Source: a bacterium
Lineage (GTDB): Bacteria; JACRDZ01; JAQUKH01
Assembly: GCA_040754625.1 (NCBI GenBank)
Contig: JBFMCF010000066.1
Location: 1-36,074, forward strand
Length of the DNA stretch: 36,074 nucleotides
Direction of reading: 5' to 3'
Below are positions 1 to 36,074 of the stretch, piece after piece. The notes beneath the pieces are model-generated. The model was given only the letters and a program-made list of their open reading frames with translations. It ran no database searches and was not told the DNA's origin. Each line of letters begins with the position of its first letter. Position 1 is the first letter of the stretch. The translations under genes were made by a program, and so were the position numbers.

Positions 1-99
1 ATCAGAAGCTATATTTCGACGTGCAGAAAAAATGGAGTCGGTTCTGTACAGGCTTTGAACTTATTATTCAGGGGAGAGTTACCGGAGTTTATGAAATAA
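1..99 (+). pseudogene. C-terminal end of an IS66-family transposase (cut by the window edge)
   Basis: The plus-strand frame starting at base 1 encodes 32 residues before a TAA stop. It contains SYISTCRKNG, then QALNLLFRGELP. This resembles the C-terminal tail of IS66-family transposases, where a [G/S]Y[IL]ST.RK.G block is followed by an alpha-helical 'AL...F.G.P' segment. It is the only plus-strand coding sequence in the window and points toward the broken response-regulator gene. The rest of the transposase lies outside, so it is not possible to say whether the element is intact. The family call rests on a short tail and should be taken as probable. The match is remembered family pattern, not a search. 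Confidence 0.6.
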
Positions 100-124
100 T
101 TGTGTTTTTATGCTGAATAGTTAC
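1..124 (+). mobile_element. Right end of an IS66-type insertion sequence
   Basis: The transposase tail stops at 99. About 25 bases later comes GCTGAATAGTTAC (112-124), which read from the outside is GTAACTATTCAGC. IS66-family ends characteristically begin 5'-GTAA and make 8-bp target duplications. On the other side of base 124, response-regulator coding sequence begins immediately, and its stop codon (TAA, 121-123 complement) is supplied by the IS end. The predicted 8-bp duplication is AAATCAGG (125-132); its partner copy would lie outside the window. Confidence 0.6.
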
Positions 125-282
125 AAATCAGGCTTATTTAGGTTTGCAGAATCAAGGGCCTCACGGCCATCAGACGCGAAATAGGTCTGGTAGTTTTTTT
201 CACCTAAAATCTGTGAAACTAAAATGCGTATATCTTTTTCGTCATCGACAATAAGAATTTTTTTCTTTTTTAAATCGTGCAT
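121..282 (-). pseudogene. Response-regulator receiver domain, truncated after 52 codons by an IS element
   Basis: Reading down from ATG at 280-282, the product starts MHDLKKKKILIVDDEKDIR and continues to NKPDL, then stops at TAA (121-123). This is the first half of a CheY-like receiver domain. The ILIVDDEKD segment carries the acidic pair (Asp13, Asp14) that binds magnesium, and the 'DGREAL' turn follows. In intact receivers 'PDL' is followed at once by the 'DxxMP' strand with the phosphorylated aspartate, and here that is missing. The sequence after codon 52 is the terminal repeat of an IS66-like element, so the gene is very probably interrupted and non-functional as it stands. A consensus promoter lies just upstream (332-359). 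Its output domain, if any, is beyond the window or lost. Confidence 0.75.
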
Positions 283-331
283 ATTATTATTTGTTTATAT
301 CATTATTTTACAATAAATATAATATCTGGCT

Positions 332-359
332 ATTATAAACCTATTTATAAAAATGTCAA
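332..359 (-). promoter_or_regulatory. Consensus sigma-70 promoter for the broken response-regulator gene
   Basis: On the minus strand TTGACA (354-359) is followed after 16 bp by TATAAT (332-337). Both hexamers match the housekeeping consensus exactly. The predicted start of transcription is near 325, about 43 nt before the ATG at 282. The -35 box lies directly next to the stop codon (362-364) of the preceding gene. No clear Shine-Dalgarno sequence precedes the ATG. Confidence 0.7.
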
Positions 360-361
360 GT

Positions 362-2443
362 TTATTTTTCTTTAATTTTTTTCATCAACTCGCTGAGGAT
401 ATAATCTGCTTTTTCGAAACTAATGCCTATTTTAACAGAACCAACCGGCCGCCCCTGGTAAATGATTGGGACGGATATTTCTTCTTTTTGATACATCAAA
501 GCGATTTCTTTATTCTTTTGGGACTCCTTTACTTTTGTATGGATAACCTTTTTCCCTTCATTGTCTAAAATAAAAATATAATCAATCCAATCTTCTTCCC
601 AGACATTCAGCAAGGTATTTTTTAAACCATCAATGCTCTTATTCAAGATAAAATTATTACTTTCTGATGCTAAAATTCTTGCCGCGATTAACCCGCGCTT
701 CTTGATTTCTTCCTGCAATATTTCTTTAACCGCCAGATAATCCAATTTTATTTCACTTCCTCTTTCTGCTTCAATTTGCAAACCCGCGTCTTTTATCAAT
801 CCCGTCTTAATTTCCCTGTACTGGAAAATATTCTCATCTTGTTTTGGCGTGTATGAGTAATCAATTGTTTCGTTTGAGTTTATAGTATAGTTTTCCAGGA
901 TTTTCCAGACAATCTTTTCTTTATCACCCGCATACCACTCAACCAGAACCGGCAGAAAATATTCATTATCAATCTTCATTTTGACCTGTTTCAGCGATAT
1001 ACCGAAAAATTCCAATGGTGTTTTCATATCCATTTCCAGCACGTAAAACATTTTCTCGTTTTCCTGCAGCATATCAATTTTATCATTATAATAATTTTCA
1101 ATGTCCATGGATTTCAGCGGCGCAAGTATTTTATTTTCTTTTTCTAAATTCAATTTAAAATATTCATAATATTCATCTCTTGAAAATTTTATTACTTTCT
1201 TTTCCATGGGGTAATAAACAAATGCTTCACTTTCGTTCAACACACGTGTTTCAGCCATTAATTCGGGGCTTGTTATCTCCCAGTAGTGTTTTCTAAATGA
1301 ATTTTCATTTAATTTCCAGAAATCAAATATGTCCTGTGAAAGGCCTGCATTCTCACCTTTTAATTTTATCGTGAGGGTTTCAGTCAATTCTTTCGAGATC
1401 CTGCCTTCTATTTTCACCGACGCGATTAATTTATCGATATTTTTTGTTCTCAATGCGCCTTTAAGGATTTTAAGTGAAAACGCTGATAAAGGTTTGATAT
1501 CCTCCTGTATTGGCGGAGTAACTGTTGGCACCATGACCGGCTTTATCCCGTCTTCCTTTGTTTTTTCAGCCACAGGTTTAGGAATTTCAACTGAAACAGA
1601 CGCCGGAATATCCTTATTTTCCGGGACATATTCTCCGCGCAGGTAAGAAATCCCAATAGACCAATCCAATTCAGGATAAAAATAAAAACCGATTATGTAT
1701 TCTTTTTCCTGCACAAAATATTTCCCCCACCCGCTTTCTCCTAACTGCATTCTCTGGACAATCGCTTTATATTCAGGATTTACATCGGTATCAAGCTTTT
1801 CTTTTAACATTTTAATTTTCTCGGGGTGAATTAATATTTTAGCCTCAGGATTAATAACGAAACCATAGCTGGAATCAGAAATTTTAAGTTTTTTTATTAA
1901 ATTGGTTATTTCGCTGATGTCCCAGTCAAAACTTAGAATCGCCTTTTCCATGCCGGTCAATCCATAGATTGGTGTGGACATCCTAAGAACAACGATACCT
2001 TCGGAATTGAACTCTAAAGATGAAACTGAAATCTGGTCTTTATTTAATTTGATTGATTCTTTAAAAAATTCATCAGAGCTTACATCGGCATAACCGGATT
2101 TTATTTCTATCCCGTTTGAAACCTTGAGCTCTTCTACACCCCTTGTATTTATTATTCTTATTAAAGGATAATCTTTAATTTCTTTTGAGAAAGCTATTAT
2201 GCTTTTTGCCCATTCCTGCCGGCCCGCCTGGGCGAACGAAGTCAATCCTTTTGATAATATAAGCAAATCCTTTCCACGCTCTGATATAATCTGCCTTATT
2301 TTTTCAGCGGTGTCTTGAGATTTCCCGGACAATACCTCACCGATTTCTTCTGAAGGCATATTCGCCGTTATTAAAACCTCATCCGCAATGTTTACGGCTG
2401 ACAACAAACATAAAAAGAAAAATATAACCAATAATTTTCTCAT
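362..2443 (-). CDS. Secreted protein with Cache-like, LolA-like and second sensor-like domains
   Basis: This 693-residue protein has an N-terminal signal peptide (about 1-20) and no later membrane segment, so it is probably periplasmic. Residues about 30-272 look like a double Cache sensor domain: a long N-terminal helix, the 'LIRIINTRGVEELKV' strand pattern, 'YGFVINPEAKILIHP' and a terminal 'ELDWSIGISYL'. A Pro/Glu/Lys-rich linker (about 273-320) follows. Residues about 325-545 resemble the outer-membrane lipoprotein-sorting (LolA-like) fold, with a 'YYPMEKKVIKF' segment and paired beta strands. The last 130 residues contain 'DYIFILDNEGKKVIHTK' and 'GRPVGSVKIGISFE', which look like another Cache/PAS-like sensor fold. 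No kinase, cyclase or chemotaxis output domain is present. ATG is preceded by AAGGAG. The gene ends next to the response-regulator promoter. Domain calls are from fold-pattern recognition and the exact family is not known. Confidence 0.6.
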   Translation of the reverse strand: MRKLLVIFFFLCLLSAVNIADEVLITANMPSEEIGEVLSGKSQDTAEKIRQIISERGKDLLILSKGLTSFAQAGRQEWAKSIIAFSKEIKDYPLIRIINTRGVEELKVSNGIEIKSGYADVSSDEFFKESIKLNKDQISVSSLEFNSEGIVVLRMSTPIYGLTGMEKAILSFDWDISEITNLIKKLKISDSSYGFVINPEAKILIHPEKIKMLKEKLDTDVNPEYKAIVQRMQLGESGWGKYFVQEKEYIIGFYFYPELDWSIGISYLRGEYVPENKDIPASVSVEIPKPVAEKTKEDGIKPVMVPTVTPPIQEDIKPLSAFSLKILKGALRTKNIDKLIASVKIEGRISKELTETLTIKLKGENAGLSQDIFDFWKLNENSFRKHYWEITSPELMAETRVLNESEAFVYYPMEKKVIKFSRDEYYEYFKLNLEKENKILAPLKSMDIENYYNDKIDMLQENEKMFYVLEMDMKTPLEFFGISLKQVKMKIDNEYFLPVLVEWYAGDKEKIVWKILENYTINSNETIDYSYTPKQDENIFQYREIKTGLIKDAGLQIEAERGSEIKLDYLAVKEILQEEIKKRGLIAARILASESNNFILNKSIDGLKNTLLNVWEEDWIDYIFILDNEGKKVIHTKVKESQKNKEIALMYQKEEISVPIIYQGRPVGSVKIGISFEKADYILSELMKKIKEK

Positions 2444-2525
2444 TGTAAACTCCTTAACAAATTATTTTTTTAAGTTTTAAAAGCCTGATTTCTCATTAAG
2501 ATGATACTACATTATTAATAATAAT

Positions 2526-2975
2526 CTATAAATTTATCAGCATCGCTATTTCATCACAGTCAGGAAATTGAACACAATTAACACATTCGCTCCATATTTT
2601 ATGAGGCAAACTGTTTTTTTCTACTGTTTTAAATCCATTTTTCCCGAAAAAATCGGTTACATAAGTCAAAGTGAAGACTTGTTTAATGCCAAGCTCCCTG
2701 GCCTCTTTTAAACAGGCCTTCAGCAATTTTGTGCCTATGCCCTTTTGTCTTTCAGACTCCAATACGGCAAGTGATTTAATCTCAGCAAGGTTTTCCCAGC
2801 TTATATGAAGGGCACAAATTCCTATAATTTGGTTGTTTTTTTCATACACAAAAAAATCCCTGATATTTTCATACAGCTGGTTATAAGACCTCGGAAGGAG
2901 TTTCCCGCTTTCCGCGTTTAACTGAATAATCCTATATATGTCTTTTATTTCTTTAACAAATGCTTTTCTTATCAT
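2526..2975 (-). CDS. argA: GNAT acetyltransferase, short ArgA type (N-acetylglutamate synthase-like)
   Basis: A single-domain GNAT protein of 149 residues. The acetyl-CoA loop is visible as 'ERQKGIGTKLL' (about 87-97), preceded by the 'LAEIKSLAVLES' strand. The pattern LLPRSYNQLYE...VYEKNNQIIG...ALHISWENLAEIKSLAV...FGKNGF...LPHKIW...C..C..FP.CDE is typical of the short N-acetylglutamate synthases that lack the amino-acid-kinase domain of E. coli ArgA. These acetylate glutamate in the first step of arginine synthesis. The three C-terminal cysteines are characteristic of this subgroup. No other arginine gene is nearby, so substrate assignment rests on family resemblance. The gene starts 19 bp after tlyA ends and is likely co-transcribed with it. 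Confidence 0.7.
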   Translation of the reverse strand: MIRKAFVKEIKDIYRIIQLNAESGKLLPRSYNQLYENIRDFFVYEKNNQIIGICALHISWENLAEIKSLAVLESERQKGIGTKLLKACLKEARELGIKQVFTLTYVTDFFGKNGFKTVEKNSLPHKIWSECVNCVQFPDCDEIAMLINL

Positions 2976-2994
2976 ATAAATACCGCCTTTTACT

Positions 2995-3726
2995 TCATAG
3001 TTTGCTTAAATAACATAAATATTCTATATTTCCCGCCCGGCCTTTTACAGGGGAGGGAATAACCCCTTTATTTTTTAAATTATGTTTTTGAGCGAAATCC
3101 AAAATATTATCAATCGCTTCTTTTCTATGCTTCTCTTCGTGGACCACCCCGCCTTCTCCCACATTTTTGGGGTCTGTTTCAAACTGGGGTTTTATCAAAG
3201 CTATTATTTCCCCCTTATCTCCTAATATATTTAAAACAGCGGGGATAATATTTTTTAGCGAAATAAAAGAAACATCAATAACAGCCAGGTCAATTTCATC
3301 TTCAAAATCATCTTTTTTTAAATAACGCGCGTTTGTTTTTTCCTTCACTATAACGCGTTTATTGTTTCTCAATTTCCAATCCAACAGGCCATACCCGACA
3401 TCAATACAATATATCTTTTTTGCGCCGTTCTGGAGAAGACAATCCGTGAACCCTCCTGTGGATGATCCGATATCAATTACTATTTTATTTTCAATGTCAG
3501 GTCGAAATTCATTTATCGCTTTTTCCAGTTTTTTCCCGCCGCGGCTTACATATTTTTCCTTCAAAACAGTATTTATTATACTGCAATTGTCTATCAGCAT
3601 GCCCGGTTTATCTAACCTCCGGCCGTCCACGGATACTTCACCGGCAAGTATTATTTTGACCGCTTTTTCTATATTTGAACAATATCCCTTTTCCAAAAGA
3701 TACCTGTCAAGCCTGATCTTTGCCAT
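2995..3726 (-). CDS. tlyA: TlyA-type rRNA 2'-O-methyltransferase
   Basis: The 243-residue product has an N-terminal S4 RNA-binding domain (about 3-65: RLDRYLLEKGYCSN, then 'VSVDGRRLDKPG') followed by an FtsJ/RrmJ-like methyltransferase domain. The SAM-binding strand is 'VIDIGSSTGGFTDCLLQ' (about 85-100), with 'DLAVIDVSFISLKNIIP' and 'LIKPQFE' following. TlyA proteins methylate cytidines in 16S and 23S rRNA. Length and order of domains match the family. The ATG overlaps the last 20 bp of dxs, implying translational coupling. A tlyA next to dxs, ispA and xseAB is a recurrent bacterial gene order, which supports the call. Confidence 0.92.
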   Translation of the reverse strand: MAKIRLDRYLLEKGYCSNIEKAVKIILAGEVSVDGRRLDKPGMLIDNCSIINTVLKEKYVSRGGKKLEKAINEFRPDIENKIVIDIGSSTGGFTDCLLQNGAKKIYCIDVGYGLLDWKLRNNKRVIVKEKTNARYLKKDDFEDEIDLAVIDVSFISLKNIIPAVLNILGDKGEIIALIKPQFETDPKNVGEGGVVHEEKHRKEAIDNILDFAQKHNLKNKGVIPSPVKGRAGNIEYLCYLSKL

Positions 3727-5602
3727 TACTATTATCGGATTTTAAAAGTTTCAGCAATTTTTCCTTGATATGTTTTTTATCCAGCCCGTATTTTTCTCTT
3801 AAAATTTTTTGAGAGCCGTGCTCAATAAAAGTATCAGGAAGTCCTGTTAACGCTGTTTTGACCAAAATTCCTTCTTCAGAAATTACCTCCAGGACCGCAC
3901 TGCCGAACCCCCCGGCCAAAACATTTTCTTCCAAAGTCAAAATATTTTTCGTTTTTTTACAAATATCTTTTATCATCTCCCTGTCAACCGGTTTAACAAA
4001 CCTCATATTTATCACGCCGATCTTTTTCCCCTGTTTTTCCAATTCATCTGCCGCTTTCAGCCCTTCGTAAACTATAGGGCCCACGCCAAAAATTACAGCA
4101 TCATATCCTGATCTTAATACTTCAGCGCGTCCGAAAGGGATAATTTCATTCTTTTCGTCGAAACCATTTCCCATAATCTCCCCGCGCGGGTACCTGATAG
4201 CAACTGGGCGGTTTAATGCAACTGCGGTCCTGAGCATTTTCGGCAGTTCATTTTCATCTTTTGGGGCCATAATTACTATATTCGGAATCGACCTGAGATA
4301 TGAAAGATCAAAAATCCCCTGATGAGTTACACCATCCGCTCCGACAATTCCCGCCCTGTCCAGGCAAAAAATTACAGGCAGATTCTGGATGCACACATCA
4401 TGAATAATCTGGTCATAAGCCCTTTGCAGGAATGTTGAATATATCGCGACAATGGGTTTATACCCCCCGCAGGCGAGCCCCGCGGCAAAAGTAGCGGCAT
4501 TTTGTTCCGCAATTCCCACATCAAAAAACCTCGCGGGAAATTCTTTCGCAAAATCTGAAAGCCCGGTCCCGTCCGGCATAGCCGCGGTAACCGCGACAAT
4601 CTTATCGTTTTCCTTCGCAAGATTAATTATCGCTTTGCTGAATACATCCGTATACGCAATCTTTTGCCTGCCGTCATCAATATCCCCGCCTGTAACAGGG
4701 TCAAATTTTCCGATTCCATGGAACCTTTCAGGATTGCTCTCCGCGGGCAGGTATCCTTTGCCTTTTTTTGTCAAAACATGGACCAAAATCGGCCCGTTAA
4801 AATTTTTTATTCTATAAAATGTCGATATTAATATATTAATATCATGGCCGTCTATCGGGCCAAAATACCTGAAACCCAATTCTTCAAATAAAACACCGGG
4901 CGTGAAAAGAGTTTTTAAACTTTCTTCCATTTTTTTTAATGCAAACAACATCCCGGGGCTTTTTTCCTTTAATTTCTTTTCCATATCACTTCTCATCCTG
5001 TTATACCACGGGGCTGTAGTAATACGGCTTAAATATCCGCCTAACGCACCTACATTAGGAGATATCGACATTGCATTGTCGTTAACAATAACTTTGAGGT
5101 TGCTCCTGATATGCCCGGAAAAATTCAATCCCTCAAAGGCCATCCCGGCAGTTAATGCCCCGTCGCCAATCACCGTTATAGTATTATTTTTGTTTTTGCC
5201 GTCTAATTTCAGCGCTGTAGCTATGCCTGCGCCGGCAGAAACAGAAGTACTGCTGTGGCCGGTCCCAAATACATCATATATACATTCATTACGGCAGGGA
5301 AAACCGCTAAGGCCGCCGTATTGGCGCAATGAACAAAATTTATCTTTACGGCCGGTTAGAATTTTATACGCATAGCATTGATGCCCCACATCCCAAATAA
5401 CATTATCTTTCGGACAATCAAAAACATAAAGAAGCGCGATTGTAAGCTCAATCACGCCTAAATTCGCCGCTAAATGCCCTCCAGTCCTGGAAACTGTCTG
5501 GATTATTTCTTCCCTTACCTCTTTTGCAAGAATTTTTAATTTCCATTGCGGCAGTTTTTTTAAATCATCGGGGCAATTAATTTCATCCAAAATTCTTTCC
5601 AT
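3707..5602 (-). CDS. dxs: 1-deoxy-D-xylulose-5-phosphate synthase
   Basis: A full-length (631 residues) thiamine-diphosphate transketolase-family enzyme that joins pyruvate and glyceraldehyde 3-phosphate in the first step of the MEP isoprenoid pathway. Visible motifs are 'GHQCYAYKILTGR', 'GTGHSSTSVSAGAGIATA', the TPP/Mg site 'VIGDGALTAGMAFEGLN' to 'VNDNAMSISPNVG' (about 150-185), the catalytic-glutamate segment 'DVGIAEQNAATFAAGLA', and 'LDRAGIVGADGVTHQG' in the pyrimidine-binding domain. The C-terminal domain ends with 'GLPDTFIEHGSQ'. The gene is 14 bp from ispA, which uses the downstream products of the same pathway. No good Shine-Dalgarno precedes the ATG, so it may depend on coupling. Confidence 0.97.
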   Translation of the reverse strand: MERILDEINCPDDLKKLPQWKLKILAKEVREEIIQTVSRTGGHLAANLGVIELTIALLYVFDCPKDNVIWDVGHQCYAYKILTGRKDKFCSLRQYGGLSGFPCRNECIYDVFGTGHSSTSVSAGAGIATALKLDGKNKNNTITVIGDGALTAGMAFEGLNFSGHIRSNLKVIVNDNAMSISPNVGALGGYLSRITTAPWYNRMRSDMEKKLKEKSPGMLFALKKMEESLKTLFTPGVLFEELGFRYFGPIDGHDINILISTFYRIKNFNGPILVHVLTKKGKGYLPAESNPERFHGIGKFDPVTGGDIDDGRQKIAYTDVFSKAIINLAKENDKIVAVTAAMPDGTGLSDFAKEFPARFFDVGIAEQNAATFAAGLACGGYKPIVAIYSTFLQRAYDQIIHDVCIQNLPVIFCLDRAGIVGADGVTHQGIFDLSYLRSIPNIVIMAPKDENELPKMLRTAVALNRPVAIRYPRGEIMGNGFDEKNEIIPFGRAEVLRSGYDAVIFGVGPIVYEGLKAADELEKQGKKIGVINMRFVKPVDREMIKDICKKTKNILTLEENVLAGGFGSAVLEVISEEGILVKTALTGLPDTFIEHGSQKILREKYGLDKKHIKEKLLKLLKSDNSNGKDQA

Positions 5603-5616
5603 ATGAAGAATCCATT

Positions 5617-6486
5617 TTAATTTATTTTCTGAATAATATATTCCGCCAAGCCGTTCAAAATAAGACTTTTTTCCCCAAATATTTTAAGTTCCTTTTTGGC
5701 TTTATCAATAAGGCCCGCTGCTTTTTCTTTAGATTCCAATTCACCAAAAACAACAGGATAAGTTATTTTGCTCTTTCCCCGGGCATTATCATTATCTTTA
5801 TCAAGAATGTCATCGACAATCTGAAACGCCAGGCCGATATCCTCTCCAAAACGCGAAAGGCACGAATATTCATCCAAAGATGCTCCTCCCAGGACAGCAC
5901 CGGTATTTACTGATGCAAGAAAAAACTCGCCGGTTTTATGGACGTGAATATATTGTAAAAGAGGGACATCAACATCCTTTGCTTTTGACTGGCAGTCTGC
6001 CACCTGCCCGCCTATCATTCCCTTTGTCCCGATGGCCCTGGAAATTACATTTATAACTTTCAATATTTTTTCTGGCGGAAAAACATTCCCGTGAGGACCG
6101 CTCAATATTTCAAAAGCTAAAGTTAAAAGGGCGTCCCCCGCCAAAAGAGCAATATCTTCTCCAAATTTCATATGGCATGATAATTTCCCCCGCCTGTAAT
6201 CATCATTGTCCATACAAGGCAAGTCATCATGTATGAGGGAATATGTATGGATAAATTCAATGGCACATGTTATTGGAAGAATTTTTTTTGAATCTTTGTC
6301 AAACAATTCATAAACCGCCATCGCGAGAACCGGCCTTATCCGTTTTCCCCCGGAAAATACGCTGTAATTCATAGCTTCGTGAATACGGGGGGGGTATTCA
6401 GATGATTTCGGAAGATACGTTTTTAAAGCCTTATCCACTGCTTTTCTTTTCACGGCCATATATTTTTCAATATGTTCTTTATTCAT
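5617..6486 (-). CDS. ispA: Farnesyl/geranylgeranyl diphosphate synthase (short-chain polyprenyl synthase)
   Basis: An all-helical polyprenyl synthase of 289 residues that condenses IPP with allylic diphosphates. The first aspartate-rich motif reads 'IHDDLPCMDNDDYRRG' (DDxxxxD, bacterial IspA type) and the second 'FQIVDDILDKDND'. 'GGKRIRPVL' near the N terminus binds IPP. The longest frame would start at a TTG (6501), but the ATG at 6486 is preceded at the right distance by GAGGAGG (6493-6499), so that start is used. It overlaps the end of xseB by 8 bp. Product chain length (C15 or C20) cannot be fixed from sequence alone. It sits in the common xseA-xseB-ispA-dxs-tlyA cluster. Confidence 0.93.
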   Translation of the reverse strand: MNKEHIEKYMAVKRKAVDKALKTYLPKSSEYPPRIHEAMNYSVFSGGKRIRPVLAMAVYELFDKDSKKILPITCAIEFIHTYSLIHDDLPCMDNDDYRRGKLSCHMKFGEDIALLAGDALLTLAFEILSGPHGNVFPPEKILKVINVISRAIGTKGMIGGQVADCQSKAKDVDVPLLQYIHVHKTGEFFLASVNTGAVLGGASLDEYSCLSRFGEDIGLAFQIVDDILDKDNDNARGKSKITYPVVFGELESKEKAAGLIDKAKKELKIFGEKSLILNGLAEYIIQKIN

Positions 6487-6724
6487 CAGCAGCCTCCTCA
6501 ATCCTGCCGGCAGTGAAAGTTTTAATTACTGAATCATCATTTTTGTTTTTGGTAATCAGTTCTATCTTCTTTTCAACTTCATTCAGCTTTTTCGAACATT
6601 CGGATGATAACTTCATTCCTTCCTCAAACAATTTAATTGAATCATCCAGGTCTACATCTTCTGTTTCGAATCTTTTGATAATATCTTCTAATTTCTTCAT
6701 TGCATCTTCAAATTTAATTTTCAT
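6479..6724 (-). CDS. xseB: Exonuclease VII small subunit
   Basis: An 81-residue two-helix protein beginning MKIKFEDAMKKLEDIIKRFE, with 'LDDSIKLFEEGMKLS' and 'CSKKLNEVEKKIE', the standard XseB pattern. XseB subunits wrap the helical stalk of XseA to form exonuclease VII, which degrades single-stranded DNA from both ends into oligonucleotides. The ATG at 6724 is two bases after the xseA stop and is preceded by AGAGGA, so it is preferred over the upstream in-frame TTG at 6754. The start of ispA overlaps its last codons. Confidence 0.93.
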   Translation of the reverse strand: MKIKFEDAMKKLEDIIKRFETEDVDLDDSIKLFEEGMKLSSECSKKLNEVEKKIELITKNKNDDSVIKTFTAGRIEEAADE

Positions 6725-6726
6725 GT

Positions 6727-7935
6727 CTATTCCTCTGTTTTTTGGACCAAACAATACATTTTCCCTTTAAATAACCTGACCTTAATCTTGTCGCCCGGTT
6801 TGACATTATTTCTATCTTTCAGTAAATTTTCTTCCGGCATAAGATAACTTAAAGAATAACCCCGCTCAAGAACATTTAAAGGGTTAATTATATTCAGTTT
6901 TTTTATTATATCGTGAAACATCCGCTTTTTCAACTCAAGATTGCGCAGGCAATTCCTCTGGAGACAATCTATATATTCATCAATTTCCAGCCGGTATTCA
7001 TTAATTTTTTCTTTAGGCAATAAAAAAAACTGTGACCTGAGTAAATTTTCCAGTCTCAATCTTTTATTTTCAATAAAATTATCAAGCATCTGCTTTAAAC
7101 AGAATTCTAAATCACCTAATTTTCTCAGCAACTCTTTCCTGTCAGGGACAGCCAATTCACCGGCGGCGGAAGGTGTCGGCGCACGTAAATCAGCCGTAAA
7201 ATCAGAAATACAATAATCAATCTCATGCCCCACGGCAGAGATTACAGGCACAGTGGAATTATATATGCTTCTTGCAACTATCTCTTCATTAAACGGCCAT
7301 AAATCTTCAATCGAGCCCCCCCCGCGTCCAACTATCAAAAGGTCAATTTCCTTATCCTGATTCGCTTCATCAATAGCACGGGCTATTTCTTCCTTTGCAC
7401 CTTCCCCCTGGACTTTTACCCCGTAAACAGTAATTTTGACCCATGGGGACCTCCGGCTGATTACGTTTATCATATCTTTTACGGCTGCCCCTGTCGGTGA
7501 TGTTACAATCGCGATTTTTTCCGGAAAAAGCGGTATGGTTTTTTTGTGCGAAGAATCGAATAACCCTTCACGGGAAAGCTTTTTTTTTAATTGCTCAAAA
7601 GCCAATTGCAATGCGCCAATGCCTTTTGGCTCCATGTAATTTATTATAACCTGGTATTCGCCTCTTTTTTCGTACAAAGTCAGTGAACCTGAAGCGATTA
7701 TATGCATGCCGTCTTCTAATTTAAATTTTGTTTTTTGTGAAAATGAATTGAATAAAACCGCCCTTATCTGGCTCTGGCTGTCCTTGAGGGTAAAATAAAC
7801 ATGACCTGACGCCGGTTGTCTAAGGTTGGAAATTTCACCTTCAATCCAGATATTGTTAAAATTGGTTTCCAGAACATGTTTTATATTTTGATTGATTTCA
7901 CTGACCGTATATACATGAACTTTTTTATTTAACAT
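6727..7935 (-). CDS. xseA: Exonuclease VII large subunit
   Basis: This 402-residue protein has an N-terminal OB-fold DNA-binding domain (about 4-105: 'YTVSEINQNIKHVLE', 'IWIEGEISNLRQPASGHVYFTLKD') and the catalytic domain with 'IAIVTSPTGAAVKDMI', 'DLLIVGRGGGSIEDLWPFNEE', 'PVISAVGHEIDYCISDFTADLRAPTPSAAGE'. A helical stalk follows and the C-terminal region ends in a small beta domain ('LERGYSLSYL', 'GDKIKVRLFKGK'). Length is slightly short of E. coli XseA (about 450), mostly in the stalk. The ATG lies five bases after ymdB and has only a weak Shine-Dalgarno. It functions with XseB, encoded immediately downstream. Confidence 0.96.
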   Translation of the reverse strand: MLNKKVHVYTVSEINQNIKHVLETNFNNIWIEGEISNLRQPASGHVYFTLKDSQSQIRAVLFNSFSQKTKFKLEDGMHIIASGSLTLYEKRGEYQVIINYMEPKGIGALQLAFEQLKKKLSREGLFDSSHKKTIPLFPEKIAIVTSPTGAAVKDMINVISRRSPWVKITVYGVKVQGEGAKEEIARAIDEANQDKEIDLLIVGRGGGSIEDLWPFNEEIVARSIYNSTVPVISAVGHEIDYCISDFTADLRAPTPSAAGELAVPDRKELLRKLGDLEFCLKQMLDNFIENKRLRLENLLRSQFFLLPKEKINEYRLEIDEYIDCLQRNCLRNLELKKRMFHDIIKKLNIINPLNVLERGYSLSYLMPEENLLKDRNNVKPGDKIKVRLFKGKMYCLVQKTEE

Positions 7936-7940
7936 CTGCT

Positions 7941-8723
7941 TTAAGGTGATAGTTTTTTACTCACCCTTATTACCTTTTCTGCCTTATTGTCGTTTGTATT
8001 AATTTGTACACATAAAGCATTAAATTGAATATCTTCAGAGGCCACGTCAAATTTCACCGGCATTTGGGTGAGAAATCTTCTTATAGCTAATTCTTTTTTT
8101 ATTCCTATGACAGAATCATGCGCACCAGTCATTCCGACATCGGTTATATATGCCGTCCCTGACGGCAAAATTTTTTCATCCGCGGTCTGGACATGAGTGT
8201 GCGTCCCGACTACGGCACTTACTTTCCCGTCTAAAAACCATCCTAAAGCTATCTTTTCAGATGTAGCTTCTGCGTGGAAGTCAACAATAATTACCGGATT
8301 AGACCCTTTAAGCCATTTTATTTCTTCTTCCGCGGCCCTGAACGGACAATCAAAATTCCCCATAAAAACTCTTCCTGTAAGGTTTATCACGGCTACCTTT
8401 ATATTTTTCACATCAACTACTATTGAGCCGTGTCCCGGGTTGCCGCGGGGATAATTTAACGGCCTTAGAATCCTCGGTTCAGAGTCAATGAAATTCTCTA
8501 ATTCCTTGTTATCCCATGTATGATTTCCCATGGTAATCACATCGACTCCGTAGGAAAAAAGATCGGAAGCTATTTCAGATGTCAGCCCAAAACCGCCGGC
8601 CGCATTTTCGGCATTTGCTATACAAAAATCAATGATATATTTTTTTTTAACTGCCGGTAATAATTCTTTAACCGCCTTACGCCCGGCTTTTCCATTAATA
8701 TCACCGATCACTAAAATATTCAC
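7941..8723 (-). CDS. ymdB: YmdB-family metallophosphoesterase (TIGR00282)
   Basis: A 260-residue calcineurin-like phosphoesterase of the YmdB/DR1281 type. Metal-binding motifs are all present: 'GDINGKAGR', 'NAENAAGGFGL', 'MGNHTWDNKE', 'DFHAEATSEK' and 'GTHTHVQTADE'. Members hydrolyse 2',3'-cyclic nucleotides and, in Bacillus, interact with RNase Y; here the gene is next to rny in the same orientation. The upstream GTG/ATG codons (8735, 8732) overlap a perfect GGAGGTGAT ribosome-binding site, so the GTG at 8723, seven bases after it, is the better start and gives the family-typical N terminus MNILVIGDI. The MITE-like element at 8789-8916 separates it from rny. Confidence 0.9.
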   Translation of the reverse strand: MNILVIGDINGKAGRKAVKELLPAVKKKYIIDFCIANAENAAGGFGLTSEIASDLFSYGVDVITMGNHTWDNKELENFIDSEPRILRPLNYPRGNPGHGSIVVDVKNIKVAVINLTGRVFMGNFDCPFRAAEEEIKWLKGSNPVIIVDFHAEATSEKIALGWFLDGKVSAVVGTHTHVQTADEKILPSGTAYITDVGMTGAHDSVIGIKKELAIRRFLTQMPVKFDVASEDIQFNALCVQINTNDNKAEKVIRVSKKLSP

Positions 8724-8788
8724 CCCGCCCATCACCTCCAGTGTTTATTCTTTAAACAATACAGCCAATTTTTCCAAAAAAGATTACC

Positions 8789-8916
8789 AGTGATCTGCTA
8801 AATTAATTTTTGATAACCGAGGTAGGCGCAACCTTTAGGTTGCGTTCATGAAACGCAGGCTGAAGCCTGCGACTACCTGATTGTGCAACCACCAGTAACT
8901 AATTTAACAGAGCACT
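8789..8916. repeat. MITE-like palindromic element with internal REP-type hairpins
   Basis: Ends are an imperfect inverted repeat: AGTGATCTGCTAAATTAA (8789-8806) pairs with 8899-8916 at 15 of 18 positions. Inside, AGGTAG (8820-8825) and CTACCT (8873-8878) bracket two strong hairpins: CGCAACC-TTTA-GGTTGCG (8827-8844) and CGCAGGC-TGAA-GCCTGCG (8854-8871), separated by the palindrome TTCATGAA. There is no coding capacity. It occupies most of the 231-bp space between rny and ymdB and could also act as a transcription terminator or mRNA end-stabiliser for rny. The structure fits a small non-autonomous transposon or REP element. No clear target duplication is visible. Confidence 0.7.
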
Positions 8917-8954
8917 AGTCTTAAACCCTCCCTCGTAATCAAGATGGGCGGGGT

Positions 8955-10508
8955 TCATTTCGCATAATCAACAACCCTGGTTTCCCTTATGACCGTTATT
9001 TTTATCTGGCCGGGATATTCCAGTTCAGCCTCTATTTTTTTGGCAAGGTCCCTCGCCAAAATAGCGGCATCCGCATCATTTACTATATCGCTTTTTACTA
9101 TTACCCGTATTTCCCTGCCGGCCTGAATAGCAAATGCTTTTTCTACTCCTGAAAAAGTATCAGCAATTTTTTCCAGTTTTTCCAGCCTTTTCACATAATT
9201 TTCAAGGGTTTCACGCCTTGCTCCCGGCCTTGAACCTGAAATAGAATCCGCGACCTGGACAAGAACAGCTTCAATATTCTGCGGGGTAAGATCATCATGG
9301 TGTGAAGCAATTGCATTCACAATAACAGGTGACTCATTATATTTTTTTGCCAAATCCGCGCCAAGCTGTGCATGAGTGCCTTCCTGGTCATGATCCACCG
9401 CTTTCCCTATATCATGGAGAAGGCCTGCCCGTTTTACTATTACAGGATCAACTTTTAACTCTGAAGCCAATACACCGGCCAAATGCGCCACTTCTTTTGA
9501 ATGCTGAAGCACATTTTGACCATAACTTGTACGGTATTTTAAGCGGCCTAACAATTTTATTTCTTCAGGGTGTATACCGCGTATTCCCGCTTCAAAAACA
9601 GCATTTTCCCCCTCCTCATATATCGTAGCTTCTACCTCTTTTTTAACTTTTTCTACCAGTTCCTCGATTCTCGCAGGATGTATTCTGCCGTCGGAAATTA
9701 ACTTTTCCAGCGTAATCCTTGCTATTTCCCTCCGCACACTGTCAAATCCTGACAGAATTACGGCCTCAGGAGTATCATCAACAATAAGATTTATACCAGT
9801 CGCATTTTCCAGGGCCCTGATGTTTCTTCCCTCACGGCCTATAATCCTTCCCTTCATTTCTTCATTCGGAAGCGATATAACAGAAACGGTAGAATCCACT
9901 ACCTGGTCAACCGCGCATCTTTGTATAGATAAGGTTATAATTTCCCTTGCTTTTTTTTCAGCCACTTCCCTTGCCTCATCCTGGATTTGTTTAATCATAA
10001 TACCCGATTCATGGACAACTTCATCTTTTAAATCAGCCAAAAGCATCTTTTTAGCATCGGAAACCGTTAGGCCTGAAATTGTCTCTAATTTTTTTCTTTC
10101 CTCTTCAATTAATGCTTTAAATTCTTTTTCTTTTTGATCAATATTTTCTATTTTTCTTGATATATCTTTTAATTTCTGGCTGATGTCTTCTTCTTTTTTT
10201 TCTATAATGTCCGTTTTTCTTTCTAAGCTTTCTTCCTTTTGCCTCAACCGTTTTTCAAATAAAGCTAATTCCGTCCTCCTGCCTTTAAACTCTTTCTCCA
10301 ACTCCAGTTTTTCTTTTATCAATGTGTCCTTTGTCTCTAATAAAACCTCTTTCCTTTTGTTATTTGCTTCTTTTTCAGCTTCTTCAATAATTTTTTTAGC
10401 CCTGTTCTCAGCCGAGACCACTTTATTCGCCGAAACAATCTTTCTTAAAAAATATCCTGCAAGAACACCAATCCCCCCGAATAATATTAGAAAAATTATC
10501 TTATCCAT
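8955..10508 (-). CDS. rny: Ribonuclease Y
   Basis: This membrane-anchored endoribonuclease initiates mRNA decay. The 517-residue protein has an N-terminal membrane helix (about 4-22), a long Lys/Glu-rich coiled coil (about 30-165), a KH RNA-binding domain ('[15 protein letters not shown]', about 220-235), and an HD domain with '[10 protein letters not shown]', '[13 protein letters not shown]' (about 360) and 'SHHDD'. Domain order and length match RNase Y exactly. The ATG has GGAG about 11 bases upstream. The gene has its own promoter and a long leader (see 10773-10801), separating it from sppA upstream. The next gene downstream, ymdB, encodes a known RNase Y partner family, a widely conserved pairing. 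Confidence 0.97.
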
Positions 10509-10772
10509 AATAAAAGCTGCTCCTTTCAGAAAATATAAAATAAAAAGATTTGAATAATTGTGAAATTAAAGAATGGTGATTAGACAGGATATTCGATAAA
10601 ACATGAAATCAAATGAGCAAACTTCAAGCATATTGAGATTTGATTATAAAAATTAACTGTTTATCATATTTTTCAATATAAAATAATAAATATATGATAA
10701 ATTTAATCGAATGTATCCGCTAACCACTATATTTAAACATATTTCTATTTAGAGAGAAATATGATTATATAC
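10509..10772 (-). other. Long AT-rich 5' leader of rny
   Basis: About 258 nt separate the predicted transcription start (near 10766) and the rny ATG. The stretch is very AT-rich and has no open frame of note. Its first part contains a 9-bp inverted repeat (10738-10763, listed separately). Beyond that and the ribosome-binding site, no strong structure or known riboswitch pattern was recognised. Confidence 0.45.
10738..10763 (-). promoter_or_regulatory. Inverted repeat at the 5' end of the rny transcript
   Basis: CATATTTCT (10738-10746) and AGAAATATG (10755-10763) form a perfect 9-bp inverted repeat with an 8-nt spacer. It would fold within the first 30 nt of the predicted rny mRNA, or could be an operator for a dimeric repressor bound just after the promoter. 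Which of these applies cannot be told from sequence. Confidence 0.5.
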
Positions 10773-10801
10773 ATTATAAATTAAATAAAATAAAAAGTCA
10801 A
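10773..10801 (-). promoter_or_regulatory. Sigma-70 promoter for rny
   Basis: Minus-strand TTGACT (10796-10801) and TATAAT (10773-10778) are separated by exactly 17 bp. The -35 box is about 20 bp beyond the sppA stop codon. The expected transcription start is near 10766, so rny can be transcribed independently of the envelope genes upstream. Confidence 0.7.
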
Positions 10802-10821
10802 TAACTTATTGAAAATAAATG

Positions 10822-11694
10822 TTAAAGCTTATATAAAATTGACAAAGAATTGTTTTTATACCCTTCAATTTTTCCATAAAATATAGAAGATAAATAATCA
10901 AAAAATGCCGGCAAAGGCTTTTTCTGAATTATCACATTCGGCACACCCCTGATGTTTGATATTTGTCTGGCAATATCAATTGCGTCTTCAATATTACCAA
11001 TATTATCCACCAAACCATATTTTTTTGCCTGGCGTCCTGAAAAAATCCTTCCATCGGCGTATTTTTTCACCTCTTCCTTATCCAATCCTCTCGATTCAGA
11101 TACAGCCTCGATAAATTGGTCATAAACATCATCAACCACCTCTTTTAATATTTTCTGTTCCTCTTCAGTCAATTTCCTGACAGGTGACCCGATATCCTTG
11201 TGTAAACCGCTTTTTACGACCTGTATATCAACACCTACTTTTTTTATTAAATCTTCAAAATTAGCAAATTGCATTATTACCCCGATACTTCCTGTCAGTG
11301 TCCCTGGATTGGAAACAATTTTATCCGAACCGCACGCGATATAATAGCCCCCGGATGCCGCCACATCACCGAATGACGCAACAACTTTTTTGCCTTTTTT
11401 CCTGATTTTCTTCAATTCTTCATATATTTCCTGGACAGATCCGACCTGCCCGCCCGGGCTGTTGATTCTCAGCACTAAAGCTTTGACACTGTTCATTTCG
11501 CTGTAATGACGGAAAAGCTTCAAAAAATGGCCCGAATTTGTTATTGGACCGTCAATCTCAATAATAGCGATTTGTTCATTAGTCTTCCCAAAGGTTTTTA
11601 ATATATTATCTTCGCCGCCGAATAAAAAATATAAAAAACCAATTCCTAATAAAATACATGTGCCTGCCGTGATAAATTTTTTATAACCAGACAT
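10822..11694 (-). CDS. sppA: Signal peptide peptidase SppA (short form)
   Basis: A 290-residue S49-family serine protease that degrades cleaved signal peptides in the inner membrane. One membrane anchor is present (about 7-25). The catalytic Ser is in 'DVAASGGYYIACG' (about residue 115) and the Lys general base in 'VVKSGLHKDIGSP' (about 160). Other family signatures are 'LRINSPGGQVGSVQEIYEE' and 'FSGRQAKKYGLVDNIGN'. The length matches single-domain bacterial SppA (about 300) rather than the 600-residue duplicated E. coli enzyme. The ATG overlaps the stop codon of the upstream small gene (TAATG), so the two are probably translationally coupled. Confidence 0.95.
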   Translation of the reverse strand: MSGYKKFITAGTCILLGIGFLYFLFGGEDNILKTFGKTNEQIAIIEIDGPITNSGHFLKLFRHYSEMNSVKALVLRINSPGGQVGSVQEIYEELKKIRKKGKKVVASFGDVAASGGYYIACGSDKIVSNPGTLTGSIGVIMQFANFEDLIKKVGVDIQVVKSGLHKDIGSPVRKLTEEEQKILKEVVDDVYDQFIEAVSESRGLDKEEVKKYADGRIFSGRQAKKYGLVDNIGNIEDAIDIARQISNIRGVPNVIIQKKPLPAFFDYLSSIFYGKIEGYKNNSLSILYKL

Positions 11695-12083
11695 TATTTC
11701 TCTCCCAAACTGTTCTTTTCAACATCTTTTTTAGACTTTTTCAAAATATAAATTTCTGCATTTTCTTTTCTGACTGTTTTTTGACTTTTTTTAGTTTCTA
11801 TCTCATAAATTATTTTTGATCCTTCTTTTAAATATTGAATAGTATTTACTGCCTGCCACATAATATCCATATCAGGCAAAAGCCCCTCGGGAGTATCCTG
11901 AATGCTGATTAACGAAAGTACAGATTCCCCGTTTTTTTCAGCTTTAGTATATAAGAAATGAACATCATGAAGGGTAAAACAAAGATCGTCGGAATAATTA
12001 GGGGAAAAATCATTTGTAACATACCCAATATAGGAACGGCCCGATAATAAACTAACCTGTATATATTGCTTTTTTAAATTCAT
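11694..12083 (-). CDS. Hypothetical protein, 129 residues
   Basis: No family was recognised with confidence. The product is cytoplasmic by sequence (no signal peptide or membrane helix). The first half is beta-rich, with a short 'IQVSLLSGRSYIGYV' segment of the kind seen in small Sm-like or DUF6812-like barrels. A middle part contains 'DTPEGLLPDMDIMWQAV', and a Lys/Glu-rich tail follows from about residue 90. It is tightly placed between the cohesin-like lipoprotein gene (2-bp gap) and sppA (1-bp overlap), so it is a genuine member of this operon. Function unknown. Confidence 0.6.
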   Translation of the reverse strand: MNLKKQYIQVSLLSGRSYIGYVTNDFSPNYSDDLCFTLHDVHFLYTKAEKNGESVLSLISIQDTPEGLLPDMDIMWQAVNTIQYLKEGSKIIYEIETKKSQKTVRKENAEIYILKKSKKDVEKNSLGEK

Positions 12084-12085
12084 GA

Positions 12086-12709
12086 TTATTTATACTCTAA
12101 TATACCGCCAAACCAATTGCCGGCCGGCAGCACCTCTAAAAAGGCTTTATCTGTCGCTTTCTGATTCCTGAAACCTATCAATAGACTGTCAAATGTTTTT
12201 TTAGCTTCGAATTCAATAGTACAAATACACCCGTCACCCGTCACCCCGCCCGATGCCTGGGTTAAACGGCTTACTGCCACTATTTGATTGCTGAAAATAA
12301 AACTGGTCTTCTTCCCATCTTTATTAAGAAAATCTCCTTCTTCCGCTTTTTTCAATATTAATTTATCAGTATCATAATCAAAATCAAAGGTTATTCCAAA
12401 AACATTAATTCCCCCGCAAATATTTATATAAAAAATATTCGGTTTAGATTCTCTATATTCTATGCCAATATTCCCTGATTCCAGATTTTTCTTATGAGGT
12501 AAAAAAATAAACACGGGAGCAGTTTGATTTGTCGTCATGTAATTATTCGAACTTGAAGTATTATATCCGGTATCCCCGGGAGGCATAGGCGGCAATTCAG
12601 CCGTATCGTTTTGATTGGTTTCAGACACAGTTAGGGAATTCGAATCTTTTCTCCGGCAATTTGGGAAAATCAATAATATCAATAATAAACCGATAAAGAC
12701 TTTTTCCAT
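12086..12709 (-). CDS. Putative lipoprotein with a cohesin-like domain
   Basis: The 207-residue product starts with a hydrophobic signal sequence ending in 'LLIFPNC' (Cys18), which looks like a slightly off-consensus lipobox. A Ser/Thr/Asn/Pro-rich linker (about 20-70) follows. The remainder resembles a cohesin beta-sandwich: 'INVFGITFDFDYDTDKLIL', then 'DFLNKDGKKTSFIF' and the typical 'GGVTGDGCICTIEFEA' near the end. In cellulosomes cohesins bind dockerins, but similar domains occur in many non-cellulolytic bacteria as general adhesion or cell-surface modules. No dockerin is seen in the window. A TTG (12712) directly precedes the ATG used. No convincing Shine-Dalgarno is present. Downstream of the lytic transglycosylase in the same direction. 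Confidence 0.6.
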   Translation of the reverse strand: MEKVFIGLLLILLIFPNCRRKDSNSLTVSETNQNDTAELPPMPPGDTGYNTSSSNNYMTTNQTAPVFIFLPHKKNLESGNIGIEYRESKPNIFYINICGGINVFGITFDFDYDTDKLILKKAEEGDFLNKDGKKTSFIFSNQIVAVSRLTQASGGVTGDGCICTIEFEAKKTFDSLLIGFRNQKATDKAFLEVLPAGNWFGGILEYK

Positions 12710-12754
12710 CAATACATATTATCTTTAAACGACTGCTTATATTGGAATCCCTGG

Positions 12755-14644
12755 CTACATCTCTTCTTCTTCTTTTATCCAGATAGCTAATTTTTCACCC
12801 GGATAGATATGTTTCCTGCCGGAAAAATCGATATTCCACTCCCTTATTTTATCGAGTGTAATATTATATCTTTTACCAATCTCCCAAAGGGTATCGCCTG
12901 TCCGGACTACATACACAATCTTTTTATAACCGGAATCACTTTTCAAACTAACCGTTTCGTCCGGCGTATTCTTTCCATAAGGAATAAACAGCCTCATACC
13001 AACAGATATCCTGTTGATATCACTAATATTATTTGCCTTGGCAATTGATGCAACTGGTATTCCATATTTCCATGAAATTATTGACATTGTTTCCCCGCTT
13101 TTAACAACATGCTGGGTCCAGCCTATTTTCCCTTTAGGGTCTTTATTTGCTATTTTTGCCAGATTATCATTAAATGTTTCCGCTTTGCCTTTAGGGACTT
13201 TTAAAACAAATTTCGGATAATCTATCGGAGTACACCATTTTATTAAAGCAGGATTTAAAAACTTCAATTCTTCAACAGAACATTCAGCCAGCCGGGCCGC
13301 AAAAGACAATTCCATGCAATTTTCGATTACAATCTCATCATATTCAAACGGTTGTTCATATTGTATATTTGTAAATCCATATTTTTCCGGATTTTTTGCT
13401 ATTATCAGGTTCGCCATAAAATCTGCGACATAGCCCCTGGTTTCCCTTGCTAAAATGTTCTTCTTTGCAAGATACCAAAAATCCCGGCTTACAGCAATCC
13501 CCATGGCCCTGAGTATTCTGAATTCCCCTGCATTATACGCGGCCTCCGCTAATATCCAGGAATCGAAAATCTTGTAAAGGTCTTTTAAATATTTTGCCGC
13601 TGCCCTGGTCGATGCAACAGGGTCATACCGTTCATCAATCGACCAGTTTGATTTTAACCCGTATTTTTGCCCTGTTTTTCTCATAAACTGCCATAGGCCC
13701 GCAGCTCCTGCACGGGAATACGCTTTCACCTTAAAAGCACTCTCAATCATAGGCAAATAAGCTAAATCCTGGGGCAGTCCTTCATTTTTAAAGACTTCTT
13801 TCATCATATCTATATACTTGCCGGACCTTGCTAAACGCGCCTTCATGGCCTTGTGATTTCTTCCTACATGCAGTCTAATATATTTTTTAACTTCCTCATT
13901 AAATTCGACAGGGAAATCATATTCCACTTCGCCGGCACTCAACCCCTGGACAATCTCTTTTTCCTCCTGGACAATATTGTCCAAAACGCCTGTTGAATCA
14001 ATTGAACCATTTTGTTCAACTGTTGTTTCCTGGGTGGATGTGCTGTCAAAAACATCTTTATAGACATCGCCAAACCTGAATAATGTTTCAATATCCAAAT
14101 CCATGTCAGCAGTCAGTTTTAAACATAATTTTAACTCTTCTTTTGATTTATCATACTCGCCTGAGTCATAAAAACTCAATGCCTTGCTATAATGTTCCTG
14201 TATTAATTCTTTCCCTTCTTTTTGGCCGGTCTTTTCATCCTGTTTTTTATTTTCTAAAGTGTTATTTGAGACTTCCGTTGAATCTTCTTCAAAATTTTCA
14301 TTATTCACAGTCTCATTAACAGCCTCTTCCAACGGCAAGAGTCCTTCTGTTCCTGAATTAGCTGTATCATTATCATCTGCAGGAACAAATGAATCATTGC
14401 TTGTGACCTGCGATTCTTCCGCGGGTCCTGTTGCGGGTTTTATTACAATATCCGAATCACTAATATTATTATTTTGATCCAAGGCTGGCATAAGGCTGAT
14501 TGAATTTTCGAAGTCTGGATTTTCTGCAGGTTTTTCTTCTATCAAATTACTTTGATAATTCTTTTTTAAACAGCTGATATTAATACAAATAAATATAAAA
14601 AATATTAACAAAAAAATTTTTTTATTAAAGATTTTTATATTCAA
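12755..14644 (-). CDS. MltD-like membrane-bound lytic murein transglycosylase with two LysM domains
   Basis: A 629-residue lipoprotein: signal sequence with lipobox 'INISC' (Cys about 25), then an acidic Ser/Asn/Glu-rich stretch (about 35-150) and a short TPR-like helical pair (about 150-190). The SLT catalytic domain (about 255-400) has the catalytic Glu in 'YLPMIESAFKVKAYSRAGA' (about residue 299), then 'GLWQFMRKTGQKYGL' and 'AAYNAGEFRI'. Two C-terminal LysM peptidoglycan-binding domains lie at about 511-555 ('SGETMSIISWKYGIP') and 576-622 ('TGDTLWEIGKRYNI'). The enzyme would cleave glycan strands from the outer membrane. The start is TTG, supported by AAGGAGGTGAT seven bases upstream; the ATG inside that site is out of frame. 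A promoter lies at 14680-14709. Confidence 0.92.
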   Translation of the reverse strand: MNIKIFNKKIFLLIFFIFICINISCLKKNYQSNLIEEKPAENPDFENSISLMPALDQNNNISDSDIVIKPATGPAEESQVTSNDSFVPADDNDTANSGTEGLLPLEEAVNETVNNENFEEDSTEVSNNTLENKKQDEKTGQKEGKELIQEHYSKALSFYDSGEYDKSKEELKLCLKLTADMDLDIETLFRFGDVYKDVFDSTSTQETTVEQNGSIDSTGVLDNIVQEEKEIVQGLSAGEVEYDFPVEFNEEVKKYIRLHVGRNHKAMKARLARSGKYIDMMKEVFKNEGLPQDLAYLPMIESAFKVKAYSRAGAAGLWQFMRKTGQKYGLKSNWSIDERYDPVASTRAAAKYLKDLYKIFDSWILAEAAYNAGEFRILRAMGIAVSRDFWYLAKKNILARETRGYVADFMANLIIAKNPEKYGFTNIQYEQPFEYDEIVIENCMELSFAARLAECSVEELKFLNPALIKWCTPIDYPKFVLKVPKGKAETFNDNLAKIANKDPKGKIGWTQHVVKSGETMSIISWKYGIPVASIAKANNISDINRISVGMRLFIPYGKNTPDETVSLKSDSGYKKIVYVVRTGDTLWEIGKRYNITLDKIREWNIDFSGRKHIYPGEKLAIWIKEEEEM

Positions 14645-14679
14645 AACATCACCTCCTTAAATTTCAGGTATATTCATAT

Positions 14680-14709
14680 ATTATATTATTTCAAACAGGA
14701 AAAGTCAAT
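14680..14709 (-). promoter_or_regulatory. Sigma-70-like promoter for the lytic transglycosylase gene
   Basis: Minus-strand TTGACT (14704-14709) and TATAAT (14680-14685) are 18 bp apart. Transcription would begin near 14673, leaving a leader of about 29 nt that carries the strong AAGGAGGTGAT ribosome-binding site. The promoter sits in the 90-bp gap after the HEAT-repeat gene. Confidence 0.6.
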
Positions 14710-14734
14710 TTATTATTATAAAAAAATTACAAAA

Positions 14735-15583
14735 TTAATTTTTAAATGCGGCGACTGATATTCCTTTTTTATCCTTATTTTTTAATCTTTCAGTAACCTC
14801 TTTTGCTATATTTTTTATGCGGCTGTTTTCATTATTAAGCATGGGCCTGATAAATTCCACAATTTTTTCGTCACCAATCTTGCCTAAAGCCGCTATCGCT
14901 TCCCAGCGAACTATGCTATTTTCATTTTTCAGGATAAGAATAAGTGAATTTACAGCACGGCTGTCCCCTATCTCGCCTAATGCCCATACAGCCTCAATAA
15001 CAGCATCATTATCGGCATTTTTTAATACACCGATCAGAGGCTCTACAGCGGGTTTGCCTATTTTTGATAAAACATATCCCGCATTTCTTTTAACATCGCC
15101 ATTGCGGTCGTTAAGGAGAACAATAACAGGTTTTATTGCCGGTTTGCCTATTTTAATTAAGGCCGTTTTCGCTTCATTTGTAACACGCAAATCCTCGTCT
15201 CTAAGAGCTTCTGTTATAAAACCTATAGATCCAACACCGTCTATTTCACTTAAAGCATAGACCGACTCTTTTCTGACAAACCAGTCTACATCCCTGACGG
15301 AAATACTCAATAATTTCAAACACGGTTTACCAATCTGAATCAAGGCATTCGCGGCGGCCCTTCGCACATAAAAATTATCATCACTTAAAGTCTGGACCAG
15401 CGGTTTAATTGTCCTGGGATTCTTGATTTTTCCTAGAACCAGCGCGGCCTTCAGCCTGTCAGACCAATCTTTGTCATTCAACCCGGCCATAAGCTTATCA
15501 GTATCATGCTGTATTTCAGAAAATCCTGAATTTGACAATATTAATAATATTATTAAAATAAGAAACGCGGTTTTAGCCTTCAT
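14735..15583 (-). CDS. Secreted HEAT-repeat protein
   Basis: A 282-residue protein with a cleavable signal peptide (about 1-22, ending 'SNSGFSE') and about eight consecutive HEAT (PBS-lyase-type) repeats of 30-31 residues from about 27 to 272. Each has the pattern 'hxxLhxxLxDxxxxVRxxAxxALxxIG', for example 'VRRAAANALIQIGKP' and 'VRWEAIAALGKIGDE'. The repeats form a protein-binding solenoid, here probably periplasmic. There is no enzymatic domain. ATG is preceded by AAGGAG. The 103-bp space upstream holds no clear promoter. Its specific partner is unknown; neighbours concern envelope and LPS. Confidence 0.85.
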   Translation of the reverse strand: MKAKTAFLILIILLILSNSGFSEIQHDTDKLMAGLNDKDWSDRLKAALVLGKIKNPRTIKPLVQTLSDDNFYVRRAAANALIQIGKPCLKLLSISVRDVDWFVRKESVYALSEIDGVGSIGFITEALRDEDLRVTNEAKTALIKIGKPAIKPVIVLLNDRNGDVKRNAGYVLSKIGKPAVEPLIGVLKNADNDAVIEAVWALGEIGDSRAVNSLILILKNENSIVRWEAIAALGKIGDEKIVEFIRPMLNNENSRIKNIAKEVTERLKNKDKKGISVAAFKN

Positions 15584-15686
15584 ATTTAACTCCTTGAAAA
15601 AGCTGAATTCACCCGGATAGATGTTAATATCGACAAATTTCTAAATAACATAAGTAAAATAATTCAATTACGACGCGCAGATGAAT

Positions 15687-16742
15687 TCAGGAGGGAAATG
15701 CGGGTGTTTTTTTGATGGAATCTATGTTATTTGCCCTTAGATAATTCAACACCTTTTCCGCCGCTTCTTCCGGTGTAATTAACTTTAGACATTCCAATGT
15801 CCCTCTGGGACAATTACGGGAACCATGAAGACTGCACGGCCTGCATTTTAAATCACGGCTCAAAACGACCGAATTTTTATTTACAGGCGCAAAACCAAAT
15901 TCTCTTACTGTCGGGCCAAAAAATGTTAATAGGGGCACACCCGCCGCGTCGGCAATATGCATCAAACCGGTATCGTTACTTATAAAATAACAGCATCTTT
16001 TTAGCAGGGCCGCCTGGGCCATTAAATTCAGGGCGCCAAGGGCCATGACAGGTTTATTTGTTAAATTTTTAAAAGAGCTTCCAAGTTTTTCACCATCGCC
16101 CGGGCCCCCGAAAACAATAAACCTGCAATTTATTTCCCGGGTTATAAGATTTATTAATTTTACATAATAATCTAACGGCCAGCATTTTGTTTCCCAATGA
16201 GCAAAAGGCGCCAGTCCGATAAAAATTTCCCTGACGTTGTCATCATGTTTTCTTAAAAACTCAATTGCTTTTTCTTCATCATTCCTGTTTATCCATAATT
16301 CAAGCCCATTTTTGTCATTTTCTATACCGAGAGGTTTTAATGCTTCAAAATACCTGTCAATCACGCCTGCATTTTTGTCCATTAAATTCAGGTGTAAGTT
16401 TAATAATAACCAGCGCTTTAAAATTCTCTTTTTATATATCAGCCTCTTTTCAGTACTTAAGGTATAATCTAAATAAAGACTCCTCAAGTTATGATGAATA
16501 TCGATTATTATATCATATTTATTTTCTCTTAGTTTTTTTGCTAAATTTATTACGCCCCCATTTTTTTTAAAAACTATTACTTCATCAAGATACGGGCAGT
16601 CTGCCACGAGAGGCATGAATTCTTCCTTGATTAACATTGAAATAAAGCTTTCAGGATATTTATTGCGGACCGCACGGAGGACAGGGCTTGTCAACACTAT
16701 ATCGCCTATTGAGCTAAAGCGGATTATTAATATTTTTCCCAT
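15687..16742 (-). CDS. GT9 family glycosyltransferase (ADP-heptose:LPS heptosyltransferase-like)
   Basis: A 351-residue GT-B glycosyltransferase. The N-terminal 'ILIIRFSSIGDIVLTSPVLRA' and the donor-binding 'ISNDTGLMHIADAAGVPLLTFFGPT' (about 250-275) are hallmark GT9/WaaF-WaaC sequences. It would add heptose or a related sugar to the LPS core on the cytoplasmic face of the inner membrane. A Cys-rich segment 'CRPCSLHGSRNCPRGTLEC' near the C terminus occurs in many heptosyltransferase II-like proteins. The gene overlaps kdtA by 16 bp, consistent with joint work on LPS core assembly. Exact acceptor position (HepI, II or III) cannot be decided, so no symbol is given. Confidence 0.9.
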   Translation of the reverse strand: MGKILIIRFSSIGDIVLTSPVLRAVRNKYPESFISMLIKEEFMPLVADCPYLDEVIVFKKNGGVINLAKKLRENKYDIIIDIHHNLRSLYLDYTLSTEKRLIYKKRILKRWLLLNLHLNLMDKNAGVIDRYFEALKPLGIENDKNGLELWINRNDEEKAIEFLRKHDDNVREIFIGLAPFAHWETKCWPLDYYVKLINLITREINCRFIVFGGPGDGEKLGSSFKNLTNKPVMALGALNLMAQAALLKRCCYFISNDTGLMHIADAAGVPLLTFFGPTVREFGFAPVNKNSVVLSRDLKCRPCSLHGSRNCPRGTLECLKLITPEEAAEKVLNYLRANNIDSIKKTPAFPS

Positions 16743-17992
16743 AATTCTATTATGCCAGCCTGTTCCATTGCCGATTGTTTATGTTTTTTAAAGACAAAAT
16801 GGGCTCTTTCACCCATTGTTTTGTTTTTGTTTTCATCCAAGAGTATTTCATTAAAAGCCTGTTCTAAATCTTTTGAATTATATATTTTTCTCCCTCCCCC
16901 GCTTTTCAAAAGATCTTCAGATGCTTCTTTCACATTATTCACATACGGGCCGAACAATACCGGTTTGTTAAAAGCAGCCGGTTCTAAAATATTATGGCCG
17001 TCAAAAGGTTTCAGCGTTCCCCCTACAAAAGATAAATCGGATAATTTATAAAAAGCGCTTAGTTCACCCATCGTGTCAAGAATAAGAACTGTGAACCGTG
17101 AATCGCTGTCCTTTAAATATTTACTTCTTAAAACATAAGAAACCCCGGCCCTTTGAACTATTTTTTCTACTTCAGGAACTCTTTCAAGATGCCGCGGCGC
17201 TATAACAAGCATTGCCTTGGCGAATTTTCCCTGTATTTTTTTAAAGGCTTCTAATATTATCTCTTCCTCGCCCGGCCGTGTGCTTCCCGCGACAATAAGC
17301 GGATTAGTTAATATAAATGAAATTTCCTTTTCAGTTATCGGCATAAATGAGTATTTCGCATTGCCTTTAATTTCAACTTTTTTTGACGGCATACCCAGGG
17401 AAATAATACGGTTTTTGTCTATTTCTGTCTGCGCGCAGTAAAAATCAATTTTAGAAACAATATATTTAAAAAAGAACCTGAAGCTCAAATATTTGGGCCA
17501 CGCGCTGTCCGATATCCTCCCGTTAACCATCAGGACTTTAACGCCCTGTTTTTTTGCATGATAAATCAGGTTCGGCCATATTTCAGTTTCAGAAATAACC
17601 AATATTCCCGGGTTTATTTTTTTAATAAATTTGCTTATAATAAAACTGATGTCCAACGGCAGGATGGAAAAATATTTAACAACAGGGATACCCGAAAATA
17701 TTTCTTTCGCTCTTTTCAGGCCGGTTAACGTGTATGTGGTGACTATAAATTCCAGGTCGTTATTTTTTTGAAAAAGGCAGTCAACTATCGGATAAATACC
17801 GTTAATTTCCCCGACTGATGCCGCGTGAAACCAGATTGGTTTTTTTGCCGATTCAACCTTATCGCGAGACAATATCCCCAAACGGTATTTTAAAAAGGAT
17901 ATTTCGTTTTTTTTAAATAATTTAATAAGCAAAAACGGGCCTGAAATAATTATAAATATCAATAATATAAAATCATAAATAAAAAACAACAT
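16727..17992 (-). CDS. kdtA: 3-deoxy-D-manno-octulosonic acid (Kdo) transferase
   Basis: A 421-residue GT30 enzyme that transfers Kdo from CMP-Kdo to the lipid A precursor. It has an N-terminal membrane anchor (about 3-24), the family signature 'IWFHAASVGEINGIYPIV' (about 52-69), 'ISETEIWPNLIYHAKKQGVKVLMVNGRISD', and in the C-terminal half 'AGSTRPGEEEIILEAF', 'APRHLERV' and 'GGTLKPFDGHNILEPAAFNKPVLFGPY'. Length and motif order are standard. It lies 33 bp after mutS and overlaps the GT9 gene. Its presence is the strongest sign that this is an LPS-bearing diderm. Ribosome-binding site is weak. Confidence 0.96.
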   Translation of the reverse strand: MLFFIYDFILLIFIIISGPFLLIKLFKKNEISFLKYRLGILSRDKVESAKKPIWFHAASVGEINGIYPIVDCLFQKNNDLEFIVTTYTLTGLKRAKEIFSGIPVVKYFSILPLDISFIISKFIKKINPGILVISETEIWPNLIYHAKKQGVKVLMVNGRISDSAWPKYLSFRFFFKYIVSKIDFYCAQTEIDKNRIISLGMPSKKVEIKGNAKYSFMPITEKEISFILTNPLIVAGSTRPGEEEIILEAFKKIQGKFAKAMLVIAPRHLERVPEVEKIVQRAGVSYVLRSKYLKDSDSRFTVLILDTMGELSAFYKLSDLSFVGGTLKPFDGHNILEPAAFNKPVLFGPYVNNVKEASEDLLKSGGGRKIYNSKDLEQAFNEILLDENKNKTMGERAHFVFKKHKQSAMEQAGIIELWEKY

Positions 17993-18025
17993 AATAAAAT
18001 ATTATAACCGCTTAAAATACACAGG

Positions 18026-20683
18026 TCAATGCTTTTTCTCTTTCACTTCCTCCTGCAGGGAACTCAAGAGATTAATCGCATCCAGGGGAGTCAAGTTCTT
18101 TATGTCAAGACTTTTGAGTTTTTCAATTATAGGATGGTTTATATTAAAGGAACTTAAAAACAAATCCATTTGATCTTTAAAGACATTTTCCTTTCGTTTT
18201 TTAATAATCTTTGCGCTCCCGTCTTCATTTACGCTGTTTTTTTCAAGGTCGTTCAAAATTTCCTTTGCCCTGTTTATCACAGGTTTCGGAAGCCCCGCGA
18301 TCTGCGCCACGTGAATTCCATAGCTTTTGTCCGCTCCCCCGGGGAGAATCTGGTGAAGAAAAATAACCTCATCATTCCATTCCCGGACCGCCACATTGTA
18401 ATTTTTAACACCTTTGAAAGACAGCGCGAGTTCCGTAAGCTCATGGTAATGTGTCGCGAAAAGGGTCCTTGCTTTTATTTTTTCATTTATATGGAGAAAT
18501 TCCACAATCGACCACGCAATACTTAACCCGTCAAACGTGCTTGTGCCACGCCCTACCTCGTCCAGAATTATCAGGCTTTTATTTGTCGCGTTATTTAAAA
18601 TATTGGCCGTTTCATTCATTTCGATAAGAAATGTGCTTTCGCCCTTCACAAGATTATCCATGGCCCCGATTCTTGTAAATATCCTGTCAACCAACCCGAC
18701 CTCAGCGGACTCAGCCGGAACAAATGAACCGCATTGCGCCATCAAAACTATCAGAGAAACCTGGCGGATATATGTCGATTTCCCGGCCATGTTCGGCCCT
18801 GTTATAATAAGAATCTGGTTTTCTTCAGTATCCATTATTGTATCGTTTGAAACAAAATTTTGAAGCGATTCAATTTTTTCAACAACAGGATGCCTGCCTT
18901 TTTTTATTATAAGCTTATCACCGTCATTAATGACCGGACGAACATAATTATTTAAATAAGCCGCGGCTGTTAAACTAAGGATTGCATCCAACCCGCTTAT
19001 AATATTGGAAACACCCTGGATAACGGGAATACCCGGCCCGATAGATTCACAAACCTTTTTGAAAAGCTCCATCTGGAGGTTCGAAATTTTCTCCTCGGCA
19101 CTCAGGATTTTGCTTTCGTAATTTTTTAATTCGGATGTTATAAAACGCTCGCAGTTGGCAAGTGTCTGTTTTCTGATATAATCCGCCGGCACTTGTGACA
19201 GGTTGGGGTTGCTCACCTCAATATAATACCCGAATATCTGGTTAAACCTGACCTTTAGGGACTTTATCTTCGACCTTTCTCTTTCATTATTTTCAAATTT
19301 AACCACCCAGTCTTTCCCGGAAGAGACAATTTCCAATAATTCGTCTAAATCACCGTTGAACCCTTTTTTGATAATTCTTTGCTCTTTAAAATTAAATGAT
19401 ACATTTTCTTCGATTGATTCATCAACCAGCGCAATAATATTTTTTATCCGGGCCGAATTATTTTCAATGTTTAATCTGGCGTTTTTCAATAATGCCGAAT
19501 TGAATTTTTCGAGTTTAAACTTTATGCCGCAAATAATCGTTTTTAACGATTCCTTTAATGAAATTAAATCCCGCGGGGTGACAATATTGATATTATCCAG
19601 ACGGGAAACTATCCTTTCAATATCCAGTATGTTCGATAACTCCGACCTTAAACCGTCTCTTTCTATATTCTTTTTTAATAGTTCTTCAACCGCGTCCAGT
19701 CTTTCATTTATTAAAAAGTCTTTTATAAGAGGATGTGTTATCCAATATCTTAATTTTCTCCTGCCCATCGGAGTAACTGTTTTGTCAATTATTTCAAGCA
19801 AGCTTCCTTTTTTTGATTTTGTATTCTGGCTTTCAATAATCTCAAGGTTTCTCTGTGCGGCACTGTCAATAATCATGTAATTCTTAAAATTATATTCACT
19901 TATTTTGGAAATCTGGCTTAATCTTGTCTTTTGATTATCTTTTACATATTTGAATAACGCGCCCGCGGAAGAAATTGCCTCGCCGTTTTCTTCATTTATT
20001 CCAAAGCCTTTTAATGAATTAGTTTTAAAGTGGTTTATTAAACTATTATAAGCCGCGCTTCTGTCAAATTCCCAGTCATTCAGAAAAGTAAGATAAATAT
20101 CCGGAAATTCTCTTTGAATTTTCCCTGCCCATTCACGCCTCAGGCTTTCCGGCATGACGCATTCCGACGGCCCTAATATTCCGATTTCATCAGTCAATTT
20201 ATCAACTTTATTTTCATCATTGAATTCAGCGCACTGGAACTCGCCCGTTGAAATATCTATAAAAGAAAACCCAACCGCGTTTTTGGAAAATGAAACGGAA
20301 ATTATAAAATTATTTTTTGAATCATCCAGAAGCCCGGATTCAAGAACGGTCCCCGGGGTAATAACTCTTATCACTTCTCTTTTTACAACCCCTTTAGCGG
20401 TTTTAGGGTCTTCGACCTGTTCGCAAATCGCCACCTTATAACCTTCCTTTATAAGGCGCGAGATATATGGATACGCGGAATGATGAGGCACCCCCGCGAG
20501 CGGGATTTTATCCTCTTTCCCGCCGTCCCTGCTTGTTAAAGTTATTTCTAGTATTTTTGACGCTATCTTTGCGTCGTCATTGAACATCTCATAGAAATCG
20601 CCAATCCGGTAAAAGAGAATAGCGTCCTTATAATTCTCTTTTATCTTCTGATATTGGCGCATCATCGGGGTTAATGTTTCCAT
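18026..20683 (-). CDS. mutS: DNA mismatch repair protein MutS
   Basis: Full-length MutS1 (885 residues). The mismatch-recognition domain carries 'FYRIGDFYEMFNDDA' with the Phe-x-Glu element (about 24-35). Connector, lever and clamp domains follow, then the ATPase with Walker A 'TGPNMAGKSTYIRQ' (about 625), Walker B 'LIILDEVGRGTSTFDG' (about 704) and the 'FATHYHEL' H-loop. The helix-turn-helix dimerisation region is near 'GIHVAQIAGLPKPVINRAKEIL'. ATG is preceded by AAAGGA. No mutL is present in the window. Located between the accessory AAA/DUF4276 cassette and LPS genes. Confidence 0.98.
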   Translation of the reverse strand: METLTPMMRQYQKIKENYKDAILFYRIGDFYEMFNDDAKIASKILEITLTSRDGGKEDKIPLAGVPHHSAYPYISRLIKEGYKVAICEQVEDPKTAKGVVKREVIRVITPGTVLESGLLDDSKNNFIISVSFSKNAVGFSFIDISTGEFQCAEFNDENKVDKLTDEIGILGPSECVMPESLRREWAGKIQREFPDIYLTFLNDWEFDRSAAYNSLINHFKTNSLKGFGINEENGEAISSAGALFKYVKDNQKTRLSQISKISEYNFKNYMIIDSAAQRNLEIIESQNTKSKKGSLLEIIDKTVTPMGRRKLRYWITHPLIKDFLINERLDAVEELLKKNIERDGLRSELSNILDIERIVSRLDNINIVTPRDLISLKESLKTIICGIKFKLEKFNSALLKNARLNIENNSARIKNIIALVDESIEENVSFNFKEQRIIKKGFNGDLDELLEIVSSGKDWVVKFENNERERSKIKSLKVRFNQIFGYYIEVSNPNLSQVPADYIRKQTLANCERFITSELKNYESKILSAEEKISNLQMELFKKVCESIGPGIPVIQGVSNIISGLDAILSLTAAAYLNNYVRPVINDGDKLIIKKGRHPVVEKIESLQNFVSNDTIMDTEENQILIITGPNMAGKSTYIRQVSLIVLMAQCGSFVPAESAEVGLVDRIFTRIGAMDNLVKGESTFLIEMNETANILNNATNKSLIILDEVGRGTSTFDGLSIAWSIVEFLHINEKIKARTLFATHYHELTELALSFKGVKNYNVAVREWNDEVIFLHQILPGGADKSYGIHVAQIAGLPKPVINRAKEILNDLEKNSVNEDGSAKIIKKRKENVFKDQMDLFLSSFNINHPIIEKLKSLDIKNLTPLDAINLLSSLQEEVKEKKH

Positions 20684-20723
20684 AGGGTTCCTTTAACGTA
20701 CCGTAGGGGTAGGGCAGTTTCCA

Positions 20724-21377
20724 TCATAGATTTTCTAATTTTTCCAGCCATAGATTAAAATGTTTACACTCTTTCCTGATAGCATTTAATCCAATTCTGT
20801 TTGTTATTAACGGACCATGAAGTGTTTTTTGGTAAGAAGGAAATAGATTAGATAAGCGTTTTGATGGAATAGTATTTGGATTGTCATTGATTTCTTCTGT
20901 AGAATTAAACTTCCTTTTAATTTCAGCAATTTCATTTACTTTTCTCATATTATTAAAAGCTTTCCCTATTTCTTCCGGCGAAACGAAAACTAACGATTCG
21001 AATTCATGCAGTTGTAAGTAAGGAATAAACCTGGGACTATTTATATCTTTCTGAAACAGATTTTCAAGAGAGGCAACTCTGTCAAAACAAATATGCCCTT
21101 GAATTTTATCTTTAAATGGGACCATAGAAGAAAATCCGTAATAATCAATCATTGTTGTTACAATACACACGCTACTATCTAGTAAAAGACGAATTATATC
21201 ATTTTTGACCTTCTCATAAGATGTAATTCCACCTTTAAAAATTAAGCCGGATTTCACTTTTTTTGTTCTTGCAATCACCGGATTGCAATATAACTTATTT
21301 CCAAAATAAGGCAAAAATACTCTTTTTACAAAAGTTTCTTCTGTTTGTCCTTCAACTAAAATATGTATTTTCTTCAT
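20724..21377 (-). CDS. DUF4276 family protein, TOPRIM-like putative nuclease
   Basis: The 217-residue protein begins MKKIHILVEGQTEETFVKRV and has 'GGITSYEKVKNDIIRLL', 'IVTTMIDYYGF' and 'LQLHEFESLVF', the conserved blocks of DUF4276. The Glu in 'VEGQTE' and the Asp in 'MIDYYG' are placed like the metal-binding acids of TOPRIM domains. The ATG at 21377 is two bases after the stop of the AAA ATPase gene and follows GGAAGG, so the longer frame to 21413 is rejected. Tight coupling means the two act together. Family function is not established. By analogy with TOPRIM/ATPase pairs such as PARIS, it may be a nuclease effector held in check by the ATPase. Function is an inference. Confidence 0.8.
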   Translation of the reverse strand: MKKIHILVEGQTEETFVKRVFLPYFGNKLYCNPVIARTKKVKSGLIFKGGITSYEKVKNDIIRLLLDSSVCIVTTMIDYYGFSSMVPFKDKIQGHICFDRVASLENLFQKDINSPRFIPYLQLHEFESLVFVSPEEIGKAFNNMRKVNEIAEIKRKFNSTEEINDNPNTIPSKRLSNLFPSYQKTLHGPLITNRIGLNAIRKECKHFNLWLEKLENL

Positions 21378-21379
21378 AA

Positions 21380-22456
21380 TTATGGCCTTCCGCCAATTAT
21401 ATTCTTCTCCCATAAATCACCCAATCCATATTCCTCAAGCCAATTTTCCATATCTTTTTTATTCAATCGTTTGAAAGTTGATTGGTCAACATTTCTATTA
21501 ACCACAATAATATCTCCAGGGTCAAATTGGTTTACAAATGTAACAGATTGTGTTGCGATAATTATTTGTGTTTTTGTTGCAGCGCTTTTGATTAGGCTCG
21601 ACAACAGTGTGATTGCATAAGGATGAAGCCCTAATTCAGGTTCATCAAGCAAAATAATAGAAGGTAAATCAGGTTGAAGTAAAAGAGTTGCAAGACAAAT
21701 AAACCTGAGAGTACCATCAGAAAATGAATGAGAGTTAAATAAAACATCAGAACCTTTTTCTTTCCATTCTAACTGAATAAGATTATTATTAATTGGATTA
21801 TGTCTGAGGATAAAATCATCAAAAAACGGGGCAACATTTTGAATTGTTTCTACAATATTTCTATAATCCTGTGGATATTTTTGTTTAAGATAAAATAAAT
21901 ATGCTGCGATGTTTGAAGCATCAGGCTGAAGTAAAATATTATCGTTAATATTGCCAAATTGTTTCATTTTCGAAGAATCACTTGTATCATGAAAGTGATA
22001 TAATTTCCAACTCTTAATAGTATCTAAAATAAATTTGGCAGTTTTTTCGGATCTCTGGACATCATACATGTTTGTTTCATCATTACCATTATATTCGAAT
22101 GCAATATATGGTTCTCTATATCCTTCACCATAGAAGCATCCTTTTTCCTTTGAAAATATTAATGTATTTTTTAAAGTTGGAATCAAAGAAAAATGATAAC
22201 TATTTTGTCCAAAAAATAAATCTACAAATAATTCTTTAGTTTGTTTCTGTCCAAAATATAATAATGAATCGACACCGCCTGATTGAGCAACAAATACCTG
22301 AAGATTTTTTTCGATTATTTTATTGATTAATTTAAAAAGAGAAACAAAATTAGACTTTCCGACACCATTTGCTCCTATCAAAATGTTTAAGGATTTTAAT
22401 TCAATATTCATTTCTTTAACAGACTTGAATCCTTTAACTTCTATTTTTTTAAGCAT
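21380..22456 (-). CDS. AAA_21/OLD-like ABC-type ATPase, partner of the DUF4276 protein
   Basis: A 358-residue SMC/ABC-type ATPase without a coiled-coil or C-terminal TOPRIM. Visible: 'MLKKIEVKGFKSVKEMNIEL', Walker A 'ILIGANGVGKSNFVSLF' (about 27-42), signature-like 'SFSDGTLRFICLATLLL', Walker B 'IILLDEPELGLHPYAI' and a 'IIIATQSVTFV' motif in place of the usual ATHS. This class drives many defence and toxin modules in company with a small effector gene. It lies 20 bp after lapB and directly before the DUF4276 gene. By eye the pair is more AT-rich and poorer in CCGG/CGCG words than its neighbours, which would fit acquisition by transfer. The Shine-Dalgarno (TAGGA) is weak. Confidence 0.85.
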   Translation of the reverse strand: MLKKIEVKGFKSVKEMNIELKSLNILIGANGVGKSNFVSLFKLINKIIEKNLQVFVAQSGGVDSLLYFGQKQTKELFVDLFFGQNSYHFSLIPTLKNTLIFSKEKGCFYGEGYREPYIAFEYNGNDETNMYDVQRSEKTAKFILDTIKSWKLYHFHDTSDSSKMKQFGNINDNILLQPDASNIAAYLFYLKQKYPQDYRNIVETIQNVAPFFDDFILRHNPINNNLIQLEWKEKGSDVLFNSHSFSDGTLRFICLATLLLQPDLPSIILLDEPELGLHPYAITLLSSLIKSAATKTQIIIATQSVTFVNQFDPGDIIVVNRNVDQSTFKRLNKKDMENWLEEYGLGDLWEKNIIGGRP

Positions 22457-22476
22457 AATAATTTATTCCTATAGAA

Positions 22477-23544
22477 TCAATCTTTATTTTTTTTAATGAA
22501 CACTTCATCAATCTTATTAAAAATCGCGAGGGCCTCGTCTTTTTTTCCGCTTTTTAAGTATAATAGATATAAATTTCTGTATGCCCTGCCAAAATTACTT
22601 TTGTTTCTGACTACCTCAAGATATAAATTAATCGCTTTGTCTTTTTGCCCCATTTTCTCATATATTTCTCCGAGGGCAAAATTTATTTCAGGAACATTTG
22701 GATATTTTGCCAGCATTTCCTCGTAAAAGGAAATCATCTTTTCGAATTCCTGCTCTTCAAAATATGCATCCTCCAGTTTTTTATCAATCTTCGGGAGGCT
22801 TTGCGGGTCAAGATTAATCACTGTCTGCCATTCTTCAATTGCTTTCTGGATTTTGCTTTCATTATAATAAATATTGCCTAATCCGATATGCGCATTAATA
22901 CAGCCTTCATGGAGATCAACGGCTTCCTTATAACACTTCAAAGCTTCCTTAATGTCCTGCCTCTTCATATGATTATCACCTATAAAACTCATTAATAAAG
23001 CCAGTTCGTTTTTATCCTGGGAATTCTGGAGCTTTAATATTCTTTTTTGTATTTCATACGCCTCTTCCCACATCTCCAGCCGTTTAAGAATATTCTTAAA
23101 AGAAATATTCAATGAAAGTTCTTTAATCCCAAATCCCATAAGTTTGTTAACAATACCTTTAATCTTATCCCAATCCTTGCTGCTAATCATAATAAAGTCA
23201 TTTAAAAGGCAAAAATATGTTTTTACAAGCATATCCCTGGAAATTGTCTGCCTGAGTGTAATCCCTTCATGAATTTTTATGGCCTTTTCAAAATTCCCTT
23301 TTTTTCTATAAATATCGCCCAATTTCAAATATGCTTCCACATGGTCGGTATCCAATATTACAACTTGCTTTAACGCGACAAGCGCGGCATTAAAATTTTG
23401 TTCGATAATCAAATTTAACGATTTAATATAATACTCGTTTGCTTCTTTTTTAGTCTTGCTCTTCTGCCTTTGTATCTGCCAGTTCTTATGAAAAACTATC
23501 CAGCCAAGGAAAAAGCCGATTATCAGCAATACCATCTGAGGCAT
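22477..23544 (-). CDS. LapB-like membrane-anchored TPR protein lacking the rubredoxin domain
   Basis: A 355-residue protein with an N-terminal membrane helix (about 2-18, 'MVLLIIGFFLGWIVF') and at least eight TPR-type helix pairs, e.g. 'VEAYLKLGDIYRKKGNFEKAI' and 'PEINFALGEIYEKMGQKDKAI'. Architecture and position directly after a LapA gene match LapB (YciM), which with FtsH adjusts LpxC levels and so LPS synthesis. E. coli LapB is 389 residues and ends in a zinc-binding rubredoxin-like domain that is essential for its activity; here the protein stops after the last TPR with no Cys pairs. It may be a natural short variant or have lost the tail when the neighbouring cassette inserted. ATG directly follows the lapA stop. 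Confidence 0.75.
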   Translation of the reverse strand: MPQMVLLIIGFFLGWIVFHKNWQIQRQKSKTKKEANEYYIKSLNLIIEQNFNAALVALKQVVILDTDHVEAYLKLGDIYRKKGNFEKAIKIHEGITLRQTISRDMLVKTYFCLLNDFIMISSKDWDKIKGIVNKLMGFGIKELSLNISFKNILKRLEMWEEAYEIQKRILKLQNSQDKNELALLMSFIGDNHMKRQDIKEALKCYKEAVDLHEGCINAHIGLGNIYYNESKIQKAIEEWQTVINLDPQSLPKIDKKLEDAYFEEQEFEKMISFYEEMLAKYPNVPEINFALGEIYEKMGQKDKAINLYLEVVRNKSNFGRAYRNLYLLYLKSGKKDEALAIFNKIDEVFIKKNKD

Positions 23545-23859
23545 TTACTCTTCTCCTTCTTTAGTCAATTCTTCCGTTTCCATTATATCTATGTTGCGAA
23601 ATGATTTTAATTCTTCATTCTGTTTTTCTATCAAGTCCTCTAAACGTTTTATTTCACGTGATATTTTAAACTGGCGCATAACTCCAATAAGACTTACTAT
23701 TACCATACCTATAATCATCGAAATAATTATTATAAAAACCAGCGGGACCTCAGGAGAATGCCAGCCAAAAAAATGCATGGTTATGGGGTTAGGATTCTGA
23801 ATGCCTAAAACTACAAAAACAAGCACCAAAAAAAACAGGAAAATTACTTTTAATTCCAT
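23545..23859 (-). CDS. lapA: LapA (DUF1049) inner-membrane protein
   Basis: A 104-residue protein with two membrane helices (about 5-20 and 38-62) and a C-terminal cytoplasmic coiled coil ('SREIKRLEDLIEKQNEELK'). The 'LGIQNPNPITMHFFGWHSPEVPLVFIII' stretch is the LapA/YciS signature. LapA works with LapB in the control of LPS synthesis. ATG has AAGGAGATAA upstream. It is placed directly before lapB (TAA followed by ATG), the standard order. Confidence 0.85.
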   Translation of the reverse strand: MELKVIFLFFLVLVFVVLGIQNPNPITMHFFGWHSPEVPLVFIIIISMIIGMVIVSLIGVMRQFKISREIKRLEDLIEKQNEELKSFRNIDIMETEELTKEGEE

Positions 23860-23885
23860 AAATTATCTCCTTGTAAAATAACCCA

Positions 23886-23929
23886 AAAACTGAAGAACAA
23901 AAAAAAGTCTTTTTAGTATTTTCAGTTTT
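23886..23929 (-). terminator. Possible weak terminator after topA
   Basis: AAAACTGAA (23886-23894) pairs with TTCAGTTTT (23921-23929) across 26 nt, starting at the topA stop codon, and a long T-run on the minus strand lies inside. The stem is AU-rich, so efficiency as an intrinsic terminator would be low. It might only partly separate topA from lapA. Confidence 0.25.
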
Positions 23930-26168
23930 ACAGTTCTTCTGTCCAAGAGCATCCGGGTTTGGAACACTTTAACGATTCCCCTGATTTATTCACCTTTTCA
24001 AAGACAAATAACGCGCCGCAAACGGGACAATGTTTTGCGACTGGCTTGTCCCAGGAAACAAATTTACATCCGGGATATTTACTGCATCCGAAAAATATCC
24101 TGCCTTTTCCTGAACGTCTCTGGATTATCCTGCCTGTACATCCCGCCTCCGGGCAATCCATCCCTATTTCCTGCAATATCGGTTTTGTGGTTTTACATTC
24201 CGGATAATTGGAACATGCCAAAAACTTACCAAAACGGCCGATTTTAACTATCATGGATTTTCCGCAATTCGGACAAGTCTCCCCGGAAACCTCCTCCTTT
24301 GCCACTGTTTCATTTTTCTCATCCCACGGTTTCGCATTACGGCAATCCGGAAAATTTGAACAAGCAAGAAACCTGCCCCTTCTCCCCCATTTTACAACCA
24401 TTTTCCCGCCGCATTTCTCACATACTATATCGGTAACTTTTTCCTTTTCCTTCTTAATATTTCGCATTGTCCCCTCAGCTTTATTTAAATCCACAAGAAA
24501 AATCTTATAAAATTCTTCCAATACCTTTTGCCATGAAACATTTCCTTCTTCAATTTTATCGAGATTGTCTTCCATGTTCGCCGTAAAGTTTACTTCGACA
24601 ACATCAGGGAAACTGGCTAACAGCAATTCATTGACAATTTTGCCCAGTTCTGCAGGATAAAGTTTTTTATCGGCCTTTTCGACATAACCCCTTTCCTGTA
24701 TAGTCCCTACTATCGACGCATAAGTACTGGGGCGGCCAATCCCTTTATCTTCCAGTTCTTTTATCAAGGTAGCCTCAGTATAACGCGCGGGCGGTTTTGT
24801 AAAATGCTGGCCGGGCCTTATCTCCGTTAATACCAGCAATTCGTCTTTTGCCAGGACCGGGAGTTTTCCTGTCTTATCGTCCTCATTATCGTCTTTTTTT
24901 TCTTCATATAGAACAGTAAAACCTTTAAATTTTTCCACAAGCCCTGTCGCGCGGAAAGAAAACCTTCCGGCTTTTATGGTTACAGTAGTCTGGTCATAAA
25001 CAGCCGCGCTCATTTGTGAAGCAATAAACCTTTCCCAGATTAATTTATATATTTTATACTGGTCTTGCGATATATATCCTTTTATATCATCCGGAACAAA
25101 CCTGCATGATGTCGGCCTGATTGCCTCGTGGGCACCCTGCACATTTGCCTTTTCCTTCCGTTTAATAAACTCCTTTAAAATATATTCACTGCCGTATTTT
25201 TCTTTTATAAACGCAACTGTTTCCCCTATTGCCTCCGGCGAAATTCTAATCGAATCAGTTCTCATGTAAGTAATAAGCCCTACAGGTCCTTTTTCTCCGA
25301 TTTCCAATCCTTCATATAAATTCTGCGCAATCAGCATTGTCTTTTTTGCGGAAAAATTAAACCTGCGGAACGCCTCCTGCTGGAGACTGCTTGTAATAAA
25401 AGGCGGCGGCGGAATTTTTTTCTTTTCTTTAACATTAATATCGTAAACTTTATAGTTTTCCTTTTTCAGCTCTTCAACTATAGGGGTTACTTCATCCTGT
25501 TTTTTCAGTTCACTTTTCTTCTCATCTATTTTATAAAGTTCCGCTTCAAATTTTTCTTCTTCTTTCCCTGAAGAAGGCAGCAGAAAAACTGTAATTGTCC
25601 AATATTCCTGGGACACAAAACTCTCTATTTGTTTCTCGCGTTCACAAATCAGCCGTACCGCCACAGATTGGACCCTGCCGGCACTCAAACCTTTTTGGAC
25701 CTTTCTCCAGAGAAGAGGGCTGATTTTATAACCAACCAGCCTGTCCAAAATTCTCCTTGCCTGCTGGGCATTAACCTTATTTAAATCAATTTCACCGGGG
25801 CTGTTAATACCCTGTAAAACCGTTTTTTCCGTAATCTCATTAAAATTTACACGAAAAATATTTATTTTATCGTCCCGGAGCTCCTGTGCCAGGTGCCACG
25901 CAATCGCTTCCCCTTCCCTGTCAGGGTCCGGTGCCAGGTAAACTGTTTTTGATTTTTTTGCCAACGATTTAAGTTCTTTTAAGACCTTCTCCCTGCCCTT
26001 GATGACCTTATACTGCGGTTCAAAATTATTCTCCACGTCAACACCTAATTTTGTCTTCGGCAGGTCTTTTATATGCCCCATTGACGATTTTACAACAAAC
26101 CCCCCTCCTAAAAATTTGTTAATTGTTTTGGCCTTTGCCGGTGATTCCACGATAAGTAACTTTGCCAT
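23928..26168 (-). CDS. topA: DNA topoisomerase I
   Basis: Type IA topoisomerase of 746 residues that relaxes negative supercoils. The TOPRIM domain has 'LLIVESPAKAKTI' at the start and 'APDPDREGEAIAWH' (about 79-92). The catalytic Tyr is in 'GLITYMRTDSIRI' (about 300). The C terminus carries four zinc-ribbon modules from about 580 to 746 (CxxC...C..FP.C type), the last one being 'CPVCG...CSKPGC'. The longest frame adds 18 residues, but the ATG at 26168 follows GAGGAGTTT and gives the standard MAKLLIVESP start. The gap to dprA is 10 bp. dprA-topA is a common bacterial gene pair. Confidence 0.98.
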   Translation of the reverse strand: MAKLLIVESPAKAKTINKFLGGGFVVKSSMGHIKDLPKTKLGVDVENNFEPQYKVIKGREKVLKELKSLAKKSKTVYLAPDPDREGEAIAWHLAQELRDDKINIFRVNFNEITEKTVLQGINSPGEIDLNKVNAQQARRILDRLVGYKISPLLWRKVQKGLSAGRVQSVAVRLICEREKQIESFVSQEYWTITVFLLPSSGKEEEKFEAELYKIDEKKSELKKQDEVTPIVEELKKENYKVYDINVKEKKKIPPPPFITSSLQQEAFRRFNFSAKKTMLIAQNLYEGLEIGEKGPVGLITYMRTDSIRISPEAIGETVAFIKEKYGSEYILKEFIKRKEKANVQGAHEAIRPTSCRFVPDDIKGYISQDQYKIYKLIWERFIASQMSAAVYDQTTVTIKAGRFSFRATGLVEKFKGFTVLYEEKKDDNEDDKTGKLPVLAKDELLVLTEIRPGQHFTKPPARYTEATLIKELEDKGIGRPSTYASIVGTIQERGYVEKADKKLYPAELGKIVNELLLASFPDVVEVNFTANMEDNLDKIEEGNVSWQKVLEEFYKIFLVDLNKAEGTMRNIKKEKEKVTDIVCEKCGGKMVVKWGRRGRFLACSNFPDCRNAKPWDEKNETVAKEEVSGETCPNCGKSMIVKIGRFGKFLACSNYPECKTTKPILQEIGMDCPEAGCTGRIIQRRSGKGRIFFGCSKYPGCKFVSWDKPVAKHCPVCGALFVFEKVNKSGESLKCSKPGCSWTEEL

Positions 26169-26178
26169 AAACTCCTCT

Positions 26179-27267
26179 TTATAATTTTTTAACAAACATC
26201 TTCCCTGCAGATTGTTTAACAAGCCCCTTCAATTCCAGTTGTGTTAAAACACCCAGCACATTCTGGATTGAATCTTTCGTTTCCCTGCAAATAAAGTCAA
26301 TGTGTTTTGGTTCTTCCGATAAAATTGCAATAATCTTTTTTTCACATTCATTCACTTGAAATATCTTATTATTTATAAGCGTTTTGATTTTTTCTTTATC
26401 AATATTGTATTCTTCCAGCACATCAAAAATGTTATCTGTTAATTTCGCCCCCTGTTTAATTAAAATATGCGCGCCTTTATTTTGGTCAGAAAGGGCCTTC
26501 CCGGGGACGGCAAAAACATCTCTTCCCTGTTCCAGTGCAAGGCCTGCTGTAATTAAAGACCCGCTTTTAAAACCCGCTTCAACTACTATAGTGCCTTTCG
26601 TCAACCCGCTTATTATTCTGTTTCTCCTTGGAAAATTAGAAAAAAAAGGCCTTGTTGCAAGCGGAAATTCTGAAATAACAGCACCATTTTCAGAAATATT
26701 TTCGGAAAGTGCACGATTTTCAGGCGGATAAATAAAATCCATTCCTGAACCCAGTACCGCAATAGTCCTTCCTTTTGCCTTTAAAGCCCCGTAATGCGCC
26801 GCAGAATCTATTCCTCTCGCAAGACCCGATACAATTGTAAATCCGCATTTAGCTAAATCAGAAGAAAACTTTTCTGCGACTTCCATCCCGTAAGAAGACG
26901 CTTTACGAGCCCCTACAATACTTAAGGAAAAACTATCTTCTTTCAATAACTTTCCTTTAATGTACAGGACAAGAGGCGGGTTGGCAATTTCTTTTAAATA
27001 TAACGGGTATCCTTCATCGTTTAATGTTATATAATGTATTTTTCTCTTTTCCAGCTCCTTTAATTCTTTTTTTAACCCCGGGGATATCCTTTCTATTTTT
27101 AAATTTTCCAATGCCTCTTTTTTGGGACCAATAATTTTTGAAAGTTCTTTCTCGCTCCTTGAAAAAATATTTTTTGGAGACCCGAAAACATTTATTAATT
27201 TTTTTATTTTATCAAATCCTAAGCCGGGGACCAAATTCAGGGAGAGCCAGTATTCCCTATCTTCCAT
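26179..27267 (-). CDS. dprA: DNA-processing protein DprA
   Basis: A 362-residue DprA/Smf protein that loads RecA on incoming single-stranded DNA during natural transformation. An N-terminal SAM/HhH-like region ('NLVPGLGFDKIKKLINVFGSP') precedes the Rossmann-like core with 'SIVGARKASSYGMEVAEKFS', 'SGLARGIDSAAHYGAL', 'AVLGSGMDFIYPPEN' and 'FPRRNRIISGLTKGTIVVEA'. A C-terminal winged-helix-like region is present ('VLGVLTQLELKGLVKQSAGKMF'). The ATG abuts the carD stop (TAGATG). No other competence genes are in the window, so an active uptake system cannot be inferred. Confidence 0.96.
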   Translation of the reverse strand: MEDREYWLSLNLVPGLGFDKIKKLINVFGSPKNIFSRSEKELSKIIGPKKEALENLKIERISPGLKKELKELEKRKIHYITLNDEGYPLYLKEIANPPLVLYIKGKLLKEDSFSLSIVGARKASSYGMEVAEKFSSDLAKCGFTIVSGLARGIDSAAHYGALKAKGRTIAVLGSGMDFIYPPENRALSENISENGAVISEFPLATRPFFSNFPRRNRIISGLTKGTIVVEAGFKSGSLITAGLALEQGRDVFAVPGKALSDQNKGAHILIKQGAKLTDNIFDVLEEYNIDKEKIKTLINNKIFQVNECEKKIIAILSEEPKHIDFICRETKDSIQNVLGVLTQLELKGLVKQSAGKMFVKKL

Positions 27268-27753
27268 CTACTTTGTCTCCCATATAACCTTGGAAATAAA
27301 CTTGTTAGCAAGACTCCTGTTCGATTTCTGGATATAAGCTACTTCTTCAAGCAAATTATGATAAAGACGGTTCCACACCTCTTTTTCTTTGGCAGAAGAT
27401 ATATTTCCTTCTTTATTCTGCCAGTACAGGTCTTTTATGATATCAGGTATGGAAAACGGGTCGCCTTTTTTCATAAGGCTTAAATAATTTGCATATCTCT
27501 CCGCCCAGCTCGTGCTCCCTGTTAAAACAACAGACTGCTTTAAGTGGTCAACAAATTCCTGTAATTCTTTTTCCGTTTTAATCGCCCTTATTCCCAATTC
27601 CTGAGACCTTTCAACAGGCGCCATTATCTTTGACCCTTTCGTGTTAAACACATAAAATTGCTCTTTCTTCCCGGAAAACCCCGTATCCTCAATTGAATCT
27701 ATACGGACAATCCCGTATAACGGGTAAAATACATCCTGTTCTACTTGAAACAT
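27268..27753 (-). CDS. carD: CarD/CdnL-family RNA polymerase-binding regulator
   Basis: This 161-residue protein has an N-terminal RNAP-interaction domain 'FQVEQDVFYPLYGIVRIDSIED' (about 2-60) and a helical C-terminal DNA-binding domain, as in CdnL/CarD proteins that stabilise open promoter complexes. A longer open frame extends upstream to 27903 but runs through the palindromic repeat. The ATG at 27753 has AGGAGG six bases upstream and gives the proper family N terminus. Placed between pyrE and dprA, it may affect expression broadly, not only locally. Confidence 0.88.
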   Translation of the reverse strand: MFQVEQDVFYPLYGIVRIDSIEDTGFSGKKEQFYVFNTKGSKIMAPVERSQELGIRAIKTEKELQEFVDHLKQSVVLTGSTSWAERYANYLSLMKKGDPFSIPDIIKDLYWQNKEGNISSAKEKEVWNRLYHNLLEEVAYIQKSNRSLANKFISKVIWETK

Positions 27754-27799
27754 GATTCCTCCTATAAAATTTTCACAATGCAAAAATTTTCCCAAACTA

Positions 27800-27849
27800 T
27801 CCCGATGCCTCGATGAAATCGAGGTTCGGGATCCCGAAGAACATCGGGA
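27800..27849. repeat. Palindromic (REP-like) repeat between pyrE and carD
   Basis: Nested inverted repeats: TCCCGATG (27800-27807) with CATCGGGA (27842-27849) on the outside, the hairpin CCTCGAT-GAA-ATCGAGG (27808-27824), and the perfect 14-bp palindrome TTCGGGATCCCGAA (27825-27838). In RNA it would form a three-way branched structure just after pyrE. GC content is far above that of the surroundings. No coding potential. It could stabilise the pyrF-pyrE message or attenuate read-through into carD. Confidence 0.75.
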
Positions 27850-27874
27850 CAAATTACTCACACGAACCACAAAT

Positions 27875-28471
27875 CTATTTTTTCCGGCTTCCCGGTTTCT
27901 CAACAGGTATCGTCTTTTTACATAATGGGCATTCGGCCTCTGTAAATTTCAAAACGTCCAGAGTAAGTAAAACTTCCTTTTTCTGGACGCCAAAATCCAC
28001 CTTACCCCCGCTTCTGTCCACTATTGCGCCCACGCCGATAATTTCTGCCCCCTCTTTTTTTGCCAATCCAATGATTTCTTTGACCGAACCTCCGGTTGTA
28101 ATAACATCTTCAACAACTAGAACTTTGTCTCCTTTATTAATTGAAAAACCCCGGCGAAAAACCATTCTATCGTTTACTCTTTCAGCAAAAATCACACGTA
28201 ATCCTTTTCTGCCTTTTAGCTCCAGATAATCTCCCACACCGCAGGCGACAACTATTCCTCCAAGCGCGGGCGCAATAACAACATCAATATTTTTATCCAA
28301 AAATCTTTTTCCTATTAACTCCCCTAATAACCTGGTATATTCCGGATATTGCAAAACAAGCGCACATTGAAAGTAACTATCGCTGTGAAATCCTGAAGTC
28401 AAGACAAAATGCCCCGAAAGTAACGCCTTTGTTTTTTTTAATATTTTTAAAACCCCTGCATCTTCTGACAT
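27875..28471 (-). CDS. pyrE: Orotate phosphoribosyltransferase
   Basis: A 198-residue enzyme converting orotate and PRPP to OMP. The PRPP-binding motif is 'KVLVVEDVITTGGSV', and 'HFVLTSGFHSDSYFQ' and 'VIAPALGGIVVACGVG' are typical. The C-terminal 'CPLCKKTIPVEKPGSRK' places it in the Thermus-type PyrE group (TIGR01367). The longest frame begins at an ATG (28525) overlapping the pyrF stop, but its extra residues are encoded by a small palindrome; the ATG at 28471 has GGGAG upstream and matches the family start. Forms the last two UMP-synthesis steps with pyrF. Confidence 0.93.
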   Translation of the reverse strand: MSEDAGVLKILKKTKALLSGHFVLTSGFHSDSYFQCALVLQYPEYTRLLGELIGKRFLDKNIDVVIAPALGGIVVACGVGDYLELKGRKGLRVIFAERVNDRMVFRRGFSINKGDKVLVVEDVITTGGSVKEIIGLAKKEGAEIIGVGAIVDRSGGKVDFGVQKKEVLLTLDVLKFTEAECPLCKKTIPVEKPGSRKK

Positions 28472-28493
28472 TTCCCGCTCCCGTTTAAAATTT

Positions 28494-28512
28494 CCTGCCT
28501 GACGGCAGTCAG
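28494..28512. repeat. Short palindrome between pyrF and pyrE
   Basis: CCTGCCTGACGGCAGTCAG allows two alternative hairpins, CTGCC-TGAC-GGCAG and CTGAC-GGCA-GTCAG. It lies between the pyrF stop and the preferred pyrE start. It resembles small dispersed GC-rich repeats found in many bacterial genomes and creates the false upstream extension of pyrE. Confidence 0.4.
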
Positions 28513-28521
28513 ATAATTTGG

Positions 28522-29223
28522 TCATTTCATTTCTTTAAAAATTCGTCCAATAACACTGATTTTATCTTTTGCTTCTAATATCGGGCGGCCTATGACAAGA
28601 TAGGATGCCCCGTTTCTTACAGCATTCGATGGGGTGTCTGTTCTTTTTTGATCATTCAATAACCCGCCGCCAAGACGGATGCCGGGGGTAACTATTTTAA
28701 AATCTTTCCCGCATATTTTTCTAATCGCCGGGCATTCTTTTACCGAACTCACCACACCGTCCAACCCGCATTCTTCAGCCAATCTTGCCAGATGTGCAAC
28801 AAATTCTCCAGCCGGTAAATCTATTCCAATTTCATGAAGAAACACTTCATCAAGGCTCGTTAAAAGCGTAACACCGATTACTAAAGGGCATCGCCCGTCT
28901 TTTCCCTTCCTTGATTTGGCGGCCTCCGATGCGCGCATCATCATCTCCCTTCCTCCCATGGTATGGATTGTAAGCATATCCACACCCAGGTTGGATGCTT
29001 CTTTTACAGCCGATGCCACCGTATTCGGGATATCATTGAATTTCAAATCAAGAAAAACCTTCCCGCCGTTTTTCTGCACCAATTTAATTATTGACGGTCC
29101 GCACGCGGTAAATAACTGGCTCCCTATCTTGTAAAATTTAATATAGCCCTTTACTTCATTAATAATCTCTGCCGCTTTTTCCCGGCCGGCTATGTCCAAT
29201 GCTAAAATTAATTTATCCTGCAT
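28522..29223 (-). CDS. pyrF: Orotidine-5'-phosphate decarboxylase
   Basis: A 233-residue TIM-barrel enzyme that decarboxylates OMP to UMP. The catalytic 'VFLDLKFNDIPNTV' (DxKxxD, about 58-71) is intact, with 'ILALDIAGREKA' at the N terminus, 'IVTPGIRLGG' and 'YLVIGRPILEAKD' as the phosphate-binding C-terminal strands. Length fits the short bacterial PyrF type. It lies four bases after panB and before pyrE. The gene pair gives the last two steps of de novo UMP synthesis. Confidence 0.96.
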   Translation of the reverse strand: MQDKLILALDIAGREKAAEIINEVKGYIKFYKIGSQLFTACGPSIIKLVQKNGGKVFLDLKFNDIPNTVASAVKEASNLGVDMLTIHTMGGREMMMRASEAAKSRKGKDGRCPLVIGVTLLTSLDEVFLHEIGIDLPAGEFVAHLARLAEECGLDGVVSSVKECPAIRKICGKDFKIVTPGIRLGGGLLNDQKRTDTPSNAVRNGASYLVIGRPILEAKDKISVIGRIFKEMK

Positions 29224-29226
29224 ATA

Positions 29227-30030
29227 TTAAAAACTATGTTTTTCCCTGTCAGGGAACCTGCCCTTTTTAACATCATCCCTGAAGGACATAAACGCACTTG
29301 CGATTTCTTTATTCAAATCAAGATATTTTTTAACAAATTTCGGGGTAAACCTTTCAAAAAGCCCTAACATATCATAAGTCACCAGTACCTGTCCATCACA
29401 ATATGGGCCAGCCCCAATACCGATTGTCGGTATAGAAATATTCCCGGTAATCTTTTTCGCAAGTTCCAAAGGGATTTTTTCAAGCACAACCGCAAAAACA
29501 CCCAGTTTTTCCAGCATCTTTGCGTCAGAAATAATTTTGTCAGCCTCTTTTTTATCACTGCCGCGGGTTTTATAGCTTCCAAATTTATTTATAGCCTGCG
29601 GAGTGAGCCCCAGATGCCCCATGACCGGAATATCCGCTTCAATAATAGAAGATATGACATCTGAAATTTCAGATCCCCCTTCAACTTTGACCGCGCCGGC
29701 CCCGGCTTCCTGGATCATCCTGCCGGCATTGCGCACCGCTTCTTCTTTTGAAATTTTATACGACAAAAAAGGCATATCTGCCACAATCAGGCTTTTTTTG
29801 TTGCCGCGGACCACTGCCTTCGTGTGATAAACAATATCGTTAACAGTAACAGGCAGGGTAGTTTCATGGCCCAGGACCACCATACCCAGAGAATCACCAA
29901 CAAGCACAACATCTATTCCTGTTTTTTCCATCACGAAAGATAAAGGATAATCATAAGCAGTCAGCATTGTAATTTTTTCGCCATTCTGCTTCATTTCTTT
30001 TAAAACGGACGTGGTAATTTTTTTATCCAT
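29227..30030 (-). CDS. panB: 3-methyl-2-oxobutanoate hydroxymethyltransferase
   Basis: This 267-residue TIM-barrel enzyme makes ketopantoate from 2-oxoisovalerate and 5,10-methylene-THF, the first step of pantothenate synthesis. Signature segments: 'MLTAYDYPLSFVMEKTGIDVVLVGDSLGM' around the metal site (Asp in 'VGDSLG'), 'VKVEGG' and 'IPVMGHLGLTPQ', 'TIGIGAGPYCDGQVLV'. ATG follows AAGGAGATAAA. panC and panD are not in the window. Its use of a folate cofactor may explain the neighbouring folK and folB. Confidence 0.97.
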   Translation of the reverse strand: MDKKITTSVLKEMKQNGEKITMLTAYDYPLSFVMEKTGIDVVLVGDSLGMVVLGHETTLPVTVNDIVYHTKAVVRGNKKSLIVADMPFLSYKISKEEAVRNAGRMIQEAGAGAVKVEGGSEISDVISSIIEADIPVMGHLGLTPQAINKFGSYKTRGSDKKEADKIISDAKMLEKLGVFAVVLEKIPLELAKKITGNISIPTIGIGAGPYCDGQVLVTYDMLGLFERFTPKFVKKYLDLNKEIASAFMSFRDDVKKGRFPDREKHSF

Positions 30031-30031
30031 T

Positions 30032-30676
30032 TTATCTCCTTTTAGACACCGGCACGTAATACTTCTTTCCCTTCCCCATTTCTTTTATTTCCTTAATTAG
30101 GTTGTCCAAATCTTTATGGCTATGGACAAAATCAATCTCATTCGTATTAATGACAAGAAGCGGGGTATCGTTATAATGAAAGAAAAAATTATTAAACGCC
30201 TGGTTTACAGATTCCAGGTATTCCGGGGAGATGCCTTGTTCAAAGGCTATCCCCCGCGTTTTTATTCTCTCGATCAAATTCTCCGTGCTGGCCTGTAAAA
30301 ATACAACTAAATCCGGCAACAATATTTTCTTCTTTAACAGCGAATGAAGGTGCCTGTACATTGAAATTTCATCTTCATCCAGGTTAAGGTGCGCGAATAT
30401 CTCGTCCCTGACAAAAAGATAATCACTTATTGTAATCCTTTCAAACAAATCCTGTTGTTGTAATTCTATCTGCTGCCGGTAACGGCTTAATAAAAAAAAT
30501 ACCTGCGCCTGGAAAGCGTATTGTTCCTGGTTTTTATAAAATTTTTCTAAAAACGGATTTTCGCTTGCATTTTCCAAAACAAGTTTCGCATGTAATTTTT
30601 CTGCCAATAATTTAGCTAAACTAGTTTTCCCCGCCCCTATCGCTCCTTCAATAGCTATATATCTAATTTGCTCCAT
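30032..30676 (-). CDS. Deoxynucleoside kinase (dGK/dCK family)
   Basis: A 214-residue P-loop kinase that phosphorylates deoxynucleosides. It has Walker A 'IEGAIGAGKTSLAKLL' (about 9-24), 'ENASENPFLEKFYKNQEQYAFQAQVFFL', the DR-like segment 'ISDYLFVRDEIFAH', and a lid region 'IERIKTRGIAFEQGI'. Specificity (dG, dA or dC) cannot be fixed by eye. Adjacent to folK and panB, an arrangement seen in several bacterial lineages in which this kinase gene lies beside folK. Gap to panB is one base. Confidence 0.88.
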   Translation of the reverse strand: MEQIRYIAIEGAIGAGKTSLAKLLAEKLHAKLVLENASENPFLEKFYKNQEQYAFQAQVFFLLSRYRQQIELQQQDLFERITISDYLFVRDEIFAHLNLDEDEISMYRHLHSLLKKKILLPDLVVFLQASTENLIERIKTRGIAFEQGISPEYLESVNQAFNNFFFHYNDTPLLVINTNEIDFVHSHKDLDNLIKEIKEMGKGKKYYVPVSKRR

Positions 30677-30688
30677 AAAGTAAAGTAT

Positions 30689-31165
30689 TTATTTTTTTAA
30701 TTTCTTTATCAAATCAGCGATTTTTATGCCTTCCCCGGGATATGCCAAATCTTTTGCAATTTCAATCAAAGGATTTAGAACAAAAAGCCTGTTTTTCACC
30801 TCAGGATGAGGGATTATCAATCCATGTTTTTTGACAACCAGGTCGTTATAAAAAATAATATCAATATCCGCAATCCTCGCCCCCCACTTTTTAATTTTTT
30901 CCCGGCCTATTTTTTTCTCCAGAGATTTAATAAAAAAAAGCAGCGCGTCCGGTGTCAACCTGGTTTTTATCTGGATTACGGCGTTAATAAAATCAGGCTG
31001 TTTTTTCTCCCCTAACGGAGATGTATTATAAAAAGAAGAAACTTTTTCTACAGTAATTAATCTATGCTTTTTTATCTCATTAATAACATAATACAGATTA
31101 TTTCTTCTATTCCCGAGATTCGATCCCAGGCTCAAAAATATTCCTGACATTTTACCAATCATCAT
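30689..31165 (-). CDS. folK: 2-amino-4-hydroxy-6-hydroxymethyldihydropteridine pyrophosphokinase
   Basis: A 158-residue HPPK that transfers pyrophosphate from ATP to 6-hydroxymethyl-dihydropterin in folate synthesis. Conserved blocks: 'FLSLGSNLGNRRNNL', 'TSPLGEKKQPDFINAV', 'KKWGARIADIDIIFYND' (metal-binding Asp pair) and 'IPHPEVKNRLFVLNPL'. The start is uncertain: ATGs at 31165, 31162 and 31150 are all in frame and none has a strong Shine-Dalgarno; the one at 31150 would match the usual family start best. A fold-back repeat separates it from folB. Confidence 0.94.
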   Translation of the reverse strand: MMIGKMSGIFLSLGSNLGNRRNNLYYVINEIKKHRLITVEKVSSFYNTSPLGEKKQPDFINAVIQIKTRLTPDALLFFIKSLEKKIGREKIKKWGARIADIDIIFYNDLVVKKHGLIIPHPEVKNRLFVLNPLIEIAKDLAYPGEGIKIADLIKKLKK

Positions 31166-31196
31166 TTAACAATTAACTCTTCACTATTCATTACCA

Positions 31197-31371
31197 GAAG
31201 CGGTTTCATAAGTCTCTTCTACTACAGTTAACTGCAGGACTTATGCACTGCGTTATCGGCACAAAATGTCCTCGACATAGCCCTGCTATGCCTGCGGGCA
31301 TTTTGCACCTGCTGCCTTGTTCATAAGTCCTTCGCTTAAGTTCGTGACGAACCGACTTATGAAACCGCTTC
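31197..31371. repeat. Fold-back (MITE/REP-like) element between folB and folK
   Basis: A nested set of inverted repeats. The outer 18-bp arms are perfect: GAAGCGGTTTCATAAGTC (31197-31214) with 31354-31371. A second perfect 10-bp pair is AGGACTTATG (31236-31245) with 31322-31331. Inside lie CAAAATG/CATTTTG (31262-31268, 31299-31305) and CATAG-CCCTG-CTATG (31276-31290). The short motif TTCATAAGTC occurs both in the outer arms and the inner arms. Open frames across it are chance. GC content is higher than the flanks. It fills almost the whole 215-bp gap and would form a long hairpin in mRNA. Confidence 0.8.
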
Positions 31372-31380
31372 AACTGTTTA

Positions 31381-31752
31381 TTAACAAGTGCTAATTGCTT
31401 TTTCCCTGCAGATTTCAACTGCCACGTAATCCAGCTGCCCGCCCAGTAAAACCTGTGGTTTTTTGATTTGCAGATATAATTTATTAATAACGCCTATTTT
31501 TAGTATTTCATCCGCAATTGTCTCAGCCAGCGCCTCTAAAAGATTATATTTTTTCCCTGCCTGAACATTATTTATTAATTTATAAATTTCCTGGTAATCC
31601 ACAGTATTTTTTAGACTGTCGGTTTTGCCCGATTTTTTCAAGTCTAAAAACAACTCTATGGTTATAACTATTTTTTGCCCGATTTCTTTCTCAAAATCTT
31701 TTGTCCCATGAAAACCATGGAACACCATATCTTTAAGAACAATTTTGTCCAT
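31381..31752 (-). CDS. folB: Dihydroneopterin aldolase
   Basis: A 123-residue enzyme that cleaves dihydroneopterin to the folK substrate. It begins MDKIVLKDMVFHGFHGTKDFEKEIGQ, the FolB N-terminal pattern, with 'NTVDYQEIYKLI', 'YNLLEALAETIADEIL' and a terminal 'LDYVAVEICR'. The catalytic Glu of the 'LLEALAE' block and the C-terminal Lys region are in place. The upstream GTG at 31770 has no better ribosome-binding site, so the ATG at 31752 is used. With folK it forms part of a folate pathway. folP and folE are not in the window. Confidence 0.92.
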   Translation of the reverse strand: MDKIVLKDMVFHGFHGTKDFEKEIGQKIVITIELFLDLKKSGKTDSLKNTVDYQEIYKLINNVQAGKKYNLLEALAETIADEILKIGVINKLYLQIKKPQVLLGGQLDYVAVEICREKAISTC

Positions 31753-31804
31753 AAATAGATCGCCTGACACCGCGTTAACAGCTTTGAAAAATTTTTTCTT
31801 TTTA

Positions 31805-32977
31805 TTATATCTTTAACTTTTCAATTCGATTCAATGCTTCCTGAAGCCTTTTTATATCGCTTGTAAGAGAAAAACGTATATAGCCTTCTCCCGCGCTTCC
31901 AAATCCCGACCCGGGGGTTGCAACAATACCGCATTCTTTTATTAGCGCGGTAGTCATTTCTCTTGACGTTAAACCTTTCGGGACCGCGACCCATACATAA
32001 AAAGTCGCTGCGGGATAAATTACGTCCCATCCTAATTTTTTCAAAACGCCGGTGAAAATATCCCTTCTTTCCTGATAGACCTTAATAATCTCCTCTTTTA
32101 CTTCTTTCGGCGATTTTAAGGCCTCAATTGCGGCCAATTGAATTGCCTGAAAAATCCCTGAGTCAAGATTAGTTTTTATCTGCCCAAGACCGCTGATTAT
32201 TTCTTTGTTGCCCGCGGCAAAACCAATACGCCACCCCGCCATATTAAAGGTTTTGGAAAAAGAATGAAATTCTATTCCCACATCTTTGGCACCGTCAACT
32301 TCTAAAAAACTTATGATGCGTTTGCCGTAATAAATTTCGGAATATGCGGCATCATGACAGGTAATAATATTGAATTTTTTCGCAAAATCAACGACATCCG
32401 AAAAAAATTCTTTATTTGCGACAGCGGTAGTCGGGTTATTCGGATAGTTGATAAACATTAATTTTGATCTTTTTGCGGTTGTTGTGTCAATTTTTTTCAA
32501 ATCCGGGAAAAAATTGTTTTCCCGCAAAAGAGGCATAAAATACGGTATCCCGCCCGCGAAAACAGTGCCTGCCTGATAAACGGGATACCCGGGGTCAGGC
32601 ACAAGAACAAAATCGCCTTCATTAACAAACGCCAGCGGGATATGCCCAATTCCCTCTTTAGAACCAATCAGGGCAAGAATTTCAGTTTCAGGGTCTAACA
32701 CAACGTCAAATCGTTCTTTATACCATGAAGCAACTGTTTCCCGGAATTCAATCATTCCCGCATAAGACGGATACCCGTGGTTATTTTTATTAGCTATTTC
32801 TTCCTGCGCCTTTCTGATAATATTGGACGGCGCGGGCAAATCAGGGCTTCCAACGCCTAAATCAATTATATCAACACCTTTTTTTTTCGCCTCGGATTTT
32901 AAATTATCAAGCTCAGCAAAAAGATAAACCGGTAATTTTTTTAAACGATCAGCTTTTTTAATTTTAAAGTTTGCCAT
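31805..32977 (-). CDS. dapL: LL-diaminopimelate aminotransferase-type enzyme
   Basis: A 390-residue class I/II PLP aminotransferase. The PLP lysine lies in 'SFSKTFNMAGWRIGF' (about 237-251), preceded by 'NYPNNPTTAVANKEF' and 'CHDAAYSEIYY'; 'PLAFVNEGDFVLVPDPGYPVY' and a C-terminal 'YIRFSLTSDIKRLQEAL' (carboxylate-binding Arg) complete the fold. The N-terminal 'RLKKLPVYLFAELDNLKSEAKKKGVDIIDLGVGSPDLP' is typical of DapL. Co-location with dapA and dapB supports direct conversion of tetrahydrodipicolinate to LL-DAP. A general aspartate/alanine aminotransferase remains the main alternative. Confidence 0.88.
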   Translation of the reverse strand: MANFKIKKADRLKKLPVYLFAELDNLKSEAKKKGVDIIDLGVGSPDLPAPSNIIRKAQEEIANKNNHGYPSYAGMIEFRETVASWYKERFDVVLDPETEILALIGSKEGIGHIPLAFVNEGDFVLVPDPGYPVYQAGTVFAGGIPYFMPLLRENNFFPDLKKIDTTTAKRSKLMFINYPNNPTTAVANKEFFSDVVDFAKKFNIITCHDAAYSEIYYGKRIISFLEVDGAKDVGIEFHSFSKTFNMAGWRIGFAAGNKEIISGLGQIKTNLDSGIFQAIQLAAIEALKSPKEVKEEIIKVYQERRDIFTGVLKKLGWDVIYPAATFYVWVAVPKGLTSREMTTALIKECGIVATPGSGFGSAGEGYIRFSLTSDIKRLQEALNRIEKLKI

Positions 32978-32991
32978 CTGCTCCTCATTTT

Positions 32992-34224
32992 TTATGAATA
33001 AATAACATAACAGTTTCTGCCTTTGTTTTTAGCCTGATATAAAGCCGCATCGGCATTTTTAATCAATTCAACTACACTTGAAGCATTCTTTGGATAATTA
33101 CTGACGCCCAGGCTTACACTAATCTTTCTTTTTTCATTTCCCCTGATAAAAAAATGGCTGTCAATTCTTCTAACAATTCTTTCGGCCATTGGCTTCACTT
33201 TAGATTCCTCTAGTTGAGGCAGGATTACGACAAATTCATCTCCTCCGTAACGGCACAAAATATCTATATTACGGATATTAGCCTTCACAACTTTAACTAA
33301 TTCAGCTAATAAGGCGTCCCCTTCAGGGTGGCCGTGAGAATCATTGTATTTTTTGAAATAATCAACATCAATCAACATAACACTTAAAGGTATACTGTGC
33401 CGTTCCGCCCTGTCAAACTCCTCTTTTATCCTGTTCTGGAAATAACCAAAGTTATAGACATTTGTCATCGCATCAATAATCATTGATTTTTTTGCCTGTT
33501 CATATAACTGGGTATTCTCTAATGCCACTATTGTGTGCGCTGTCAATGTTGAAAGAAGCTGGATATTTTCCTCGGAATAATCTATACCAGCTTCTTCAAT
33601 AAATTTGTTCAAAAAATGAGGTTCCTTTAAATATTCTTTTCCAAGTTCTATTTTGTTTATCGTTCCAACTGCCTGGAATTGACAATATTTATCTCCGAGC
33701 CCCCAGCACTTGGTCTCCTTGACAGACATCCGCTTTTTAAAAATGTTCTCGGCAATACCCGCGATAATACCGGCCTCAAAATAACAAATCGGCCTGCCAA
33801 CCGGCAGTAATCCCGCGCAGGTGGCCGATTCATACAAATTAACCAGCATTTTTTCATCATCAAATTCTACAACTTCCATACGGCCTAATTTAAGTTTTTC
33901 AATAAACTCTATCATCTCCCTGATAGATCTTATAGGGAGCTTTATTCCCAGCCTCTTACCGCCATAATAACTAAAACTCGAAAAACTCTCCCCTAAAATC
34001 CCGCGCAGGCCGACAAGTCTTATAAAACGATATAACAGAACAGACGTATCAGTCCCCAATTCTTCCCGCGTTATCTGCTCCACATTATCCAAATCTAACC
34101 TTAAGACATTGTCCTCTCTTTCCATTTTTTTCACCCCTCCTGTCTTTGCTGTCCCATCACCTATTATTTTAAAAAGCCGGCTAACCGCGCTATTATCATC
34201 CTGCGGTTTATTTTCTTCTTTCAT
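32992..34224 (-). CDS. V4R-domain diguanylate cyclase (GGDEF)
   Basis: A 410-residue soluble protein. Residues about 50-195 contain a V4R (4-vinyl reductase-like) ligand-binding domain, seen in 'ESATCAGLLPVGRPICYFEAGIIAGIAENIF' and 'ETKCWGLGDKYCQFQAVG', whose cysteines may bind a small molecule or metal. A helical linker leads to the GGDEF domain (about 240-410) with 'MTNVYNFGYFQNRI', 'DVDYFKKYNDSHGHPEGD' and intact 'CRYGGDEFVVILPQ' (about 325). The allosteric I-site RNID lies five residues before GGDEF, so product inhibition is expected. It would make c-di-GMP. A strong AGGAGG is found in front of an internal ATG at 34125, a possible alternative start. Its presence inside the dap operon is unusual. 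Confidence 0.88.
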   Translation of the reverse strand: MKEENKPQDDNSAVSRLFKIIGDGTAKTGGVKKMEREDNVLRLDLDNVEQITREELGTDTSVLLYRFIRLVGLRGILGESFSSFSYYGGKRLGIKLPIRSIREMIEFIEKLKLGRMEVVEFDDEKMLVNLYESATCAGLLPVGRPICYFEAGIIAGIAENIFKKRMSVKETKCWGLGDKYCQFQAVGTINKIELGKEYLKEPHFLNKFIEEAGIDYSEENIQLLSTLTAHTIVALENTQLYEQAKKSMIIDAMTNVYNFGYFQNRIKEEFDRAERHSIPLSVMLIDVDYFKKYNDSHGHPEGDALLAELVKVVKANIRNIDILCRYGGDEFVVILPQLEESKVKPMAERIVRRIDSHFFIRGNEKRKISVSLGVSNYPKNASSVVELIKNADAALYQAKNKGRNCYVIYS

Positions 34225-34227
34225 CTA

Positions 34228-35055
34228 TTACTTTTCCCTGATACCCAAAATATCCTGCATATTATATAATCCGGGTTTTGCATTCACCGCAAATCGCGCC
34301 GCCTTAACCGCTCCAAAAACAAATACTTCACGGCTATGGGCCCTATGCGTGACTTCTATTCTTTCACCTGGCCCCGCGAAAACTATAGTATGGTCCCCGA
34401 CAATATCCCCGCCGCGCACCGCATGAATACCTATCTCTTTTTTACTGCGCTCCCCGGTAATCCCTGACCTCCCGTAAACAGCGCATTCTTTCATATCCCT
34501 GTTTAAACTGCCGGCAATAAGCTCGGCCAGTTTCAGAGCTGTCCCTGATGGTGCGTCTTTTTTTAAATTATGATGTGCTTCAATTATTTCAATATCATAA
34601 TCATCCCCCAGTATTTTTGCGAACTTCGGTACCAGGGAAAAAAGCGAATTAACTCCTATACTCATATTTGGCGACAAGACACATGGGATGTTCCTCGAAG
34701 CGTTATTTATAATCTTTAGTTCCGGCCCGATAAAACCGGTGGTCCCAATCACAATTGGTTTTTTAAATAAATGTGCTGTTTCCAGGTGTTCAATAGATGT
34801 TTTCGGATTAACAAATTCAATAATCACATCAGATTTGTCAATGACCTTTTTCAAAGACGGAGAAATATCTATGCCCAATTTTCCGGCACCAAGTATCTCC
34901 CCAATATCTTTTCCAATATTTAAATGCTTCGGATTCTCGACCGCGCCGGCTAATTTCATGTCAGACTGGCTTAATAAATGGCGAATGATCGCCGACCCCA
35001 TCCGTCCGCAGGCACCTGTAACAACAACATTAATCATATCATCTCTTTTTATCAC
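34228..35055 (-). CDS. dapB: 4-hydroxy-tetrahydrodipicolinate reductase
   Basis: A 275-residue NAD(P)H-dependent enzyme of the lysine/DAP pathway. The nucleotide fold begins 'VVVTGACGRMGSAIIRHLL'; the substrate-binding signature 'EIIEAHHNLKKDAPSGTALKLAE' (about 160-180) contains the catalytic His and Lys. 'VIIEFVNPKTSIEHLE' and 'PCVLSPNMSIGVN' are also typical. A GTG at 35055 is supported by AAAGGAG about 8 bases upstream; the in-frame ATG at 35037 matches the family N terminus closely, so either is possible. It lies 13 bp after dapA. Confidence 0.96.
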   Translation of the reverse strand: MIKRDDMINVVVTGACGRMGSAIIRHLLSQSDMKLAGAVENPKHLNIGKDIGEILGAGKLGIDISPSLKKVIDKSDVIIEFVNPKTSIEHLETAHLFKKPIVIGTTGFIGPELKIINNASRNIPCVLSPNMSIGVNSLFSLVPKFAKILGDDYDIEIIEAHHNLKKDAPSGTALKLAELIAGSLNRDMKECAVYGRSGITGERSKKEIGIHAVRGGDIVGDHTIVFAGPGERIEVTHRAHSREVFVFGAVKAARFAVNAKPGLYNMQDILGIREK

Positions 35056-35068
35056 AACAATTTCTCCT

Positions 35069-35941
35069 TTAAATCAATCCGTTTGCCTTTAACATTGATT
35101 TGAGAGCATTGGAATTTTCTTCACTCATCTGGCAAAGAGGAAGCCTCAACTCAGGCAATATCATTCCCATCATTGATAAGGCGGTTTTTACAGGAATCGG
35201 ATTAGTTTCCAAAAATAGTGCCTTTATAACAGGGAAAAGCTTATAATGCAATTCCTTCGCTTGAACAAGATTATTATTGAAAAATCCTTCTACAAGCCGG
35301 CTGACCATTCCCGGAACTATATTAGCGGCAACCGATATCACGCCATGCCCCCCAATAGACAAAAATGGCAAAATTGTATAATCATCGCCTGAAAGCATGG
35401 TAAACCTGTCCCCGCATAACCTGATAATCTCCGATGCCTGTTTCATATCGCCCGTGGCTTCTTTAATCCCGATTATATTTGAAATTTTTGCAAGCTCCGA
35501 AACTGTCTGAGGAAGAATGTTCGTCCCCGTCCGCGTAGGAACATTATAAATAATAATAGGAATATCCACGCTGCGCGCTATCTTTTCATAATGCAGAAAA
35601 AGCCCCCGCGGTGTCGGCCTGTTATAATAAGGTGTTATTAAAAGGGCCCCGTCCGCCCCCTTGCTTTTAGCGAATTTTGTCAACTCCAGGGCCTCTTCGG
35701 TATTATTCGAGCCCGCCCCGGCAATCACCGGCACCCTTTTATTTACCGTGGATATTGTTATTTCCACAACGCGCTTATGTTCCTCAAATGCCAGTGTGGC
35801 TGACTCACCTGTAGTCCCGCAGGGAATAATACCTTTAATCCCTCCCTTAATCTGAAACTCAATCAGTTTTTGTAACGCTTTTTCATCAACCTTTCCTTCT
35901 TTAAAAGGGGTGACAATAGCTGTCATTGCGCCTTTAAACAT
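35069..35941 (-). CDS. dapA: 4-hydroxy-tetrahydrodipicolinate synthase
   Basis: The 290-residue TIM-barrel enzyme condenses pyruvate with aspartate semialdehyde, the entry to DAP and lysine synthesis. The Schiff-base Lys is in 'IIGIKEATGDMKQA' (about 160), the Tyr relay in 'ITPYYNRPTPRG' and 'YNVPTRTGTNI', and 'IIPCGTTGESATL' binds pyruvate. Length is standard. The ATG is preceded by a perfect TAGGAGGA. It is the first intact gene of the long minus-strand block. In the short leader (35942-35993) no clear -10/-35 pair could be fitted. Confidence 0.97.
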   Translation of the reverse strand: MFKGAMTAIVTPFKEGKVDEKALQKLIEFQIKGGIKGIIPCGTTGESATLAFEEHKRVVEITISTVNKRVPVIAGAGSNNTEEALELTKFAKSKGADGALLITPYYNRPTPRGLFLHYEKIARSVDIPIIIYNVPTRTGTNILPQTVSELAKISNIIGIKEATGDMKQASEIIRLCGDRFTMLSGDDYTILPFLSIGGHGVISVAANIVPGMVSRLVEGFFNNNLVQAKELHYKLFPVIKALFLETNPIPVKTALSMMGMILPELRLPLCQMSEENSNALKSMLKANGLI

Positions 35942-35993
35942 TTTATCCTCCTATGTTAAAAGTCAATTATTTTCTACTCTGAAGACTTATTTT

Positions 35994-36074
35994 TTAAATA
36001 GCTTCAGCTAATTTGAATTTATTAAAATCATCGAACACCCAGTTATTTTTAAGTGTGCGATAAATTATTGTAAG
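35994..36074 (-). CDS. C-terminal fragment of an unidentified protein, possibly a transposase
   Basis: A minus-strand frame enters at the window edge and codes for 26 residues before TAA (35994-35996): LTIIYRTLKNNWVFDDF, then 'NKFKLAEAI'. The sequence vaguely recalls the tails of transposases, but the match is weak and no family is named. It lies 52 bp upstream of dapA. Only its end is present, so it could equally be the tail of an ordinary gene. Confidence 0.3.
   Translation of the reverse strand, partial: LTIIYRTLKNNWVFDDFNKFKLAEAI

Follow-up and report, generated by a model that had tools for sequence, protein, structure and literature searches.

The reading frame at positions 362–2443 (minus strand) of the window, which is a whole bacterial contig of 36,074 nucleotides from a 2.75 Mb assembly that is 98% complete, encodes a protein with a confirmed domain order of signal peptide, double Cache, LolA fold and single Cache, and with neither transmembrane (TM) helices nor an output domain. 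This architecture is a new combination of known parts rather than a categorically new one. By analogy, we tentatively propose as the best explanation that the protein may be a periplasmic accessory sensor working like RseB/MucB, with the Cache lobes adding small-molecule input or docking.

Gene and export signal

The gene is open from ATG to stop over 693 residues, is preceded 6 nt upstream of the ATG by the ribosome-binding site AAGGAG (2450–2455, minus strand), which can be read directly, and has orthologues in three other genomes of the phylum. A signal peptide is indicated by hydropathy at about residues 1–20 (2384–2443, minus strand), with a candidate cleavage site between NIA and DE according to a simple -3/-1 rule. 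By the same rule the signal peptides of the orthologous set look cleavable, and the orthologue in genome G002 may be a lipoprotein.

In a Kyte-Doolittle plot (19-residue window), the signal peptide was the only stretch to reach 1.6, and the maximum among windows starting beyond residue 30 was 0.84; hydropathy revealed no TM segment after the signal peptide in this protein or its orthologues, and Pfam found no output domain in it. The first-pass annotation had described a secreted protein without membrane helices or an output domain, and these results bear that out. The two flanking TM helices and the output domain that characterize a Cache membrane receptor are thus both missing, and the sequence predicts that the protein works outside the cell membrane, in the periplasm. 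Membrane helices are predicted for those intact dCache proteins of receptor type that were inspected in the four genomes of the phylum. The phylum also has a second exported Cache protein that lacks such helices, a 423-residue product of genome G003 (locus L009, 116–1387, minus strand); it carries a signal peptide and an N-terminal part that by eye resembles TolB/CsgG, and a Cache domain forms its C-terminus.

The N-terminal double Cache domain

Residues 30–272 (1628–2356, minus strand) form the Cache-type sensor domain that had been suggested for the N-terminus. The Pfam family dCache_1 (PF02743) matches residues 114–265 with an E-value of 1.1e-12 and 48.5 bits against a curated cut-off of 45, and orthologues score 58.5 and 64.1 bits. 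An AF2 model built from the four orthologues gave pLDDT values mostly of 60–87 across residues 30–272, and this model together with Foldseek stretches the double Cache to about residues 30–270. The Foldseek search placed the Tlp3 dCache (E 6.3e-10) at the top, along with dCache structures of the uracil receptor and of further chemoreceptors and kinases, and a four-orthologue profile searched against PDB sequences found PctA (E 8e-7), PctB and Mlp37. The domain therefore shares its fold and Pfam family with receptor sensors such as Tlp3, PctA and vpHK1S but, in contrast to them, lacks two flanking membrane helices and an output domain.

The amino-acid sensor motif of the dCache_1AA subfamily comprises R126, W128 and D173 in PctA (PMC10104139). 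In a hand alignment to PctA, D173 is kept as D/E, W128 is replaced by F/Y, and R126, the carboxylate-binding arginine, is replaced by D or K; this suggests that the domain may lie outside dCache_1AA, and an amino-acid ligand is therefore not predicted. A heme Cache was ruled out because the CXXCH motif is absent. The double Cache is the most conserved part of the protein (85% identity within the genus, pN 0.077 at a saturated pS of 0.81), as would be expected if it recognizes something specific. It is followed by a Pro-rich, disordered linker at residues 273–317 (1493–1627, minus strand), with pLDDT of about 24–39 and 38% identity within the genus.

The middle LolA-like domain

Residues 318–560 (764–1492, minus strand) gave no Pfam match when searched alone, the whole protein gave no match to LolA proper (PF03548), and searching PDB sequences with this domain by itself returned nothing meaningful. 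A four-sequence profile of the domain, searched against 386 genomes, recovered the four orthologues and seven proteins from outside the phylum, six of which pass the PF17131 LolA_like cut-off. The seventh, which scored best (E 2.8e-7), matches DUF2092 alone, and that below threshold, but appears LolA-like by eye; DUF2092 also matches one of the PF17131 proteins among the seven. All seven matches sit in reading frames of 226–281 residues and are free-standing LolA-like proteins.

When aligned by hhalign with eleven PF17131 proteins of the phylum, gathered independently of the middle-domain query, the domain scored 36.2 against at most 27.0 for 150 column-shuffled controls. A wider LolA set, partly chosen with the query, gave a score of 59 at 95% probability (controls at most 22.8), and the match to the true LolA of the phylum failed (score 15, probability 0.3%). 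The full-length AF2 model did not resolve the domain, and its low-confidence order of helices and strands was similar to that of a model from a 19-sequence alignment, in which the domain reached pLDDT 80 and pTM 0.75; the 19-sequence alignment includes LolA-like proteins, so that its model cannot count as separate from the profile evidence, whereas the full-length model was made without them.

All 50 listed PDB neighbours of the domain in Foldseek belong to the LolA superfamily, with E. coli LolA first (E 6e-10) and RseB and MucB (3m4w, 2v42, 6in8) among them. RseB had the highest TMq among the listed matches, up to 0.48, a value that may partly reflect its greater length. The superposition is loose (TM about 0.3–0.5 by query length), as is usual for an open half-barrel of the LolA type. 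Taken together, sequence profiles and structural models place the middle domain in the LolA superfamily (beta-clam fold), and the lipoprotein-sorting-like domain of the first-pass annotation was recovered by profile search, by hhalign against shuffles and by structure search. Distant homology and fold link the domain to PF17131 and other LolA-superfamily carriers, but those were found free-standing, at about 220–285 aa, whereas here the domain lies between two Cache domains.

The C-terminal single Cache domain

For residues 565–693 (365–751, minus strand), the Pfam family sCache_3_2 (PF17203) gave 21.7 bits, below its cut-off of 28.4. By hhalign, the domain matched the sensor of an HD-GYP receptor at 97.5% with a score of 73, where 150 shuffles reached at most 27. 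The matched receptor, a membrane sCache-HAMP-PAS-HD protein of the same genome (genus), itself passes PF17203 with 42.2 bits. Along with the AF2 model, these comparisons are strong evidence that the domain is a single, sCache_3-like Cache homologous to that membrane sensor, so the proposal of a second, C-terminal sensor domain was upheld. A PDB sequence search with this domain gave weak matches only, the top ones being to Cas13a, and these were judged to be due to chance.

Distribution, constraint and genomic context

The protein is present in all four genomes examined from this small phylum, namely this one, its sister species (the MAG G001) and two more distant relatives, one of them a MAG under the name Candidatus Desantisbacteria. 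The gene of G003 is broken by a run of N at a scaffold gap, with the C-terminal part appearing as an ORF of its own, so the full architecture is only likely for this copy. With the middle-domain profile, no Cache-LolA fusion was found in the 382 genomes outside the phylum, a search that could miss more divergent fusions; the three-domain architecture, which had been flagged as worth seeking elsewhere, is seen in the phylum genomes, with the G003 copy likely to keep it. A scan of the genome contigs with the single protein gave no matches, and an alignment-based scan recovered the three relatives already known and nothing else. In a comparison of the two species of the genus, pN is 0.08 in the double Cache, 0.16 in the single Cache and 0.21 in the LolA-like domain, compared with 0.42 in the linker and 0.37 in the fast-evolving signal peptide, and synonymous sites are near saturation in all three domains. 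These values show purifying selection on all three domains, of which the middle one is the least conserved (61% identity), and a lack of conservation in the linker and signal peptide.

The gene lies in the order dxs, tlyA, GNAT acetyltransferase (2526–2975, minus strand), the Cache-LolA gene and a CheY-like receiver, which is common to the sister species. The neighbours in G002 are kelch-repeat and O-antigen-ligase/TPR genes, and those in G003 encode a P-II protein and a proton pyrophosphatase. The conserved neighbours that the earlier annotation had asked to be noted thus do not extend beyond the genus, and no partner gene was conserved at that distance among the neighbours compared. The receiver has its own perfect, sigma-70-like consensus promoter (359–332) and is whole in the sister species; here it is cut after its first 53 codons (125–282, minus strand) by a 124-base repeat (window 1–124) that is shared with the ends of two other contigs, C23 and C123, and a search of the assembly found no near-identical counterpart of the remainder of the receiver. 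The receiver was rejected as an unsupported output partner, being independently promoted, cut in this genome, missing next to the Cache-LolA gene in both G002 and G003, and cytoplasmic. Since the neighbours differ beyond the genus and the receiver has its own promoter and is cut, the neighbourhood gives no reliable partner.

The repeat itself, which starts with GTAA on the minus strand, looks like the end of a mobile element inserted in the receiver gene. Elsewhere in the window (all on the minus strand), a DUF4276 gene overlaps an AAA_21 ATPase gene (20724–22456), the pair strongly matching components B and A of the PADLOC candidate defence system HEC-01; a V4R domain is fused to a GGDEF diguanylate cyclase (32992–34224); and a protein of 208 aa (12086–12712), which matches a cohesin domain weakly and only slightly over the cut-off, has an S49 peptidase region on one side and a LysM/SLT transglycosylase on the other.

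Functional interpretation

The best analogue is RseB/MucB, which offers the nearest functional parallel for a soluble sensor with a LolA fold; this regulator of sigma-E/AlgU binds lipid A in a hydrophobic cavity and controls both the release of a membrane anti-sigma factor and its cleavage (PMC7400510). Like it, the present protein would be a soluble periplasmic sensor with a LolA-fold domain, but it lacks an RseB Pfam match and the RseB C-terminal domain and adds two Cache domains; RseB/MucB, moreover, has a membrane anti-sigma partner in RseA/MucA, whereas any RseA-type partner here is hypothetical. If the analogy holds, the LolA-like half-barrel would hold a lipid, a lipoprotein or another hydrophobic molecule, while the Cache lobes would bind small molecules or pair (dimerize) with the Cache domains of membrane receptors. 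Binding of ligand or lipid could then alter docking on a membrane partner in trans, and that partner would relay the signal into the cell. Cache receptors of the same cell are candidates for this role, for instance the HD-GYP protein, which has the sensor most closely related to the C-terminal domain among those found in this genome. Against this reading, the RseB family gave no Pfam match at E-values up to 10, no partner gene travels with the protein beyond the genus, and the adjacent CheY-like receiver is cytoplasmic, cut and served by its own promoter. The earlier suggestion that a ligand or lipid may be bound and the signal passed to another protein, or that lipid handling may be regulated, fits the folds but is not matched by a partner gene conserved beyond the genus.

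The main and close rival of the RseB-like reading, possible although on the unlikely side, is a LolA-superfamily carrier or chaperone of lipids or lipoproteins in which the Cache lobes regulate loading or dock to envelope machinery and no signalling occurs. The LolA fold of the middle domain favours such a role, as characterized members of the superfamily mostly bind hydrophobic guests (PMC6363788), and the phylum has many PF17131 proteins, several of them (judged by eye) beside ABC permease, MMPL-type or beta-barrel-like genes. However, the genome already has a LolA adjoining FtsK and several PF17131 proteins, the domain that would carry the guest is the least conserved of the three and does not match the phylum's true LolA, and no transporter gene is adjacent. 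A more novel reading, that of a new periplasmic class whose two ligand-binding Cache lobes gate a lipid-binding LolA fold and thereby put lipid sensing, or the delivery of lipid in trans to a membrane receptor, under small-molecule control, seems doubtful.

An improbable alternative is that a sensor module was severed from a former receptor and now acts as a buffer or decoy for ligand, in the manner of SMP_2 (PMC4822843) or the stand-alone sCache_heme proteins (PMC12889525). Both Cache domains indeed have membrane-receptor relatives in the same genome, and the TM-less Cache protein of G003 carries a different N-terminal part; nevertheless, this scenario leaves a LolA-like domain, kept across the phylum between two Caches, unexplained. 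The known stand-alone proteins likewise have a Cache domain without an output domain, but the present protein has no heme motif and joins a double and a single Cache with a LolA fold in one chain. Least probable is a co-receptor anchored by an uncleaved signal sequence or a lipid, for which the G002 orthologue offers a lipobox-like LIAC at residue 20, while the other three have no lipobox and show plausible signal peptidase I sites (by the simple rule only).

Upadhyay et al. described extracellular Cache domains as signalling only through their own C-terminal membrane helix, with one output-less family known (PMC4822843), and a 2026 preprint regards stand-alone heme Cache domains as atypical and puts the share of Cache domains fused to signalling modules at more than 90% (PMC12889525). 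A Cache protein off the membrane is unusual, as the first-pass annotation had remarked, yet stand-alone secreted Cache domains have already been described (PMC12889525), and the oddness thus rests on the combination with LolA; our search for the two together found no paper mentioning both in the literature collection covered. If the proposed reading is true, a conserved exported protein in which two Cache units surround a fold of the lipid-binding type would demonstrate that action in trans, or control over lipid handling, is open to Cache domains, and, being small and expressible, it offers a target for testing this.

Follow-up and report, generated by a model that had tools for sequence, protein, structure and literature searches.

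In PARIS, a hexamer of AriA sequesters AriB, and Ocr-like triggers lead to the release of AriB. HEC systems were reportedly described by Payne et al. in 2024 (bioRxiv 2024.01.29.577857), and Krishnan et al. (2020) are said to have treated ABC ATPase conflict systems in a study that may already describe the dyad of an ATPase and a DUF4276 protein. The passages of PMC12988326, PMC11411939, and PMC12111858 that refer to the class cite a 2024 preprint as its source, HEC standing for Hma-embedded candidate; HEC-06 is named in the first of these papers, and antiviral activity has been reported for HEC-04 (IbfA), a fused ABC ATPase-TOPRIM protein (PMC12111858). The architecture of an ABC ATPase combined with a TOPRIM domain is typical of OLD/PARIS defense (PMC10568477), and in PARIS the ABC ATPase AriA keeps the TOPRIM nuclease AriB sequestered until triggered (PMC12409363). 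For the OLD protein of Burkholderia (BpOLD), a two-metal site has been defined experimentally that comprises E400, E404, D455, D457, T506, E508, and K562 (PMC6755086). Our literature search retrieved no paper under the name DUF4276 and, for HEC-01, only one relevant paper, which names HEC-01 in a list.

The window analyzed here, i.e., the whole stretch of 36,074 nucleotides (contig JBFMCF010000066.1), carries two adjoining genes on the minus strand, both of them real and read as separate ORFs in different frames. The upstream gene (21380..22456, minus strand) encodes a 358-aa ABC-type ATPase that matches Pfam AAA_21 (1.2e-29) and is the predicted sensor/regulator, and the downstream gene (20724..21377, minus strand) encodes a 217-aa protein that matches DUF4276 (8.1e-51) and is a predicted TOPRIM-derived nuclease; for both proteins, Pfam, PADLOC, and an AlphaFold2 (AF2) model were consulted. 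At the junction, two bases (TT) separate the TAA stop codon of the ATPase gene (21380-21382) from the ATG of the DUF4276 gene at 21377, which is the gap of 2 nt that the first-pass annotation had reported. A longer DUF4276 frame starting at 21413 exists, and the family alignment begins at 21377. Searches against defense-system models matched the ATPase to PADLOC HEC-01A (PDLC04175; 1.8e-152, residues 2-358 of 358) and its partner to HEC-01B (PDLC04188; 3.9e-76, residues 1-217 of 217), and HEC-01B was matched by 47 of the 47 aligned DUF4276 relatives. Because both genes match their models so strongly and over their full length, the pair does not constitute the undescribed system that had been proposed for this locus; it is a new instance of HEC-01, a catalogued candidate phage-defense system of uncharacterized mechanism.

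The description of the first protein as a stand-alone AAA_21/OLD-like ATPase with intact Walker motifs was borne out, as the key positions of its motifs are invariant or nearly so among 38 relatives. More specifically, the Walker A motif GANGVGKS (residues 28-35; 22352..22375, minus strand) has invariant G28, N30, G31, G33, and K34; the ABC signature-like SDG (residues 246-248, within SDGT at 246-249; 21713..21721, minus strand) is conserved in 37/38 (S), 37/38 (D), and 38/38 (G) relatives; and the Walker B motif IILLDE (residues 267-272; 21641..21658, minus strand), which includes the catalytic Glu272, has D271 and E272 in 38/38, the intact stretch of residues 267-279 reading IILLDEPELGLHP. 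The AF2 model of HEC-01A (pLDDT 81) has structural matches to SMC/Rad50 heads, PtuA, and OLD.

The model of HEC-01B was of higher confidence (pLDDT 88.4, pTM 0.85), the alignments used for the two structure models being shallow (7 and 6 sequences, taken from the window and related loci). When this model was compared with the PDB by means of Foldseek, the only credible matches were 6njx, 6njw, and 6njv, three crystal forms of the C-terminal region of Xanthomonas OLD, i.e., the class 2 OLD TOPRIM; probabilities were 0.95, 0.92, and 0.90, and the matches were modest in E value (5.6e-3 to 0.018) and TM score (0.37-0.40). A search of a viral structure library yielded nothing better than E 0.03, and a PDB sequence search with the DUF4276 profile gave no match. 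The logic of an ATPase joined to a TOPRIM-like nuclease, which the annotation had put forward, is supported, and nuclease chemistry is probable for HEC-01B.

Several conserved residues of HEC-01B (namely, E9, E13, D78, Y80, E125, E127, and K184) parallel the BpOLD site in the same order and at similar spacing, an assignment made by order and spacing alone rather than by residue-level structural superposition. The predicted metal ligands E9 and E13 (21339..21353, minus strand; conserved in 46/47 and 47/47 relatives, respectively) form an ExxxE with the spacing of BpOLD E400/E404, and E9 together with G10 (47/47) supplies the glutamate and glycine expected of a TOPRIM domain after strand beta-1, which spans residues 2-8 in the model. 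D78-x-Y80 (21138..21146, minus strand; both residues 47/47) occupies the position of the TOPRIM DxD; H124-E125-F-E127 (20997..21008, minus strand; H124 45/47, E125 and E127 47/47) would supply the metal B ligands at the position of BpOLD T506/E508; and K184 (20826..20828, minus strand; 47/47), at the position of BpOLD K562, is the predicted catalytic lysine. The earlier claim of acidic residues placed as in TOPRIM nucleases therefore stands for E9 and D78 and fails for the second aspartate of DxD, which is an invariant tyrosine. Likewise, a metal-site constellation of acidic residues and lysine is conserved, in an altered form that has DxY instead of DxD in 47/47 aligned relatives. Because Tyr80 replaces this aspartate, HEC-01B falls outside a strict TOPRIM definition; the DxY could be an active-site variant.

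These data also bear on whether the pair is a variant of PARIS or AbiL proper, in which the DUF4276 protein would be an AriB- or AbiLii-type effector that cleaves tRNA once freed from an ATPase ring. Such a variant would share the gene logic of an ABC ATPase with a separate TOPRIM protein, AriA being itself an ABC ATPase that sequesters AriB (PMC12409363), and short motifs resembling VEGxTE and HExE are also present in RloB and DUF4435 sequences. However, at E values of up to 1, the DUF4276 protein matched only HEC-01B models in PADLOC and neither AriB nor AbiLii, and the match of the ATPase to the AriA model PDLC02980 is unspecific, as its extent, both in residues and in model length, equals that of the generic Pfam AAA_21 match. 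Profile-profile comparison (hhalign) of HEC-01B with OLD, RloB, and DUF4435 gave no significant result against what were shallow comparison sets, with probabilities of 4% for DUF4435 and 1.4% for RloB (n = 4 sequences). We thus regard a PARIS or AbiL variant as unlikely, and the earlier view that the pair differs by sequence from both systems, having no AriB, DUF4435, or RloB match, was upheld.

The HEC-01 family spans several phyla, among them Cyanobacteria, Proteobacteria, and Bacteroidetes, and is also found on plasmids and in phages. Among 49 loci with a full-length DUF4276 gene, a few of which are near-duplicates of one another, 47 have a full ATPase gene as the immediate upstream neighbor in the same orientation, most commonly joined by a 4-bp overlap (26 loci); the two exceptions lie at a contig edge (L002) or beside a broken AAA gene (L065). 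In addition, each of the more distant DUF4276 genes (loci L013-L026) shares its 3.5-kb locus with an AAA_21-type ATPase gene, which indicates that the pairing is older than the subfamily of the window.

The surroundings of some relatives point to defense. In one locus (L097), the pair is enclosed by HmaB on one side and HmaA on the other within a complete HmaA/B/C system (order HmaC, HmaB, pair, HmaA), and in another (L098) it lies beside DISARM/type IIG-like and SNF2 genes. Plasmid copies are found near SNF2, WYL, and methyltransferase genes; near pAgo and PD-(D/E)XK genes; or near AIPR with NB-ARC, OLD with a methyltransferase, or a methyltransferase with a helicase and Mrr. On phage contigs, the pair directly follows a CI-type repressor gene in a Mu-like phage (L094) and lies near tail genes on a contig that has baseplate genes and an integrase (L093). 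No close relatives were found in phage records, and viral contigs gave 0 matches with a single-sequence query and 3 with an alignment query. PADLOC families matched at 1e-20 numbered 205 for the neighbors of 20 genomic copies versus 45 for 20 control regions from 16 of the same genomes, a difference that gives a direction and not a statistic, with overlapping models inflating the excess and the control matches being mostly PD-T4-6. Several of the 20 genomic relatives have ordinary housekeeping neighbors, as does the window copy, which is solitary in a housekeeping operon and outside any defense island, in a phylum that is sparsely sampled. The defense association suggested earlier therefore holds for relatives, through their Hma, restriction-modification, Argonaute, and AIPR neighbors, and not for the window copy's own neighbors.

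A further reading on which this context bears is that of a toxin-antitoxin or addiction module, which would serve mainly its own maintenance rather than phage defense. The two genes often form a compact, overlapping operon, plasmids are frequent among the carriers, and some plasmid copies sit beside VapBC or RelE-type modules. Against this reading stand the relatives that are embedded in Hma, located beside restriction systems, or carried as phage cargo, as well as an ABC ATPase-TOPRIM architecture that is typical of OLD/PARIS defense (PMC10568477); an addiction module is, in our judgment, quite improbable.

Some further observations were made among the relatives. A phage-type DNA methyltransferase gene adjoins the pair on the opposite strand at L093:8742-10049. 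In two Flavobacteriaceae MAGs (L004:10001-10657 and L006:10001-10519), the same DUF4276 gene is interrupted in frame by a stop codon after ~80 residues, i.e., it is a decaying copy, and the ATPase or DUF4276 frame is broken in L064, L065, and L086, which suggests frequent loss of the system. Two genomes (G050 and G097) have five DUF4276 matches each, indicating that some genomes accumulate several paralogous pairs.

To place the window copy, we compared its surroundings with those in a genome of the same genus (G001, contig C5). The pair is flanked by a lapB-like TPR gene (22477..23544, minus strand; orthologue in G001 81% identical), which is preceded by a LapA-domain gene (23545-23859), and by mutS (18026..20683, minus strand; orthologue 69% identical over residues 1-728). 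Whereas the distance from the lapB stop to the mutS start is 1,793 bp in the window (20684..22476), it is 8 bp in the congener, in which the junction lies on one contig and lacks the pair; DUF4276 was not found anywhere in that genome. The pair has a GC content of 29-30% and GC3 values of 0.23 and 0.20, compared with 0.26-0.43 for all other ORFs of the window. Its distribution is patchy (1 of the 4 genomes examined of the phylum), and the closest DUF4276 relative (67% identical), from an Elusimicrobia MAG (L002), has neighbors unrelated to those in the window. The same lapB-mutS junction without the pair in the congener shows an insertion relative to that genome, and the anomalous composition and patchy distribution favor gain over deletion in G001, which supports the view of the pair as an inserted, compact, horizontally acquired two-gene cassette. 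These results confirm the first-pass annotation as to the insertion between lapB and mutS and the lower GC, and they exclude vertical conservation at this locus. That the pair serves as a DNA repair accessory of MutS or of the lapB operon is highly implausible, for although it has the operon's orientation and lies directly upstream of mutS, the congener lacks it at this locus, its GC3 is anomalous, and its relatives have entirely different neighbors with no conserved linkage to mutS.

Neither a target-site duplication nor terminal inverted repeats were detected, and nothing longer than 7 bp is shared between the cassette ends. The 8-mer ATGGAAAC occurs twice in this part of the window (20675-20730), once at the start codon of mutS and once right at the DUF4276 gene's 3' end, and may be a trace of insertion or a chance repeat. 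Matches to a promoter or terminator of the cassette's own were at chance level only; given this and its operon orientation, the cassette is probably cotranscribed with the surrounding operon.

Taken together, our preferred reading, to which we assign a probability of about 0.68, is that the two genes make up a HEC-01 candidate anti-phage system acquired as a compact mobile cassette, in which the ATPase would sense infection and control a TOPRIM-derived nuclease; a defense function as such is quite probable. By analogy with PARIS, in which AriA sequesters AriB, and with OLD, we infer an ATPase sensor that controls a metal-dependent nuclease. HEC-01A, as an OLD/PtuA-type ABC ATPase, would assemble with ATP into dimers or higher oligomers, which would bind HEC-01B and detect a product of infection. 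HEC-01B, as a TOPRIM-derived metal-dependent nuclease (E9, E13, D78, E125, E127, and K184), would remain inactive or untargeted before the ATPase is triggered, in line with the restraint that the annotation had suggested. Thereafter, HEC-01B might cleave host tRNA/RNA in the manner of AriB, or DNA in that of OLD/Gabija, RNA and DNA being about equally plausible substrates, and the cleavage would stop the phage, probably by abortive infection. We tentatively raise a bolder proposal, for which the odds are rather against: that HEC-01B is a TOPRIM-derived nuclease with a remodeled two-metal site (ExxxE, DxY, HExE, K) and a substrate or chemistry unlike those of AriB and OLD, licensed by a separate ABC ATPase, so that HEC-01 would be a split OLD-like defense that is mechanistically a class of its own. 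The predicted DxY site, as an equivalent of the class 2 OLD two-metal site, provides a concrete set of mutants for the HEC-01 family, and the clean empty site places the cassette alone between housekeeping genes, where island-based discovery would miss it.

Compared with catalogued HEC-01, the window pair has the same gene order and two full-length proteins, with no system-level difference; the Hma embedding from which the class takes its name is found in relative L097 and not in the window copy. HEC-04/IbfA, from the same discovery class, likewise unites an ABC ATPase with a TOPRIM-like unit, but does so in one fused protein, whereas HEC-01 is encoded by two genes, its effector being a DUF4276 protein. 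PARIS resembles HEC-01 in having two genes, for an ABC ATPase (AriA) and a TOPRIM or TOPRIM-like effector (AriB, a tRNase), and differs in that HEC-01 has no AriB/DUF4435 match and HEC-01A no specific match to AriA. The effector of AbiL, the RloB-type AbiLii, is not matched by HEC-01B (hhalign 1.4% against four RloB sequences). Retron/Septu PtuA is among the nearest folds of HEC-01A, but its partner is the HNH nuclease PtuB, whereas that of HEC-01A is a TOPRIM-like protein. Class 2 OLD/GajA (Gabija) gives the best fold match to the DUF4276 protein, with the elements ExxxE, D, xxE, and K arranged and spaced alike; OLD, however, is a single fused polypeptide with DxD, whereas HEC-01 consists of two ORFs and its DUF4276 protein carries DxY.
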